Origin: an uncultured cyanobacterium | Lineage (GTDB): Bacteria; Cyanobacteriota; Cyanobacteriia; CACIAM-69d | Direction: 5' to 3' | DNA: 62,914 nucleotides | Assembly: GCA_937883785.1 (NCBI GenBank) | Contig: CALGDE010000103.1 | Coordinates: 1 to 62,914, forward strand | Position numbers and translations under genes: made by a program | The notes under the pieces: generated by a model | Seen by the model: only the letters and a program-made list of their open reading frames with translations | Databases searched by the model: none | What the model was told of the DNA's origin: nothing | Shown: positions 1-62,914 of the stretch, one piece after another | How positions within the stretch are numbered: the stretch's first letter is position 1 | Layout: each line of letters begins with the position of its first letter

Positions 1-43
1 CTTGATGATGCGCAGGTTAGCTAATTAAGATTTACTTTATAAA

Positions 44-328
44 TTAGCTCTTAGGGTTACTCGCAGAAAGCATAAAGCTCATTTCCAGGCAAAATCGCGG
101 CGAACAAACTAACCGCTCACCTTTTTCTATTAGCAAATCATCCTGGAGCGTGAAATCATCGATCAGTACGTTAAGCCCAGGACGCAAATTTATCGACTGA
201 CGATATCCCTGACTCTTGCCGCTGGCATCCTTCAAGGGCATTGTCCAAGGCTGCCGCGCCTTCTGCACTGTTGCAGCAATTTCCGGGTTCTGACTCCAGA
301 ACTCGGGCATTGAAAGAAGGAGAGTCAT
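44..328 (-). pseudogene. AraC/PchR-type regulator, N-terminal fragment
   Basis: This open frame of 94 residues resembles only the N-terminal sensor part of cyanobacterial AraC-family regulators of the PchR type. The stretch NLRPGLNVLIDDFTLQDDL and the later LEMSFML are typical of that domain. The frame stops at 44-46 before any helix-turn-helix DNA-binding domain, which in this family makes up the C-terminal hundred residues. The 43 bases beyond the stop show no continuation in the same frame. I infer a truncated, probably non-functional gene. It could still be a short free-standing sensor domain. No clear ribosome binding site precedes the ATG. Confidence 0.45.
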
Positions 329-732
329 GGGAACGTGGATATTAGGAACTAATACAATTAATTCTTATTAATTAGTTCATATTTAACCACAGCCAAATGA
401 TTTGCTTTTGTCCGAAAGTTCATCCAAGAAATTGTGACTGGCACTGCCACCTTATATTTTCCGACTAGGCAACATCTCCGCAGTACGGCGAATAAGTCGG
501 GTCTGTAAAACTCTCAGTTGCGCATAGTGAACGGGCGACAGGATCCGAGCAGCTATCCATGATGTCCAACATTTGACAAGCGTTGCAAGCCTGTTGCTCA
601 GATAAATCCACTAAGCGTTTTAACCAGGTCTCGCCTTGCGGGCCCCACCAGCTGCTCTAGGGAGGAAAAACGTTGACTAGAGCGTGAAGTCCCCACTGCG
701 CCTAATATTCAGACGTTAATAGGCGCACTCCC
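329..732. other. Gene-poor stretch with a start-less Cys-rich frame
   Basis: No gene is supported here. On the minus strand, 465-656 is an open frame of 63 codons ending in TAG at 465-467. It begins directly after another in-frame stop and has no ATG near its start. Its translation looks protein-like and Cys-rich, with motifs such as ETWLKRLVDLSEQQACNACQ and a downstream DSCSDP. It may be the tail of a decayed gene. The neighbouring truncated regulator fits a region of gene decay. Confidence 0.25.
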
Positions 733-1041
733 CTAAGAGTCCAGAACAACTATCGCGATCGCAAAAACAACAGCATTAACATAGGGCAAACAACTCAGCC
801 CAAAGCCCCACCCACGGAGCCCCTGAAACCACAGCGCCCAGCCCGCCGCCAGCGCCACAATCAACACCACCGGCAGCGTCGCCACAGACCAAAACACCAC
901 CCACAACACCACATTTTCCTCACTGCCCGGCGCATCAAATAGCATCACCGACATCAACGCCGCCCCCAAACTCGGCACCATCGCCGCCGCCCATAGAACG
1001 GTGTGAATCACAATTCCCAAACGAAACAGCTTTATCAACAT
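733..1041 (-). CDS. Small hydrophobic membrane protein, unknown function
   Basis: A 102-residue protein with about three hydrophobic segments (roughly residues 7-33, 43-69 and 80-100) and few charged residues, so it should sit in a membrane. The start at 1041 is an ATG followed by MLIKLFRL, a short positively charged lead typical of an inner-membrane protein. I do not recognise a family. It stands alone between the regulator fragment and the divergently transcribed secretion locus, so context says little about its job. Confidence 0.55.
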   Translation of the reverse strand: MLIKLFRLGIVIHTVLWAAAMVPSLGAALMSVMLFDAPGSEENVVLWVVFWSVATLPVVLIVALAAGWALWFQGLRGWGFGLSCLPYVNAVVFAIAIVVLDS

Positions 1042-1228
1042 CTTTGCCCTTGCCCCCCCACCGGAACCGAAAAATCACCCGCCGCGTCAGGGATCATGGC
1101 GATGACCATCCTGAAGGCTGTAAACAGCGGTGGTATCCTAAAATATCCACAAAATATACGTGCTCATCCCCGAACCCCTCGGCGAGACACTTAATTCTTA
1201 AGGTTGTGTTGGGACCGCAATTTACCCT

Positions 1229-2050
1229 ATGGCAGAGCTTCTCAAAGTTGGCGACAAAATTATTCCCACGGCTGATTTGCTGGAGCTCTTGAGCCAGTAT
1301 CAGCTTATGCCTCACTTTTTACGGGGTATCGCCATTGATAAGGTGATTGCTGATATTGAACTATCGGAAGAAGAAAAGCTGAAAGCGCTTTATGACTTTC
1401 GATCGCAAAACAAGCTAATTTCCGACGAAGACTTAGCCCACTGGCAAAAGGAAAACAATATGCCCCACGAGCGGCTGGATGAAATTGCCACCCGCCCGGT
1501 CAAGCTAGAAAAATTTAAGCTCCAAACCTTTGCCAAAAAGCTGGAAAATTATTTTATGGAGCAAAAGGGACGCCTCGATAAAGTGGTGTATTCCCTAATT
1601 CGAGTCACCGATGAAGGGCTGGCTCAAGAAATTTATTACCGCATCGAAGAGGGCGAAGCGTCTTTTGCGGAAATGGCTCAGGAATATTCTGAAGGTCCTG
1701 AATCAAAAACCCAGGGGATTTTGGGACCGGTGCCCATTAATCAACCCCATCCGTTTATTGCCAAAATGTTGTCCGTTAGCCAGCCGGGTCAGCTATGGGC
1801 TCCTCGGGCGATCGCTAACTGGTTTATCATCGTGCGTCTCGAGCAAGCCATCCCCGCCCAGCTTGACGACAATATGCGCCGCCAACTGTTGGACGAAATG
1901 TTTAACCTGTGGCTGCGGCAACAGGTGGACGCGTTGGGACAACCTAGCGTTGTCAACGAAAATGGATCACCCATTGCCAACGACTCAGGCGACGACGCCA
2001 CCCGCGAATCCTTGCCTCCGGTATCGGAATTAACACCGGAGCCCGCGTAA
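1229..2050 (+). CDS. Parvulin-type peptidylprolyl isomerase of secretion locus
   Basis: A 273-residue protein whose central part (about residues 110-215) matches a PpiC/parvulin rotamase domain, including the stretch around SFAEMAQEYSEGP and the following GILGPVPINQPHPF. The first hundred residues form a helical region and the C-terminus is acidic and low in complexity. There is no signal peptide or membrane segment, so it should act in the cytoplasm. It lies just upstream of an ABC exporter and a HlyD adaptor. Parvulins in this position are common in cyanobacterial type I secretion loci, and a role in keeping the exported protein unfolded or in presenting it to the transporter is an inference. 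The substrate is not encoded in the window as far as I can see. Confidence 0.85.
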   Translation: MAELLKVGDKIIPTADLLELLSQYQLMPHFLRGIAIDKVIADIELSEEEKLKALYDFRSQNKLISDEDLAHWQKENNMPHERLDEIATRPVKLEKFKLQTFAKKLENYFMEQKGRLDKVVYSLIRVTDEGLAQEIYYRIEEGEASFAEMAQEYSEGPESKTQGILGPVPINQPHPFIAKMLSVSQPGQLWAPRAIANWFIIVRLEQAIPAQLDDNMRRQLLDEMFNLWLRQQVDALGQPSVVNENGSPIANDSGDDATRESLPPVSELTPEPA

Positions 2051-2333
2051 TCGCCGCGTAATTTTATTTATGCCCGCTGAATTTATACCCGCCGAAGATT
2101 CTGTCTTCTTGGTTTTGCTTTCCCAGGCTGCGGAAAATCTAAGAGGGCAGCGGTGAACATTTGCGGAACATTTCCGCTATGTTCACACGTCCCCACGGTT
2201 TGATAGAGTCCTGCTATCACATCTATCGAAATACTGAGTTGACCGTAATAATTTTTCTGTTATTACCGCCAACTTCGCGCTAGCTGCGCCTTTACTGTTT
2301 GGTTTTGGGCTTTGCCTTGCCTCTTTTCTCACT

Positions 2334-5300
2334 ATGACTCAAGCTGCTCTTTCTCAACAAATCCAGTCTTTTTTGACAAAACTGGAGCCCTTTAATCAGC
2401 TGAGTCAAACAGCTCAAACCAACCTGCTACAGGGGGCAGAAATTCTCCGCTATCGGGTGGGGCAGCCCATGCTGGAGCGGAAGAAAATACCGGCTCAGGT
2501 GTTGATTTTGTACCAGGGGCAGGTGCGTCTGTTGGGGTTTGATGCGCGATCGCAAAAGCCCGCCAGTTTGCAGCTAGCCCAGCCGGGCACCATTATGGGC
2601 TGGTCCAGTTTGCTTCGGGGAGTGGGCTGCGAAACGGCGTTGGCATCCACGGAGTCCCTGTGTATTGCCATACCGGCGGTGCAGTTTGTGGACTGTATCA
2701 AAAATGAGAGCGTATTTCGTGACCATTGGCATCAGCGTACGGCGTTGGCCGAAACCTTTGAGCTAGTGAGCCTGGAGCTACAGCGCCAGGCAGATCGTCG
2801 CACCAATGTGAAAGAAACGGTGCTGGCGATCGCCGAAGAAGGACAGGTGCTGCATCTGTCTGAAGGACCGGTTACCGACGGAGAGGTGCGATCGCGCCTA
2901 CAAAATCCAGAAATGGCTTGGTTAGTGAGCGCCGGGGAAGTGACCACCGGCACCGGCACCACCTCCCCCGGTGGACGGCTCCAGTGGGACGGCAAAGATC
3001 CCCTGGTGGTGGAAAATGCCGACGAAGCGCGGCTACTGGGCTTTAGCGCCAGCTATGTGCAACAGCGGGATGGGCAAGCTGCCACTTCCCCAGCGGCAAC
3101 GCCCCTGCAAACCCCTGCGCCGCCCCAGGAAGCCCCCACCATCACCCCGGCGATCGCCCCTCCTGTTCCCAACAGCCCCGCCGCCGCCACCGAAGCGGCT
3201 ACCACTGCCGAAGTGCCCCTAGCGCCGGCTCGCCCCCAGGAAATTGCCCCGGAAGAACTACTCAACACCCGCCCCAAATCCTATTCCCATGTGAAAGGTA
3301 AAGGACCGGTGGCAGGGACGCTGGCTTGCTTCCAAATGCTGGATCAGTTTGTGCCAGGGCTCCAGTTCCGTAAGGATAAGGTTCGGCGAATCCTGAAAGA
3401 TCAGCTCCAAGCCTCGGGACTGATTTCTATGCAAGTTTGCGGGGCGATCGCCCAAAGCGTCGGCTTCCGCCCCCAGTTAGTCCAGGTAGACTCTGAGGCC
3501 TTGCCGCGACTGCGAGCGCCGGCGATCGTGGAGTGGGGTGATAGTTTTGCCGTTCTCTACGATATTTCCGAAAAACGCGTCATTCTAGCCTCGCCGGAAG
3601 AAGACGCGGTGCGCTCCGTATCCCCCAAAGCCATCACCGAAACCTGGGAAGAGGGCAAAGGACTGGTGCTCTTGCTTGAGCCCCCCGTTGAGGACCTGCC
3701 GGAAAAATTCGGACTGAACTGGTTTATTCCCTGGCTTGCCCCCTACAAACGAGTGCTGGTGGAAGTGGTGCTGGCATCCTTCTTTGTGCAGCTATTTGGT
3801 TTAGGGCAGCCCCTGATTACCCAAGTGGTCATCGACAAAGTGCTGGGGCAAGGCAGCATCGAAACCATGGATGCCCTGGGCTTCTTCATGGTGGGCGTGG
3901 CCGTGTTCCAAGGGGTGCTTACCATCCTGCGAACGTACTTGTTTGTGGACACCATGAACCGTATCGATATGAGCATCGGTACGGCGATCGTCAGCCACCT
4001 CATGCGGCTCCCCCTAGGCTATTTCGACCGGCGACGGGTGGGAGAGCTGGCTGGTCGTATTAACGAACGGGATAACATCCGTAATTTCCTAACCGGTACG
4101 GCGCTGACGGTATTTCTAAACGCGGTGTTCTCCGTGGTGTATATCGTCGTCATGATGCTCTACAGCTGGCTGCTAACCCTGGTAGCCCTGGCGGTGGTGC
4201 CATTCCTGGGAGGCATCATCCTGATAGCCGCGCCCATTATTCGTCAGCTCATTCGTCGTCAGGCAGAGCGTCGCGCCGACGTGGACTCGTACATGGTGGA
4301 GGTTATCTCCGGCGTTCAAACCGTTAAAGCGCAAAATATCGAGCTGAAATCCCTGTGGAAGTGGCAAGAACGCTATTCCAAGATGATTCAGGCGAACCTG
4401 AAAACCATCATGACCGGTACCACCATTAATGGTGCCACGGAGTTTCTCAATAGCTTGTCCACCCTGGCATTGCTGTGGGTGGGGGCATATTTGGTTATCG
4501 ACAACCAAATCACCTTGGGTCAGCTTATTGCGTTTCGAATCCTGTCGGGGAACGTCACTGGCGCCCTGCTGGGGCTGGTGGGAGCGTGGCAGCAGGTGCA
4601 GGAAATCACCATTTCTGTGGAGCGTCTATCGGACATTGTGGACAGTGAGCCCGAGTCGAACCAAGCTGACCGGGACAACATTCCTATGCCGGAGCTACAG
4701 GGACATGTGAAATTCTCTGAGCTGTGTTTCCGTTTTGGCGATTCGGGACCGTTACAGCTATCCAATGTGAATTTGGATTTTCCCACGGGCACCTTTGTGG
4801 GCATTGTGGGTGAAAGTGGTTCCGGCAAGAGTACGTTGATGAAGCTGCTTCAGCGTCTATATGCACCGGACGCGGGCTGGATTCAAATTGATAGCTACGA
4901 TATCGCTAAGGTGGAGCTCTACTCCCTGCGGCGACAAATTGGAATGGTGCTGCAAGATACGCTGCTGTTTACGGGGACGGTGCAGGAAAACATTATGCTG
5001 GCCAACCCCGACGCTACGGTGGAAGAGGTGATTCACGCGGCGAAGGTGGCGGTGGCTCACGATTTTATTATGGAGTTGCCCAACGGTTACAACACCGTGG
5101 TCGGTGAGCGGGGTACCGGTTTGTCGGGGGGACAGCGTCAGCGGATTGCGATCGCCCGGACCGTACTGCAAAATCCGCGAATGCTAATCCTAGACGAAGC
5201 CACCAGTGCCCTGGACTATAATTCCGAGCGTCAAGTGTGTAATAACCTGGCGGTGGAATTTAAAAACCGCACGGTGTTCTTTATTACCCACCGTCTCAAC

Positions 5301-5435
5301 ACCATTATCAACGCCGACACCATCATCATGATGGACAAAGGTGTGGTGGCGGAGCAAGGCACCCATAAGGAGCTGATGGAAACCAAGGGGCGCTATTATT
5401 GCCTGTTCCAACAGCAGGAAGGCAGCTTCAATTAA
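2334..5435 (+). CDS. Type I secretion ABC exporter with cNMP-like and degenerate C39 domains
   Basis: A 1033-residue fused exporter. Residues about 10-165 resemble a cyclic-nucleotide-binding fold, about 235-320 form a Pro/Ala-rich linker, and about 320-460 resemble a C39 bacteriocin-processing peptidase. Residues about 485-770 are a six-helix ABC membrane domain. The last 240 form the ATPase, with Walker A GESGSGKST at 826-834, signature LSGGQ at 930-934 and Walker B ILDEA at 952-956. In the peptidase-like part the nucleophile position reads Ala327 (context PVAGTLACF), and the expected His and Asp positions read Ser (DSFAVL) and Ser (LASPEED). The domain therefore looks catalytically dead, like the C39-like domain of HlyB, which binds substrate without cleaving it. 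With the parvulin upstream and HlyD downstream this should export a protein directly across both membranes, together with a TolC-type channel not seen here. Confidence 0.9.
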   Translation: MTQAALSQQIQSFLTKLEPFNQLSQTAQTNLLQGAEILRYRVGQPMLERKKIPAQVLILYQGQVRLLGFDARSQKPASLQLAQPGTIMGWSSLLRGVGCETALASTESLCIAIPAVQFVDCIKNESVFRDHWHQRTALAETFELVSLELQRQADRRTNVKETVLAIAEEGQVLHLSEGPVTDGEVRSRLQNPEMAWLVSAGEVTTGTGTTSPGGRLQWDGKDPLVVENADEARLLGFSASYVQQRDGQAATSPAATPLQTPAPPQEAPTITPAIAPPVPNSPAAATEAATTAEVPLAPARPQEIAPEELLNTRPKSYSHVKGKGPVAGTLACFQMLDQFVPGLQFRKDKVRRILKDQLQASGLISMQVCGAIAQSVGFRPQLVQVDSEALPRLRAPAIVEWGDSFAVLYDISEKRVILASPEEDAVRSVSPKAITETWEEGKGLVLLLEPPVEDLPEKFGLNWFIPWLAPYKRVLVEVVLASFFVQLFGLGQPLITQVVIDKVLGQGSIETMDALGFFMVGVAVFQGVLTILRTYLFVDTMNRIDMSIGTAIVSHLMRLPLGYFDRRRVGELAGRINERDNIRNFLTGTALTVFLNAVFSVVYIVVMMLYSWLLTLVALAVVPFLGGIILIAAPIIRQLIRRQAERRADVDSYMVEVISGVQTVKAQNIELKSLWKWQERYSKMIQANLKTIMTGTTINGATEFLNSLSTLALLWVGAYLVIDNQITLGQLIAFRILSGNVTGALLGLVGAWQQVQEITISVERLSDIVDSEPESNQADRDNIPMPELQGHVKFSELCFRFGDSGPLQLSNVNLDFPTGTFVGIVGESGSGKSTLMKLLQRLYAPDAGWIQIDSYDIAKVELYSLRRQIGMVLQDTLLFTGTVQENIMLANPDATVEEVIHAAKVAVAHDFIMELPNGYNTVVGERGTGLSGGQRQRIAIARTVLQNPRMLILDEATSALDYNSERQVCNNLAVEFKNRTVFFITHRLNTIINADTIIMMDKGVVAEQGTHKELMETKGRYYCLFQQQEGSFN

Positions 5436-5672
5436 AGTGCTTTCCAAGGTTTTATTGGACGCCCTTGGTGCTTTGAAACCTTGCGCAGTTTATGGCGTCG
5501 TCAAGGAAGTACACTACCAACCCATTGATCCCAATTCGCCCAGCATCGCTAGTGGGGATTTTTGTCCAACTTTTCTCTTAATATTTAAAGCGAACAATAT
5601 TGAAAGCAAAAAGTTTAAGACGCAAAGCCCAGCGGCGATCGCCATTTTTGTGCCCACTTTGGAAACAATCCC

Positions 5673-7172
5673 ATGTTGAGAACATTTGTCGGAAAAGAAG
5701 AAAGACCGGTTTTGCTGGAGCGCCCGGCAATTCTAACTAGCGCCTTTATTTGGGCAATTATGACCGTTGTGGTGTCGGGCATCACCTGGGCGGCAGTGGC
5801 CCAAATTGACCAGTCGGTGCCAGCTAACGGAAAGCTGGAGCCGGAGGAGGGAGCCAGTGAAGTTAAGGCTCCGTCCGGAGGCGTCGTTCGCGAAATCTTG
5901 GTGGAGAACGGCGATCGCGTGGAAGAGGGACAGCTTTTGGTCACCTTCGACCCCACGGGACAAGAAGCAGACTCGGATTCTTTAAAGCGCAACCGCACTT
6001 CCCTACAGCGCCAGCTAGACGTGCTGCGTTCAGAAGCGGCTGGCACGGATGTGGGAACTATTAGCTCAGGTGGCGCTGTGTCCGACCTGCGCCGAAACCG
6101 TCAGGTACGGGTGGCGGAAAATGCTTACTACCGCTCTTTGCTGCGCGGGGAAACGCCTCCAGCGCCCAGCCAACGCAGTCGTTTGGTGGAGAATCGGGCG
6201 GCCCAAGCCCTGCGGGTGGCTCAACTGCGTTCGGAATTGGACGAGCTGAATCAGGACGTGGCTGATGTGCGGGTGCAGGTTGTTGCCTTGAGACAGCGCC
6301 TTCAGCAAAACCGTCAGCGCCTAGAAATTAATGAAGGCATCGTGGCGGACTTGGAGCCCTTGGTGCAGGAAGGCGCCATTCCTGAACTGCAATACAAGCA
6401 GCAGCAACAAACGGTGCTGAGCAACGCCGAAAGCGTTACCAATATTGAGGGGCAAATTGCCAGCTTGCAGGAGCGGGAAGGCCGGCTATTGGCGTCCATT
6501 CGCGGTAAGCGTCAGGAAATTGGCTCCACGCAGGCCGCATGGGCTGCGGATATTGAAAACCGTATTGCCGCTAACAACCAGTCGATCGCCGATATTGACA
6601 GTCAGCTAGCACGGACATCGTTGGATAACCGTCGCCAAATTGCCGGGGTGCGGGGGCAAATTGCCCAGGTGGAAGGTCAGATTATCCGGGCAGAGCAGGC
6701 TTTGCGCTACCAGGAGCTGCGATCGCCTCTAGCTGGTCGAGTCTTTGATATCCAAGCCAGCGGTACGGGCTATGTGGCCAACCCAACGGAGCCAATTTTA
6801 AGCATTATTCCCGACGGCAAATTGGTGGCCTCGGTGTACGTCACCAACAAAGACATCGGTTTTATCAAGGCTGGCATGCCCGTTGAAGTGAATGTGGACT
6901 CCTTCCCGGCGCTGGAGTTCGGCAGTATCGAGGGGGAGCTGGTATCCATTGGCTCTGATGCGCTGCCGCCCACCCAGGAAATTCCCACCTATCACTTTCC
7001 CCTAACCATTGAGCTGGATACCCAAAGTTTGGTCACCAACAACGGCACCGAGTTTGATATTCAGGCGGGGATGTCGGTATCGGCGCGGATTAAGACCCGT
7101 AAGCGCTCCGTATTGGACATCTTCCTTGGGCAGTTTAAATCTCGGGCAGATAGCTTTGAAACGGTGCGTTAG
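5673..7172 (+). CDS. hlyD: HlyD-family membrane fusion protein of type I secretion
   Basis: A 499-residue periplasmic adaptor. It has a short cytoplasmic N-terminus, one membrane anchor at about residues 24-46, and a lipoyl-like half domain starting at SEVKAPSGGVVREILVENGD. A long Gln/Arg/Glu-rich coiled-coil hairpin follows (about 100-350), then the second lipoyl half (ELRSPLAGRVFDIQ) and a beta-barrel end. Members of this family bridge the inner-membrane ABC transporter to the outer-membrane TolC channel. It lies 237 bases after the exporter gene in the same direction. A 14-base tandem duplication spans its stop codon (7161-7188). Confidence 0.92.
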   Translation: MLRTFVGKEERPVLLERPAILTSAFIWAIMTVVVSGITWAAVAQIDQSVPANGKLEPEEGASEVKAPSGGVVREILVENGDRVEEGQLLVTFDPTGQEADSDSLKRNRTSLQRQLDVLRSEAAGTDVGTISSGGAVSDLRRNRQVRVAENAYYRSLLRGETPPAPSQRSRLVENRAAQALRVAQLRSELDELNQDVADVRVQVVALRQRLQQNRQRLEINEGIVADLEPLVQEGAIPELQYKQQQQTVLSNAESVTNIEGQIASLQEREGRLLASIRGKRQEIGSTQAAWAADIENRIAANNQSIADIDSQLARTSLDNRRQIAGVRGQIAQVEGQIIRAEQALRYQELRSPLAGRVFDIQASGTGYVANPTEPILSIIPDGKLVASVYVTNKDIGFIKAGMPVEVNVDSFPALEFGSIEGELVSIGSDALPPTQEIPTYHFPLTIELDTQSLVTNNGTEFDIQAGMSVSARIKTRKRSVLDIFLGQFKSRADSFETVR

Positions 7173-7188
7173 AGACGGTGCGTTAGAG
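7161..7188. repeat. 14-bp tandem duplication across hlyD stop codon
   Basis: ACGGTGCGTTAGAG occurs twice back to back, at 7161-7174 and 7175-7188. The hlyD stop TAG (7170-7172) lies inside the first copy. The second copy is out of frame with the gene and untranslated. Confidence 0.9.
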
Positions 7189-7385
7189 ACAGCACTTAAA
7201 GCCACGCTTTTTGGGCGTGGGTGTGTGAATCTTTATGCCCTAAGCCCTGATTAAAGGTGCATGGTCATCTGGGCTTTAATCTCTAATGCGTGAAGGGCTG
7301 GTCTAATCCTGGGGCGATCGCCAATCCGTGGTAGGCTCAACTCGTTTTTGACGCCTCCCCATTCATCCCGATTGGACCTAGCCCT

Positions 7386-7952
7386 ATGCAAATAACCGCT
7401 ACGGCAATTCCCGAAGTGCTGCTGATTGAGCCGAAGGTGTTCGGTGATGATCGCGGCTTTTTCTTCGAAAGTTTTAACCAACAAAAATTCGCTGACCAAA
7501 CAGGCGTCACCGATAATTTTGTCCAGGACAACCACTCCCGTTCCACTAAAGGGGTGCTGCGAGGATTGCATTATCAAGTTCAGCAGGCCCAAGGAAAATT
7601 AGTACGCGCCGCTGCCGGAGCAATTTTTGATGTGGCGGTGGATATTCGTAAGGGTTCGCCCACCTTTGGACAGTGGGTGGGAGCGGTGCTAAGCGCTGAA
7701 AATAAACATCAGCTGTGGGTGCCCGCCGGTTTTGCCCACGGCTTTGTGGTGTACTCCGACACCGCTGAGGTGCTGTACAAAACCACTGATTACTACGCCC
7801 CCGCCCACGAACGCTCTATCCTGTGGAATGACCCTGATATCGGCATTGACTGGGGCTTTGACGGTGAGGTGCAACTGTCGGCAAAAGACAAAGCTGGTAA
7901 GTCCCTGGGCGAAGCTGACTTATTTGAGTACAAGGCTGCCACTGCGGTATAG
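7386..7952 (+). CDS. rfbC: dTDP-4-dehydrorhamnose 3,5-epimerase
   Basis: A 188-residue RmlC-type cupin, the usual length. The motif STKGVLRGLHYQ contains the catalytic His (residue 62), and LWVPAGFAHGF is the second conserved block. The enzyme epimerises C3 and C5 of the dTDP-4-keto-6-deoxyglucose intermediate on the way to dTDP-L-rhamnose in the cytoplasm. It is followed after 11 bases by rfbD and then rfbA, so the three are probably co-transcribed. The rhamnose would feed cell-surface polysaccharide. Confidence 0.95.
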   Translation: MQITATAIPEVLLIEPKVFGDDRGFFFESFNQQKFADQTGVTDNFVQDNHSRSTKGVLRGLHYQVQQAQGKLVRAAAGAIFDVAVDIRKGSPTFGQWVGAVLSAENKHQLWVPAGFAHGFVVYSDTAEVLYKTTDYYAPAHERSILWNDPDIGIDWGFDGEVQLSAKDKAGKSLGEADLFEYKAATAV

Positions 7953-7963
7953 GGCTGACAGAG

Positions 7964-8851
7964 ATGCGAATTTTATTGACTGGAGCGAAAGGGCAGCTAG
8001 GGCAAGAGCTACAGCCTTTGATGGCACCGCTGGGAGAGGTGATTATCGCCGATCGCACCGTGGTGGATTTGAGCCAAACAGAGACGTTGTACGACCAGGT
8101 GGCGACGCTGGAGCCTGATGTCATTGTCAATGCGGCGGCCTACACGGCGGTGGATAAGGCAGAAAGCGAAATGGCATTGGCCCAGACAGTGAACGGGGCT
8201 GCGCCGGGGATTTTGGGGCAGGTGGCCCGCGATCGCCAAGGATTCCTCTTCCACGTTTCCACCGACTACGTATTTAACGGCAGCCAAGGTCGCCCCTACC
8301 GGGAAACGGACCCCACCGATCCCCTGGGTGCATACGGCACGTCGAAACTGGCAGGGGAACAGGCGATCGCCCAAACCGCCCCCCAGAACAGCGCCGTCAT
8401 TCGCACTGCCTGGGTTTACGGCACCGGCGGCACCGGTAATTTTGTGAAGACCATGGTGCGGCTGGGGGAAAATCGCCCAGAACTACGGGTGGTAGCAGAT
8501 CAAATCGGTAGCCCCACCTGGACTGGAGATTTGGCGGGGGCGATCGCCCAGCTAATCCCCCAAAGAAGCGAAGACCTGGCAGGAACTTACCATTACACCA
8601 ACAGCGGCGCAGCGAGCTGGTACGACTTTGCCGTTGCCATTTTCGAAGAAGCCAAAATCCTGGGTGCCGACCTCGCTATTCAGCAAGTGGTCCCCATCAC
8701 CACCGCCGATTATCCCACCCCCGCCCAACGCCCGTCTTATTCAGTGCTGGCGGGAGAAAAAATCGCGGCAAAGCTCGGGCAACCAGCCCCCCATTGGCGT
8801 CAGGGTTTACGAAAAATGCTCGCAGAATACCTACAGCGATCATCCCCATAA
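7964..8851 (+). CDS. rfbD: dTDP-4-dehydrorhamnose reductase
   Basis: A 295-residue short-chain-dehydrogenase-type reductase. The N-terminal LLTGAKGQLGQEL is the nucleotide-binding Rossmann motif, and HVSTDYVFNG followed by YGTSKLAGE supplies the catalytic Tyr-x3-Lys pair. It performs the final NAD(P)H-dependent reduction giving dTDP-L-rhamnose. It begins 11 bases after rfbC, which suggests translational coupling or at least one transcript. The length is normal and nothing looks degraded. Confidence 0.95.
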   Translation: MRILLTGAKGQLGQELQPLMAPLGEVIIADRTVVDLSQTETLYDQVATLEPDVIVNAAAYTAVDKAESEMALAQTVNGAAPGILGQVARDRQGFLFHVSTDYVFNGSQGRPYRETDPTDPLGAYGTSKLAGEQAIAQTAPQNSAVIRTAWVYGTGGTGNFVKTMVRLGENRPELRVVADQIGSPTWTGDLAGAIAQLIPQRSEDLAGTYHYTNSGAASWYDFAVAIFEEAKILGADLAIQQVVPITTADYPTPAQRPSYSVLAGEKIAAKLGQPAPHWRQGLRKMLAEYLQRSSP

Positions 8852-8906
8852 GTTGCGCCGGTAAGGTCGCTCAACTTTCCCCGCCCCAACTCCACAGGAA
8901 CCGTTT

Positions 8907-9980
8907 ATGAAAGCACTAATTTTGTCTGGCGGACGCGGCACCCGACTGCGCCCATTAACTTACACAGGAGCCAAGCAACTGGTGCCGGTGGCGAATAAGC
9001 CTATCCTTTGGTACGGCATTGAACGTCTGGTAGCGGCAGGCATCACTGATATTGGCATTATTATCAGCCCGGAAACCGGCGAGGAAATCCGCCAAAAAAC
9101 CGGCGACGGCGACCAATTTGGCGCAAAAATTACCTACATTCTCCAGGATGAGCCAGCGGGTTTGGCCCACGCCGTCAAAGTGGCACGCCCCTTTTTACAG
9201 GACGATCCTTTTGTGATGTACCTGGGAGACAACGTTATCCAGGCAGACCTAAGCCAATTTTTGGAACCCTTTAAGGAAAAGCATTTCGATAGCTGCATTT
9301 TGCTACGCCGGGTGGAAAATCCCAGTGCTTTTGGGGTCGCCACCGTGGACGAGTCTGGACGGGTCTTACAGCTTGTGGAGAAGCCGAAGAATCCACCGTC
9401 GAACTTAGCGCTGGTGGGAATTTATTTCTTTGGTCCCATAATTCACGAGGCGATCGCCGCCATCAAACCCTCTGCCCGAGGGGAGCTAGAAATCACCGAC
9501 GCCATACAACAGCTCATCGACACGGATAAGCTCGTGGACTCGCGACTGCTAGAGGGCTGGTGGTTGGACACCGGTAAGAAAGATGACCTGCTGGAAGCAA
9601 ACCGGGTCATTTTGGACACCACCCTGGGCAAGGAAAACCTGGGGATCCTGGACGGAAGCAGCCAGGTGATTGGTCGCGTTGAAATTGGCGCCGGGTCAAC
9701 CCTGAAGAATTCCACCATTCGTGGTCCGGTGGTCATCGGCGAAAACTGTCAGCTAGAGAACTGCTACATCGGCCCTTACACCAGCATCGCCGATGGTGCG
9801 CGACTGGTGGACGTAGACCTGGACCACAGCGTAATTTTGCGCGGAGCCGTAATCGACGGAATCCATCAGCGTATTGTTGACAGCGTTGTGGGGCAGCGAG
9901 CTAAGCTCACGGCCACTCCCCAGCGTCCCAAAGCCCTGCGCTTTATGATCGGCGATGACTCCCAAATCGAGCTTGCTTAA
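8907..9980 (+). CDS. rfbA: Glucose-1-phosphate thymidylyltransferase, long form
   Basis: A 357-residue nucleotidyltransferase. It begins with the signature LILSGGRGTRLRPLT, and VMYLGDN is the sugar-nucleotide binding block. It is longer than the classical RmlA (about 290): residues 250-350 carry a left-handed beta-helix-like tail with hexapeptide-type repeats (VVIGENCQLENCYIGP). That is the long form common in cyanobacteria and actinobacteria. It makes dTDP-glucose, the first step towards dTDP-rhamnose. The dehydratase rfbB, needed between this step and rfbC, is not in the window. Confidence 0.93.
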   Translation: MKALILSGGRGTRLRPLTYTGAKQLVPVANKPILWYGIERLVAAGITDIGIIISPETGEEIRQKTGDGDQFGAKITYILQDEPAGLAHAVKVARPFLQDDPFVMYLGDNVIQADLSQFLEPFKEKHFDSCILLRRVENPSAFGVATVDESGRVLQLVEKPKNPPSNLALVGIYFFGPIIHEAIAAIKPSARGELEITDAIQQLIDTDKLVDSRLLEGWWLDTGKKDDLLEANRVILDTTLGKENLGILDGSSQVIGRVEIGAGSTLKNSTIRGPVVIGENCQLENCYIGPYTSIADGARLVDVDLDHSVILRGAVIDGIHQRIVDSVVGQRAKLTATPQRPKALRFMIGDDSQIELA

Positions 9981-10142
9981 AATGGAGAGACAGTACAAGT
10001 CTTTTGAAAAATCACTGGATATTGTGCTCTGCTTGTTGCATTTGAACCGTCTGATTTAAGGTTTCAACAGGCTTTACAAAATCTTTTCACGTAAGAGAGC
10101 CATTCAGGGGAAATATCCATGAGATACAGAAGAAGGACCCCC

Positions 10143-10520
10143 ATGAAGAAGTCAATTCTCTGGGTTGACGATCATATGGAAAACAACGCTCTCGAAATCA
10201 ATCATTTGCAGAAAGATGGGTATCGCGTTTTTACCGTGAAGTCCACTCGCCTTGCTTTATTGCTGCTAAACAAGACTTCTTTTGTCCCCAGCATCATAAT
10301 TTCAGATATGGCACGCCAGGAAGGAGACACTTACTGGATAACTGCCGGTCTTAAGCTGGTTCGCTGCCTGAGATCAAGTAGGGTCAGGGCTCCTATTTTC
10401 ATTTACGCATCACCTAAAGCTGCAAACCAGTTCTCGGCACAAGTTCGGGAGGCTGGCGGTAATGGCATCACTGCGTGTCCTCAAGAGCTTATGCAGTTTA
10501 TTGCTCACCATGCTGATTAA
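10143..10520 (+). CDS. Atypical stand-alone response-regulator receiver
   Basis: A single receiver domain of 125 residues with no output domain. ILWVDD gives the acidic pair (Asp9, Asp10), and IIISDMAR gives the phosphoacceptor candidate Asp55. FIYAS gives the Ser/Thr switch position at about 90. The usual conserved Lys before the beta5-alpha5 loop is not seen: the place reads GITACPQEL. Phosphorylation-driven switching may therefore work differently, or the protein may be a pseudo-receiver. I chose the ATG at 10143, preceded by AAGGA at a good distance. An in-frame ATG at 10119 would add eight residues. No partner kinase lies nearby. Confidence 0.75.
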   Translation: MKKSILWVDDHMENNALEINHLQKDGYRVFTVKSTRLALLLLNKTSFVPSIIISDMARQEGDTYWITAGLKLVRCLRSSRVRAPIFIYASPKAANQFSAQVREAGGNGITACPQELMQFIAHHAD

Positions 10521-10714
10521 TGACGCCAGGATGCAACCTCATGCCTCCATTAGGTTTTAGGTTCCACACTGAGCACAGCCCCCAGTTGACGATACGAAGC
10601 AGCGGACCAATCAAACTAACTTGAGAGAAAGTAGTGGTTGCCGATCACTTAATAACGATTTGAAAAAATAATCACTGATTGGGGGAGAGCGCCCCACGAT
10701 TTTTAAGGATTCTA

Positions 10715-10749
10715 CTAAGCTGGGGAACAGTAACCCTCTACTAGCTTAG
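10715..10749. promoter_or_regulatory. Inverted repeat just upstream of arsS
   Basis: CTAAGCT (10715-10721) and AGCTTAG (10743-10749) can pair around a loop that itself contains GGGG and CCC blocks. It lies 18 bases before the arsS start codon, in the likely leader or operator region. A role in controlling arsS is only a guess. Confidence 0.3.
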
Positions 10750-10766
10750 GAATCAGTCAATAGTTT

Positions 10767-11777
10767 ATGGTCACCTCAACGGTTCAAGCGCCCCAGTCTT
10801 ACGCTTTTCCTTCCTTCGAGGAACGACTAGAGGGACCTTTAACTAAGACGCAAATCACCACCCTGCAAATCAACTTGGGACGAAAGTGCAATCTGGCTTG
10901 CGCCCACTGTCACGTGGAAGCAGGACCTCGCAGAACAGAGGAATTATCGGAGTATGCCTGCGACCAGTTGGTGGAGCTGATTGAGCGGTTTGATCAAATC
11001 CAAACCGTGGATATGACGGGCGGCGCGCCGGAGATGAACTACGGATTTCGTCCCATTTTGGAGGCAGCCCGCCGCCGGGGAAAAAAGGTTATCGTCCGAT
11101 CCAATTTGACCATTTACTTTGTGGATGGCTTCGGGGACTTGCCTGAATACTTTGCAAAACATCAGGCCCACGTGGTGGCCTCCCTGCCGTGCTATTTGCA
11201 AGACAACGTGGACAAAATGCGCGGACACGGGGTTTTTGACAATTCCATCAAAGCCCTACAGTGGCTCAATAAGCTTGGGTACGGGTCTGACCCCAATTTA
11301 AATATTGACTTGGTCTATAATCCACCGTTTCCTATGTCGGAGGATTTTTCCCTAACGCCGGATCAGGTAGGCTTGCAGGCGGCTTATAAAAAACACCTGA
11401 AAGAGCATTTCGACATTGTTTTTAATCAGCTTTATGCCATCACCAATTTGCCGGTGGGGCGCAGCAAGCGGTATTTCGAGCGCAGCGGTTTGTTAAATCC
11501 TTACCTGCGATTTTTGTCGGACAACTTCAATGGGGTGACGGTGCCGGGGCTCATGTGCCGTAGTCAACTTTCGGTGGATTATCACGGCAATGTATTTGAT
11601 TGTGATTTTACGCAGATGGAGGATATGCCAGCGCTAAATGAAACTGGGAAAGCGCTGAAGGTGGCAGATTTTCTGGAAGCGGACAGTTTGGATTTGATCA
11701 AGACCGTGCAAACGGATGATTATTGCTATGGCTGCACCGCTGGATGCGGATCTAGCTGTGGAGGTTCGTTAACCTAA
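10767..11777 (+). CDS. arsS: Arsenosugar biosynthesis radical SAM protein ArsS
   Basis: A 336-residue radical SAM protein. Cys41-x3-Cys45-x2-Cys48 (GRKCNLACAHCHVEAG) should bind the SAM-cleaving 4Fe-4S cluster, VDMTGGAPE is the SAM-contact GGxPE-like motif, and the tail is Cys-rich with CYGCTAGCGSSCGG. That tail and overall length are those of the ArsS family, in which some members have selenocysteine in the tail; here the codons are all Cys. ArsS acts after arsenite methylation by ArsM to join the arsenic to an adenosyl-derived ribose. No arsM gene is in the window. The next gene downstream is a TVP38-type membrane protein. Confidence 0.88.
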   Translation: MVTSTVQAPQSYAFPSFEERLEGPLTKTQITTLQINLGRKCNLACAHCHVEAGPRRTEELSEYACDQLVELIERFDQIQTVDMTGGAPEMNYGFRPILEAARRRGKKVIVRSNLTIYFVDGFGDLPEYFAKHQAHVVASLPCYLQDNVDKMRGHGVFDNSIKALQWLNKLGYGSDPNLNIDLVYNPPFPMSEDFSLTPDQVGLQAAYKKHLKEHFDIVFNQLYAITNLPVGRSKRYFERSGLLNPYLRFLSDNFNGVTVPGLMCRSQLSVDYHGNVFDCDFTQMEDMPALNETGKALKVADFLEADSLDLIKTVQTDDYCYGCTAGCGSSCGGSLT

Positions 11778-11797
11778 GCAGCCTATGCATTAGATGC

Positions 11798-11889
11798 CAA
11801 AGTCTCGCGTACTCTATGATCCGTGTCTTTTTAGTCCGTGCCCTTTTAATCCGTGTCCTTTTAATAGGAAGCAATGGGGCGAGACTTTG
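11798..11889. repeat. Three 15-bp tandem repeats enclosed by an 11-bp inverted repeat
   Basis: CAAAGTCTCGC (11798-11808) is the exact reverse complement of GCGAGACTTTG (11879-11889). Between them, 11820-11864 consists of three tandem copies of a 15-base unit close to TCCGTGTCCTTTTAA. In RNA this would form an 11-bp stem closing a 70-base loop made largely of the repeats. It follows the arsS stop by 21 bases. Function unknown. Confidence 0.85.
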
Positions 11890-12012
11890 ACTACTATTAA
11901 TTTTGGAATTTAAAGTTTTGGGATTTAATAAGTAACAGTCCCTAGAGTTGATTCGAACAGCGGCGAAAACCGATTAGAAAAACTTCAGCTAAAAAAACTC
12001 CGGCTAAACGGG

Positions 12013-12042
12013 TAGGGTCTGCTGATTTATCAGCAGACTCTA
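12013..12042. repeat. Strong stem-loop between arsS and the TVP38-type gene
   Basis: GTCTGCTGA (12017-12025) and TCAGCAGAC (12030-12038) pair perfectly around the loop TTTA. Four further pairs, one of them G-T, extend the stem to 13. There is no run of T after it on the plus strand, so it is not a classical terminator. It ends 23 bases before the GTG of the next gene and could affect its translation or mark an RNA processing site. Confidence 0.75.
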
Positions 12043-12065
12043 ATAAGGCTAAAAGGGGGCGATGG

Positions 12066-12707
12066 GTGACGATCGCCCTCTTCGTCTGTTTGGGAATTGG
12101 CGCGGCGATCGCCCTGCACTGCCATTCAGCGTGGCACCTGTTGTTTAATCGCGACGAGCTGGTGCGATGGCTGGAAAATTTGGGTCCTTGGTCGGTGGTA
12201 GGTTTTATTGGAGCCCATGTGGTGGCTACGGCGGTGGGGATACCGGGGACGGTGTTGGTGCTGGCGGGAGGGGTTGTTTTTGGAGTTTTCTACGGCACCC
12301 TGTGGTCGGTAATTGGCGCTACTTTGGGGGCGATCGCCGCCTTTGCCCTAGCCCGCACTCTTCTGCGCGATCACATTATTAAGCGCTGGGGACACTCATC
12401 ACGGCTGCAAAAACTGAACCACCGGCTGGGGCGATCGCCCTTAGCGGTGGTTTTGGCGGTGCGATTTGCGCCGATTTCGCCGTTTAACGTGGTGAATTTT
12501 TTATTTGGACTAACACCAATTTCCCTGCGCACCTATGCCGTTGGCACCTTTATTGGGATTATCCCCGGCACGGCGCTGTACACCTGGACCGGTAGTTCTG
12601 GGGCTGACATGCTGTCCGGGGGAAATCCAGTACCTTTCGCGATCGCTATCAGCGCCCTGGGAATCCTATCTATTCTTCCCTTTATGTGTGGGCGCAGGTA
12701 TCAGTAA
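12066..12707 (+). CDS. TVP38/TMEM64 (DedA-like) membrane protein
   Basis: A 213-residue integral membrane protein of the SNARE-associated/DedA superfamily. The conserved core reads VATAVGIPGTVLVLAGGVVFG followed by RFAPISPFNVVNFLFG and GTFIGIIPGTALYTW. The first half forms reentrant helices typical of the fold. Such proteins are implicated in lipid scrambling or ion-coupled transport, and the exact substrate here is unknown. The start is a GTG at 12066; no ATG gives a better fit. It lies downstream of arsS in the same direction with a 288-base structured spacer. A role in arsenic-compound handling is inference from position only. Confidence 0.85.
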   Translation: MTIALFVCLGIGAAIALHCHSAWHLLFNRDELVRWLENLGPWSVVGFIGAHVVATAVGIPGTVLVLAGGVVFGVFYGTLWSVIGATLGAIAAFALARTLLRDHIIKRWGHSSRLQKLNHRLGRSPLAVVLAVRFAPISPFNVVNFLFGLTPISLRTYAVGTFIGIIPGTALYTWTGSSGADMLSGGNPVPFAIAISALGILSILPFMCGRRYQ

Positions 12708-12811
12708 GGGCTCAGTCAGTGCTAGTAAAATTAGCCATAACAAAACAAAGCTGCCCACTATGCCGCCCCAGGGACCAGCTCCATTAAGGCGTTAGTATCA
12801 AACGTCATTCA

Positions 12812-13156
12812 TTAAGAGCGAGACGGTAAAAACCGTGCACTTTCCACCGCTTCACGATAGGGAGCCACCTCATCGTTATAGTCAATGGGCAACACGGCCA
12901 CCACGTTTTCATGGGGACGAGGAATAATCACCCACGATTCCAAGGTGCCGCCGTAGGCTGTTTCCGCCGCCGCAACGCCCGCATCCATGGCTTGCTTCAC
13001 TTCCGACACATCGCCGCGAATATTGACCGTAAACCGCGCACTTCCTACCCGGATGTAGCCCACAAGGGTAACGCGGCCGGCTTTGACCATGGCATCTGCT
13101 GCGGCCAAAATTGCTGGGAAACCTTTTGTTTCCAGTGAACCAACCGCTTGCGGCAT
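12812..13156 (-). CDS. ccmK4: Carboxysome shell hexamer protein, CcmK4-like
   Basis: A 114-residue single BMC-domain protein. GFPAILAAADAMVKAGRVTL and the pore-region VGSARFTVNIRGDV are diagnostic, and WVIIPRPHENVVAVLPID is closer to CcmK4 than to CcmK1/2 or CcmK3. It forms hexagonal tiles of the beta-carboxysome shell whose central pore passes small metabolites. The ATG at 13156 is preceded by GAGGAG on the minus strand, a strong ribosome site. In many beta-cyanobacteria ccmK3 and ccmK4 sit together away from the main ccm operon. Here no ccmK3 is found on either side. Confidence 0.93.
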   Translation of the reverse strand: MPQAVGSLETKGFPAILAAADAMVKAGRVTLVGYIRVGSARFTVNIRGDVSEVKQAMDAGVAAAETAYGGTLESWVIIPRPHENVVAVLPIDYNDEVAPYREAVESARFLPSRS

Positions 13157-13481
13157 GGGGGTCTCTCCTCGGCTCGAACTAAAAAATAAAACTGAACTAG
13201 AAACGGGACTGGGGGATTGGGCGGTTGTCTCTAACTACCTTGCTTCCTTAAGTCGCCCTTATTGTACGACGTGAGCAGAATTGAATTCGCTTCTCTTCCC
13301 AACCGATATTATCAGGTTATCTGATGGGTTTTTGGGCCAGTTCTAGCCAGTTTTATCGTAAGTTTTGCGGAGGGCAAAGGCAGCACCTCGTAAGGGTTTT
13401 GTCACTATATGCGATCGCCCTTCCGTTCGTTGGTTACCCTAGGACTTAACCACACGGGATGCTTAAGGAAAAGAGATCGCT
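13157..13481. other. Divergent spacer between ccmK4 and the SLH gene
   Basis: This 325-base divergent region should hold the promoters of both genes. I see one HIP1 site near 13411, a short direct repeat (GCCAGTT) around 13333-13352, and no open frame that can be supported. Confidence 0.4.
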
Positions 13482-15470
13482 ATGGCGCAACTGTCAGATA
13501 TTCGAGGTCATTGGGCAGAGGAGTTTATTACGGCCCTGAGCGATCGCCAAATTATTAGCGGATTTCCCGACGGTACTTTTCAGCCTGATCGCGCCCTGAC
13601 CCGTGCCCAGTTTGCCGCCCTGTTGCGATCCGCTTTTGACCGCCCCAGAGTGCGCAATGCCATCACCTTCCGCGATGTGCCGAGCCGTCACTGGGCTGCT
13701 TCGGCTATTCGAGAGGCCTACGAAACTGCCTTTATTAGTGGCTATCCCAATAATTATTTTCGCCCCGACTGGAATATTACTCGGGTGCAGCTTTGGGTGG
13801 CGCTGATTAATGGGTTGGACTTGGGCGATCGCGACCTCAGCGCCAGCGAATTGCAAGGGTTATACCAAGACGCCTCCGATATTCCCGACTACGGCATCAA
13901 TCAGGTGGCGGCGGCAACGGCTCAAAATATGGTGGTGAACTACCCTCGGCTGGATCGGCTGGAGCCCAATCGCCCGGCCACCCGTGGGGAAGTGGCGGCG
14001 ATTTTGTATCAGGCACTGGTCAAAACCAATCGCTATCCGTCCATCGACTCGCCCTACGTGCTCGACGTGGAAGAGCCTGCGCCTCAGGTGGTTAACGTTA
14101 GCCACACTCGAGAGCTGCGGGGGGCGTGGATTGCGTCGGTGTGGAATTTAAATTGGCCGTCGAAGCAGGGCATGACCGGCACGGCCCAAAAGCTGGAGCT
14201 GACCACCATTTTGGACCGGCTGGCGTCGTTGAAATTTAACGCCGTATTTTTACAGGTGCGTCCAGAAGGGGATGCCTTTTACAAATCTAATTTGGAACCG
14301 TGGAGTCGCTGGCTGACAGGCACCCAGGGTCGGCCGCCGTCGCCGTATTATGACCCGCTGGAGTTTGCGATCGCCGAGTGTCGCAAGCGCAATATGGAGC
14401 TGCACGCCTGGTTTAATCCGTTCCGGGCGCGATCGTCCACCAATGCCCCCAAAGGCGTCGCGCCCCACATTGAAGCCACCATGCCCGATGCGGTGCACAC
14501 CTATGGCACCCAGCGGTGGATGGATCCCGGATTGCGCACCGTGCGAGATCGCACCTACGAAGTGATTATGGACGTGGTGAAGCGCTACGACATTGACGGA
14601 GTGCATCTGGACGATTATTTTTACCCGTACCCCGTTGCCGACACCGACTTTCCTGATCGCGGCACCTATTACGCCTGGGGTGGCGGGCGTACCATCGAAG
14701 ACTGGCGGCGACATAATGTGAACCGCATGGTGGAGCAGTTGGCCAAGGGCATCCGCAATTTAAAACCCCACGTAGCCTTTGGCATCAGCCCCTTTGGCAT
14801 TTACCAGTCCGGCGTTCCCACAGGCATTAAGGGACTTAGCCAGTACGATGCCCTGTTTGCGGACCCGAAATATTGGGTGCAGCAGGGGTGGGTGGACTAT
14901 ATTGCGCCTCAGCTTTACTGGCGTATTGACCAAACGGGGCAAAGCTATCGCACCTTGCTGGACTGGTGGAGCAGCCTCAGCCGCAAAAATGGGCAGGGAA
15001 AAATTCCGGTTATTGCGGGCAATAATTTGGTGAAGTTGGGATCCTCCGGCTGGTCCGTCGCCGAATTTGAAAAGCAAATTGGGCTGTCTCGCGATCGCAA
15101 TCGCAATGAAAATTCTGTGGGCAATATTTTCTACAACACGGACCCGATCATGGAAAATCGTGCCGGCTTTGGCGCTCGCCTGGGACGGAATATTTACAAC
15201 ACCCTCGCCCTACCGCCAGTGCTCAACCCCACCAGCGTAGACCCGTTGGATCCGCCGAAAGTTACCAGCGAAAGCGGCGGTCAGGTGCAATGGGACGGGC
15301 AATTTGGGGTGCGCCACTGGACCGTTTATAAACAGGTGGGCAACAGCTGGGATTTAGTGAAAATCTTGCCCCCCGATGCCCGATCAATTGGTCTGAGCGC
15401 GGGGCGCTACGCCATCTGTGCCGTAGACCGATTTGCCCGCGAAAGCCAGGGCATTGTCGTCACCCCTTAG
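13482..15470 (+). CDS. SLH-domain protein with GHL10 glycoside-hydrolase-like domain
   Basis: A 662-residue protein. Residues about 1-185 contain three S-layer-homology repeats (for example HWAEEFITALSDRQIISGFP and HWAASAIREAYETAFISGYP). Residues about 210-560 are a family-10-like (GHL10, YngK type) TIM barrel, with RGAWIASVWNLNWPS and the DGVHLDDYFYPYP block near residue 370. The C-terminal 100 residues look like a beta-sandwich. SLH domains normally anchor proteins to cell-wall polymer, and in cyanobacteria often to the outer membrane or peptidoglycan. The barrel suggests action on a glycan. No signal peptide is visible: the SLH repeat starts at residue 4. The gene converges on the hydrolase gene with four bases between stops. 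Confidence 0.9.
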   Translation: MAQLSDIRGHWAEEFITALSDRQIISGFPDGTFQPDRALTRAQFAALLRSAFDRPRVRNAITFRDVPSRHWAASAIREAYETAFISGYPNNYFRPDWNITRVQLWVALINGLDLGDRDLSASELQGLYQDASDIPDYGINQVAAATAQNMVVNYPRLDRLEPNRPATRGEVAAILYQALVKTNRYPSIDSPYVLDVEEPAPQVVNVSHTRELRGAWIASVWNLNWPSKQGMTGTAQKLELTTILDRLASLKFNAVFLQVRPEGDAFYKSNLEPWSRWLTGTQGRPPSPYYDPLEFAIAECRKRNMELHAWFNPFRARSSTNAPKGVAPHIEATMPDAVHTYGTQRWMDPGLRTVRDRTYEVIMDVVKRYDIDGVHLDDYFYPYPVADTDFPDRGTYYAWGGGRTIEDWRRHNVNRMVEQLAKGIRNLKPHVAFGISPFGIYQSGVPTGIKGLSQYDALFADPKYWVQQGWVDYIAPQLYWRIDQTGQSYRTLLDWWSSLSRKNGQGKIPVIAGNNLVKLGSSGWSVAEFEKQIGLSRDRNRNENSVGNIFYNTDPIMENRAGFGARLGRNIYNTLALPPVLNPTSVDPLDPPKVTSESGGQVQWDGQFGVRHWTVYKQVGNSWDLVKILPPDARSIGLSAGRYAICAVDRFARESQGIVVTP

Positions 15471-15474
15471 CGCC

Positions 15475-16482
15475 CTAATTGTCTTCCAAAATCAAAGTGC
15501 GCTTGTCGAACATGGTCATGGCGGCGTTCATATCCCCTGACACTTTGCCCGCTAAACCTAGCTGCTTCACCGCTTGATCAAAGGTGGTGTCCCGGTCTAG
15601 TTTTGTGGCGATCGCCCGCACCTCCTCCCAGGTCACCGAACTTTCCCCAAAGGCGCGGGTTAATCGGGTGAGCAAAAATGCCTGATCCATTCCCTCCGAC
15701 GGCACCATCATCGTGTGTGGAATATCGTGAACTCGGTCAAAAATCAAATACCACGCCAGGGGCTGATAGCGATTGACATCCTCAAATAAACGGCGATGAT
15801 CGCCATTTCCCACGGCGCGATCGCTCTCGCTAGAAATCACAAAAATCGGCGCACAGGGTCCCTTCGCATCCTGTTTTAAAATGTCTGTGCCCATATCCAA
15901 CAACGTTGCCAGCGCCGGAATCGCAAAGAAATTATAGCCAGGACGATATTTCTTAATCCGTTGGTCCCAAGAAAATCCCCCTTTCCCTCGCTGAATAAAC
16001 AGGTCAATAACTTTACTGCTAGAGCTTAAATAGGCTGCGTATAAAATCACGCGATAAATATCTTGCGATCGATTTAACGCCAGCCAAGCTGATAGGGTCC
16101 CCCCCCCTGATAGCCCGCCGACAATCACTTTTTTTCCTAGCTTTTTTGCCTCTTCTAACCACTGAATCCCAAAAGACTGATAAACCTCGGCAGTTTCTGG
16201 CAGCGGCGGCAACGTCTCCAAATCCCAATCTCCCGCCACCCCATGTCCCGGCATCAGCGGCGACAGCACCGTATAGCCCGCCTTCGATAGCTCATTACCC
16301 ATCACCTCGCTTTGGTAGGGCGCAGCGGTAAATCCATGGAAAAAGAGATACACATACTCCGTGGGACCGGACTGAAACCAAAATCGCGATTTACATTCGT
16401 CGTTGCGCACCGGCAGTTTTGCTTCCGTTTCCTGTGCCGTTTGGATTAGGCGATCGCGCTGTTGAGCAAAGGTTTCAGCCAT
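15475..16482 (-). CDS. Alpha/beta hydrolase
   Basis: A 335-residue alpha/beta-hydrolase. FHGFTAAPYQSEVMG provides the oxyanion-side HG motif, and GGLSGGG (Ser125) is the nucleophile elbow. SSESDRAV and RVHDIPHTMM are plausible Asp and His positions. The family includes carboxylesterases and monoglyceride-lipase-like enzymes, and the substrate cannot be read from sequence. There is no signal peptide, so it should be cytoplasmic. It lies downstream of dnaK on the same strand but behind a terminator, so it probably has its own promoter. Confidence 0.85.
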   Translation of the reverse strand: MAETFAQQRDRLIQTAQETEAKLPVRNDECKSRFWFQSGPTEYVYLFFHGFTAAPYQSEVMGNELSKAGYTVLSPLMPGHGVAGDWDLETLPPLPETAEVYQSFGIQWLEEAKKLGKKVIVGGLSGGGTLSAWLALNRSQDIYRVILYAAYLSSSSKVIDLFIQRGKGGFSWDQRIKKYRPGYNFFAIPALATLLDMGTDILKQDAKGPCAPIFVISSESDRAVGNGDHRRLFEDVNRYQPLAWYLIFDRVHDIPHTMMVPSEGMDQAFLLTRLTRAFGESSVTWEEVRAIATKLDRDTTFDQAVKQLGLAGKVSGDMNAAMTMFDKRTLILEDN

Positions 16483-16570
16483 GGTTAAAACCCTGGTAGA
16501 GCAATAATTAAGCCCAGCATAGCCGAGGATTTTGGGCTCCCCCGTTCTCCACAGAACAAATTAAGCAAAC

Positions 16571-16603
16571 AAAAAAGCCCCGCCGTTAATTCGGCAGGGC
16601 TTT
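16571..16603 (-). terminator. Rho-independent terminator of dnaK
   Basis: AAAGCCCcGCCG and CGGCaGGGCTTT (16574-16603) form a stem of 11 pairs with one mismatch around a six-base loop. On the minus strand it is followed by TTTTTTG. It lies 53 bases after the dnaK stop. Confidence 0.85.
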
Positions 16604-16655
16604 AATTTTCAGTGCTGGCCCTCAATTAGGCATCACTCAGATTTTCTCTAGGAGA

Positions 16656-18584
16656 CTACTTGCTTTCGGAGAACTCAGCGTCGATAACATCATCGTCAGC
16701 AGCACCGCCGGGAGCAGCACCACCGGGAGCCTCGCCACCGGGAGCGCCGCCAGGAGCCGCACCCTCAGGAGGAGCCTCACCGCCCGCCGCTTGGTACATC
16801 TTGCTGGTGATGCCGTATAGGGTTTGCTGAAGCTCTTCGGTCTTGGCTTTCATACCATCGTAGTCTTCTTGCTCCACCGCCTCTTTCAGTGCGGCGATCG
16901 CCCCTTCAACGGCAGTCTTATCAGCTTCCTCGAGCTTATCCTTCAGCTCTTCCATCTGCTTCTCAGACTGGTATACCAGGGAATCAGCCTGATTCTTCAG
17001 GTCAATCCGCTCGCGACGCTCCTTATCCGCAGAGGCATTTTGCTCCGCATCCTGGACCATCTTATCCACCTCATCATCAGGCAAGGTAGACGCGCCGGTG
17101 ATGCTAATGGACTGCTCCTTACCGGTGCCCTTATCCTTCGCCGTCACGCTCAAAATACCGTTGGCATCAATATCAAAGGTCACCTCAATTTGGGGTACCC
17201 CACGCTGAGCCGGGGGAATACCATCCAAGCGGAAGGTTCCCAAACTCTTGTTGTCGTTGGACATTTCCCGCTCACCTTGCAGGACGTGGATTTCCACGTT
17301 GGTCTGTCCGTCGGCAGCGGTGGAGAACACCTCGGACTTCTTGGTGGGAACGGTGGTATTCCGGGGAATAATCTTGGTCATTACGCCACCCAAGGTTTCC
17401 ACACCCAAGGACAGCGGCGTTACGTCTAGCAGCAGAATATCCTTCACTTCACCGGCGAGGACGCCACCCTGAATCGCAGCCCCCACGGCAACCACTTCAT
17501 CAGGGTTAACGCTTTGGTTAGGCTCCTTATCCAGAACCTTTTGCACCAAGTCTTTAACGGCGGGAATTCGGGTAGAACCACCGACCAAGACCACTTCGTC
17601 AATGTCGGTTTTGCTGAGCTTAGCGTCGCGTAGGGCGTTCTCAACGGGGATGCGGCTACGGTCAATTAGGCTAGAGGCTAACTCTTCGAACTTGGCGCGA
17701 GTTAGGGTCACGTCCAAGTGCTTGGGACCGTCCTGGGTCGCGGTGATAAAGGGCAAGTTAATGTCTGCCTGGGTCACGCTGGATAGCTCAATCTTGGCCT
17801 TCTCAGCAGCTTCGGTCAGACGCTGTAACGCTTGCTTGTCCTTGCGTAGGTCGATACCTTCGGCGTTCTGGAATTCACCAGCCAGGTAATCCACGATTAC
17901 TTTATCGAAGTCGTCACCACCCAAGTGGGTGTCACCGGAGGTTGCCAATACTTCAAAGACACCGTCGCCCACTTCCAGAATGGAAACGTCGAAGGTACCA
18001 CCACCCAAGTCAAAGACCAAAATGGTTTCGTTATCGCGCTTTTCTAAACCGTAAGCCAGGGCAGCAGCGGTGGGCTCGTTGATAATCCGCAGCACTTCCA
18101 CGCCTGCAATACGACCGGCATCTTTCGTCGCTTGACGCTGGGAGTCGTTGAAGTAGGCGGGAACGGTAATAACGGCTTGGGTGATTTGCTCGCCAATGTA
18201 CTGGCTGGCGTCATCCACAAGCTTGCGCAGCACCTGGGCAGCAATTTGCTCAGGGGCAAATTGCTCGCCTTTATTGGAGCATTCAATTTTGACATTGCCG
18301 CCCACATTGGCAACGTTGTAGGACACCTCAGTGGTTTCATGGGTAACTTCGTCGAAGCGGCTACCGATAAAGCGCTTTACGGAGTAGAAAGTATTTTCAG
18401 GGTTCATTACCGCCTGGCGCTTGGCGATTTGCCCCACCAGTTGGTCTCCATTTTTCGCGTAGGCCACCACGGAGGGGGTGGTGCGGAACCCTTCTGCGTT
18501 GGCAATGACGGTTGGCTTACCGCCTTCCATAACGGCAACGCAGGAGTTGGTGGTACCTAGGTCAATTCCAACGACTTTGGCCAT
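16656..18584 (-). CDS. dnaK: Hsp70 chaperone DnaK
   Basis: A full-length Hsp70 of 642 residues starting [19 protein letters not shown]. The ATPase domain (about 1-385) includes the phosphate loop [17 protein letters not shown]. The substrate-binding domain follows [17 protein letters not shown], and the helical lid ends in a Gly/Ala/Pro-rich linker with the terminal acidic [11 protein letters not shown]. The length and EEVD-less bacterial tail are those of the major cyanobacterial DnaK (DnaK2 type). GGAG precedes the ATG. I see no CIRCE element in the 300-base upstream region. dnaJ and grpE are not adjacent. Confidence 0.97.
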
Positions 18585-18895
18585 TCTTTATGGTGCTCCG
18601 ATTGTTGTTTGGTTTGGCTTTGTGGGCTTAGGCGAGGGGAGCAGGCGCTAAACTGGCGCTTTCTGATTAATTTCTAGGACAGGTTCCGTGGAAATGAATC
18701 GTAAATTGCGCTTGTGAAACCTAACGGTGGGTTAGATTGCTAACAGGTTTGGTGCTGCTGCCTGAGCTTGTTTTTTTGGTTTTCTTGCTTCCTATAATCG
18801 TTGGCGATCGCCTTTACCATGAAGGGGTATTTACCGAACACTACGAGGGTGGTAAACGGCGGGGTGTCTAGGTTGCACGGGTCTTGGAGAGTGTG

Positions 18896-20233
18896 ATGTT
18901 GGCAAAGGTGTTGGCGGTTTTAGTGGCCCTGGGCAGCGTGAGTTGGTACGGGCTGGCGTGGACGTTTCCGGCGCTGAGCCGTCGCTACGATGTGATTTTG
19001 GCGGGGGCGGGGCTGTTTTATGGGTTGGTGTTGTGGGTCTGTGCGGGGCAGGTGACGGGGGCGATCGCCCTGGGACAGTTTGCGATTTTGGGTTTGTTGG
19101 GGGCGCTGGCTTATCAGGTACTGCAACTGCGTAGCGGCGCAACGGAGGAAATGGCGGCGTTGCCCCAGGGCGCAGGGATGTTGGCGTTGGTGGGGGCGGT
19201 GCGATCACGGGTCACCGGGCTAAAAGCTGCCCCCCTTCAGTTGAAGTTAACGGGCTCTGTTGGGGAAGAGACCGAGGCGCAGGAAGAAAAGCAGGAGAAG
19301 GGCGGGGCGATCGCTGTTTCGGATACGGGGGCTAAGTCCACTGAGGTCAAAGCTACGGAAACCGCTGAAACTTCTGAGTCAAAATCTGAGCCGAAAGCCG
19401 ACGTTGATGTAACTCCGTCAAAGCCCGCTAAAGGCAAGGCAGTCAAACCTAAAAAAGCGAGTCAACCGGTTGCCACCGGGAAGGGGGTTTATCAGCGTAA
19501 GAAGGTTCGCAAGTTTGATCGCGGTGAGGGTAAGACGGGAGCAAAGTCTACTGGGCAGCCGGTTTATCAGCGTAAGAAAGTCCAAAAATTTGACGCGGAG
19601 GAAGGTACGCGGGAAAAAACACGAGAGAAAAAGGAGGCGATCGCCCAACCCAAATCCACCAAACCAGCAGCAAAAGCGCAGCCAGATGTTGCGCCTCCAG
19701 CAAAGGCTCCTGAAGTTAAAGCACCCGCAGTTGCAGCACCTAAAGTTAAGCCTGCGGTGATCGCCACTTTGGCTATTGATGTTGATGGGGATTTTTGGGA
19801 GATGGCGGCGATCGCCCCAGAGCTGCTGGTGGTTTCTGAAATGGGCGCGGCTCCGAAGATGCCTGCCGTTGAGAATCCTTGGACAACGCCGCCGATGGAT
19901 CCTGAAGAGCTAACTTTTGGTGCGGCGCAGAAAATCGCGGAGGAAACGGCTAGGGAAATTGCGATCAAGTCTGAAGCCAAAAAATCCCAGCCTAAAAAAT
20001 CCCAGCCCCAAACTGCTCCCCAGCCGGAGCCAGCGGACACGAACTGGCCCGACGATGGCGATACGAATTGGCCTGACGACGGAGACACCAATTGGCCCAA
20101 AAATCCGCCAGCGCAGGCTCAGCGAAAACCTCGTAGGAAATCGCGATCGCCCGTAATTAAAGGGGAAGTGGTATCGCGACTCCCCCGTCGCCCGGTAATT
20201 TTGCGCGCCGAGCTGATTAAAGACGACGACTGA
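18896..20233 (+). CDS. ycf66: Ycf66-family membrane protein with long charged tail
   Basis: A 445-residue protein. The first 85 residues carry two or three hydrophobic helices (VLAVLVALGSVSWYGLAWTF, then VILAGAGLFYGLVLWVCAGQ) and match the Ycf66 family of cyanobacteria and some plastids, whose function is unknown. The remaining 360 residues are Ala/Pro/Lys/Glu-rich and probably disordered, with internal repeats: VYQRKKV-K-KFD occurs twice (19486-19595) and DTNWPDDG nearly three times (20036-20098). The ATG at 18896 has GGAG seven bases upstream; a TTG at 18884 is less likely. Most Ycf66 proteins have shorter tails than this one. Confidence 0.75.
   Translation: MLAKVLAVLVALGSVSWYGLAWTFPALSRRYDVILAGAGLFYGLVLWVCAGQVTGAIALGQFAILGLLGALAYQVLQLRSGATEEMAALPQGAGMLALVGAVRSRVTGLKAAPLQLKLTGSVGEETEAQEEKQEKGGAIAVSDTGAKSTEVKATETAETSESKSEPKADVDVTPSKPAKGKAVKPKKASQPVATGKGVYQRKKVRKFDRGEGKTGAKSTGQPVYQRKKVQKFDAEEGTREKTREKKEAIAQPKSTKPAAKAQPDVAPPAKAPEVKAPAVAAPKVKPAVIATLAIDVDGDFWEMAAIAPELLVVSEMGAAPKMPAVENPWTTPPMDPEELTFGAAQKIAEETAREIAIKSEAKKSQPKKSQPQTAPQPEPADTNWPDDGDTNWPDDGDTNWPKNPPAQAQRKPRRKSRSPVIKGEVVSRLPRRPVILRAELIKDDD
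19486..19595 (+). repeat. Two in-frame copies of a VYQRKKV motif, period 75 bp
   Basis: GGTTTATCAGCGTAAGAA occurs at 19486-19503 and again at 19561-19578. Both copies continue with a similar sequence coding KFD. The copies lie in the charged tail of the Ycf66-like protein. Confidence 0.85.
20036..20098 (+). repeat. 24-bp in-frame tandem repeat coding DTNWPDDG
   Basis: Two full copies and one partial copy of a 24-base unit code DTNWPDDG, DTNWPDDG, DTNWP. The nucleotide copies differ at several third positions, so the repeat is not recent or is under protein-level selection. Confidence 0.85.
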
Positions 20234-20245
20234 TGAAAAAACAAA

Positions 20246-20365
20246 CTTCCCCCCTTACCAAGGGGAGACTGAGGGGGAATCCCTGCCATTTCTACCCAAA
20301 CTCGAAATGTTGCGCAGCGAAGGAAATCAGGAGGATCCCACCACCACCCCCTTGGTAAGGGAGGC
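20246..20365. repeat. Pair of CCCCTTACCAAGGGG-type palindromes, inverted
   Basis: CCCTTACCAAGGGG (20252-20265) recurs in inverse orientation as CCCCTTGGTAAGGG (20348-20361). Each copy can also fold on itself (six pairs, three-base loop). They sit between two convergent genes. This is a familiar type of dispersed palindrome in cyanobacterial spacers and may help end transcription from both sides. Confidence 0.8.
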
Positions 20366-20376
20366 TTTTCCATGGT

Positions 20377-22137
20377 TCAAAACTTGAACTGGGGACGCCA
20401 CTGGACAGAGAAATAAAGCCCGTTTTCCTGCCAGGTGTCACGCACAATATCCACGTCGGTGAGGGGGATGCCGTAGTCCAAGCGAATGGTTAGAAAGTCC
20501 CCCTGCTGCCACCGTAAGCCCACGCCCACCCCTGCCAGCAAGTCAGGGTCAGGGTCGGGGCGATCGCCCAAGTTCCAGCCTTTACCCACATCGAGAAACG
20601 GAATCACCTGCAATACGCCACCGCCAGCTAAATCCGCTTCTGACACCCGCCACACAGGCAACCGCAATTCTGCCGACACTAAAAATCCGCTGTCAGTCAG
20701 CAACTGATCCTGGCGATAGCCCCGCACGGAAAAGGGACCGCCGGAACTAAATTGCTCCAGGGGCACAACGGGGCGATCCGCGAGCTGAAGATCACCGCGC
20801 AGCAGAAATAGAGAATCACGACCTAGCTGGCGCACCCACTGGGCCTGTCCTTGCCAACTAAAAAATTCTGCGTCGGGGGACACTCGCCGGGTGGTGGCGT
20901 CTAGGGCGTCGATGCCCCAGGTGAACTGCGATCGCACCGCAAACACCTGTTGGGTATCCCGCTGGGTCCACTCCTGAAACAGCCCCACCTTAGTTAGCCG
21001 CGTTTCTCCATCTTCATCAGCCCCCGGCGACAGTTGAAAATCTTCTCCCAAAAGCTGGGTTTCACTGCGCAAATGGCTGAGGGTTACCCCCAAAGCCAAC
21101 TCCCGGTCCGGCTTACGAAAAATGGGCTGGCGATAGGTGAGATCAAACTGTCGTGACTCCGCCTCAATATCCAGGGCGTTAAAAGGCTCCTCAATCACCT
21201 CGCTGCTGTTCAAAGCCATCCGCAGCGCAATGGTTCCATCCATCCCATTAATGGGTACTTCATAGCGTAAATCCCAAGCGTCGCTGCCCTGGGTATAGGT
21301 ATAGCCCACTTCTAAAGAGTCGCCCCAACCGAGTAAATTGCCGTGGGTGCCCGTTACCTGTAGCCGTGTGCTGCCCACCGATGGCGATCGCCCATTATCC
21401 GTGGACAGCTCCAAATCCAGAGGGTTTGCCTCCGTCAACTCCACCCGCAATAGGTTCTCCCCCGGTCGCAGCCCCGCCGATAACTCCGCCGAAATTTTTT
21501 CAATTAGCGGATCCAACTGCAAAAGCTGTAGCGCCTCCAGCACCCGGTTCGTATTCAGGGGAGCCTGAAGCGATCGCCGCAGCCGACTACGCACATAGGA
21601 ATCTTGAAGGCGGTCCAGCCCCACAATTTCTAGCGCCTCCAACCGCCCCTCCAAAATTTGCAGCACCACCGTGCCATCGGTAATGGTTTGCAGGGGCACA
21701 AAGGCTCCCGACGTGGTGTAGCCCGCTTTGATGTAGTGCTCGGTAATAACCGTACGCGCCTCCAACACCTCCTCAAAGCGCAGCTCCCGATTTTGATAGT
21801 CCTGCAACAGCGCCGACAGCTCCTCGTCGGAAAACACCGTATTTCCCCTAAAGCGGTAGCCCCGAATAAACACCGCCTCCCCCGCCCCATCCGCAGGAGG
21901 CTGCACAGAATCCCCAGGATCTGGCGTTTGGGGATCCTGGGGCAGGATTTCGTCCAGGGGCGGCAGGGGGCTGGGCTCCTCCGGCGGGCGATTGTCAGGC
22001 AGGGGATCCAGTTGGGCTTGGGCGATACCTTGAAAGGAAAGCGGGAGGGCGATCGCCGTACCGAGAAAAGGCGCAATCACCCGGAGCCAAACCGTACAAT
22101 GCCAAAGTCGCGAGCGGGGAGAGCCAAAAGTAGCCAT
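20377..22137 (-). CDS. ShlB/FhaC/HecB-type outer-membrane transporter (TpsB)
   Basis: A 586-residue Omp85-superfamily protein. A signal peptide (hydrophobic stretch about residues 20-42, ending near IAQAQ) is followed by a Pro-rich spacer and a POTRA domain pair (about 88-235, starting VFIRGYRFRGNTVFSDEELS). The C-terminal beta-barrel begins at about 240 and ends in an aromatic residue (QWRPQFKF). FSSGGPFSVRGY matches the conserved barrel motif with the V/I-R-G-Y/F core. Two-partner-secretion porins export large TpsA proteins, while some cyanobacterial homologues serve other outer-membrane roles. No TpsA exoprotein gene is next to it, so the substrate is unknown. Confidence 0.88.
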   Translation of the reverse strand: MATFGSPRSRLWHCTVWLRVIAPFLGTAIALPLSFQGIAQAQLDPLPDNRPPEEPSPLPPLDEILPQDPQTPDPGDSVQPPADGAGEAVFIRGYRFRGNTVFSDEELSALLQDYQNRELRFEEVLEARTVITEHYIKAGYTTSGAFVPLQTITDGTVVLQILEGRLEALEIVGLDRLQDSYVRSRLRRSLQAPLNTNRVLEALQLLQLDPLIEKISAELSAGLRPGENLLRVELTEANPLDLELSTDNGRSPSVGSTRLQVTGTHGNLLGWGDSLEVGYTYTQGSDAWDLRYEVPINGMDGTIALRMALNSSEVIEEPFNALDIEAESRQFDLTYRQPIFRKPDRELALGVTLSHLRSETQLLGEDFQLSPGADEDGETRLTKVGLFQEWTQRDTQQVFAVRSQFTWGIDALDATTRRVSPDAEFFSWQGQAQWVRQLGRDSLFLLRGDLQLADRPVVPLEQFSSGGPFSVRGYRQDQLLTDSGFLVSAELRLPVWRVSEADLAGGGVLQVIPFLDVGKGWNLGDRPDPDPDLLAGVGVGLRWQQGDFLTIRLDYGIPLTDVDIVRDTWQENGLYFSVQWRPQFKF

Positions 22138-22216
22138 GGGTTAGGAGTCAGGGAAGGAAAAATAGTGGGGCGCTCTGATTTTTAACGGCGGCGTTTGCAC
22201 AAGCCCAGTACGTCTT

Positions 22217-22321
22217 ATGCCAATTCTCCAAATTAAGGCAATTTCAAATGTCCTTAAAATCCAGTTTTGCTGGAGGCTCAGATCTCTCTAATCAGATCTC
22301 TTTAAACTGAAGAATTGGTAT
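22217..22321. repeat. Possible MITE-like element with imperfect terminal inverted repeats
   Basis: ATGCCAATTCTCCA (22217-22230) and TGAAGAATTGGTAT (22308-22321) are inverted copies with two differences. They enclose an AT-rich, non-coding 105-base segment that contains the direct repeat TCAGATCTCT twice. The size and termini resemble a miniature transposable element. A single copy in the window cannot prove this. Confidence 0.35.
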
Positions 22322-22326
22322 TCAAC

Positions 22327-22367
22327 GCCATGGCTCATTCCATGGCACGATGTCATACCCCATGACA
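22327..22367. repeat. Two adjacent short hairpins
   Basis: GCCATGG-CTCATT-CCATGGC (22327-22346) is followed by TGTCAT-ACCCC-ATGACA (22351-22367). Both are perfect short stems in the spacer between two minus-strand genes. Neither has a T run on either strand. Confidence 0.65.
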
Positions 22368-22433
22368 CCTTACTGTTCTACAGCACACTCCGTATTCAGG
22401 AGGAGCGCTATTGTTATTTTCCTAACAGCGCCC

Positions 22434-23612
22434 CTATTCTTCCAATAAATCCACCAACAGCCCAGGGGCATCGTCCATCAGGTCCGCCGCCGCGTCGCTG
22501 GAATTGGACAAAATCACGAAACCCATTTTGTGGGAGGGAATGATACCAACGATGCTTAGGAAATTATCATAGGATCCCCCGTGAAACACCACCGACACTC
22601 CCCGAATTTGCTGCACGTCCCACCCCATGGCGTAGTTGCCCCAGCGCGGCTGCCAAGTTTCCCGCAAATTAGCCGCCGATACCACCCTCTGACCGTTGGG
22701 AGCCACGCCGCCGTTCACCTGGGTGCTGATGTAGCGTGCCATATCGGTGATGCTGGCTTTTAAGGATCCGGACGGCGCCAAAGGGTCCCCTTCAATATCT
22801 TCAGACACCGTCCCTTGGGGAATGCCGCCGTCGAAGGTGTAGGACCGGGAATAGTTCCCATCGTCCTGGGCGGCGCTGGGCGACAGGGTGCTGCGGGTCA
22901 TGGCGATGGGATCGAGGATCCGGGTTCGCAGCAGTTTTTCGTAAGCGTTATATAGCCCTTGCTCAGGGTTTTCGGTGGTGGCGATCGCCGCCAAATATCC
23001 TGCCAAGGCGATGGAAATATTGCTGTAGCTGAACCGCTCCCCCGGTGCACCCAATAACTCAACGTTCGCCACGTACTCCAGCAAATCCTCCGCCTCGGAC
23101 TGCTCCCAATCAAACCCATCCTCCGCCGTTTCAGGAATGCCGCTGCGCATACTGAGTAAGTGGCGCAGGGTAACGGTTTTGGTGGAATCGTCCCGCCGTA
23201 GCTTAAAGTGTGGGTCAATTTCCACCACGGGGCTGTCCCAATTCACCGTGCCGTCGTCCACCAAGGTCGCCACCAGTAGAGCGGTCATGGATTTATGGGT
23301 GGAGCCAATATGGAACAGGGTGTCCGGCGTAACGGGTAAGTTTTGGGACAAATCACGACTCCCGAGCCCTGCCAGCAGTAGGGTGCGATCGCCTTGCACC
23401 AGCGCCACGGCAATCCCAGGAATTTGGTCATCCTGACGATAGGCGTCCACCTGCGTTAGGAATTTATCGGCGATCGCCTCTTGGGGGTCTCTCTGGGTTA
23501 GGTGTTCTTCCCCCGCCGATGGCTGGAACAACAGCGGGGCACAGGCGGGCAATGCCGTTACGGACAGGAAGCTTAAGCCAATAAAAAGGGATCGAAGGGA
23601 GGCAAATCTCAT
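22434..23612 (-). CDS. Lipoprotein serine hydrolase, class C beta-lactamase/PBP fold
   Basis: A 392-residue protein. The N-terminus is a lipoprotein signal: a hydrophobic segment ends in LPAC with Cys24 as the lipidation site. The catalytic fold is that of class C beta-lactamases and DD-peptidases: Ser104-Thr-His-Lys107 (IGSTHKSM) is the SxxK motif, FSYSN (near residue 200) the YxN motif, and VVFHGGS the third box. Such proteins are often esterases or D-aminopeptidases rather than true lactamases, and the substrate is unknown. It should be anchored in the cell envelope. Confidence 0.85.
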   Translation of the reverse strand: MRFASLRSLFIGLSFLSVTALPACAPLLFQPSAGEEHLTQRDPQEAIADKFLTQVDAYRQDDQIPGIAVALVQGDRTLLLAGLGSRDLSQNLPVTPDTLFHIGSTHKSMTALLVATLVDDGTVNWDSPVVEIDPHFKLRRDDSTKTVTLRHLLSMRSGIPETAEDGFDWEQSEAEDLLEYVANVELLGAPGERFSYSNISIALAGYLAAIATTENPEQGLYNAYEKLLRTRILDPIAMTRSTLSPSAAQDDGNYSRSYTFDGGIPQGTVSEDIEGDPLAPSGSLKASITDMARYISTQVNGGVAPNGQRVVSAANLRETWQPRWGNYAMGWDVQQIRGVSVVFHGGSYDNFLSIVGIIPSHKMGFVILSNSSDAAADLMDDAPGLLVDLLEE

Positions 23613-24075
23613 AGGCGAAGATTTGGAGGGGCGCTGAAAAGTCGAAGACGCGTTAAAAATTCAAAGGGAAAATGGTTTTGACACTGTTTTGACATTAGGG
23701 TGCCCAACAACCGCCCTTTCGAAAAATTCCCCCATTAAAAAATCTCCCGTCAAAACGCCCGCCGTAAAGTCTCAATCCATTTCTCAATCCATTCCCCATC
23801 GACTCCAGCCAGTTTCCAGCCAGTTCCCCGTCAATTCCCGATAAAAATTTCCAAATAAAAACGGCTGGCTTGCCGCTTCCTAGGAAACTTTTAAACCAAC
23901 CGCGCTCGCTCCGTCGATGTATTCAATATCCCAAACCCGAATTTGCGATCGCGTACACGATACGTTTGCGTTCAGAAAAAAAACGTATAACTTTACTGGT
24001 TGCCCTCAATTGCGCACCCGTGAAAACTACTAATTGCCAACAACCTATTCCGCATCACTTCTCCCATTGCCGCCC
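23613..24075. other. Spacer with short tandem duplications, divergent promoters
   Basis: No gene is supported. TCTCAATCCATT is repeated in tandem at 23770-23793 and TCCAGCCAGTT at 23804-23825. No B12 box or cobalamin-riboswitch core could be recognised before the downstream cobalamin gene. One HIP1 site lies near 23946. Confidence 0.5.
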
Positions 24076-25956
24076 ATGCTTCCCGTTGTGATTGCCCCCA
24101 CTGCCCGTGCTTCCCAGCTAGCCCTACGTATCCAAGCGGGCTTCCCTGGGTCAGAACTATGGACCAAGCACCCTCCCAGCGAAGGCACTGGGGTTCACAA
24201 ATACGACAACCTCGGGGCGTTGGTTTCTCGGCAGTGGACAGAGCGATCTCCCCTGGTTTTCGTTCTGGCAACGGGGGCGATCGTGCGCTTAATTGCCCCA
24301 CTGCTGAAAGATAAAACCACCGATCCACCGGTGATTGCGGTAGATGAAACCGGGCGCTACGTGCAGTGTTTATGCGGTGGTCACGGGGCGGGGGGACACA
24401 CACTGACCCGTTCTGTGGCGGCGCTGTTGGGGGTGGAGCCGATTCTAACCACCGCCTCGGAGTCTCAAAATATTGTGCCCGTGGACACCTTGGGAGATCC
24501 CTACGGCTGGCGGCGCGGGGACGGCGATTGGTTGGGGGTGGCGCGAGCCCTCACCAGCTACGAAACCGTGGCAACGGTGCAAACCTGTGGCTGGAAATTG
24601 TGGCTCGAAAACCTACCGGACTGGAATTCTTTTGTTGCCCTCGCTCCAGTGGATTTTGAGCTAGATCCAGAGGATCCCAATCCCGCCGAAGCGGTGTTAT
24701 GGATTAGCGATCGCCACCCTCCAAACTTGGGCCACCGCAATCTTCCTATCGCCTGTTGGCACCCCCGCACCCTATGGATTGGCGTAGGCTGCGAACGGGG
24801 CGCGTCGGCAGAATTACTCAGCCAAAGCATTGACACGGTGTTGCAGAAAGCAGGGCTGGCGAAAGAGGCGATCGCCGGACTAGCGTCTTTGGATCTCAAG
24901 AAAGACGAGGCGGGGCTACTGGAGCTGGCTCAGCAATGGGACGTAACCATTCAGTTTTACGACGCGGATACGTTAAAAGCCGTCACCGTACCCAACCCGT
25001 CGGCAGTGGTGGAACAAGCGGTAGGAACACCAGCGGTGGCGGAGGCGGCGTGTCAAATGGCGGCTAGCGAGGAAGCAGGCTCACAGGCATTACTGGTGGA
25101 AAAATCCACCTTCCGCGATAAAAGCGGGGCTTGCACCGTGGCCGTGGCGCGATCTCCCGTGGAATATACCTCGCGCACCGGGGAAATGTACCTAATCGGC
25201 ATCGGGCCCGGCGCCCTGGATCAAATCACGCCTGCGGCCCAACAGGCCCTTAGCCGCTGCGACGTGCTCATCGGCTACGAGCTTTACCTCAGCCTAATTC
25301 GCCCCCTTTTAGACTCCTGGAAAAATCCCCAGCAGGTTACCGAAGGCACCCCCATCACCAAAGAGCGCTATCGGGCAGAGCGGGCAATTTCCCTTGCCCA
25401 AAAAGGACTAACCGTGGGCGTTATTTCCTCCGGCGACTGCGGCATCTATGCCATGGCGGGTTTAGTGCTCGAATGTTTAGCTCAGCAAAATTGGGACGGG
25501 CACACCCCCAGCGTCACCACCTATCCCGGCATCACCGCCCTCCAAGCCGCCGCCGCCCGAGCTGGAGCACCACTGATGCACGACTTTTGCGCCATTTCCT
25601 TATCAGACCTGCTGACTCCCTGGGAGGTGATTCAAAAACGCCTCCAAGCCGCCGCCAGCGCTGATTTTGTCGTCGCCCTATACAACCCCAAATCCAAAAC
25701 CCGAGTCAGCCAAATTGCCTACGCCTTTGACCAATTTCGCCAGTGGCGACTTCCCGACACCCCAGTAATTGTGGCGAGATCGCTGTACCGTCCCGACGAA
25801 ACCATCACCATCACCACCGTCCGCGACGTGGATCTGGACACCATTGATATGGTCACCGTCGTTATCATCGGCAATCGCACCACCTTTAACCATCAGGGGA
25901 TTGCAATTACGCCCCGAGGCTACCCGTCGCCTGAAACTTCAGAGCCAGGCAAATAA
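24076..25956 (+). CDS. cobJ: CbiG-CobJ fusion, cobalamin biosynthesis
   Basis: A 626-residue two-domain protein. Residues about 1-340 match CbiG (cobalt-precorrin-5A hydrolase): LATGAIVRLIAPLLKDK and LCGGHGAGG are its conserved blocks, and the C-terminal part contains LWIGVGCERGAS. Residues about 375-615 are a tetrapyrrole methylase of the CobJ/CbiH type (MYLIGIGPGALDQITPAA, SSGDCGIYAMA and ALYNPKSKTR), which methylates C17 and contracts the corrin ring. This fusion is known from other cyanobacteria. I chose the ATG at 24076; a TTG at 24034 is in frame. No other cobalamin gene is in the window. Confidence 0.92.
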   Translation: MLPVVIAPTARASQLALRIQAGFPGSELWTKHPPSEGTGVHKYDNLGALVSRQWTERSPLVFVLATGAIVRLIAPLLKDKTTDPPVIAVDETGRYVQCLCGGHGAGGHTLTRSVAALLGVEPILTTASESQNIVPVDTLGDPYGWRRGDGDWLGVARALTSYETVATVQTCGWKLWLENLPDWNSFVALAPVDFELDPEDPNPAEAVLWISDRHPPNLGHRNLPIACWHPRTLWIGVGCERGASAELLSQSIDTVLQKAGLAKEAIAGLASLDLKKDEAGLLELAQQWDVTIQFYDADTLKAVTVPNPSAVVEQAVGTPAVAEAACQMAASEEAGSQALLVEKSTFRDKSGACTVAVARSPVEYTSRTGEMYLIGIGPGALDQITPAAQQALSRCDVLIGYELYLSLIRPLLDSWKNPQQVTEGTPITKERYRAERAISLAQKGLTVGVISSGDCGIYAMAGLVLECLAQQNWDGHTPSVTTYPGITALQAAAARAGAPLMHDFCAISLSDLLTPWEVIQKRLQAAASADFVVALYNPKSKTRVSQIAYAFDQFRQWRLPDTPVIVARSLYRPDETITITTVRDVDLDTIDMVTVVIIGNRTTFNHQGIAITPRGYPSPETSEPGK

Positions 25957-25994
25957 AGCTAAAAATCTACGGCGATAATCTTCCGGACTTTCCC

Positions 25995-26246
25995 TTAAGT
26001 GGGTACCAGCTCGCCAGGGCGCAACAGGGACCACTTACCCACAGACTCGTAGAAGCTTTCACATCCCACCACGTCCCATTCCATTTCAATGGTAGTTAAA
26101 TCGACGTGGCGAATATTCACATTCACCGTGGGATTAACCGCCTCAAAATCGGGGCTGTCAGTTAGGTGCGGCTGCTCATGCTGCTCTTCCACCGCGTGGT
26201 AGGTTTGGCAGCGATCAACGTACTCGCAATTCACACAAATGCACAT
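25995..26246 (-). CDS. ycf34: Ycf34-family Fe-S/Cys-rich protein
   Basis: An 83-residue protein starting MCICVNCEYVDRCQTYHAVE, the signature of Ycf34, with Cys at residues 2, 4, 7 and 13 near the N-terminus. The Synechocystis member has been linked to iron-sulfur binding and photosynthetic electron transport. The ATG at 26246 is preceded by GGAG seven bases upstream on the minus strand. A longer frame reaching 26318 has no such support and would add an unrelated leader. It converges on the cobalamin gene with 38 bases between stops. Confidence 0.92.
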   Translation of the reverse strand: MCICVNCEYVDRCQTYHAVEEQHEQPHLTDSPDFEAVNPTVNVNIRHVDLTTIEMEWDVVGCESFYESVGKWSLLRPGELVPT

Positions 26247-26499
26247 GGGTAACTCCACGACACTCTGAAGACGCGCACCGAGGGCGTTTACTCTCAAGAA
26301 GTCCTGATCACGCGCCAATGTTGAACTATCCTAACAACTTTCCCCAAGGGTACGGGTTGCAAGAGTTACCAAGTTTAAAGTTACGACCAGCCTGACAGGA
26401 GCAAGAAAAGCGATGTTTGTTTATCCATAGCCAATAAATACGATCAACTTCGATCAACAAGAACGGTTGATGCAAAACAGTTACAGGAAAAGCCCGTCA

Positions 26500-26637
26500 T
26501 TATTTTCCCTTTCGCCACCATTTCGCTTTCCATTGCTCCATGTTGATGGGCTTGGTTCCCATTTCTGTCGCCGCAGACCAGATGAAATATAGCGTTAAGG
26601 CGATCGCCCCAATGCCTAACCAGTACCACTCCGTCAT
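26500..26637 (-). CDS. Small 45-residue membrane protein (micro-ORF)
   Basis: An ATG at 26635-26637 on the minus strand opens a 45-codon frame ending in TAA at 26500-26502. The protein starts MTEWYWLGIGAIALTLYFIW, giving one hydrophobic helix at about residues 4-23, and ends in a basic, Trp-rich tail (EQWKAKWWRKGK). One helix plus a basic tail is the layout of many small thylakoid or plasma-membrane subunits. A HIP1 site lies in its coding part. No strong ribosome site is seen, and I do not recognise a family. A 61-residue frame overlaps it in another register and looks like its shadow. Confidence 0.55.
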   Translation of the reverse strand: MTEWYWLGIGAIALTLYFIWSAATEMGTKPINMEQWKAKWWRKGK

Positions 26638-26685
26638 TTCACACACAAAACTCAGCAAGCAAAAACTCAGCCCAAGCCAAGCAGT

Positions 26686-27558
26686 TTAGACTGAGCGCGG
26701 CGTCAACCAATTAACCTCGCCAGGAGCGAAACCAATCAGATTATTCGCAGGGTACTGTTTTTCTAAATGAGACAAAAGCTGTTGGTTAGCCTCAAAAAAC
26801 TCATCAGCCAGCCTGAACTTTAGAGCGTCCGCAGATTCAGGATACTTACCGGAATTGTGGCGTAATTCAGACAGGAATTGAAATTCATCTAGCCCTAGAA
26901 AATCAGTCACCCTACCCAGCACAGACGCTGAGTATTTATCAAAAAATTCACTTTGAATAACCAATATATTCTCCGAGGAAAAATACTTTTCCCAACACAG
27001 AAGCTGTTTCAGATAAAATCCTCTTTTCACATAACTATGATGCTGATAGCCATAGCTTTGATAGTTTGAATTTTCTATAAATTTATCCGCTTCTCCTTCT
27101 AGTCTTTCATTCTCTATATCTATAGCATCACCTAACTCTAGAGACTCAAAACCCCAGCGACATTCATGGTGATATTGAGATAATGCACGCGCCACAGGAT
27201 CCCTCAGCAGCACAATTAATTTGACATTTGGAACACATTCAAAAACCCTTTCTGGCACTAATGGGTGAAAAATATAATAAGGACTCGCCTCACCAGTGAT
27301 CACTTTTTTCCCATTACTATTAATTAGTTCTTTTGCCCTTAGTTGCTCAAGATACCAGTCCCATCCCTTATCAAAATTTAGATCGAAAAAATGAACTTCC
27401 TTTGTCAACGATTCTTGAATCTGAAGATGCTGCTGAAGATAGTTATAAAGGGATGTAGTTCCGCCTTTCTGCACTCCAATAATCAGAAAATATGGCACAG
27501 AAGCTTGATCTGATTTAAATTTTCTTCGCCACAGCTTTTTCAACAACCTTTTAATCAT
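26686..27558 (-). CDS. Sulfotransferase, membrane or cytoplasmic
   Basis: A 290-residue PAPS-dependent sulfotransferase of the bacterial/heparan-type superfamily. FLIIGVQKGGTTSLYNYL is the 5'-phosphosulfate-binding loop near the N-terminus, and LLRDPVARALSQYHHE is the 3'-phosphate-binding block. A basic stretch (RLLKKLWRRKFK) precedes the domain. I chose the ATG at 27558; a GTG at 27579 would add seven residues. The gene is clearly richer in A and T than its neighbours, and I saw no HIP1 site in it. It is last in a minus-strand cluster with Wzm/Wzt, a glycosyltransferase and a second sulfotransferase, so a sulfated glycan is the likely substrate. Confidence 0.88.
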   Translation of the reverse strand: MIKRLLKKLWRRKFKSDQASVPYFLIIGVQKGGTTSLYNYLQQHLQIQESLTKEVHFFDLNFDKGWDWYLEQLRAKELINSNGKKVITGEASPYYIFHPLVPERVFECVPNVKLIVLLRDPVARALSQYHHECRWGFESLELGDAIDIENERLEGEADKFIENSNYQSYGYQHHSYVKRGFYLKQLLCWEKYFSSENILVIQSEFFDKYSASVLGRVTDFLGLDEFQFLSELRHNSGKYPESADALKFRLADEFFEANQQLLSHLEKQYPANNLIGFAPGEVNWLTPRSV

Positions 27559-27589
27559 AAGTCCACAACACAAACGCACTTATCTTTAA

Positions 27590-28696
27590 CTACTTATCGA
27601 GTCTTTTGATCACCCGACCTATCCTGGCTTTTAGTCGCCACCATCGACTAGTTAAAAGTTGGTGGTGTACCTGGCGCAAAGAATTCAACTCTTCTAAAAC
27701 TTTTCCATACTCCTCTTGCCAATAGTTACTTTGGGACATCGCCGTTTCAAGTTTTAGTTCAAAATCTTCTCTTTCAGTTCCTACTGCCTTAGTACTTTCC
27801 AAATCCTCCTCAATCCACTGAAGGCGATCTTTTAAAATTTGATTTTTCTCAAAATATTGATCCCGCTCCTGTTGAATGATCGCCAATTCGGCGCTAATTT
27901 TCGACACTTTCTCCGAGTATTGAAACGCCTCATCTAAAGCATCCAGGCGTTGAGCTTCCTTAGTAGAAAATACGTCCGCGAACTGAGCAGAATATAATTT
28001 TGAGTGCTTGCTGCAAATATATTGAAAAAGCCGTTTTCGATTAGCTGGTAAATTACAGCCGCTCACCATGGAATCAGGGCGCGATCGATACTGAAACGCC
28101 ACTTGATTCACATAGGCAAACTGCCAGCCCGCCTCCACAGCTCCCAACCAAAAGTCCCAATCTTCGTAGCCCAACTGGTCGGGAATTTCAGAATCATAGC
28201 CCCCCACATCTTCCCAAACTTGCCGCCGAAACAAGGCACAGGCGTCAATATAGTTTCCCAATAAGAGGCGGCTCACCCTAAACTCCGCCATTTCCACCCA
28301 CTGATTCTGTTGACCAAAAACTTGGCGATCGCCATAAACAACACCAATTTCTGAATCTTCTTCTAACAGCACCAACGCCTTTTTTAGAAATCCTGAGACC
28401 AGTCTATTATCCGCATCTAAGGGCAAAATATAAGGGTACTTAGCCTGTTCAATTCCGAAATTTCTAGCCCCAGACAATCCTCTATTTTTAATATTAAAAA
28501 CTTGATGGCTTTCCCGTTCCAACTTCTCCACTATCGCCAAGGTCACTGAGGCCGTTGAACCATCGTTGACAATAATCACTTCCCCAACTAACGGTTCATT
28601 TTCTGCGCTAGCGATCGCCTCTAATAAGAATTGACCATGGTTATAGCAAGGAATAATAACGGAAACATACGGCTCTGATTCTTTATCTACACTCAT
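27590..28696 (-). CDS. Family 2 glycosyltransferase with coiled-coil tail
   Basis: A 368-residue protein. Residues about 8-240 are a GT-A fold family 2 glycosyltransferase: YVSVIIPCYNHGQFLLEAI, VIIVNDGS, and PLDADNRL (the DxD metal site). QLGYEDWDFWLGAVEAGW carries the ED catalytic block. Residues about 255-345 form a coiled coil, and the end is basic (SRWWRLKARIGRVIKRL), possibly membrane-associating. It probably adds a sugar to the exported glycan of this cluster. Only 11 bases separate it from the upstream sulfotransferase gene, which supports one operon. Confidence 0.9.
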   Translation of the reverse strand: MSVDKESEPYVSVIIPCYNHGQFLLEAIASAENEPLVGEVIIVNDGSTASVTLAIVEKLERESHQVFNIKNRGLSGARNFGIEQAKYPYILPLDADNRLVSGFLKKALVLLEEDSEIGVVYGDRQVFGQQNQWVEMAEFRVSRLLLGNYIDACALFRRQVWEDVGGYDSEIPDQLGYEDWDFWLGAVEAGWQFAYVNQVAFQYRSRPDSMVSGCNLPANRKRLFQYICSKHSKLYSAQFADVFSTKEAQRLDALDEAFQYSEKVSKISAELAIIQQERDQYFEKNQILKDRLQWIEEDLESTKAVGTEREDFELKLETAMSQSNYWQEEYGKVLEELNSLRQVHHQLLTSRWWRLKARIGRVIKRLDK

Positions 28697-28707
28697 TTAA
28701 CAGCGCC

Positions 28708-29757
28708 CTACCGTTGAAACCGATCAAAAAAGCGGCGCTTCAAACGCACATAGCCACGGGTAACCCGAGATTGTTCATAAACCCTTAGGGCTGATTCTAA
28801 GTAATGGAGTCGATCGCCCAAAACCTTAGAATCTTGGGAATATTGTCGCTCTTGCTGTAACTTTTGGGCGTAAAGAGACAGCAAATAACGCTCTGGAAAT
28901 TCACTTTCAACAGGAAGTTTTTCCTGAAGATCAAAGTTAAGGGGGGCATCAAAATTTCGGCTGGATGGCAAGTCGGAATGATAGTCCAAAAGTCCTAATA
29001 ATGCAGAATACCGTGGGGCGATCGCGTTAAGTCCCTGAACCAAGTTTGAGTTGATACTCATTTCTCCCATAAGCCCTGGCTCAATTATCGTTGCTGAGTC
29101 AAGCTGGGTCACGGAAGATGCATCTAAGCCAAGCTTGTGCACAAGAGCTTCTCCGATAAAGTTCGGACTTTTCAACAGGGAATTAATATTAAATAAAACT
29201 GATTGACTTGAGTGGCGACGATAGAAATCTAACAGATGCCAATTGTAGAAAAACCAAGCTCTAATGCCCATATCAGCATTATCTAAAAAGTAAGGATGTC
29301 CAATTCTAAAAATCGAGTCTGCCACATCCCAAGGCAAACGATAAACCAACACAAATTTGGCGTCGGGAAGGAGATCTTTCCAGAAATCAAGCATCAGTGT
29401 GGTGCGGGGATCTTTCCAGCCCCAGCACATTTTTTCCTGCCGTTGATAAATTAATTCTTGGGCGTCTAACTGGGCATTTTTCCAGTGACTCCGATCTAAC
29501 CTTTCTTCTGCGGTCCACCCCCAATCTGTCCATGCCGGTTGGCGATCGCCGCAGGATTCTTGTAATAACTTCCGCTGAAACTCTAGGAAGTCAACGTCCT
29601 CAAAATACCCTCGCCGATTATGCTGATCCGCAGAGAAAAGATTGCTGCCAATATCAATTCCACATTGTTTAAGGATTGACGCCGTTAAGGACGTTCCCGA
29701 ACGATGCATGCCCGTGACAATTATCGGTGAATGATTGATTATTCTGGGAGCTGACAT
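28708..29757 (-). CDS. Sulfotransferase family protein
   Basis: A 349-residue protein with IIVTGMHRSGTSLTASIL (about residues 12-29), the PAPS-binding loop of this family, and CWGWKDPRTTLMLDFW and LVYRLPWDVADSIF as further conserved blocks. It belongs to a different branch from the sulfotransferase at 26686. The C-terminal 60 residues form a coiled coil ending in a basic segment (YVRLKRRFFDRFQR), like the end of the neighbouring glycosyltransferase. Two distinct sulfotransferases in one cluster suggest sulfation at two positions or on two sugars. Confidence 0.85.
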   Translation of the reverse strand: MSAPRIINHSPIIVTGMHRSGTSLTASILKQCGIDIGSNLFSADQHNRRGYFEDVDFLEFQRKLLQESCGDRQPAWTDWGWTAEERLDRSHWKNAQLDAQELIYQRQEKMCWGWKDPRTTLMLDFWKDLLPDAKFVLVYRLPWDVADSIFRIGHPYFLDNADMGIRAWFFYNWHLLDFYRRHSSQSVLFNINSLLKSPNFIGEALVHKLGLDASSVTQLDSATIIEPGLMGEMSINSNLVQGLNAIAPRYSALLGLLDYHSDLPSSRNFDAPLNFDLQEKLPVESEFPERYLLSLYAQKLQQERQYSQDSKVLGDRLHYLESALRVYEQSRVTRGYVRLKRRFFDRFQR

Positions 29758-29875
29758 CGACTTTACGGCTCTTCCTAAAAATCTCTACAACCAACTTTTA
29801 CGATTGATTCTAATCTCTAGTCAGGTCTAACTTCTAGAGGAAATTTTAAATCCAATAAACTGCATTGAAATGTGG

Positions 29876-31369
29876 CTACACACCAAACTTTTCCATTGAA
29901 GCATCTTCATAAACGGTTAAATCTGGATCCACTAAAAAATCAACTATTTCACTGCCCCAAAACACATCTTCCGGTTGTTCGACCCTAAACATCGCAGCAT
30001 CAACCTGTCGATCTAAAAAGCTGAAATGATCATCAATTGTGCCTGATGCGCCTGCATTCACGAAGTAAGTCCCTGTATTTAGCAAGCACTTAAACCTAAA
30101 TTCGACTTTTGCCAAACTTCCGGCCTTGATAACGTCCACAGAGTATCGTTTGGCCACTAGGGAGGCGCCGCCCAAGCCCAACCCGCGTACAGTCTTAATC
30201 AACATTCCGAATCGCGCTTGCTTCACGTCCTTATCAAACTTCACGGAGTATCGATACAGATATTCTTCACGACCAATTAAACAGTTAACCTGCTTGCCTC
30301 GAAGGGTGGTGATGATCGGGTCAATGATTTTTGCACCATTGGATTCATAGTGCTCCGTTGTTTTAGGTTTTAGGTCAGGGTCAAAGCTGGCTTCTAGGCG
30401 ATCGCCCCGCCCATTTATCCCAGAAGACGCGCCGGTCCCGTTCGAAGCATTAACCGATTCCACTGTGGGCAATGGAAATTGGCTAAACGGCAGCTCTAAT
30501 TTTTTGGGAAATCCATTGGCATGGGCAATTTCTCTTACGATTTTCGTCTTTCTTTGTTTTTTACCTGCCGGTGGTGCCTTCGCCAAGCTGCTATTGAGGC
30601 GTCTAATTTGATCCTTTACCGCATCCGCTTTTTCAGGGGGAGCATACAGAAGTTTTTGATATTTATCAACCACTAGTTTTGGTCTTCCATCTAATAGCAA
30701 TTCGCCCTGATCGAGCAGCACCGCGCGATCGCACAACTCCACAATGGTGGAAGCACCATGGGATACAAATAGAATGGTGCCTCCCTCATCACGAATCGCT
30801 TTAATGCGGGCAAAACATTTACGCTGAAATGCTTCGTCACCAACGGACAAAGCTTCATCCACCACCAAGATATCTGGATCCGTATGGACCGCAACGGCAA
30901 AAGCCAAGCGCACAAACATACCGCTGGAGTAGGTTTTTACCGGTTGGCTGAGGAATTCTCCAATGTCAGCGAACTTAACGATGCGGTCATATTTCCCTTC
31001 AACTTCTTTTTTACTCAGCCCCAACATTTGGGCATTGAAAAATATATTTTGTTCGCCGGTAAATTCAGGATTAAAGCCGCTGCCCAACTCTAACAGTGCC
31101 GAAATTCGCCCCTTTAAATCAACACTCCCTCGGGTGGTCTGAAGGGTACCCACAATAATTTGCAGAAGGGTGCTTTTCCCCGAGCCGTTTCTACCGACAA
31201 TGCCTAGGGTTTCACCACTAGAAATTGACAGGTTGATATCTTTTAAAGCCTGGAATTTTGGAGCAGGGAATCGCCCTGGAAACATGAGTTCCCTTAAGCG
31301 CTCTGATGGATTTTCATAGCGTTGAAATTCCTTGGAAACATTATTGATTTGGATAACCGTATTGTCCAT
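29876..31369 (-). CDS. wzt: Polysaccharide ABC exporter ATPase with Wzt-type C-domain
   Basis: A 497-residue protein. Residues about 1-245 form the ATPase: GIVGRNGSGKSTLLQI is Walker A, TYSSGMFVRLAFAVA the signature and DILVVDEALSVGDEAF Walker B. GFNPEFTGEQNIFFN is typical of O-antigen and teichoic-acid exporters. After a linker of about 90 residues, residues about 335-490 form a beta-sandwich like the carbohydrate-binding domain of Wzt, which reads the end of the finished glycan. It pairs with the permease just upstream. The C-domain implies export of a terminally modified polymer, and the sulfotransferases alongside may supply that modification. Confidence 0.92.
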   Translation of the reverse strand: MDNTVIQINNVSKEFQRYENPSERLRELMFPGRFPAPKFQALKDINLSISSGETLGIVGRNGSGKSTLLQIIVGTLQTTRGSVDLKGRISALLELGSGFNPEFTGEQNIFFNAQMLGLSKKEVEGKYDRIVKFADIGEFLSQPVKTYSSGMFVRLAFAVAVHTDPDILVVDEALSVGDEAFQRKCFARIKAIRDEGGTILFVSHGASTIVELCDRAVLLDQGELLLDGRPKLVVDKYQKLLYAPPEKADAVKDQIRRLNSSLAKAPPAGKKQRKTKIVREIAHANGFPKKLELPFSQFPLPTVESVNASNGTGASSGINGRGDRLEASFDPDLKPKTTEHYESNGAKIIDPIITTLRGKQVNCLIGREEYLYRYSVKFDKDVKQARFGMLIKTVRGLGLGGASLVAKRYSVDVIKAGSLAKVEFRFKCLLNTGTYFVNAGASGTIDDHFSFLDRQVDAAMFRVEQPEDVFWGSEIVDFLVDPDLTVYEDASMEKFGV

Positions 31370-31476
31370 GGATAATCAATAAGAGGTCCAGAAGTTAACG
31401 GGGGACAGGGGCATCAAGCCACAAAATTGACAGCGTTCACAAGGCTTTTCTACCAGTTTCTGGAAGATTGTAGAAC

Positions 31477-32334
31477 CTACAAAACGTCGGAGAAGCTGGG
31501 ACGTAACGCGCGGTAAGTTTTCCAGCCAATGCCGAAGAGAAGGGTCGATATGCCGCCAAGAAATATCCACTGGGACAGGTGATTAACGCTGCCCACAATC
31601 AGTAAATCTCGGTAAACTTCGGCGATCGTTGCCACCGGATTTAGCCAAAATACCCAGTCACGCCAGGCGTTGGGAATAACAGAGACAGGATAAACCAACG
31701 GCGTTAGGTAAAACCAGAGGTTAATCACAATCAAAATTAGCTGGGGCAAGTCTCGGATAAAAACGGTCAACCCCGCAAGGAGGTAGGCCAGTCCGGTGGT
31801 GAATAGAAGTTGGGGCAGCCAAATAAAGGGCAGTAAAAATAGAGTAAGGGGCAGGGATTGGTCGCCCAAAAAGTCCATAATCAAAAGCAGCAGTACCCCT
31901 GGCAGGCTTTCAATAAAGGCCGTGGCGACGGGGACAAGGGGGAGAAGCCCTAAGGGAAAGACAACCTTTTTAACCAGGTTAGGCTGATTGAGAACGGCGA
32001 GGGAAGACTGGGTAACGCTGGCGATCAGGGTGTTCCAGGGGAGCAAGCCAGCGTAGAGCCAGGTGCCAAAGGTGAAGTTGCTTTCGGGTACGTTGCTGAT
32101 ATTCAGCTTGACCTGGAGGATGACGGAGAAAACGTAGGTGTAAATGGCGATTTGGGAGAGCTGGTGCACCAAAGACCAGAAGGTGCCCAACATTGAGCCG
32201 CTGTATTTTGCCTCCAGGTCGCGGATCACGAGAGATCGCAGCAATTCCGCATTTTTTCGCTGGGCAGTTATGTTGGTAAGTCGGCTTAGCAAGGCAGGAA
32301 AACGGGTGCTACTGTCATGGGCGGTGTGCGTCAC
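31477..32334 (-). CDS. wzm: Polysaccharide ABC exporter permease (Wzm type)
   Basis: A 285-residue ABC-2 type permease with six hydrophobic segments. LLRSLVIRDLEAKYSGSMLGTFWSLVHQ is the conserved amphipathic entry of Wzm/TagG-like permeases. I chose the GTG at 32334 because AGGGGG lies seven bases upstream. A longer frame from a TTG at 32379 lacks support. Together with the ATPase it should move a lipid-linked polysaccharide across the inner membrane. It is the first gene of the minus-strand cluster. Confidence 0.9.
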   Translation of the reverse strand: MTHTAHDSSTRFPALLSRLTNITAQRKNAELLRSLVIRDLEAKYSGSMLGTFWSLVHQLSQIAIYTYVFSVILQVKLNISNVPESNFTFGTWLYAGLLPWNTLIASVTQSSLAVLNQPNLVKKVVFPLGLLPLVPVATAFIESLPGVLLLLIMDFLGDQSLPLTLFLLPFIWLPQLLFTTGLAYLLAGLTVFIRDLPQLILIVINLWFYLTPLVYPVSVIPNAWRDWVFWLNPVATIAEVYRDLLIVGSVNHLSQWIFLGGISTLLFGIGWKTYRALRPSFSDVL

Positions 32335-32430
32335 TGAACACCCCCTATGGGGCGTTGAATGGATGCATGCCGAGAGCAATGGAATCTTAAGCAGTATACA
32401 GTGGGCGATCCCTTAGATTCCCTAGACCCT

Positions 32431-32470
32431 AAAAAGCCCCCAAGTGTTGCTTGCGCGAAAACTTGAGGGC
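32431..32470 (-). terminator. Rho-independent terminator downstream of trxA
   Basis: On the minus strand, GCCCTCAAGT pairs with ACTTGGGGGC (one G-T pair) around a 15-base loop and is followed by TTTTT. It lies about 90 bases after the trxA stop and before the wzm start, so it separates trxA from the glycan cluster. Confidence 0.8.
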
Positions 32471-32557
32471 AATAAGTTTAGTGTTGGCCGTGTGGCAAGT
32501 ACTGACACATGCCAAGAAGGCTGGCGTTGATGGTATCCAGTCAGCCCTTATTTATCC

Positions 32558-32887
32558 TTAGCCGAGGTGCTTATCTAAGGTTTCTGCCAAGGTTTTCTGG
32601 GGCACTGCGCCGACAACCATATCTGCCTGCTGACCATCTTTAAAAATCATCAGAGTAGGAATACTGCGAATTCCGTATTTGCTGGCAACCTGCGGGTTCT
32701 CGTCGGTGTTCATTTTTAGAACTTTGACGCGACCGTCGTACTCTTCTGCGATCGCCTCCACAACGGGGGCAACCATCCGGCAGGGTCCACACCAGGGGGC
32801 CCAAAAATCTACCAGAACCGGAACGGAGCTGCCAATGACATCACTGTCAAAGGATTGATCGGTAACTTCGCTAACTGCGGCTGACAT
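32558..32887 (-). CDS. trxA: Thioredoxin
   Basis: A 109-residue classical thioredoxin with the redox site Trp32-Cys33-Gly-Pro-Cys36 ([14 protein letters not shown]) and the cis-Pro block [11 protein letters not shown]. It reduces target disulfides in the cytoplasm with electrons from ferredoxin- or NADPH-thioredoxin reductase. The length and motif match the m-type/TrxA proteins of cyanobacteria. It follows crtD on the same strand after 104 bases and ends at its own terminator. Confidence 0.97.
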
Positions 32888-32991
32888 GCCTTTAATTCCT
32901 AGAATGTGACTGTTCTTTGGTGCCCCAGTATATCAAAAATCGATCCGCTGGGCGCCGCAAGAAACCGCTCCCAACATAAGTTCACAGGGGC

Positions 32992-34644
32992 TTATCCCGC
33001 TACGGGGATCGCCGCTTCAAGCTGACGCACCACGGTCCAGGCAGAGTAGCTTACCCCTGCGGTGCCCTCGCCGGGATGGGTAGAATCACCCACCATCCAT
33101 AAGCCGGGGATCGGGGTGCGGTTGCCGTAGCCGAAGGGGCCAAAGGTGGACAGACGCATACCCACACCACCGACCATGCCGCGATCGCGCCCGGTAAAGT
33201 CCACAAAGCTGCGAGGGGTGGCGGCTTCCTGGTAAACGATAGTGTCGGGGGTCAGGTGGAAATAGCTGCGGAGCTGGGCGATCGCTTGGTCGGTGTACTC
33301 GGCTTTTAAGCGGGCATACTCATCGTCGGAGCATTCATCCCAACGCTCGATGTCCGTGAAGGATGAGGCAATTAAGGTTGCCTTTCCGTCGGGGGCACGA
33401 CCATCGCCGGGGTTGCTAACGGACACAAACAGAGAATTATTCTCGCCTACGGGACCATCGTAGTCATACAGAAACTGTAGATGGGGTGGGCAATTCTCAG
33501 GAATGGCAGCTTGCTCCACGCCCAGGTAAAGCACAAATGCGCCAGATGGATTTTCTAAGCGCTCCGTACGGGCTCGGTAGGCACTCCATAGTCCGCCGCC
33601 CACAGGGGATAGCCCCTGGGGATTATCCACTAACTTCACCAGGTTTTGCACCGGCACGTTAGCAACGACGGTGTCGGTCTTAACGGTGTAGCTGGGCTTG
33701 TGTTCCGCCTTAGATTTTGGTGACGAATTCAGGGGCCGCACCGTTAAACCGGTAACGCGACCGTTTTGCACTTGAATCGATTCCACCCGGTGCCGCAGGT
33801 GGAGCTTGCCGCCGTATTGGGTCAGCGCTTCCGTGAGGCGATCGCTCAACACCTGCATACTGCCTTCCAGATGGTAGAGCCCCAGGGGTGCTTGGGACAC
33901 GCCCAACGCCGTGGCCGCATACAGCAAGGCCGTTTCATCAGCGTCCACCTGGGAATACAGCTTGAGCTGAATATCCATAAAGGTTTTGAGACGGCGATCC
34001 CCTTCCAGCCCGTATTGGCGCAGCAAATCACCCACGGTGGAAAAGGTAAAGGGCACCGTCACCAGGGTTTCCGGGCGCAGCGCTTTAACCAACTGCCACG
34101 CATCCCAGGGATGGTAAGGCGGCAAAATGGGGTCCCGCCCTTGAAACTCCCAACTGCGGCGAAATAGAAGATTCAAGGTTTTCCAAAACGGCTCACTGCC
34201 AGGAAACTGTCGCTGTCGTTCCGCCTGCCACTTATCGGGGTCGCGCCACACAGAAATAGGTTCCGATTCTCCAGGAAGAAACACCGCACAGGCTGGGTCA
34301 CAGGGGGTCGCCTCTGGCAGAGGAATCCCCAGCTCTTCAAAAATCCGATGGTGAATTCCCCCTGGCTCCAGCCCCGCCACCTGGGTTGCCCCCACATCGA
34401 AGGTAAATCCTCGCCGCTTAAACGTGGACGCACACCCCCCAGGCATAATGCCCAGGTCAAAAACATCCACCTTGTAGCCCCGCTTAGCCAACAAAGCCCC
34501 CGCCGTCAGCCCGCCAATACCTGCGCCAATAATCACAATGGATTTCGATTTATCGCCAGACTTGCCCGACGATCGCCGTTTATCAACGGGGGGGCGATCA
34601 CCAGAGGTGGAGCGGGCGGGGGAATCAGCTAAACCTGGAGCCAT
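32992..34644 (-). CDS. crtD: Carotenoid C-3',4' desaturase-type oxidoreductase
   Basis: A 550-residue FAD-dependent carotenoid desaturase/isomerase-family enzyme. VIIGAGIGGLTAGALLAKRGY (about residues 37-57) is the dinucleotide-binding motif, and GGCASTFKRRGFTFDVGATQ is the substrate-side block typical of cyanobacterial CrtD. GLWMVGDSTHPGEGTAGVS is the C-terminal FAD motif. CrtD introduces the 3',4' double bond during synthesis of myxoxanthophyll-type glycosides. About 35 low-complexity residues precede the FAD motif, more than usual, but the ATG at 34644 is the only good start seen. The isomerase CrtH is a related alternative. Confidence 0.82.
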   Translation of the reverse strand: MAPGLADSPARSTSGDRPPVDKRRSSGKSGDKSKSIVIIGAGIGGLTAGALLAKRGYKVDVFDLGIMPGGCASTFKRRGFTFDVGATQVAGLEPGGIHHRIFEELGIPLPEATPCDPACAVFLPGESEPISVWRDPDKWQAERQRQFPGSEPFWKTLNLLFRRSWEFQGRDPILPPYHPWDAWQLVKALRPETLVTVPFTFSTVGDLLRQYGLEGDRRLKTFMDIQLKLYSQVDADETALLYAATALGVSQAPLGLYHLEGSMQVLSDRLTEALTQYGGKLHLRHRVESIQVQNGRVTGLTVRPLNSSPKSKAEHKPSYTVKTDTVVANVPVQNLVKLVDNPQGLSPVGGGLWSAYRARTERLENPSGAFVLYLGVEQAAIPENCPPHLQFLYDYDGPVGENNSLFVSVSNPGDGRAPDGKATLIASSFTDIERWDECSDDEYARLKAEYTDQAIAQLRSYFHLTPDTIVYQEAATPRSFVDFTGRDRGMVGGVGMRLSTFGPFGYGNRTPIPGLWMVGDSTHPGEGTAGVSYSAWTVVRQLEAAIPVAG

Positions 34645-34704
34645 GGGGAAATTAGAAGGGCGTCAAAACTGGAAATATATCTTTACATTCTACGTCCAAT
34701 CCAT

Positions 34705-34890
34705 TTATCTCGCTTTCCAGGTGCCGCCATAGCGATAGTGGGGGCGATCGCTGCACTGTTTCTGACACTCAGGGCACACCAACTGCCATTCCTGAGACTC
34801 GTCATATTGAATGCGATAGCGCACTAGGCTGGGGGTTTGGCAGCTATCACACGGGCGGGGCTTGGGGGATTTGGTTCGGCGGCGAGGCAT
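34705..34890 (-). CDS. Small zinc-ribbon-like protein
   Basis: A 61-residue basic protein with two Cys-x2-Cys pairs (PCDSCQT and VCPECQKQC), the pattern of a zinc ribbon. It starts MPRRRTKSPKPRPCDSC and ends DRPHYRYGGTWKAR. A small conserved cyanobacterial protein of this kind is plausible. Function unknown. It lies just upstream of crtD on the same strand. Confidence 0.7.
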   Translation of the reverse strand: MPRRRTKSPKPRPCDSCQTPSLVRYRIQYDESQEWQLVCPECQKQCSDRPHYRYGGTWKAR

Positions 34891-34996
34891 GGCGAGACAG
34901 CACGATAATTACAGCGCAACAATTCGGTTCATCGGTATGATCCCAAAAGCAATGCCCCGCCCGTAACCTTTCACGTAACTTTCTTGAGGACCTTCT

Positions 34997-35725
34997 ATGC
35001 TTTGGCAACGTCCCGACGGTCGCCAGCCCAATGAAATTCGCCCGGTGTCCTTCCAGCGCGGCTACACCAAATACGCAGCGGGCTCGGTATTGGCGTGCTG
35101 TGGCGAAACTAAGGTGCTGTGTACGGTGTCTGTGGAAGAAAGTGTGCCGCGCTGGCTGAAAGACTCGGGGCAGGGCTGGCTAACGGCGGAATATCGAATG
35201 TTGCCGGGGGCCACTAGCGATCGCAACCGCCGGGAAACCCTCAAACTGTCGGGACGCACCCAGGAAATTCAGCGCCTGATTGGGCGCAGCCTGCGCGCCG
35301 CCGTAGACCTCGACGCCCTCGGTGAATTTACTCTGCTGGTGGATGCGGACGTCATTCAGGCCGATGGTGGCACTCGCACCACGTCTATTACCGGTTCCTA
35401 TGTGGCGCTGGTAGATGCGCTGAATTCGCTCAAAAATCGCGGGTTGATTGAGGCACTGCCCATTAAGCAGGCGATCGCCGCCATTTCCGTAGGATTAATT
35501 GAAGACCAAGCCTTCGTGGATCTGAACTACCCCGAAGACTTTGCCGCCGATGTGGATATGAACGTGGTGATGACCGGCAACCTGGACCTGATTGAAGTGC
35601 AGGGCACCGCCGAAGCCAATCAGTTCAGCCGCGCCCAGCTCAACGATCTGCTAGATGGTGCAGAACTGGGGGTTAAGGCACTGCTGGCAGCCCAAACCAT
35701 CGCCCTTGAGTCCCCTTTACCCTAG
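34997..35725 (+). CDS. rph: Ribonuclease PH
   Basis: A 242-residue phosphorolytic exoribonuclease that trims the 3' ends of tRNA precursors. [44 protein letters not shown] and [18 protein letters not shown] are the conserved RNase PH blocks, and the length is normal. GAGGACC precedes the ATG as ribosome site. Confidence 0.96.
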
Positions 35726-36009
35726 GTCCCGTCACACAAAAAACAGAAACAGCCGTGATAGTATTCCCTGTGTATCCGATGTTCAAGGGATCACTGGTCG
35801 CCACTATCTTCACGGCGTATCAACGGTGCCAATTTAACGTTTGTTTTGGGCTTTTACTAGTGTTCGAAACCTAGTGCCTAGGTAATTCCTCCCTGGAAAG
35901 ACGAAAGGCAGAAAGAAGAATTCACTTGCTCCATAACTGAGTCACCAAGCGGCACCCATTAAGCGGCATACATTGTCCATCCTTTCCCTAGCCATCCCTC
36001 CCCACCGTC

Positions 36010-38328
36010 ATGGAAACCTCCAGCGCCCCCCAAGCGCCCCCTACCCCAAGCTCATCCCCAGAAGCGGCGATCGCCCCGGAACTCAAGCCAAAGCGACGCT
36101 GGTTCTTTAAGCGCTACGGTTTCTGGCTCGGCATTGCCTTCCTCAGTAGCACCAACATTTTGGCTTGGGGGGGATGGAATTCTTTGGAAGCCATGGTGGA
36201 CGAACTGCCGGAAACCAAAACCATTCGCACCTTTTCCCGCGACGGCACCATCACTATCCGCGCCGCCGACAATTCCATCCTTCAGCAGCAGGGACCCGCC
36301 ACCCGTCAAAAAATCACCAAGGACAAAATGCCCGAGCAGCTCATGCAGGCATTTTTAGCGGCTGAGGACCGGCGTTTTTACGATCATAACGGCGTTGACA
36401 ATCAAGGAATTCTTCGGGCCGCAGGCGTAAACCTGCGAGAACGAGATGTGGTGGAAGGGGGCAGCACCGTCACCCAGCAATTGGCGCGAATGGTATTCCT
36501 CAGTCAGGAAAAAAGCGCCATTCGGAAGTTGCGTGAAGCCATGTTGGCTTTGAAAATTGAGGACGAAATGTCTAAGGACGACATCCTCAATTACTACCTC
36601 AACCTGGTTTATCTCGGTTCGGGAGCTTACGGTGTTGCCGATGCCGCCTGGGTATATTTCCAAAAGGGCGTAAACCAGCTCACTTTGCCAGAGATGGCCA
36701 CCTTGGCGGGATTGCCCCCTGCGCCAACGGACTATTCCCCCATCCAAAATCCAGATGTTGCCAAGCGCCGCCGTAACCTGGTGCTAGACGTGATGGCAGC
36801 GGAAGGCATGATCACCAGTAGCGAAGCTGAATCGGCGAAGGCGGAAGATTTGGCGCTCAACCCGCAGCCCCCCAGGCGGCTAGAGGTGCGTGCCCCGTAT
36901 TTTACGTCCTACGTGTTGCAAGAGCTGCCTAAGTATATTTCCAAGGACGATATTGAGCTGGGGGGGCTGGTGGTGGAAACCACGCTGCTGCCCAAGTGGC
37001 AAGACGCAGCGATCGCCGCCGCAGAAAAAACCGTAGCCCAGCGGGGCAAATGGCAGCGCTTTGAGCAGGTGGCGATCGTTTCAGTAGATCCCCGCAACGG
37101 TGAAATTCGCGCAATGGTAGGCGGTCTGGACTTTATTGACAACCAGTACAACCGAGTTACCCAAGCTCGCCGGCAGCCTGGCTCCACATTTAAAGGCGTT
37201 GTATACGCGGCAGCGGTGTCGGCAGGTCTTTCTCCCTATGCCCAATACTTGGATGCCCCCTACAAAGTGGACGGCTACAAGCCGAAGAACTTCAGCGGTA
37301 AGTTTTCTGGCTGGCAAAGCGTGGTGAAAGCCCTTACCAGCTCCACTAATATTGTTGCCCTCAAAATCATGTTGGATACGGGCATTGATCCAACCATTGA
37401 AATGGCGCGCAAGATGGGTATCGAGTCCACGCTAGAGCCCACCTATGCCCTGTCCCTGGGAGCCTATGAGGTGACCCTGTTGGAAATGGTGTCGGCATTC
37501 GGCACCTTTGCCGCCGATGGTAAGCATTTTCCACCCCACGGAATCCGGCGAATTCGCGATCGCAACGGCAAGATTTTATACGAGCACGAAACGGAAGCCA
37601 CGGAGGCTATGTCAGAAACCGATGCTCGCATCATGTCGTGGATGCTTCAGCAGGTCGTTTCTCGAGGGACCGGACGACCGGCCCAAATCGGACGACCGGT
37701 GGCAGGGAAAACTGGCACCTCAGACAAGGCGAAAGACCTGTGGTTTATCGGCTACATCCCCCAGTTGGTGACTGGCGTATGGCTGGGCAACGACAGCGGC
37801 CGTAGAACCTGGGGGGGCAGTGGTGCGGCAGCAGCCACCTGGAGAGATGTGATGCTTGAACTCGTCAAGTCCTTAGAGGTGGAACCACTGCCCAAGCTGC
37901 CCAGTCTACAGGGGCGCAAATTCCAGCCGAAAAAGCGCAAAGGTAAAACCGTCGGCGAAGGCACCCGCGAAGATAAAGATTGGGATAACAAGGACAAGAA
38001 AGACACTGACAACCAGGAGCGATCGCAGCCAAAGCCATCCCCTAGCAATCAGCCAGCACAGGAAGGTGGTCCAGGGAGCGACCCTCCCAAGAGCGACACG
38101 GTTAATCCCCCGGCGTCTGGAGGCAACCCTTCCGGCGGAGGCCCGTCCCCCGCCCCTAGTGGCGCTACAGTGCCAGCACCGATTGCCCCACCTCCTCCTG
38201 TGGCTCCACCGCCTCCTGTGGCTCCACCGCCCCCTGCTGCACCGCCTCCACCAGCGGCGCCTCCAGCAGCAGCACCCCCACCAGCAGCTCCTCCAGCAGC
38301 ACCCCCACCCACCTCTAACGAGGAGTAA
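36010..38328 (+). CDS. Bifunctional class A penicillin-binding protein (PBP1A type)
   Basis: A 772-residue peptidoglycan synthase. A cytoplasmic tail and one membrane helix (about 36-57) are followed by a GT51 glycosyltransferase domain (FLAAEDRRFYDHNGVD, Glu119; EGGSTVTQQLAR). The transpeptidase domain has Ser392-Thr-Phe-Lys395 (PGSTFKG), SSTN and Lys567-Thr-Gly569. Residues about 620-772 form an unusual tail: a Lys/Asp-rich segment, then a Gly/Ser region, then a Pro-Pro-Val-Ala/Pro-Pro-Ala-Ala run. It polymerises and cross-links peptidoglycan in the periplasm. The Pro-rich tail could reach through the wall or bind partners. Confidence 0.93.
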   Translation: METSSAPQAPPTPSSSPEAAIAPELKPKRRWFFKRYGFWLGIAFLSSTNILAWGGWNSLEAMVDELPETKTIRTFSRDGTITIRAADNSILQQQGPATRQKITKDKMPEQLMQAFLAAEDRRFYDHNGVDNQGILRAAGVNLRERDVVEGGSTVTQQLARMVFLSQEKSAIRKLREAMLALKIEDEMSKDDILNYYLNLVYLGSGAYGVADAAWVYFQKGVNQLTLPEMATLAGLPPAPTDYSPIQNPDVAKRRRNLVLDVMAAEGMITSSEAESAKAEDLALNPQPPRRLEVRAPYFTSYVLQELPKYISKDDIELGGLVVETTLLPKWQDAAIAAAEKTVAQRGKWQRFEQVAIVSVDPRNGEIRAMVGGLDFIDNQYNRVTQARRQPGSTFKGVVYAAAVSAGLSPYAQYLDAPYKVDGYKPKNFSGKFSGWQSVVKALTSSTNIVALKIMLDTGIDPTIEMARKMGIESTLEPTYALSLGAYEVTLLEMVSAFGTFAADGKHFPPHGIRRIRDRNGKILYEHETEATEAMSETDARIMSWMLQQVVSRGTGRPAQIGRPVAGKTGTSDKAKDLWFIGYIPQLVTGVWLGNDSGRRTWGGSGAAAATWRDVMLELVKSLEVEPLPKLPSLQGRKFQPKKRKGKTVGEGTREDKDWDNKDKKDTDNQERSQPKPSPSNQPAQEGGPGSDPPKSDTVNPPASGGNPSGGGPSPAPSGATVPAPIAPPPPVAPPPPVAPPPPAAPPPPAAPPAAAPPPAAPPAAPPPTSNEE
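38176..38310 (+). repeat. Proline-rich imperfect repeat in PBP tail
   Basis: A run of short in-frame units such as CCTCCTGTGGCTCCACCG codes PPVAPP and PPAAPP motifs at the very end of the penicillin-binding protein. Codon differences between units show it is an imperfect repeat. Confidence 0.8.
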
Positions 38329-38588
38329 TTTCAACCCAGGGATAGGTCCAGTAGCACCAACACTTTACGATATGGTTGAAGGACTGAGATGGTATGAATG
38401 CGTACGGTGACACGCTGTGCTTAAGACGTGTCACCTATTGAGCATCAAGAGTGTTAAGTGATGGGGAGTACACGCCCTTGTAAAGTAAAAAATGCTAGAG
38501 GGCTGAAACCCCTACAGCTAGAGGCTTTGAAACTTAATAGTCACGCATTCGACCATTCCAGCGTTTAAGAGTAGAGGAATTAGAAACC

Positions 38589-38840
38589 ATGTCAGCTTTC
38601 GCAGCCTACGGCTCGGCAATTTTCGCCATTGGCAATGCTCAAACAGGAGCATCGTTTCCAGCGGCATTTACAGCAGTTTATGTGGTCGGATTTTTGGCTG
38701 CGGTGGGTATTGGCTCCGTTGCCTGGTATAACTCGAAGCGCCCTGCTGGCTGGGAAGGTCGCGATCGTCCCAATATCGTTCCTGAAGTAAAAGGTGACGC
38801 CAGCGTTGAAACGTCCAACGAAGAGACTAAAGACAGCTAA
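38589..38840 (+). CDS. Psb35-like photosystem II assembly protein
   Basis: An 83-residue protein with one membrane helix (about 24-46: FPAAFTAVYVVGFLAAVGIGS), then WYNSKRPAGWEGRDRPN and an acidic tail. This arrangement recalls the cyanobacterial Psb35 protein, which stabilises the CP47 module of photosystem II and associated Hlip proteins. The identification rests on remembered sequence resemblance, so the symbol is left open. It stands alone with its own upstream region of about 260 bases. Confidence 0.6.
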   Translation: MSAFAAYGSAIFAIGNAQTGASFPAAFTAVYVVGFLAAVGIGSVAWYNSKRPAGWEGRDRPNIVPEVKGDASVETSNEETKDS

Positions 38841-38897
38841 ACCTTTGACAACGTGACAATTCGTCAACGCAGCCCAGCGAAAGCTTTTACCCTTGAT

Positions 38898-39878
38898 TTA
38901 TGAGGAGGCTTTCCTGGGGTTTTTGGTCAAATTCAAAGGATTGACTCGGGAATTTTTTACTGGCTGCCCTGACAAAGAGCGTACCTGATCATCAGCCTGA
39001 GCCACCTGCTCCCACTGACGACTGACGTTATTACCTAGCGGCATGTGAATATTGTCCAAGGTGGTGCCACTCAGGGCGCGCACGTTTTGCCTTCCACCCT
39101 TGGCATTTACGGGAATAGAGTGTTGAATCTGTTGAAAGCGGGCGATCGCTGCCGAAATCTGGGACTTCTCTGCGCTATTGTCCACTCCAATAAATAAGCT
39201 TTGCAGCGCCTGCAACACCATTCCCTGTTGATAGGTATCCAGCCGCCCGTTTAGCGCTAGCCAAAATAGTTCTTGAATCACCACTGGACGCTGATGAGAC
39301 GGAGAGATCAATAACCGATCTAACAAATGCACAAAACGACTAATTTGCTCTTCCTGTTGCCGCGTTTCCCGTTGCTTCAATAGCGTTAACACCATTGCCA
39401 AGGTCAGGGCGCTTTGTCCCACCACGCCGGCCACTAGCCACGGGTTGTGGAAACTATTCCACAGAGCCAAGCCACCGTAGGCAGCAATTGCGATCACGCC
39501 TCCAGAAGCCACGGCGACGCCAAGCTGACGCTGCTCTGGTCGTAAGTTAAGCCGCTCTACCTGCACCTTCAAGTCATTAACAATACCCGGAGTCTCTCCG
39601 CCTTGCCCCTGCCAGACCCACCATCCTAGGGTCCCCCCAGCTAAAATTGCCATCGTTACAGTGGGATCCATAACAGCAACCACTGTCCCAACTCCCGCCC
39701 ATGGCAGCAAACGCACCAAACGACGTTTGTTTAGAACTTTTGGAATAGAAGACTTTTGTAAAGCAATGCTCCCACGCACCAGCGGAGCCTTATTTCCACG
39801 TTTTACACGTCCTTTGTCAACACCACCAGAAGACAGACTCCACTGAATCTCCTCAACTAAATAGGCTAACTGGCGCAT
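38898..39878 (-). CDS. Membrane protein of unknown function
   Basis: A 326-residue protein. After a basic N-terminus there are about four hydrophobic segments between residues 55 and 165 (LVRLLPWAGVGTVVAV, VTMAILAGGTLGWWVW, LGVAVASGGVIAIAAYGGLA, WLVAGVVGQSALTLAMVLTL). Residues about 180-270 form an alpha-helical region, and the C-terminus is Asn/Ser-rich. I do not recognise a family. The ATG at 39878 is used; a TTG at 39911 is in frame. It lies downstream of psaB on the same strand, but behind the psaB terminator. Confidence 0.6.
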   Translation of the reverse strand: MRQLAYLVEEIQWSLSSGGVDKGRVKRGNKAPLVRGSIALQKSSIPKVLNKRRLVRLLPWAGVGTVVAVMDPTVTMAILAGGTLGWWVWQGQGGETPGIVNDLKVQVERLNLRPEQRQLGVAVASGGVIAIAAYGGLALWNSFHNPWLVAGVVGQSALTLAMVLTLLKQRETRQQEEQISRFVHLLDRLLISPSHQRPVVIQELFWLALNGRLDTYQQGMVLQALQSLFIGVDNSAEKSQISAAIARFQQIQHSIPVNAKGGRQNVRALSGTTLDNIHMPLGNNVSRQWEQVAQADDQVRSLSGQPVKNSRVNPLNLTKNPRKASS

Positions 39879-39911
39879 GGAAAAAGCTTTTAGTGCCACG
39901 GTTTGTACCAA

Positions 39912-40461
39912 TTGGTCATTGGTGAAAAATAAATCGCCCTTGGGTCAGCTCTCAAAATACAACTCAAAGAAAAACCGTCAAACGTCCGAGGTCTAATGAG
40001 ATTAGGTTTGCCCAGTAGCACGACCATAGTAAACGATTTACTGAACCACAGGTAGCGCGAGGAACGAGGTTTAAGACACTGCAAAGTGCTCTGAGAAAAA
40101 AACAGGGGAAACAGTGTTGGGAAGGTAGTTTAGCCCAGTAAAAAGCGGAGTCGTCTGCCAATGAATTTGGCACTGACGCCCCGCTTACGGTGACACATCT
40201 CTCCACTACTCTCAATAGCAATGTCGATAGTCCACGGGTTAAAGTTCCAGAGTCTTCAACCGCGACCCGCGATCAACTATTGGATTAAGAGAACAGACAG
40301 CGATCGCTGGGCAAAGTCGTTCAAAACATTGGCGCAGCAATAGCAATAGCAATAACGTCAAAGGGTCTCTGGCAAATACCAAAGACCCTTTGAGAGAGTT
40401 GAGCGTTATGACGACCGCCAGAGAAACAGCTTGTCAGTCAAAAGCTCGCTACAGCTAGAGG
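39912..40461. other. Spacer downstream of psaB
   Basis: 550 bases without a supportable gene. It contains the psaB terminator (40359-40394) and a short AATAGC microsatellite at about 40338-40355. Short frames on the minus strand (for example 39964-40221) have composition unlike real proteins. Confidence 0.5.
40359..40394 (-). terminator. Stem-loop terminator of psaAB
   Basis: TCAAAGGGTCT (40359-40369) and AGACCCTTTGA (40384-40394) form a perfect 11-bp stem with a 14-base loop, about 67 bases after the psaB stop. The T run is weak, so it may act as an RNA-stabilising 3' end as well as a terminator. Confidence 0.75.
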
Positions 40462-42657
40462 TTATCCAAACTTGCCCGCAGTTGAGGCAATCAGGAACGC
40501 CGCGTAAGTCAGAACAAAGCCCACGCTGAAGTGCGCAAGTCCCACAACACGAGCCTGAACAATGGATAAGGCAACGGGCTTGTCCTTCCAGCGAACCAAG
40601 TTTGCCAAGGGAGTGCGCTCATGAGCCCAAACTAGGGTTTCAATCAGCTCTTGCCAGTAACCACGCCAGCTAATCAGGAACATGAAGCCGGTTGCCCAAA
40701 TCAGGTGGGCAAACAGGAACATCCATGCCCAAACTGCCAAGTTGTTCATTCCGTAGGGGTTGTAGCCGTTGATTAACTGGGAAGAATTCAACCACAGATA
40801 ATCACGGAACCAGCCCATCAGGTGAGTGGAAGACTCATTGAACTGAGCAACGTTACCTTGCCATACAGCCAAGTGCTTCCAGTGCCAGTAGAAGGTTGTC
40901 CACGCAATGGTGTTCAACATCCAGAACATTGCCAAGTAGAAGGCATCCCATGCAGAGATATCACAAGTACCTCCACGACCAGGGCCATCACAGGGGAAGC
41001 TGTAACCAAAATCCTTCTTGTCAGGCATTAGCTTGGATCCACGAGCGTCCAAAGCACCTTTCACAAGCACCAAAGTGGTGGTGTGTAGACCTAGGGCGAT
41101 CGCATGGTGAACCAAGAAGTCGCCAGGTCCAATGCTCAGGAACAAAGAGTTGGTTCCACTGTTGATGGCGTCAAGCCAACCCGGCAACCAAGCTCCCGTA
41201 GAAGCAAGACTGTCAGGATTAGAAAGCAAGGCATCAAAACCATACAGCGCCTTACCAGAAGCCGCTTGCACAAACTGGGCAAATACTGGCTCAATCAGCA
41301 ATTGCTTTTCGGGGGTGCCAAATGCAACAACCACGTCGTTGTGCACATAAAGTCCCAAGGTATGGAAGCCCAAGAACAGAGAAGCCCAGCTTAGGTGAGA
41401 GATAATCGCTTCCTTATGCTGAAGCACTCGGTCCAGAACATTGCCCTTGTTAGCAATAGGGTCGTAATCACGAACCAAGAAAATTGCACCGTGGGCAAAA
41501 GCGCCAACCATGATGAAGCCGGCAATGTACTGGTGGTGGGTATACAGCGCCGCCATCGTCGTAAAGTCCTTTGCGATAAAGGCATACGGAGGCAAGGCAT
41601 ACATGTGCTGAGCAACCAAAGAGGTGATAACACCCACACTAGCCAGAGCCAAAGCCAACTGGAAGTGCAAAGAATTGTTCAAGGTGTCGTACAAACCTTT
41701 GTGCCCATTGCCCAAGCCCCCTGCGGGAGGCTGGTGAGCATCCAAGATTTCACGAATGCTGTGACCAATACCAAAGTTGGTGCGGTACATGTGACCAGCG
41801 ACGATGAATAGCACAGCGATCGCCAGATGGTGGTGAGCCATATCCGTCAACCAAAGAGACTCGGTTTGAGGATGGAAACCACCTAGGAAGGTCAAAATAG
41901 CTGTACCAGCGCCCTGAGACGTGCCGAAAATATGTTCAGCAGTATCGGGGTTTGCCGAATATGCTCCCCAATTCCCGGTAAAGAAAGGCGCTAAGCCCGC
42001 CGGGTGAGGTGCAACGGACAAAAAGTTGTTCCAGCGCACGTGAATCCCGCGAGATTCGGGAATCGCCACGTGAACTAGGTGTCCCGTCCAAGCCAAAGAG
42101 GACGCACCAAACAAACCAGCTAAGTGATGGTTTAGGCGAGACTCAGCGTTTTTAAACCACGCCAAGCTAGGACGAAACTTGGGCTGGAGATGTAACCAAC
42201 CAGCAAATAGCATTACGGCAGACAGCAGCAGCAGGAAGATAGATCCCTGATACAGGTCGCCATTAGTGCGCATACCGATGGTGTACCACCAGTGATACAC
42301 GCCAGAGTAGGCAATGTTGACTGGACCTGATGCTCCAGCCTGGGTGAACGCATCCACCGCCGCATCCCCAAAGTGGGGGTCCCAAATCGCGTGAGCGATC
42401 GGGCGGACATTCAGCGGATCTTGGATCCACTGCTCGAAGTTACCTTGCCATGCCACATGGAACAGGTTGCCTGAGGTCCACAGAAAGATGATCGCCAGAT
42501 GACCAAAGTGCGACGCAAAAATCTTTTGATAAAGATTTTCTTCCGTCATGCCATCGTGGGTCTCAAAGTCGTGAGCCGTGGCAATCCCGTACCAAATCCG
42601 ACGGGTGGTCGGATCATTGGCTAAGGCTTGGCTAAATTTTGGAAATTTAGTAGCCAT
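40462..42657 (-). CDS. psaB: Photosystem I core protein PsaB
   Basis: A full-length 731-residue PSI reaction-centre subunit, starting [20 protein letters not shown]. It has 11 membrane helices with many His ligands to chlorophyll. [18 protein letters not shown] holds two of the four Cys that bind the F(X) iron-sulfur cluster shared with PsaA. It lies 53 bases after the psaA stop on the same strand, the usual psaA-psaB operon. A terminator follows. Confidence 0.99.
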
Positions 42658-42710
42658 AAGTCCTTAAACGTTTAATCCCTTAAAGTTGCGATTAGCGAAA
42701 ATACCAATCA

Positions 42711-44960
42711 TCAGCCCACCGCCAAGATCCTTGCAAGGAAGAAAGACCAAGTGGTCACAATCCCTCCAAGTAGGTAGTGAGCAACACCAACAGCACGACC
42801 TTGAGTAATACTCAACGCGCGAGGCTGAATTGCAGGAGCAACACGAAGCTTGTTATGAGCCCAAACAATCGACTCAATCAGCTCTTGCCAGTAACCGCGA
42901 CCACTGAACAGGAACATCAAGCTGAATGCCCATACAAAGTGAGCACCTAGGAACAGCAAGCCATAAGCGGACAGTGCAGATCCGTAGGAGGTAATCACCT
43001 GAGAAGCCTGTGCCCAAAGGAAGTCACGAAGCCAGCCATTGATGGTAATTGCACTTTGGGCAAAGTTACCAAAGGTGATGTGATTGACGGTGCCGTCAGG
43101 AGTAACGGTGCCCCACACATCCGATTGCATCTTCCAAGAGAAGTGGAAAATCACAATGGATAAGGAGTTGTACATCCAAAACAGTCCTAGGAAAACGTGA
43201 TCCCAACCAGATACCTGGCAGGTGCCACCACGACCGGGACCGTCGCAAGGGAAGCGGAATCCCAAATTACCCTTGTCAGGAATTAAGCGAGAAGAACGAG
43301 CATACAGCACACCTTTCAGCAGAATCAACGCCGTCACGTGAATAGTAAAAGCGTGGATGTGGTGCACCATAAAGTCCGCAGTTCCCAACTCAATGGGCAT
43401 CATGGCTACTTTTCCGCCCACAGCAACCACGTCGGCGCCAAAAGCATGGCTAACGATCGCGCCCGCATTGGGAGCAGTATTGCCAGGGGCCATCGAGTGC
43501 AAGCTCTGAACCCACTGGGCAAATACAGGCTGCAACTTGATTGCGGTGTCAGAGAACATGTCCTGAGGACGTCCCAAGGCACGCATGGTGTCATTGTGAA
43601 TGTAAAGACCAAAGCTATGGAAGCCTAGCCAAATACAGACCCAGTTCAAGTGGGAAATAATGGCATCACGGTGACGTAAAACGCGATCCAAAAGATTATC
43701 AACGTTCTGCGCCGGGTCGTAATCGCGAACCATAAAGATGGCAGCGTGGGCACCTGCACCAACGATGCAGAATGCGCCGATCCACATATGGTGGGTAAAC
43801 AAGGAGATTTGGGTGCCGTAATCCGTCGCCAAGTAAGGATAGGGAGGCATCGCATACATATGCTGCGCCACCACGATGGTTAGGGATCCCAAAATTGCCA
43901 AGTTTAGAGATAGCTGAGCATGCCAGGAAGTGGTAAGGATTTCATAAATTCCCTTATGGCCTTCGCCGGTGAAGGGACCCTTATGGGCTTCCAGAATTTC
44001 CTTCATGCTGTGACCAATACCGAAATTGGTGCGGTACATATGACCAGCAACAATAAACAGAACAGCCAAAGCAAGGTGATGGTGAGCCGTATCCGATAGC
44101 CAAAGGCCACCAGTTACAGGATTCAAACCACCTTTAAAGGTTAGGAAGTCTGCATACTCACCCCAATTCAAAGTGAAGAAGGGGGTCAGTCCTTGGGCAA
44201 AGCTGGGATATAGCTCAGCCATAAATGCCTTGTCGAAAAGGTACTCATGGGGCAAAGGAATATCTTGAACAGCTACGCCACTGTCTAATAAGGCATTAAC
44301 GGGTAGTGCAACGTGAATCTGGTGACCTGCCCAACTTAGACACCCCAGACCAAGGAGGACAGTTAGGTGGTGGTTCATCATTGATTCCACATTCTGGAAC
44401 CACTCCAATTTAGGAGCAGCCTTGTGATAGTGGAACCAACCGGCAAACAGCATCAAGCCGGCCATTACCAGTCCACCGATCGCCGTTGCATAAAGCTGGT
44501 CGGTATTGGTAAAGCCGGACGCCCGCCAAAGTTGGAACAAGCCGGAGGTGATTTGAATACCGTGGAATCCTCCACCTACATCACCGTTCAAAATTTCTTG
44601 GCCCACAATCGGCCAAACCACCTGAGCACTAGGCTTAATGCTCGTGGGGTCGCTTAACCAAGCCTCGTAGTTCGAGAACCGAGCGCCATGAAAATACATG
44701 CCGCTAAGCCATACGAACACGACAGCAAGGTGACCAAAGTGGGCACTAAATATCTTTCGTGATACGTCTTCTAAATCACTGGTGTGACTATCAAAATCGT
44801 GAGCGTCAGCATGAAGGTTCCAAATCCAAGTGGTGGTTTTGGGTCCCTTCGCCAAGGTGCGATCAAAGTGTCCAGGCTTGCCCCATCGCTCAAAGGAGGT
44901 GGGGACCGGATTTTTGTCTACCTTGACTTTTGCCTTCGGCTCCGGAGGGCTAATCGTCAT
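42711..44960 (-). CDS. psaA: Photosystem I core protein PsaA
   Basis: A full-length 749-residue PSI reaction-centre subunit, starting [39 protein letters not shown] carries its pair of F(X)-binding Cys. It heads the psaA-psaB operon. GAGGAGAG lies about six bases before the ATG (rev. strand of 44963-44975), a strong ribosome site. The upstream spacer of about 700 bases is long enough for the complex light-dependent promoters known for this operon in other cyanobacteria. Confidence 0.99.
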
Positions 44961-45660
44961 CGAGACTCTCCTCTCTTAAAACAAAGGTCGAGGATGTAGC
45001 AAAAGCTGCATTCCTTTCATATTTACTAACGCAAATATTTCAGTTCAACGAGACTTGCTAAGCATCCAGGAGTCCCTAAACCTCGCCGGAAGTCAACGGA
45101 TATGTGACTTTACGCAAGATTGAGGGGAATTTCTCTTTTGAAGATTATAGACGTTTACAGACTGGGTATTTAGCCCCCTTGAACATGGTTAACAATAGTT
45201 CAAGAATCCTAAAGCCCTACGGAAGCGGGGTTCTAAGGGATTTTAATTTTAGTTATGTCACACATGGGGGGACGATAAGCGTTCCTAAACTTACCTTCTT
45301 AGTACGAGGCTTAATGCCGTGCCAGAGCTTGATTTCAAAGGATTAGCCTACATGTGCAAAAAGAGCGTTTAGGTATTGATACTTATGTTTCAAAACATTA
45401 CCAACCCACGAATCCTTCTTGCGAGAGCTCGATAAACGGATGTTCTGAGAAGGCTCTGTGGGTTGAATGGACTGACCTGATGCTCTATGGGCTGATCTGG
45501 CTGTCAAAAGTTATCGTCACCTCAATTTCAAACCCAGGGGGTGCCGGGTCCCGGCCCCTCGAATTCCAGGGTTTGCAGGACCTGTAGCCTTAAGTCTCTG
45601 AAGTCTCTGAGGCTTCATCGGCGGCATACGCTCTGGGTCAAGAGCGGTACGTGAAGCGCG
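44961..45660. other. Long regulatory spacer upstream of psaA
   Basis: 700 bases between the psaA start and the acs stop, both on the minus strand. No gene is supported; two plus-strand frames of 77-80 residues here lack protein-like composition. A GC-rich hairpin (GCCGG-GTC-CCGGC, about 45544-45556) and a tandem AAGTCTCTG pair (about 45592-45609) lie near the acs end. The psaAB promoter(s) should lie nearer 45000-45300, but I cannot assign boxes. Confidence 0.45.
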
Positions 45661-47631
45661 TTAACTGCTGGCACGTAGCCGATCCAGAACGGTGCGGTCT
45701 TCCAGGGTGGAGGTGTCGCCAGAAATATCTTGACCACTGGCCAGGTTACGCAACAGACGACGCATGATTTTGCCTGATCGCGTCTTCGGGAGGGCGTCAG
45801 TGAATCGGATTTCGCCGGGGCGGGCGATCGCTCCAATTTCCTTACCCACGTGCTTTTTCAAGGTGGCTGACAACTCATCACCTGCGGGCTCGCTCCCTTC
45901 CAGGATCACAAAGGCGACAATTTCTTCCCCTTTTACCTCGTCAGGCTTGCTGACTACGGCGGCTTCGGCAACGGCGGGATGAGACACCAGTGCGGATTCG
46001 ATTTCCATGGTGCCTAGGCGGTGACCGGACACATTAACCACGTCGTCCACGCGTCCCATGACCCAGAAGTAGCCATCCTGGTCGCGGCGGGCTCCGTCTC
46101 CGGCGAAGTAAAAATGCTGGTCGCCCTTGGGGGGAATGCCTTCCCAGTAGGTTTTGCGGAAGCGATCGCTATCCCCATACACATTGCGAATCATGCTGGG
46201 CCAGGGGTGCTTGATGACCAGATATCCCCCTTCGTTATCGCCCACGGGGTTACCTTCTGCGTCTACGATGTCGGCGATGATGCCGGGGAAGGGTTTTGTT
46301 GCAGAACCGGGCTTGGTGGCGATCGCCCCAGGAAGGGGGGTCAACATAAAACCGCCCGTTTCCGTTTGCCACCAAGTGTCCACGATGGGGCATTTTTCGG
46401 CGCCAATCACTCGGTGGTACCAGATCCAAGCTTCGGGATTAATGGGTTCGCCCACAGTGCCTAGAATTCGCAGGGACGACAGGTCTCGGGAGTTGGGATG
46501 TTCATCGCCCATTTTGATAAAGGCGCGAATGGCGGTAGGGGCGGTGTAGAAAATGGTGACGCCGTACTTTTCCACCACGTCCCAAAAACAGCCAGGGTTA
46601 GAGGGGCGCGGTGCTCCTTCGTACATTACTGTGGTGGCACCGTTGGACAGGGGACCGTAAACGATATAGCTGTGCCCGGTGATCCAACCCACGTCGGCGG
46701 TGCACCAATACACGTCGGTGTCCTGAATATCAAAGGCCCATTTCAGGGTCATGTGGGTGTACAGGTTATAGCCCGCCGTGGTGTGAACCACGCCCTTGGG
46801 CTTTCCGGTACTGCCAGAGGTGTAAAGAACAAACAGCATATCTTCGCTGTCCATGGGCTCCGGGGGACAATCGGCAGAGGCTTCCTTTTTCAGCTCATGC
46901 CACCAGTGGTCCCGACCGGATTCCATGGTGACCCCTTGTTTAGTGCGCTCCACCACCAACACGCTCTCTACGCTGGGGGCAGCATTGTCCGCGATCGCCG
47001 CATCGACCTGGGGCTTCAGGGGCACCACTTTATCCTTACGAAATCCGCCGTCCGCCGTAATCACCGCCTTACATTGGGCATCGTTCAGGCGATCACGCAA
47101 AGCTTCTGCACTAAACCCGCCAAATACCACGCTGTGGGGGGCACCAATGCGAGCACAGGCCAACATGGCGATCGCGGCTTCGGGAACCATCGGCATATAT
47201 ATAGCTACGCGATCACCCTTGCCCACACCCAGACCCTTCAGCATATTGGCCACCTGGCACACCTCCCGGTGAAGCTGGGCATAGGTCAACGTGCAGGAGT
47301 CTCCCGGCTCGCCTTCCCAAATAATGGCCGCCTTATTTTTGCGCCAGGTTTTTAAATGGCGGTCCAGACAGTTGTAGGTAATATTCATCTGACCGCCCAC
47401 AAACCACTTGGCATTGGGGGGCTGCCAATCTAAAACCTGATCCCACTCCTTAAACCAGTCCAGCTCCGTTCCCGCCAACTTTGCCCAAAATGCCGCCGGG
47501 TCCGCCTTCGCCTCGTCATAAAGCGCCTCATAATGCTCTGCCCCCTTCACATGAGCAGCCTGGGAAAACTCAGGGGCCGGAGGAAATAAACGATCCTCAT
47601 GAAGAACGGACTCAATATTTTTTTCTGCCAT
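45661..47631 (-). CDS. acs: Acetyl-CoA synthetase (AMP-forming)
   Basis: A full-length 656-residue acyl-adenylate enzyme that activates acetate to acetyl-CoA. [18 protein letters not shown] is the P-loop, [20 protein letters not shown] and [10 protein letters not shown] are the acetate/adenylate motifs. [11 protein letters not shown] carries Lys621, the residue whose acetylation inactivates this family in other bacteria. It converges on nothing and runs towards psaA. Two palindromes lie 165-215 bases upstream of its start (47797-47846). Confidence 0.97.
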
Positions 47632-47796
47632 GGGTTTATCGAGAAAAGAGAAACACTATGTGGACTTTCTGGCGCCTCAGGGTATTCAGGGGACTAAACG
47701 CAACGTTCTGAGCTGCGCTATTGGCCACCCCCAATTGGCTGCAATGAAATTAAAATCATTTTTTTGCATTAAGGGGTGACGCGATCGCCTTAAAAA

Positions 47797-47846
47797 GTAA
47801 CGCGTTACAGGGTCTATGGCGCACCACTTTTTAGTTACTCAGTAAC
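47797..47846. promoter_or_regulatory. Twin GTTAC/GTAAC palindromes between acs and fur
   Basis: GTAACGCGTTAC (47797-47808) is a perfect palindrome, and GTTACTCAGTAAC (47834-47846) is a six-base inverted repeat around one base. Their centres lie about 38 bases apart in the divergent spacer between acs and the Fur gene. They do not match the NtcA consensus spacing (GTA-N8-TAC). They are candidate operator sites for an unknown regulator. Confidence 0.45.
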
Positions 47847-48041
47847 AGTTCCTGAAAAATCCCCCAACAAAATGGCGAACCTGGAAGCTTTCTAGAGCAT
47901 AGCGGCTCAGTTTCGCTCACCTGGGCGTTGATAACAGACCTTTAACACCAGCGCCACAACTCTCTTTTGAAGGAATCAACGCCCTAAACCTTGACAAACC
48001 GTAAAGCACTATCGGCAGCAATTATCATTAAGCGATGTTTG

Positions 48042-48071
48042 TTGCAAAAACATCCCGTTGTCCGGTAGTAT
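48042..48071 (+). promoter_or_regulatory. Likely sigma70 promoter of the Fur gene
   Basis: TTGCAA (48042-48047) and TAGTAT (48066-48071) are separated by 18 bases, close to the -35/-10 consensus. Transcription would begin near 48078, so the protein must start at the ATG at 48118 and not at the upstream GTG at 48058. An AT-rich AATTATCATTA just before the -35 box (48020-48030) partly resembles half of a Fur box. Confidence 0.45.
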
Positions 48072-48117
48072 ATTTTCAACAAGGGACGCTTATCGACAAC
48101 AGCAAGCAGGTAATGTC

Positions 48118-48573
48118 ATGTATGCCTACACTGCCCAATCACTCAAAGCAGAGCTAAATGAACGTGGCTGGAGAATGACTCCCCAACGGGAAACAATTCT
48201 GGACGCATTTCAACATTTAGACGAAGGAAAACACCTGAGTGCCGAAGATTTGCACGAGTGTTTGGAACAGACTGGGCAAGGCATTAGCCTTTCCACCATT
48301 TATCGCACCTTAAAACTGATGGCGAGAATGGGTATTCTGCGCGAGCTGGAGCTGGCGGAAGGGCATAAGCATTACGAGATTAATCGCCCTTATCCCCATC
48401 ACCACCATCATTTAATTTGTGTGAAATGCAATAAAACGCTGGAATTTAAAAACGATACAGCGCTGAAAGCTGGGGTGCGCCAGGCAGAAAAGGAAGGGTA
48501 TCACTTGCTGGACTGCCAACTGACAATTCATGCGGTTTGCCCGTCATGTCAGCGTTCCATTGTGCCGATTTAG
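48118..48573 (+). CDS. fur: Fur-family iron-responsive regulator
   Basis: A 151-residue Fur protein. The winged helix lies in residues about 1-85 (GWRMTPQRETILDAF, STIYRTLKLMARMG). The metal-binding/dimer domain contains PHHHHHLICVKC (Cys101, Cys104) and CQLTIHAVCPSC (Cys133, Cys141, Cys144). The overall sequence resembles the FurA type that controls iron homeostasis in cyanobacteria, rather than Zur or PerR, but paralogue assignment by eye is uncertain. The ATG at 48118 fits the promoter at 48042-48071. Confidence 0.92.
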   Translation: MYAYTAQSLKAELNERGWRMTPQRETILDAFQHLDEGKHLSAEDLHECLEQTGQGISLSTIYRTLKLMARMGILRELELAEGHKHYEINRPYPHHHHHLICVKCNKTLEFKNDTALKAGVRQAEKEGYHLLDCQLTIHAVCPSCQRSIVPI

Positions 48574-48767
48574 GGCGTGAATCAATTAAGCGCCAGAAGC
48601 CTTACATAGTGAGGATTCCACGCCCTTTAAGAACTAAGCATATTAGCTTGCATATTAGAGCGACCCCCTGTGATTACTGGCTTTGAGACTTCGGTAACGA
48701 CAGATCCCTACTTTAGATAAGCGTTCTAGATGTCAGGAGAAAAAAGTCAGGGGAACAAGCAAATACA

Positions 48768-48820
48768 GATAAAATAAGTCCCCTTCCAGTGAAGAACGCC
48801 AGAAGGGGACTTATTTTATC
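48768..48820. terminator. Bidirectional terminator, 19-bp perfect stem
   Basis: GATAAAATAAGTCCCCTTC (48768-48786) is the exact reverse complement of GAAGGGGACTTATTTTATC (48802-48820), with a 15-base loop. The AT-rich base gives T-rich runs on both strands, serving the convergent Fur and peptidoglycan-binding genes. Confidence 0.9.
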
Positions 48821-48905
48821 TATCAATGCATCAGCCAATGCATCAGCCGATTTCCCACAGCCGCCATCTCTTTAAAAGGGTGGCAGCAGTTCCCGGCTTT
48901 AGGAT

Positions 48906-50036
48906 TTAAATGCTCAGTCTCAAAGCCTGTTTAGTTCTGGGACCAGCGATTCCGTCCGGGCGTAAACCGTTGGCACGTTGGAAGCGAATCACGGCGTGGC
49001 GAGTAATGGGACCGTAGTAGCCAGTACTGCGGAAGTTGAAATAGCCAAGGGTCTTTAGGCGATTTTGTAGGGCCACAACGTTTTGGTTTTTACCGCCTAC
49101 GCAAGGGATACGACAGCCCCCTGAGTAAGCTGAGCCTGACACTTTCCGATGCCCGACGCGCGTGTAGTAGTTGCCACAGGCAGAGCCAGAGGTGTACACC
49201 GGAGCGGGACGGGACACCGGACGGGGACGCGAGATAACCTGCTGTTGCTGATTAACGACGGGACGGGGAACCCCTTGGGGCACGGCGCGAGGCGGGGCAG
49301 TAAAGGGAGCGCCGCCACTGCCAGCGCCACTGTAAAGGGCTGATCGGGTATTGCCCCCTACAACGCCATCAATAGCTAAACCGCGATCGCGCTGAAATGC
49401 CCTAACCGAGGCAAGGGTGCTGTTGCCAAAATAGCCATCGCTTTGCCCTTGGAAATATCCCAACAGCCTTAGCTGGGTTTGAAGTTGAGTCACCTGGGGC
49501 GATCGCATTCCATATCTTAGATATCCGCCGCTGCCGGGCAGCCTTTGGGGAACGCTACCATACTGCACAGCCTTGGGTCCTACGTTGGGAGCGCCGTTAG
49601 TAGTGGAAACGGGGCGACGTACATCTTCACGAAAAGCACCGTCGCCGCCAAGGAAGCCCATTGTTGCCCCATTAGCCACATCCGCAAGGGACGTCGGACG
49701 CTCATTATTGATTTGAAAATTGGGAAGGGGTTTCAGGCTTGACTCGCTCTTATTGCCCTCGGCACCACTCATGGCGCGTTCAATAAATTCAACGCCGCTG
49801 TTCCCAGAAGCGTTCGTTTGGGCGATCGCCGCCGTTCCCACAACCCAACTGCTGGTGGCAACGCCCACCGCCAAAAAGCCCACCCATCCAGCACTGGATA
49901 ATTTGGGCTGAGAAAGGGTTCGACACCAATTAGGCAGGAAGTTCGATAGCACCACCATAAGTTCCTCAGAAGCGATCGCCGGATCGCTTTGGGGATTGTG
50001 GGCTAGCGTCATATGGGGATATGCCAAAGTTTCCAT
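48906..50036 (-). CDS. Exported peptidoglycan-binding protein, two PG-binding domains
   Basis: A 376-residue protein. A hydrophobic segment at about residues 48-73 (AGWVGFLAVGVATSSWVVG...) ending near AIAQT is a late signal or anchor. A Ser/Asn-rich region follows. Two PG_binding_1 domains come next: one at about 170-235 (RSPQVTQLQTQLRLLGYFQG) and one at the C-terminus, about 315-375 (VVALQNRLKTLGYF). Such domains bind peptidoglycan. No catalytic domain is visible. The ATG at 50036 has GAGG at a good distance; a TTG at 50057 is in frame but less likely. Confidence 0.85.
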   Translation of the reverse strand: METLAYPHMTLAHNPQSDPAIASEELMVVLSNFLPNWCRTLSQPKLSSAGWVGFLAVGVATSSWVVGTAAIAQTNASGNSGVEFIERAMSGAEGNKSESSLKPLPNFQINNERPTSLADVANGATMGFLGGDGAFREDVRRPVSTTNGAPNVGPKAVQYGSVPQRLPGSGGYLRYGMRSPQVTQLQTQLRLLGYFQGQSDGYFGNSTLASVRAFQRDRGLAIDGVVGGNTRSALYSGAGSGGAPFTAPPRAVPQGVPRPVVNQQQQVISRPRPVSRPAPVYTSGSACGNYYTRVGHRKVSGSAYSGGCRIPCVGGKNQNVVALQNRLKTLGYFNFRSTGYYGPITRHAVIRFQRANGLRPDGIAGPRTKQALRLSI

Positions 50037-50248
50037 CGGTGCCTCGCGATGACCCAATTGAGAGTTGAAGGTTGAAATTTAGCGACTGGCAACGGTGTCA
50101 CAGGTGTTTAAAGACACAAGGATCACCTCTACTATGTCGGGGATTTATATAGTTCTAGCGCGTCACGTTGGCAATCTAGACAAATTTCGTTAAGTATTCA
50201 TTAGGTCATTGTTGGCGACAGTCTAGGTAAGAAGAGAGTCGTAGGGAT

Positions 50249-52156
50249 ATGGGTAAGGCGGGGGGCGATGAAGGAATGTTGCAAAATTTAACAAACCCCG
50301 ATGTTTCGGGCATTGCTGGCGTCAAGATTCCCGACGTCGCCCAAACTTTTGTGCCGAGAGCGGTGGATGCGGAGTCTGGGAAAAATTCGGCGGCGCAGTT
50401 TCCCCTCGGAGGGTTGGGGGCAGCTTGGGTAGTGCGATCGCCCGACGGCTCCTTCCGCTTCCGATGTCCTCTTTCAAAGAATCAGCCCAAAGAGACAATA
50501 ACCGCATTTCCCATATCCGGTTGTCAGTTTTCAGTTTTTGAACAGGTGGAAGGGAAAGCGTCCAAAGCCTATGCCCTTGCCCCCTCGCCGTCTCAGGATC
50601 AATCCCTAAGTCAATGGCAGTGGTATCCAGCGAGCGACTCTGGCGCAGATAACGGCACGGCGAACGCAGTGATACACCATCTCTACCCGCGCAGTTGGTA
50701 TAGCTACGGCGGCGTGTTTCAAAGTCAAATTTTGTGCGATCAATTCTCGCCGATTTTGCCCGGTAATTACCAGGAAAGTAGCTACCCCGTCGCCGTTTTT
50801 GAGTGGCGTTTTTACAACCCCAATGACGTTCCCGTCACCCTTAGCGTGATGTTGAGCTGGGAGAATCTAATTGGCTCCGTGGTGGGCGATCACAATGGTT
50901 CACCAACGCTGAAATTCAACCAATCCGGCGGCAACTTTAATCGATGGGTGGAAGATTTTTTCCGGGTGGGCTGCACCCTGATGAACACCCAAGCCCTGGG
51001 GAGCGAGGGCTACCTCACCACGAAAGAAGCGCCTCCGGTCAATCAAGGCCAGTGGGCAATCGTCACGGCAGAAAACCCGGCGGTGGAGGTGTTCCACCAC
51101 ACCCGGTGGCGACCAGACGGGGACGGGAGCGACCTGTGGGATAGCTTTGCCGGAGACGGGTCATTGCCCAATGAAAACGGAGAAGCGGCAACGGATCCAG
51201 GGGAACGTCTGGGGGCTGCGATCGCCGTTCGATTTACGGTGCGTCCCGGTCGCAGTCGCACGATTCCCTTTATTTTGAGCTGGGATTTGCCCACCTCCAG
51301 CGTAGAGACGGCACCGGTGGGACCTATGCCCTATCGATTTACAGACTTTTTCGGGCGCGATGGGCAAAATGCTTGGTATATGGCTCGCACCGCCCTTAAG
51401 CATTACGACACCTGGCGCAGCAGCATTGACCAATGGCAGCAGTCAGTGGCGATCGCTGGTTCCTTATCAAAGGCTTCAATCGCTGACAATGCGGAAGGAG
51501 CTGACGATGCGGAAGGATTAGGCTCAATAGCAAATCTAAGAACCGCCGCTATTAATGGCTTGCACCAGTTAGCCAGTGATTTAGCCCCCTGGACCGCGGC
51601 CGATGAGCTCCATCCTAGGGGGCAGCTTTGGACAGGTGATCGCTCCAGATTTAGAGACACTTGGGCATTGCACAAACTTTGGCCCGATCTGGAGCAATCT
51701 CAAATTCGCAGTGCCTTAACCCAGTCGCCGAAAACCCTAACTGAGGCAGTCCACCTGATATTGCGCCTCCACCGTAGCCATAAAGCAGATCCGAATTTTA
51801 TCGAGTTGGCAGAGCTATGGGCAGTGCTCACCGGCTCTCTGGAGTCTTTACTGGGGGAGTGGCTAGACAACTCCACTCAAAGTGACACCGGTGTGATCGA
51901 CTTAGTTGCCCCGGCATTGGAAGCGGCGATCGCCATGACCCAAGATTTGCTCGACCATCAGGTTGAATGGCTCTTTCCCGGCCATACCTCGCCGGTCTCT
52001 CCAGCACAATTAGCAACATCCATAGACACTTACACCCAACTGCGGCAACAGGGAGACAATTTCCCCGCCCCATCACCGAAGGTCTCAGATTCAATGTCCA
52101 CAAACCAAGGCATAGAACTTTGGGGGGGTGGGGTATCTCTGGAGAGTCAGCAATAA
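50249..52156 (+). CDS. GH116-family protein lacking catalytic residues (pseudoenzyme candidate)
   Basis: A 635-residue protein. The N-terminal 320 residues match the beta-sandwich domain of bile-acid beta-glucosidase/GBA2-type GH116 enzymes (FPLGGLGAAWVVRSPDGSFR, HHLYPRSWYSYGG, FEWRFYNPNDVPVTLSVMLSWEN). The C-terminal part aligns with the helical catalytic domain, but it is shortened. The segment that in GBA2 carries the nucleophile Glu, between the E-x-x-P-x-G-x and LWP-x-L blocks, reads HPRGQLWTGDRSRFRDTW here with no such Glu. The later acid/base Asp block is absent. Typical family members are about 800 residues. It is probably non-catalytic and may bind a glycolipid or glycan. It is not a simple frameshift, since the frame runs on with protein-like sequence. 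Confidence 0.75.
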   Translation: MGKAGGDEGMLQNLTNPDVSGIAGVKIPDVAQTFVPRAVDAESGKNSAAQFPLGGLGAAWVVRSPDGSFRFRCPLSKNQPKETITAFPISGCQFSVFEQVEGKASKAYALAPSPSQDQSLSQWQWYPASDSGADNGTANAVIHHLYPRSWYSYGGVFQSQILCDQFSPILPGNYQESSYPVAVFEWRFYNPNDVPVTLSVMLSWENLIGSVVGDHNGSPTLKFNQSGGNFNRWVEDFFRVGCTLMNTQALGSEGYLTTKEAPPVNQGQWAIVTAENPAVEVFHHTRWRPDGDGSDLWDSFAGDGSLPNENGEAATDPGERLGAAIAVRFTVRPGRSRTIPFILSWDLPTSSVETAPVGPMPYRFTDFFGRDGQNAWYMARTALKHYDTWRSSIDQWQQSVAIAGSLSKASIADNAEGADDAEGLGSIANLRTAAINGLHQLASDLAPWTAADELHPRGQLWTGDRSRFRDTWALHKLWPDLEQSQIRSALTQSPKTLTEAVHLILRLHRSHKADPNFIELAELWAVLTGSLESLLGEWLDNSTQSDTGVIDLVAPALEAAIAMTQDLLDHQVEWLFPGHTSPVSPAQLATSIDTYTQLRQQGDNFPAPSPKVSDSMSTNQGIELWGGGVSLESQQ

Positions 52157-52436
52157 ACCCCGAAGGTAACGCAAAATGTAGGTTAACTTCGGTTCAAATG
52201 GCTAGTTAGTTAATAGCCAGGACATACAAGTTTCCATCGGAGGATGCGGCGGCGTGCTGAACATCGCATCGTGGCTGTATACCCACTTAAGCTATTTAAT
52301 TGTTTATCTAGGCTGTTGATCCGGCTAAATTTATCAAACTGGATTGCTTCCCGTTCCACGATCGCCCCCATGCGGTTTCCGTGCGCTCTACCGTCAACCC
52401 CCTGCGGTTGTCGCCTCGTTTATTCCCTTTTCTGCA

Positions 52437-54770
52437 ATGCAGTCAGCCTCCCTCAGCCATTTAATTTGTCCCAACCCATCCTGTCAGGCACCCAATCCTG
52501 TGGGACAAGCATTTTGTGGATCCTGTCAAACGCGGCTATCGGTGGTGACCCTTTACGCCCCTTCGTTGGAAGACTGGGCGGGCCCCCAAAAGAATCGGCT
52601 GGTGGGCGATCGCTATCGATGGTGTGGGCGGGGCGTTTTTGTGGACCACAAGCCCGGGCTAGTCCCTGACGCTCCTGATGAAGTGCCCACGGGAATCGCG
52701 GTGTATTTGCGCCTATTTGAACAGCGCCCTCAAGTGCCGATCCCCTATGGTCAAGTGCAGGTGGATGGGCGATCGCGCTTACTGCTGGAGGATGCTCCGG
52801 TAACTTTAACGGGGGAAATGCGTCTGCCGGATATTCGCCAAGAATGGAGTCAGGCAACCACCTTGCGGCAGCTTAATTGGCTGTGGCAAATTGCCATGTT
52901 GTGGGATCCCCTCCAGCGGCTGCAGTGCGAAGGCACATTGCTCAATGCCCAAAAAATTCGCATTGAAGGCAGTTGGGTACGCCTGCTATCCCTGGATTAT
53001 CAGCCGTCCAATCGCCCCCTGAAAGCAGCGGACCTGGTGCGAGAATGGCTCGCCTGGTCCAGCAAAAGTCGTGCCCCCCTAAAACAGGGGCTGACCCAAC
53101 TGCTGGGACAGCTTATGGAAGAAGGGCACAGCAGCGGCACGGCGATCGCCCAGATATTAAAGAACTGGATCGTGGAATGGTCCGCTGGACAGCCCCCCTG
53201 CAATAGCACCGTCGCCGCCTTCACCGATCTCGGTCCCAGTCGCGATCGCAACGAAGATGCCTGCTACCCTCCGTCCAGCAGCGGCACCACTGCCCCTGGC
53301 GATCGCACCCTTGCCATCGTGTGCGACGGACTGGGGGGGCACGACTCGGGAGAAGTCGCCTCCATGTTGGCGATTCAAACGATTCAAACCAAACTGGGGC
53401 AACATCTGACCCGTAGAACGGGAGCGCCATCGAGTATGGACAGATCTGCCACCAGGGGCACATACACAGAGACCCTGCGCGAAAGCTTTTTGGACGCCAA
53501 CGGTCAAATTTCTGCCCAAAACGATAAAGAAGCGCGGGAAGAGCGTCAGCGCATGGGCACCACCGCCGTGGTTACCCTCCAACAGGGGCGACTCCTATAC
53601 TCCGCCAGCTTGGGGGACAGTCGCATTTACCGCATCACCGCCCACAACTGCTACCAAATCACCACTGATGATGACCTCGCGTCACGGGAAGTGCGGCTGG
53701 GCTATGGTTTTTACCGGGATATTTCCCAAGCGCCCACCGGTGGCGCCCTGGTACAGGCTTTGGGCATGGGGTCATCGGAATATCTATCCCCAGGCATTCG
53801 CCCTTTGGTGCTTGATGAGGACTGTATTTTCCTATTGTGTTCCGATGGCGTCAGCGACTTTGACTTTGTGGAGCGTTACTGGCGCGACATTTATGGCTAT
53901 GTCAGCCAAGGGCAATCTTTAGATCAGGTTGCTCAAAATATTGTGCGCCTCGCCAACCAGGTCAACGGTCACGATAACGCCACCGCCGCATTGGTGCAGG
54001 TACAGGGTCATTTGGAACAACTCCACGAAACCGATGTGCCGTTAACTCTGCCCGCCGCGATCGCCCCGCCATCGGGCAGCACCAACATCAATAACCCGTT
54101 CGTAGAGCCCGCCAATGCGGTGGCGCCGGACACCACCACCACCACCTCAGTGTCCGGGCGATCGCCAACCTCTCATACGCCCACCCAACTTCCCCAACCC
54201 GCACCGAAGTCTGGGCGATCGCCCCTGGTTATCGCCGTGGTGCTGATTGCCGCCGGGCTTCTAGCGGCACTGCTGTGGCCCAGCCTACGCAATTTAATTG
54301 AGGCGAATCGGTCCACCGCCCCTGCTGACACCAGCGAAACATCGCCGTCACCGCCCGCTGCCGATCCTAACGCTGCCGCGGCGAGTCCCTTCAGCACCAA
54401 CAGCATTGTGCAAACCATTGCGCCTTTGCCAGGAACAACAACCTTGCGCCGTCGCCCGCGTATGGATGCCGGCTCTACGATTAACCTGAGCACTAATCAG
54501 TACTTGTTGATTGTGGAAGTAACCAACGCCCAAGACAGCACGGACCTATCGGCAGAAAGCTGGCTTAAGGTCAGCATTTGTGGCGCCATTGCCGTGGACA
54601 ATCCCAACGTGGTCGTTGAACGCGAGCCCCCCGTTTCAGGATGGATCGAACGGTCCGTGTTAACCGCGATCGCCCAGCCCATTGCCGACCCCGACCCCGC
54701 CGTTACGGAAGCTTGCACCTATGCCCAACCACAGTCGTCGCCACCTTCTACGCCGACGTTGGCACCGTAG
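52437..54770 (+). CDS. PP2C-type Ser/Thr phosphatase with zinc ribbon and membrane anchor
   Basis: A 777-residue protein. An N-terminal zinc ribbon (Cys11, Cys16, Cys27, Cys30) is followed by a region of about 200 residues (40-250) that resembles a degenerate kinase-like fold but shows no kinase catalytic motifs. A PP2C domain follows at about 262-525: FTDLGPSRDRNEDACY, CDGLGGHDSGE with Asp297, LYSASLGDSRIYRI, LLCSDGVSDF and GHDNATAALVQ supply the metal-binding Asp residues. After a Pro/Thr-rich linker comes one membrane helix (about 596-616) and an SH3-like tail. The ATG at 52437 is used; a TTG at 52344 is in frame. It dephosphorylates Ser/Thr proteins; partners are unknown. Confidence 0.88.
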   Translation: MQSASLSHLICPNPSCQAPNPVGQAFCGSCQTRLSVVTLYAPSLEDWAGPQKNRLVGDRYRWCGRGVFVDHKPGLVPDAPDEVPTGIAVYLRLFEQRPQVPIPYGQVQVDGRSRLLLEDAPVTLTGEMRLPDIRQEWSQATTLRQLNWLWQIAMLWDPLQRLQCEGTLLNAQKIRIEGSWVRLLSLDYQPSNRPLKAADLVREWLAWSSKSRAPLKQGLTQLLGQLMEEGHSSGTAIAQILKNWIVEWSAGQPPCNSTVAAFTDLGPSRDRNEDACYPPSSSGTTAPGDRTLAIVCDGLGGHDSGEVASMLAIQTIQTKLGQHLTRRTGAPSSMDRSATRGTYTETLRESFLDANGQISAQNDKEAREERQRMGTTAVVTLQQGRLLYSASLGDSRIYRITAHNCYQITTDDDLASREVRLGYGFYRDISQAPTGGALVQALGMGSSEYLSPGIRPLVLDEDCIFLLCSDGVSDFDFVERYWRDIYGYVSQGQSLDQVAQNIVRLANQVNGHDNATAALVQVQGHLEQLHETDVPLTLPAAIAPPSGSTNINNPFVEPANAVAPDTTTTTSVSGRSPTSHTPTQLPQPAPKSGRSPLVIAVVLIAAGLLAALLWPSLRNLIEANRSTAPADTSETSPSPPAADPNAAAASPFSTNSIVQTIAPLPGTTTLRRRPRMDAGSTINLSTNQYLLIVEVTNAQDSTDLSAESWLKVSICGAIAVDNPNVVVEREPPVSGWIERSVLTAIAQPIADPDPAVTEACTYAQPQSSPPSTPTLAP

Positions 54771-54994
54771 CGACTGACCCAGGTAAATCCGCAGCGGGTC
54801 AGGGGTGATCGCCAACTGTTTAACTGTTTTCGTTAGTTGTCTTTTCTGTGGGTACATGCCTCCGAAACACAAGGCTTTCAGACGGCACCGATGATGCCCG
54901 CCGGACACCACAAATCACCAAGAACACAGGCTGCGTGAACCATTGGGGTGAATTTCAGCGATAATGCCCGTTGGCGAGCCAGGGAAAAAGCCCC

Positions 54995-55303
54995 ATGAAA
55001 TACTTCTTTTTGTCCGAGGGATGGAGCATTGGTCGAGTTTGGAGCACTGATGGGCTATGGAATGAAGTTGCCTGGCGTCGCTCCCCGACCATTGACCGCA
55101 TGAGCGTTTCCATTGTGGAAAAAGGGGAAGCTCTCTGGCTTTACCGTGCGGAAAAAGAAGTCGTCATGTTGGAAGTGAAACCCACCGAAGCCGCCGGGTC
55201 CCAGGCGATCGGTCAGGTGGTGCTTAAGCGCTTAATGGACGCTGATCAGGTCATCGAGCGCCTTGCCCAGAGTCGCGCCTGCTTTCAAGCGGACACCCTT
55301 TAA
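54995..55303 (+). CDS. Small conserved-looking protein of unknown function
   Basis: A 102-residue protein starting MKYFFLSEGWSIGRVWSTDG. It has a mixed alpha/beta composition, no membrane segment and no recognisable motif. I chose the ATG at 54995, preceded by AGGGA about ten bases upstream. A GTG-type earlier start (54971) would add eight residues. It lies between the PP2C gene and psbB on the same strand. Confidence 0.6.
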   Translation: MKYFFLSEGWSIGRVWSTDGLWNEVAWRRSPTIDRMSVSIVEKGEALWLYRAEKEVVMLEVKPTEAAGSQAIGQVVLKRLMDADQVIERLAQSRACFQADTL

Positions 55304-55697
55304 AGTTTCTAGCAAGTCCAGCTGCGCCTTGTTACGCATTATTTCGTCCTGTTACTTCTTCAGGTCCTAGTAAAAACCTATTTTTCGGCACCGGTTTGCA
55401 ACGTGTAACAGCAGGATTTTGCCCAGGATTTCAGGGAAACTTTCGGCGATCGCCCCATGCTAGTTCGCGCCTGCCCAACGCCTCCATCGGTCTAAGTCTG
55501 CTTGCGATCAGTGTTGCGACTCGTTACACTTTCCTAAATAACTGCCTTTGTGGACTCTTATATAAGACCCATATCTAGAGGTGTTGAGGCTCATGCTCAT
55601 TCGCAAGCTCTTTTGCAGTAAGCCCTCGAATAAACGCTAAGTTTCATGCCTTCAGTACCGCACACATACCAATAAAGACTTAGGAGGAGAGTAGTCA
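55304..55697. other. psbB leader region
   Basis: 394 bases upstream of psbB without a supportable gene. It contains an AT-rich TTATATAAG (55558-55566), a possible -10 region, and AGGAGGAGAG (55683-55692) as the psbB ribosome site. Confidence 0.5.
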
Positions 55698-57233
55698 ATG
55701 GGACTACCGTGGTATCGCGTGCATACAGTCGTCATTAATGACCCCGGGCGACTGATTGCCGTTCACTTAATGCATACCGCCTTGGTGGCCGGCTGGGCCG
55801 GTTCCATGGCGCTATACGAACTAGCCAACTTTGACCCCAGCGACATGGTGTTAAATCCCATGTGGCGTCAGGGAATGTTTGTGCTTCCCTTTATGGCTCG
55901 CCTAGGGGTAGACAAATCCTGGGGAGGCTGGAGCATCACCGGCGAATCCGTAACCGATGTTGGTTTCTGGAGCTTCGAAGGTGTTGCCACCGCCCATATC
56001 GTTCTATCCGGCTTGCTATTTTTGGCTGCCGTTTGGCACTGGGTTTTCTGGGATCTAGAGCTGTTCACCGACCCCCGTACCGGTGAGCCCGCCCTGGACC
56101 TACCCAAAATGTTTGGTATTCACCTGTTCCTATCTGGACTTCTTTGCTTCGGCTTTGGAGCGTTCCACCTCACCGGTCTGTGGGGACCTGGAATGTGGGT
56201 TTCTGACCCCTATGGTCTTACCGGCCATGTGCAGGCGGTCGCACCGGAGTGGGGACCCTCAGGATTTAATCCTTTTAATCCTGGCGGTATTGTGGCTCAC
56301 CATATTGCAGCTGGTATCGTCGGCATCATCGCTGGTCTATTCCACCTCAGTGTTCGCCCCCCCGAGCGCCTGTACAAAGCGCTGCGTATGGGTAACATCG
56401 AGACGGTACTGTCCAGCAGTATTGCTGCGGTGTTCTTTGCTGCCTTCGTGGTGGCTGGAACCATGTGGTACGGCAACGCTTCTACGCCCATTGAGCTATT
56501 TGGTCCGACCCGTTATCAGTGGGACAGCGGTTACTTTCAAGAGGAAATTGACCGCCGGGTTGAGGCTGGCATTGCTTCCGGCATGAGCCAAGCGGACGCC
56601 TGGGCGACGATTCCCGATAAGCTGGCGTTCTACGATTACGTTGGCAACAGCCCCGCAAAAGGTGGTTTGTTCCGTACCGGTGCCATGGTTAGTGGTGACG
56701 GTATTGCTGAGGGTTGGTTAGGTCACCCGGTGTTTACCGACTCTGAAGGTCGTGAGCTAACCGTTACTCGCCTACCGAACTTCTTCGAGACTTTCCCCTT
56801 GATTTTGCGGGATGAGAATGGCGTGGTTCGCGCAGATATTCCTTTCCGTCGTGCAGAGTCTCGTCAGTCTGTGGAGCAAACCGGCGTAACCGTTCAGGTT
56901 TACGGTGGTGAGCGCGGTGGTGAAACCTTCACCGATCCGGCTGATGTGAAGCGCTGGGCTCGTCAAGCTCAATTGGGTGAGCCTTTTGCCTTTGACCGGG
57001 AAACCTTGGGTTCTGACGGTGTATTCCGTACCAGTCCTCGCGGTTGGTTCACTTTTGGTCACGCGGTCTTTGCTTTGCTGTTCTTCTTTGGTCACATTTG
57101 GCACGGTTCTCGGACCTTGTTCCGCGACGTATTCGCCGGTGTGGAAGAGGATATGATCGAGCAGGTAGAGTGGGGCGCCTTCTTGAAAGTGGGTGACAAA
57201 AGTACTCGCCGTAGCGAAGTTCAGCAGCGCTAA
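55698..57233 (+). CDS. psbB: Photosystem II chlorophyll protein CP47 (PsbB)
   Basis: A full-length 511-residue CP47, starting [20 protein letters not shown]. It has six membrane helices with His ligands for antenna chlorophyll, and the large lumenal loop between helices 5 and 6 (about 260-450) that contacts the oxygen-evolving centre. A perfect hairpin terminator follows at 57295-57324, before psbT. Confidence 0.99.
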
Positions 57234-57294
57234 ATTGGTTAGCTAGTAAGCTGATGCTTAATGCTGGAAAAGTTGAGATATTTTCTCGATGATG

Positions 57295-57324
57295 AAAGGG
57301 CAGTCCTATGGGGCTGCCCTTTTT
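57295..57324 (+). terminator. Rho-independent terminator of psbB
   Basis: AAAGGGCAG (57295-57303) and CTGCCCTTT (57314-57322) form a perfect nine-base stem with a ten-base loop, followed by TT. It lies 61 bases after the psbB stop and before psbT. Confidence 0.88.
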
Positions 57325-57468
57325 AGGTTACTGGTGCGAAAAGCTTGCAGTGCGTAAATTGCTGGCGCGATCGCCCTCTTGCCTTGGTAAACTAGCGTTA
57401 AGCTCTGAGTCCGTTTCCAGGGCGTTTTTTGAACATTTCTAAGGCGAATTAATTTAAGGCGAATAATC

Positions 57469-57564
57469 ATGGAAGCTGCTGCATATATTTTGATTTTGGC
57501 GTTGGCGCTCGGTACGTTGTTCTTCGCGATCGCCTTCCGCGAGCCTCCCAAAATTGGAAAATAA
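57469..57564 (+). CDS. psbT: Photosystem II small subunit PsbT
   Basis: A 31-codon gene. The protein starts [20 protein letters not shown] and ends FREPPKIGK, the unmistakable PsbT pattern with one membrane helix. PsbT sits at the PSII dimer interface and stabilises the acceptor side. It follows psbB by 235 bases, with the psbB terminator between them, so it may have its own promoter. HIP1 lies within the coding sequence (GCGATCGC). Confidence 0.96.
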
Positions 57565-57803
57565 TTTGTTGATTTAAGGCACTGCTTAAATGCTGCCTTA
57601 ACGTTCTGATAGCCCCTTAAGTTGCTTAGAGCTTTTCCGCTGAAAGTCAGCGAGCGTTGATTGTGAAAGTCACAAAAGGGGCACAGAGGCTGCAGATTCT
57701 AACAGAAAGCTAGCAACGGCTTTAGCAAACTAGGGCATTGAGCTAAGCGACGTTTCAATAGGCGCGGTTTCTTTTCCGAGGCTACTGGCGAGGCTCATTT
57801 TTT

Positions 57804-58289
57804 ATGCAGTGCCCATTTTGCCAATACACCGATAGTCGCGTCCTAGAATCACGTTCTGCTGAATCCAAGAAAAGCGTTCGGCGACGAAGGCAATGTTTGC
57901 GTTGTCAGCGGCGATTTACCACCTACGAGCGCACGGAATTTGTACCCATCGTGGTCATCAAGGGCAATGGCGATCGCGAGTCATTTGATCGATCAAAGTT
58001 GCTGCGAGGCATGATTCGAGCCTGCGAAAAAACGGGCACTGCTGGTTCTCAGCTAGAAACCATGGTTGATGACATTGAATCGGAGCTACAACAGCGAGCC
58101 GTTCGGGAGGTGTCCAGTCGCGAACTAGGGGAGTTAGTTTTGTCGCGGCTTCAGAACGTCAGTGAAGTTGCGTACATTCGGTTTGCATCGGTATATCGCC
58201 AATTTCAAGGAATTCGAGATTTTGTTGATACCTTGGATCGCCTCCAAGCAGCGAGGGATACGGAAGCGCCCCAAAACTCAGCAAAGTAA
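57804..58289 (+). CDS. nrdR: Transcriptional repressor NrdR
   Basis: A 161-residue regulator of ribonucleotide reductase genes. The N-terminal zinc ribbon uses Cys3, Cys6, Cys31 and Cys34 ([19 protein letters not shown]). The ATP-cone domain at about 50-140 starts [20 protein letters not shown] and senses ATP/dATP. Length and motifs are standard. It lies 239 bases after psbT. Confidence 0.97.
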
Positions 58290-58608
58290 GATCAGGTATT
58301 TTTAGACACAAATCACACGGATCAGTAACGTCCAACTCTAATTGTGGACTAGGGACCTGCATTCTCATTGCGTTGAGCAAAGTCAGGTGGAAATTGATCT
58401 GAACCTTACGGCGAGCTGACAGAGAAAACAAAACAGGCAAAGCAGGAAGCTTTAAGCCAGATAAGTTACAACCAGTAAGTTACAAAAGCTCAATATTTAG
58501 ACCGTTAGGGTGTCAAGCGCCTGCGACAACGAGGGTCCCTAGACTAATCTTTAGGTACGAGTTTTTAAATATTGATATTGCGATTGTCTAACTGCGTCGG
58601 CAGGAGGA
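58290..58608. other. Spacer between nrdR and the SPFH gene
   Basis: 319 bases. I see nothing that I can name. A minus-strand frame of 93 residues (58159-58440) overlaps nrdR and is a shadow. Confidence 0.4.
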
Positions 58609-59586
58609 GTGTGGGTGGATACTTTACTGGCTCTTATTATTCCCCTTCTGGCGGGAGCAGGCTATTTTGCTGGTTCCGCAAGGGTTATTGAACAGGGGAA
58701 TAAAGCTCTGGTGGAGCGTTTAGGGCGCTACCATCGTTTGCTGGATCCCGGGCTTAATTTTGTAGTGCCCTTCGTCGATTCCATCATTGTGGAGACGGTG
58801 CGGGAGCGAACCACGGATATTCAGCAACAGTCGGTGATTACCCGCGACGAATTGAAGATTGAGGTGGATGCGGCAGTTTATTGGCAAATTGTTGATTTAA
58901 AGTCGGCATATTACAACGTTGACGATTTATCCGAAGCCCTAAATAACTTGGTGCTATCTGAGGTGCGAGCCCTGTTTGGTCAGGTGGACTTAGCTCAGTC
59001 GTTTTCACAAATCGAAAGCATTCAGCGGATGTTGCTGGAGCGCTTAGATGAAGTGACCACCACTTGGGGCATCAAGGTGTTACGGGTTGTCCTACAGGAA
59101 ATTAAGCGTCCGCCAGAGTTGGATGAGGCGATTCGCCAGGAGAAAGAGGCCGAAAGTAACCGACGGGCTGCTATTCAAAAGGCGGAGGGCGATCGCGAAG
59201 CGGCGATCGCGGAAGCGGAAGGACGTAAACGGGCGGCGATCGCGGAAGCGGAAGGGATTGTGCAGGCAACCCAGCTGATTTCGTCGGCCCTCCAAGGGAA
59301 GCCGGTGAACAGCCAAGTGCTACAGCAGGTGGTGCAGTTTTTGGTCGCCCAGCGCTACGTGGATGCCAACCAAAAGTTGGGAGAGAGCCCCAATTCAAAG
59401 GTGTTGTTTATGGATCCAAGGGCTTTGAATGAGGCCATCACGGATTTGGTGTCCGGTGAAGTGTCAGGCGTTGACGGGGCTGGACAAACTTCGCCCAAAA
59501 CGATTCCCCCCGGAATGAGTCCGGAAACCAATTTGGGTGGACAAGGGTCCATTGCGGATTCCAGCATTGGCGATGCTTCCTTGTAA
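58609..59586 (+). CDS. SPFH/stomatin-like membrane protein (paraslipin type)
   Basis: A 325-residue protein. One N-terminal membrane helix (about 3-22) is followed by the SPFH domain (VIEQGNKALVERLGRYHRLL through about 190). A helical repeat region with duplicated AAIAEAEG motifs follows, coded by a 22-base direct repeat at 59201-59255. The C-terminus is disordered and Gly/Ser-rich. Such proteins oligomerise into membrane scaffolds and often regulate proteases. It starts with GTG at 58609 behind a strong AGGAGGAG. Its stop lies 12 bases from the convergent ketoacyl synthase stop. Confidence 0.9.
   Translation: MWVDTLLALIIPLLAGAGYFAGSARVIEQGNKALVERLGRYHRLLDPGLNFVVPFVDSIIVETVRERTTDIQQQSVITRDELKIEVDAAVYWQIVDLKSAYYNVDDLSEALNNLVLSEVRALFGQVDLAQSFSQIESIQRMLLERLDEVTTTWGIKVLRVVLQEIKRPPELDEAIRQEKEAESNRRAAIQKAEGDREAAIAEAEGRKRAAIAEAEGIVQATQLISSALQGKPVNSQVLQQVVQFLVAQRYVDANQKLGESPNSKVLFMDPRALNEAITDLVSGEVSGVDGAGQTSPKTIPPGMSPETNLGGQGSIADSSIGDASL
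59201..59255 (+). repeat. 22-bp in-frame direct repeat containing HIP1
   Basis: CGGCGATCGCGGAAGCGGAA plus two more bases occurs at 59201-59222 and again at 59234-59255, period 33. Each copy codes AAIAEAEG in the SPFH protein and carries one GCGATCGC octamer. Confidence 0.9.
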
Positions 59587-59598
59587 GGGACTAGTCAG

Positions 59599-60864
59599 CT
59601 AGAAATCGGGCTGCCCCAAAGCGATCGCCCCATTTTGTCCACCAAAGCCGAAGGCTAAACACAATACGGCGTCTAGCGATTTTCCTCGAATTTGAGTATT
59701 GCTGGGCAGCACAAAATCCAAGTCAAAAGCAGGGCGCTGCAACCCAGTACAGGGGGGCAGTGCCTGGTTTTTAAGGGCCAGTAAACTCCAGGCAATTCCC
59801 AGGGCTCCTGAGGCTCCAAGGGTATGACCGGTAGCTCCTTTGGTGGAGCTAACGGCAACGCCCTTAGAAAACCAGCGCTGAATAATAGACGCTTCCTGTT
59901 TGTCATTGCGCCGGGTTCCCGTGCCGTGGGCGTGCACATAAGCGATCGCCGCCTTTAGCTTTTGAGCATTTGGGTTTGGGATGTTTGGGTTATTAGACGA
60001 ATCTCCGTCAATACAGCGGGCAATGGCGCGATCAACTCCCGTCAATGTTTCATCGGGAGCGGTAACGTGGGTACCATCAGCGGTTAGCCCTAGCCCCAAA
60101 ATTTTCCCGTACATCGAGGCACCCCGTTCCAGGGCATGGCGCTGGGTTTCCAACACAAAGGCCGCGCCTCCCTCCCCCAAGGAAAGTCCCTGACGATGAA
60201 TATCAAAGGGATACATACCATCTTTGGCGATCGCCCCCAGCCGGGAGAATCCCGAAAGGCAAAGGGGGGTAATGGGAGCATCAGCAGCAATCACCAATAC
60301 CTGATCACATTGGTTTGCCCGCAGCATCAACAGCCCCTGCATCATGCTCCAAAGACCAGTGGCGCAGGCAGCCATTGGTGCCGATAGAGGTCCTTGAATT
60401 CGAAAATGACGCGCTACGGCGATCGCCACCTCCTGGGGTAGCGCCTGATAAAACCAAGGGCTCAAATCCACATCGTCAGACCACGAACCTTGGGCTAAAC
60501 GCTGGAGCGATAGGCGATCACACTCTTGCTCCAGCCGTCCCTGAAATCCGCGACTGGACCCAACCACAAGCCCCATTTTTAAGGGCGTACCAGAATTCTT
60601 TGCACCGTTAATATCCCCTGCGGCATCCCACAGCTGCGCATCATCAAGGGCTGATTGGGTCGCATTAATCACTAGCTCATGTAAATCTGCGGGCTTTTTG
60701 CCGATCATCGCCAGAGGATAGGGCGGCAGTTCAGGAAAGGGCTGGCTCATTATCAAAGCACTATCCCCTGCCAACAGATGGTTCCAGGACTGGTCAAGAT
60801 TCCCGAAAGCGGTCGTCACGCCCAGCCCTGTCACCACCACAGGATCCTCAAAACCCAATGGCAA
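59599..60864 (-). CDS. Beta-ketoacyl-ACP synthase (FabF-like)
   Basis: A 421-residue thiolase-fold condensing enzyme. The active-site Cys lies in PMAACATGLWS (Cys167), the two His in YVHAHGTGTRRND and KGATGHTLGASG, giving the Cys-His-His triad of KAS I/II. The sequence is divergent enough that it may be a second, accessory KAS rather than the main fatty-acid FabF. The start is a TTG at 60864: an in-frame stop immediately precedes it and no ATG fits the domain. It begins three bases after the cyclophilin stop on the same strand, so translation is probably coupled. Confidence 0.87.
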   Translation of the reverse strand: MPLGFEDPVVVTGLGVTTAFGNLDQSWNHLLAGDSALIMSQPFPELPPYPLAMIGKKPADLHELVINATQSALDDAQLWDAAGDINGAKNSGTPLKMGLVVGSSRGFQGRLEQECDRLSLQRLAQGSWSDDVDLSPWFYQALPQEVAIAVARHFRIQGPLSAPMAACATGLWSMMQGLLMLRANQCDQVLVIAADAPITPLCLSGFSRLGAIAKDGMYPFDIHRQGLSLGEGGAAFVLETQRHALERGASMYGKILGLGLTADGTHVTAPDETLTGVDRAIARCIDGDSSNNPNIPNPNAQKLKAAIAYVHAHGTGTRRNDKQEASIIQRWFSKGVAVSSTKGATGHTLGASGALGIAWSLLALKNQALPPCTGLQRPAFDLDFVLPSNTQIRGKSLDAVLCLAFGFGGQNGAIALGQPDF

Positions 60865-60867
60865 CGC

Positions 60868-61629
60868 CTACTCAGCCGATCCAGGCTGCTTTAGATTATC
60901 CAAACCGTCGGTCACAACAGCCGATTCAATGGAGTCCCCTTGTTGAATCTCGTCTACCACGTCCATGCCATCACCAGTGACATAGCCAAACACCGCATAG
61001 CTACCGTCCAAAGGCGCTAAATCTGCCAAGGCAAAGTAAAACTGGGCAGACGCAGAGTCGGGAGCTGGCGATCGCGCCATGGCCACCGCACCACGAGTGT
61101 GGGGCAGTGCCGGGGCAGGAGAGTTGAACGTGGCGCTATACACAGGCACGTCAGCACCTTCCGGCAAAATTTCTAGGGGAATTAACCGCGCCGCGCCGGT
61201 GTCAGGGTCTCGAAAACTGCCGGTACCCAGCGCATTTGCAGGCACATTGGGATCTTTACTCTGAGGGTCACCCCCTTGAACCACAAAGGGCGTAGGCTGG
61301 CGCACAACCCGATGGAACACCGTACCGTCGTAAACCTTACGCTGCACCAGGTCCACAAAATTCCCCGCCGTAATCGGAGCCGATTCGCCGTCTACTTCAA
61401 TGGCGATCTCCTTACCGTTAACCGCAAGAACAACCGTAGCTTTCCCCTCTAACTGAGGCAACCTGTCTGCCCCCGGCGGTAGTGACGCTTCAGCTGCCAC
61501 CGCAGGAGCTGCTGCCCCCGCCTGGTCCACATCCGTCGCCACGTCGTTCACCTGACTGGATCCGCAGGATGCCAGCGAGATTGCCAGCATCAGGGCGATC
61601 GCCGCCATCCCAAACCGCTTAAATTTCAT
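60868..61629 (-). CDS. Cyclophilin-type peptidylprolyl isomerase, lipoprotein
   Basis: A 253-residue protein. The N-terminus (MKFKRFGMAAIALMLAISLA then SC) is a lipoprotein signal with the lipobox LASC. The cyclophilin domain (about 85-250) has GTVFHRVVRQPTPFVVQGGDP and DSASAQFYFALADLAPLDGS, although several consensus positions differ from classical cyclophilins. It catalyses prolyl isomerisation, presumably for periplasmic or lumenal proteins. I chose the ATG at 61629; a TTG at 61662 is in frame. Confidence 0.88.
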   Translation of the reverse strand: MKFKRFGMAAIALMLAISLASCGSSQVNDVATDVDQAGAAAPAVAAEASLPPGADRLPQLEGKATVVLAVNGKEIAIEVDGESAPITAGNFVDLVQRKVYDGTVFHRVVRQPTPFVVQGGDPQSKDPNVPANALGTGSFRDPDTGAARLIPLEILPEGADVPVYSATFNSPAPALPHTRGAVAMARSPAPDSASAQFYFALADLAPLDGSYAVFGYVTGDGMDVVDEIQQGDSIESAVVTDGLDNLKQPGSAE

Positions 61630-61680
61630 GATTCCAACCAACTTTGTCCCAAGCCCATACAAACTTCGCTTGCCTACCGG

Positions 61681-62247
61681 TTATAACCCCTCCAAAGGCA
61701 CCTCAAGGAAACGGGCGAGCTCAGCCCCCTGATCTTCAAGACTGGAAAGGCTAATGGGCTGTCCCACACGAGTTAAGGGCAAATCCCCCCGTCCTTTTAC
61801 GCGCAAATAAAGCGCCCGCTTTGGGTTGATCCCTTCCTTAATTTCAATGCGCACTGCCGTTACATCTTTCAAATCGTAGGACAGTTCCACCTTACGGTTT
61901 TTTCCCGGATATCCCCGGCGCAACAATGTTGCCGTGCCTTCTTTACGATCAAACAAATTGTAGCCACCCCCCACATCCCAGCTAATTGCCAACCAAAGGT
62001 AAGCAGCCAGCAGAAGCCCAGCGGTGCCATAAAATCCCATGGCTATGCCCTGTGGCACAAACACCAACTGGGTGGGGTCAGACACAATAAGCAAATTGAC
62101 CTTCAGCAGACTGGACAAACTGGATAAGAAAAAACCCAGTGCTCCCATGCTGACAATACTTGCCCAGAAATAATTACTGAAGCGCCGGGAGCCAAGAATC
62201 TCTTGGCGCAAACTGGAATCGCGATCGGAAGGGGCAGAGACAGCCAT
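61681..62247 (-). CDS. ycf4: Photosystem I assembly protein Ycf4
   Basis: A 188-residue protein with two membrane helices near residues 25-50 and 67-90 (RRFSNYFWASIVSMGALGFF; GFYGTAGLLLAAYLWLAISW) and the soluble Ycf4 domain with FDRKEGTATLLRRGYPGKNR. It scaffolds early PSI assembly. It is divergent from psbD, a gene order found in other cyanobacteria. The ATG at 62247 is clear. Confidence 0.96.
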   Translation of the reverse strand: MAVSAPSDRDSSLRQEILGSRRFSNYFWASIVSMGALGFFLSSLSSLLKVNLLIVSDPTQLVFVPQGIAMGFYGTAGLLLAAYLWLAISWDVGGGYNLFDRKEGTATLLRRGYPGKNRKVELSYDLKDVTAVRIEIKEGINPKRALYLRVKGRGDLPLTRVGQPISLSSLEDQGAELARFLEVPLEGL

Positions 62248-62829
62248 AGGTCGTTTTTAAAGGGTTGCTGATCGTCTTAATAAACGGTGTTTTTGTAAAC
62301 GCTATTTTCAGAGCACTGCTCGTGACCAACGCCAAACTTAGTTCAATAGATTTGATGTTCTAGTCAAAGTCGCGCCGTTAGCGTCATCAAAATTCTACGG
62401 GATTTTATAGAAGGGTTGCTCAAGAAAATCAATCGAACGAGTAGGTGGACTGCTGGGAGCCGATCGCTGCAACATCGCTAAAGATGCCCTAGAAGTCACG
62501 AAAGAAAGCGTGAGAACCGTCAAACCTTAAGACAAATAAAAAACAAATGAGAAACTCTGTATCAGATTGCAAAGGGCTTATCATAGAGTCAATTAATCAG
62601 AGCACACCAATAAATCCATGAAAGTGGCTGCATCGCCGACCCGTGGAGCATTCGAAGCGATCGCGATGCAGTTATTAGTTAGGTGTGGTAGGTTAAGAAA
62701 AATTAATTGCCCGGTACATTTGAACTTCTGGTTTATTTTGCTGGGTAGGCATTTTTCAAATAGTTGTCTAGGTCTCGTAAGGGACTGTGGCAACGCACTT
62801 TTCAGACAAGTTCGAGAGGATCCAAGTTA
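62248..62829. other. Divergent spacer ycf4/psbD
   Basis: 582 bases that should hold the ycf4 promoter and the psbD leader. Two overlapping frames of 66-70 residues (one per strand, about 62593-62830) are not convincing. One HIP1-like site (GCGATCGCGA) lies near 62658. GAGAGGA about ten bases before the psbD ATG may be its ribosome site. Confidence 0.5.
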
Positions 62830-62914
62830 ATGACCATCGCAGTTGGACGCGTGCCAGCGGAGCGAGGGTGGTTTGACGGAGTCGACGACTGGTTGAAGCG
62901 AGATCGCTTTGTGT
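62830..62914 (+). CDS. psbD: Photosystem II D2 protein, 5' partial
   Basis: The last 85 bases open a frame starting [20 protein letters not shown] and continuing WLKRDRFV, which is the N-terminus of D2. The gene runs off the window end. D2 forms the PSII reaction-centre heterodimer with D1. In cyanobacteria psbC usually overlaps its 3' end, which cannot be checked here. Confidence 0.95.

Follow-up and report, generated by a model that had tools for sequence, protein, structure and literature searches.

An exporter gene pair adjoins two sulfotransferase genes

The window that we analyzed is a stretch of 62,914 nucleotides that comprises the whole of contig CALGDE010000103.1, which belongs to a 4.84-Mb cyanobacterial genome. 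Five intact, co-directional genes lie on its minus strand from position 32379 down to 26686 in the order wzm, wzt, ST3, GT2 and ST1 (Table 1), with intergenic gaps of 107, 118, 11 and 10 bp. A first-pass annotation of this DNA had placed the same five genes here in close order, which our analysis confirms, and had given their span as 26686-32334; the gene set stands, and the upper end may lie slightly further out, as the wzm open reading frame begins with TTG at 32379. The cassette is flanked upstream by a thioredoxin-like open reading frame on the same strand (178 bp away) and downstream by ycf34 (367 bp away).

Table 1. Genes of the cassette, with positions in the window and assigned or proposed roles
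Gene	Position	Strand	Description
wzm	31477..32379	-	ABC-2 permease, O-antigen/capsule exporter type; start codon uncertain
wzt	29876..31369	-	ABC ATPase with C-terminal carbohydrate-binding domain (CBD), residues about 325-487
ST3	28708..29757	-	PF13469 sulfotransferase; beyond the catalytic domain, a 42-residue helix and then an amphipathic tail of 18 residues; proposed cap enzyme that would act as a terminal sulfotransferase
GT2	27590..28696	-	Glycosyltransferase whose C-terminal part is helical, with an amphipathic tail; possible polymerase or adaptor enzyme
ST1	26686..27579	-	PF00685 sulfotransferase, heparan-sulfate type (3-OST/NDST-like); proposed chain-decorating enzyme

All five encoded proteins exceed the gathering cut-offs of their Pfam matches. 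Wzm matches ABC2_membrane (PF01061, 61.6 bits), Wzt matches both ABC_tran (PF00005, 80.7 bits) and Wzt_C (PF14524, 90.5 bits), ST3 matches Sulfotransfer_3 (PF13469, 42.3 bits; cut-off 27), GT2 matches Glycos_transf_2 (PF00535, 84.5 bits) and ST1 matches Sulfotransfer_1 (PF00685, 58.7 bits). Among the NCBIfam matches listed, none of the five proteins scores above its cut-off, and the model nearest to Wzm is galactan Wzm/RfbD at 39 bits, which is under the cut-off. A Wzx flippase, a Wzy polymerase and a PCP were absent among the nine proteins scanned, which include the cassette and its neighbors, so that the locus does not have the make-up of a synechan-type Wzx/Wzy cluster. Over the whole genome, Wzt_C and PF00685 each occur once and PF13469 occurs in two proteins. 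Two of the genome's three sulfotransferases thus lie within 5 kb of its sole Wzt, which indicates that their co-location is neither chance nor a by-product of many copies. Promoter and terminator scans of the cassette gave signals that were not above those of shuffled sequences, so that its status as an operon draws on spacing and synteny only.

Predicted activities of the exporter and the sulfotransferases

The Walker A (GRNGSGKST), signature (YSSGM), Walker B and H-loop motifs of Wzt are invariant across six genomes of the window's order. By profile, its CBD matches the Escherichia coli O9a Wzt C-domain (2r5o) with an E-value of 1.3e-16. The predicted model of the C-domain (pLDDT 85; 12 sequences) aligns with 2r5o at Z 15.1 and an rmsd of 2.5 over 142 residues, and it aligns with the CBDs of Aquifex aeolicus and O12 at Z 14.4 and 13.0, respectively. 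A permease that adjoins an ATPase with intact nucleotide-binding motifs and a predicted jelly-roll CBD suggests a CBD-dependent exporter of the Wzm/Wzt type.

For ST3, the predicted model shows a sulfotransferase fold (pLDDT 80) that aligns at Z 16 with the tyrosylprotein sulfotransferases TPST1/2 with PAP. Among solved structures, this fold comes closest to tyrosylprotein sulfotransferases and to domains of polyketide synthases, which means that the acceptor is not fixed by the fold. The motifs GMHRSGTSL and WGWKDPRT, which contain the phosphate-binding RSGTS and KDPR, are invariant, and in the TPST alignment the KDPR lysine falls on the TPST KDP lysine, a catalytic residue. We predict that ST3 is a PAPS-dependent sulfotransferase of the PF13469/TPST-like type with motifs for binding both the 5' and the 3' phosphate.

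Beyond the catalytic domain, the ST3 model continues with a helix (residues 288-329) and a basic amphipathic tail (residues 331-348), whose moment of 0.58 was reached by 0.6% of shuffles. In this monomer model, the hydrophobic a/d fraction of the helix is at most 0.67, and at 42 residues the helix is short for a molecular ruler. In known systems, a coiled coil separates the terminator from the polymerase modules, which sit at its opposite end, either in one chain or as separate proteins (PMC11231755). At the loci L100-L103, the ST3 domain forms the N-terminus of a protein of 1734-2140 aa. Two of these proteins were scanned (L101 and L103), and both continue beyond ST3 with two GT2 modules and then a GT4 module; L103 also has a coiled-coil match behind its ST3 domain. 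The Pfam scan of ST3 returned PF13469 only and no methyltransferase or kinase domain, which suggests that ST3 is not a member of the WbdD family, though it could work like a terminator.

ST1 matches profiles of 3rnl (1e-33), the 3-O-sulfotransferase 3-OST-3 (1t8t, 1.9e-30) and the N-sulfotransferase NDST1 (1nst, 3.9e-24), and its motifs QKGGTTSL, KE.HFFD and LLR.P..R are conserved in six genomes of the order. ST1 is predicted to be a PAPS-dependent sulfotransferase of the heparan-sulfate 3-O-/N-sulfotransferase type, with the PAPS-binding loops and a putative catalytic Glu of that type.

Conservation and co-inheritance of the cassette

The arrangement wzm-wzt-ST3-GT2-ST1 recurs in each of the six genomes of the order, with GT2 missing only in G005 and thus kept in five of them, and the Wzm orthologs share 57-90% identity across all six. 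The cassette occupies two chromosomal sites. In the window's genus it sits between trxA and ycf34, whereas in G001, G002, G003 and G005 the downstream gene is different and the contigs end just upstream of wzm. The ends in G001-G003 run into a reverse-complement 5S rRNA, which we recognized by eye and which places the cassette behind 5S rRNA; the G005 contig ends at an equally short distance, with no 5S rRNA visible. That the cassette recurs at different genomic sites suggests that it has been kept together as a block.

We searched 390 Cyanobacteriia genomes with a profile of the Wzt alignment. Full-length matches with the same C-domain (at least 550 bits) were found in 28 genomes, of which 22 lie outside the window's order and span ten families; the remaining matches were mostly to the ATPase domain only. 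ST3 (at least 120 bits) is present in 27 of the 28 genomes with this Wzt versus 27 of the 362 others (Fisher 1.5e-25, with kinship ignored), and ST1 orthologs (at least 300 bits), several of them unlinked to wzt, are present in 15 of the 28 versus 1 of the 362. The first-pass annotation had named a lack of co-inheritance between the sulfotransferases and wzm/wzt as grounds against its reading, and we found that both are co-inherited with this Wzt, sometimes without linkage.

These patterns bear on whether the sulfotransferases are mere neighbors of the exporter, with an unrelated small molecule, lipid or protein as their acceptor, as the solved folds nearest to ST3 would allow. We consider this very improbable, given that the genes are retained together across chromosomal sites and in unlinked form, the fusion of ST3 to glycosyltransferases and methyltransferases described below, and the resemblance of ST1 to heparan-sulfate enzymes. 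ABC-dependent export of a sulfated glycan, as the first-pass annotation proposed, is the natural reading of the locus, and from family membership and synteny we judge it likely that the cassette encodes a Wzm/Wzt export system for such a glycan.

ST3 tracks the type of Wzt C-domain

In a tree of Wzt C-domains, ST3 lies within 4 kb of wzt on the same strand in 28 of the 33 rows of clade A, in which the C-domains are nearly all 160-164 aa, and in 7 of 7 rows of clade B, versus 0 of 32 other Wzts. The ST3-linkage label requires 5 changes on this tree, or 6 on a tree of the ATPase domain, against about 24 when labels are shuffled. Of the five clade-A exceptions, four (G010, G017, G062 and G236) encode an ST3 elsewhere in the genome, and in three of these four it is an ortholog of the linked copies of relatives. 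At the remaining exception, L110, an adjacent glycosyltransferase fusion contains a domain that weakly resembles a sulfotransferase (PF13469, 21 bits, under the cut-off). The ST3 tree places the window's own ST3 in a clade of 21 with full support, 20 of which are linked to wzt. This tree and that of Wzt lack congruence, which indicates that the two have not evolved in lockstep, and the glycosyltransferase content of the ST3-Wzt loci varies from none to many modules.

A stricter version of this relationship, in which ST3 is exclusive to Wzt loci, was rejected, as some 23 ST3 loci lack a wzt in the surrounding several kb. In picocyanobacteria (family f2), ST1 and an ST3 fused to GT2 form a pair near an ABC ATPase that carries no CBD. 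The ST3 relatives that lie far from wzt or near a CBD-less ATPase indicate that a CBD is not required for ST3.

These observations bear on the main competing explanation, a serious one that the first-pass annotation had also offered as decoration before export, in which Wzm/Wzt exports the glycan while both sulfotransferases modify only internal sugars and the export signal is something else (methyl, another cap or none). We regard this as a substantial possibility, somewhat less probable than a terminal sulfate. It is favored by the ST3 relatives that exist without a CBD exporter, by the methyltransferases present in some clade-A loci, and by synechan (xss) of Synechocystis sp. PCC 6803. Like the cassette, the xss cluster combines two unlike sulfotransferases with glycosyltransferases, but synechan is exported through Wzx/Wzy rather than through an ABC exporter with a CBD, so that both of its sulfotransferases serve a system that contains no CBD, and deletion of xssE barely altered the product (PMC8205485). 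However, a purely decorative role leaves unexplained why ST3 follows the CBD type of Wzt and not the variable glycosyltransferase content, and why it occupies a gene slot that is elsewhere held by a methyltransferase.

That slot lies after wzt. For other Wzt types, a methyltransferase of the TylF, RMNT_CmcI, FkbM or another class was found there in 16 of 19 scanned loci, in one case as the second gene. Loci of clades A and B have a sulfotransferase in the slot, either alone, as in the window, or together with a methyltransferase. O-methyl is an established cap, and the A. aeolicus CBD reads a terminal O-methyl group (PMC9445017). The position of ST3 in the slot of a capping-class methyltransferase suggests that sulfate may be a tag of an undescribed kind.

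A methyltransferase accompanies ST3, as an MT-ST3 fusion or neighbor, at the clade-A loci L020, L021, L099, L100-L102, L104, L107 and L108, where it was called by Pfam for part and by synteny for the rest, and the arrangement ST3-MT occurs in L140. At these clade-A loci, the cap may be methyl, with sulfate as a decoration. These fusions and neighbors could also reflect a composite cap, in which ST3 sulfates and another enzyme methylates the terminal residue and the CBD reads both, as with the methyl-phosphate of O9a; methyl-phosphate, which is made in two steps, caps both O3/O9a and O7 (PMC11231755). For the window, a composite cap seems unlikely, as methyltransferases are absent from the cassettes of its order, its own included, an absence that also counts against a purely decorative role for ST3.

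An arginine in the predicted cap pocket

We compared the CBDs of the two groups of loci. A profile of the sulfotransferase-linked CBDs scores O9a (64 bits) above A. aeolicus (22 bits), whereas a profile of the other type, drawn mostly from methyltransferase-linked loci, scores A. aeolicus (81 bits) above O9a (28 bits). In the A. aeolicus CBD, Trp362 stacks on the methyl group of the cap (PMC9445017). The residue of the window's Wzt that aligns with Trp362 is Arg454, and Arg occupies this position in 32 of 32 scorable clade-A domains and in 7 of 7 clade-B domains, whereas Trp, Tyr or Met prevails among other Wzts, only one of which (L151) has Arg. The O9a CBD, whose cap is methyl-phosphate, likewise has Arg, within a matching LDRRYD motif; for the O12 CBD (5hno), the profile alignment stops short of the pocket column.

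Because this contrast was spotted after the fact and is structured by clade, we examined another 41 Wzts, drawn from 40 additional loci; 4 of these Wzts have Arg. Three of the four are in picocyanobacteria-like genomes (family f2) that contain ST3-type genes, either 20-25 kb away (G332 and G389) or on another contig (G324), and the fourth is in a genome with no PF13469 gene (G119). At the follow-up loci with non-Arg Wzts, the regions examined gave no match to a catalytic sulfotransferase domain, and HMM matches were to the helical tail only. The idea that R454 predicts sulfotransferase linkage was rejected, since the four Arg cases are mixed and the picocyanobacterial sulfotransferases lie near the CBD-less ATPase. 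Given its post-hoc origin and the mixed follow-up, the Arg/Trp contrast is supporting evidence and not proof; it points to a CBD that may read an anionic polymer end.

A possible role for sulfate in export

The single mechanism that best accounts for these findings is a polymerase-terminator Wzm/Wzt system in which a terminal sulfate is added by ST3 and recognized by Wzt, which we hold at a little under an even chance. Assembly of the chain, on a lipid carrier at the membrane's inner face, would be the work of GT2 together with glycosyltransferases encoded elsewhere. With PAPS as donor, ST3 would then sulfate the growing non-reducing end, and this terminal sulfate would halt elongation. Recognition of the sulfate by the C-terminal domain of Wzt would license export through Wzm, and ST1 would place sulfate along the chain. 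The product would be a sulfated, lipid-linked surface glycan that is either O-antigen-like or capsular; we know of no glycan chemistry from this group. The first-pass annotation had suggested that sulfate could form the export signal, and the gene slot, the CBD type, the Arg in the predicted cap pocket and the terminator-like architecture predicted for ST3 lend that suggestion indirect support. Somewhat more tentatively, we propose that a terminal sulfate written by ST3 and read through the conserved Wzt CBD Arg adds one more class to the caps that license export by CBD-type Wzm/Wzt systems, beside methyl, methyl-phosphate and Kdo, and that it extends to ten or more other families of Cyanobacteriia.

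Cyanobacteria are known as a phylum for their sulfated surface glycans, and the cassette provides a concrete, testable gene set for such glycans beyond the one characterized Wzx/Wzy system. If ST3 is a chain terminator, then terminal sulfate would be a new chemical class of export tag that ties sulfur supply to cell-surface assembly. A transporter domain could then be matched to its tag by sequence, with a methyltransferase corresponding to an aromatic pocket residue and a sulfotransferase to Arg, which would aid the engineering of bacterial sulfated polysaccharide production.

Relation to known systems

The polymerase-terminator O-antigen systems include those of E. coli O8/O9a (equivalent to Klebsiella pneumoniae O5/O3), K. 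pneumoniae O4, O7, O12 and A. aeolicus. In known systems, the CBD licenses only terminated chains for export (PMC11231755). The caps named in the available parts of two papers are methyl, methyl-phosphate and Kdo, and sulfate is not among them there (PMC9445017, PMC11231755). Our survey of the literature, which covered it incompletely, found no paper that names a sulfate cap for Wzt. The cassette shares with the polymerase-terminator systems a Wzm, a Wzt with a jelly-roll CBD and a modifying enzyme encoded beside wzt, and the ST3 loci share with them fusions of the modifying enzyme to glycosyltransferases and the succession of catalytic domain, helix and amphipathic tail, which for ST3 is predicted. 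In contrast, the modifying enzyme of the cassette is a sulfotransferase, whereas that of the polymerase-terminator systems is a methyltransferase, kinase or Kdo transferase. Unlike those systems, the cassette also encodes a second sulfotransferase, of the heparan-sulfate type.

The first-pass annotation had held the combination of sulfotransferases with ABC export to be uncharacterized as far as it knew, which overstates its novelty, as cyanobacterial ABC-type clusters with sulfotransferases were mentioned, though not studied, in 2021 (PMC8205485). The new elements here are the close association between a CBD subtype and ST3, the substitution in the slot after wzt and the pocket prediction. 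Another cyanobacterial Wzm/Wzt, that of Synechococcus elongatus PCC 7942, has been proposed to serve the O-antigen (PMC4390846); in our S. elongatus control genome, PF14524 was matched and neither PF00685 nor PF13469 was. Outside the cyanobacteria, the wbsalmo O-antigen cluster of Aeromonas salmonicida also encodes Wzm/Wzt and, directly after wzt, ORF19 with a sulfotransferase domain, which is not among the mutants listed in the available part of that paper (PMC4483657). ORF19 differs from the cassette's enzymes in being small (216 aa) and uncharacterized, and wbsalmo also encodes a WbbB-type enzyme (PMC4483657).

Sulfotransferases with and without wzm/wzt

In four loci of sister genera (L010, L011, L012 and L014), the contig ends approximately 300 bp or less upstream of wzm. 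This end reads as 5S rRNA in three of the four, which suggests that the cassette in those three loci lies directly behind an rRNA operon.

At L181 (G010:C1:4210000-4223500), the ST1 and ST3 genes are adjacent to each other and distant from wzm/wzt, which indicates that they move as a pair at this locus; a class II aminoacyl-tRNA synthetase gene adjoins them. Small picocyanobacteria-like genomes of family f2 (L233, L239, L242 and L243) encode an ST1-type protein together with an ST3-GT2 fusion of 834-909 aa. In L233 and L239, an ABC ATPase that lacks the carbohydrate-binding domain (about 270-290 aa) is encoded close to these genes, and sulfated glycans may thereby have a second route, of the KpsMT-like kind. 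At L100, L101, L102 and L103, ST3 is fused to GT modules in very large proteins of 1734-2140 aa, the one at L103 additionally containing a methyltransferase domain, and these fusions are possibly entire polymerase-terminator machines on a single chain. The genome of the window encodes a third sulfotransferase (PF13469, 312 aa; L003, G000:C81:12404-13015), which was apart from any glycan gene seen within its 3.6-kb locus.

Additional open reading frames of the window

Features of the window outside the cassette
Feature	Position	Strand	Description
Repeat ORF	18884-20233	+	Head-to-tail DTNWPDDG repeats close to C-terminus
Two-partner-secretion type outer-membrane transporter	20377-22137	-	ShlB/FhaC with POTRA (family scan)
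640-aa ORF	24034-25956	+	Resembles fused CbiG-CobJ, judged by eye

On inspection by eye, the 640-aa ORF resembles a cobalamin enzyme. The repeat ORF also contains long stretches rich in Lys/Ala/Pro.
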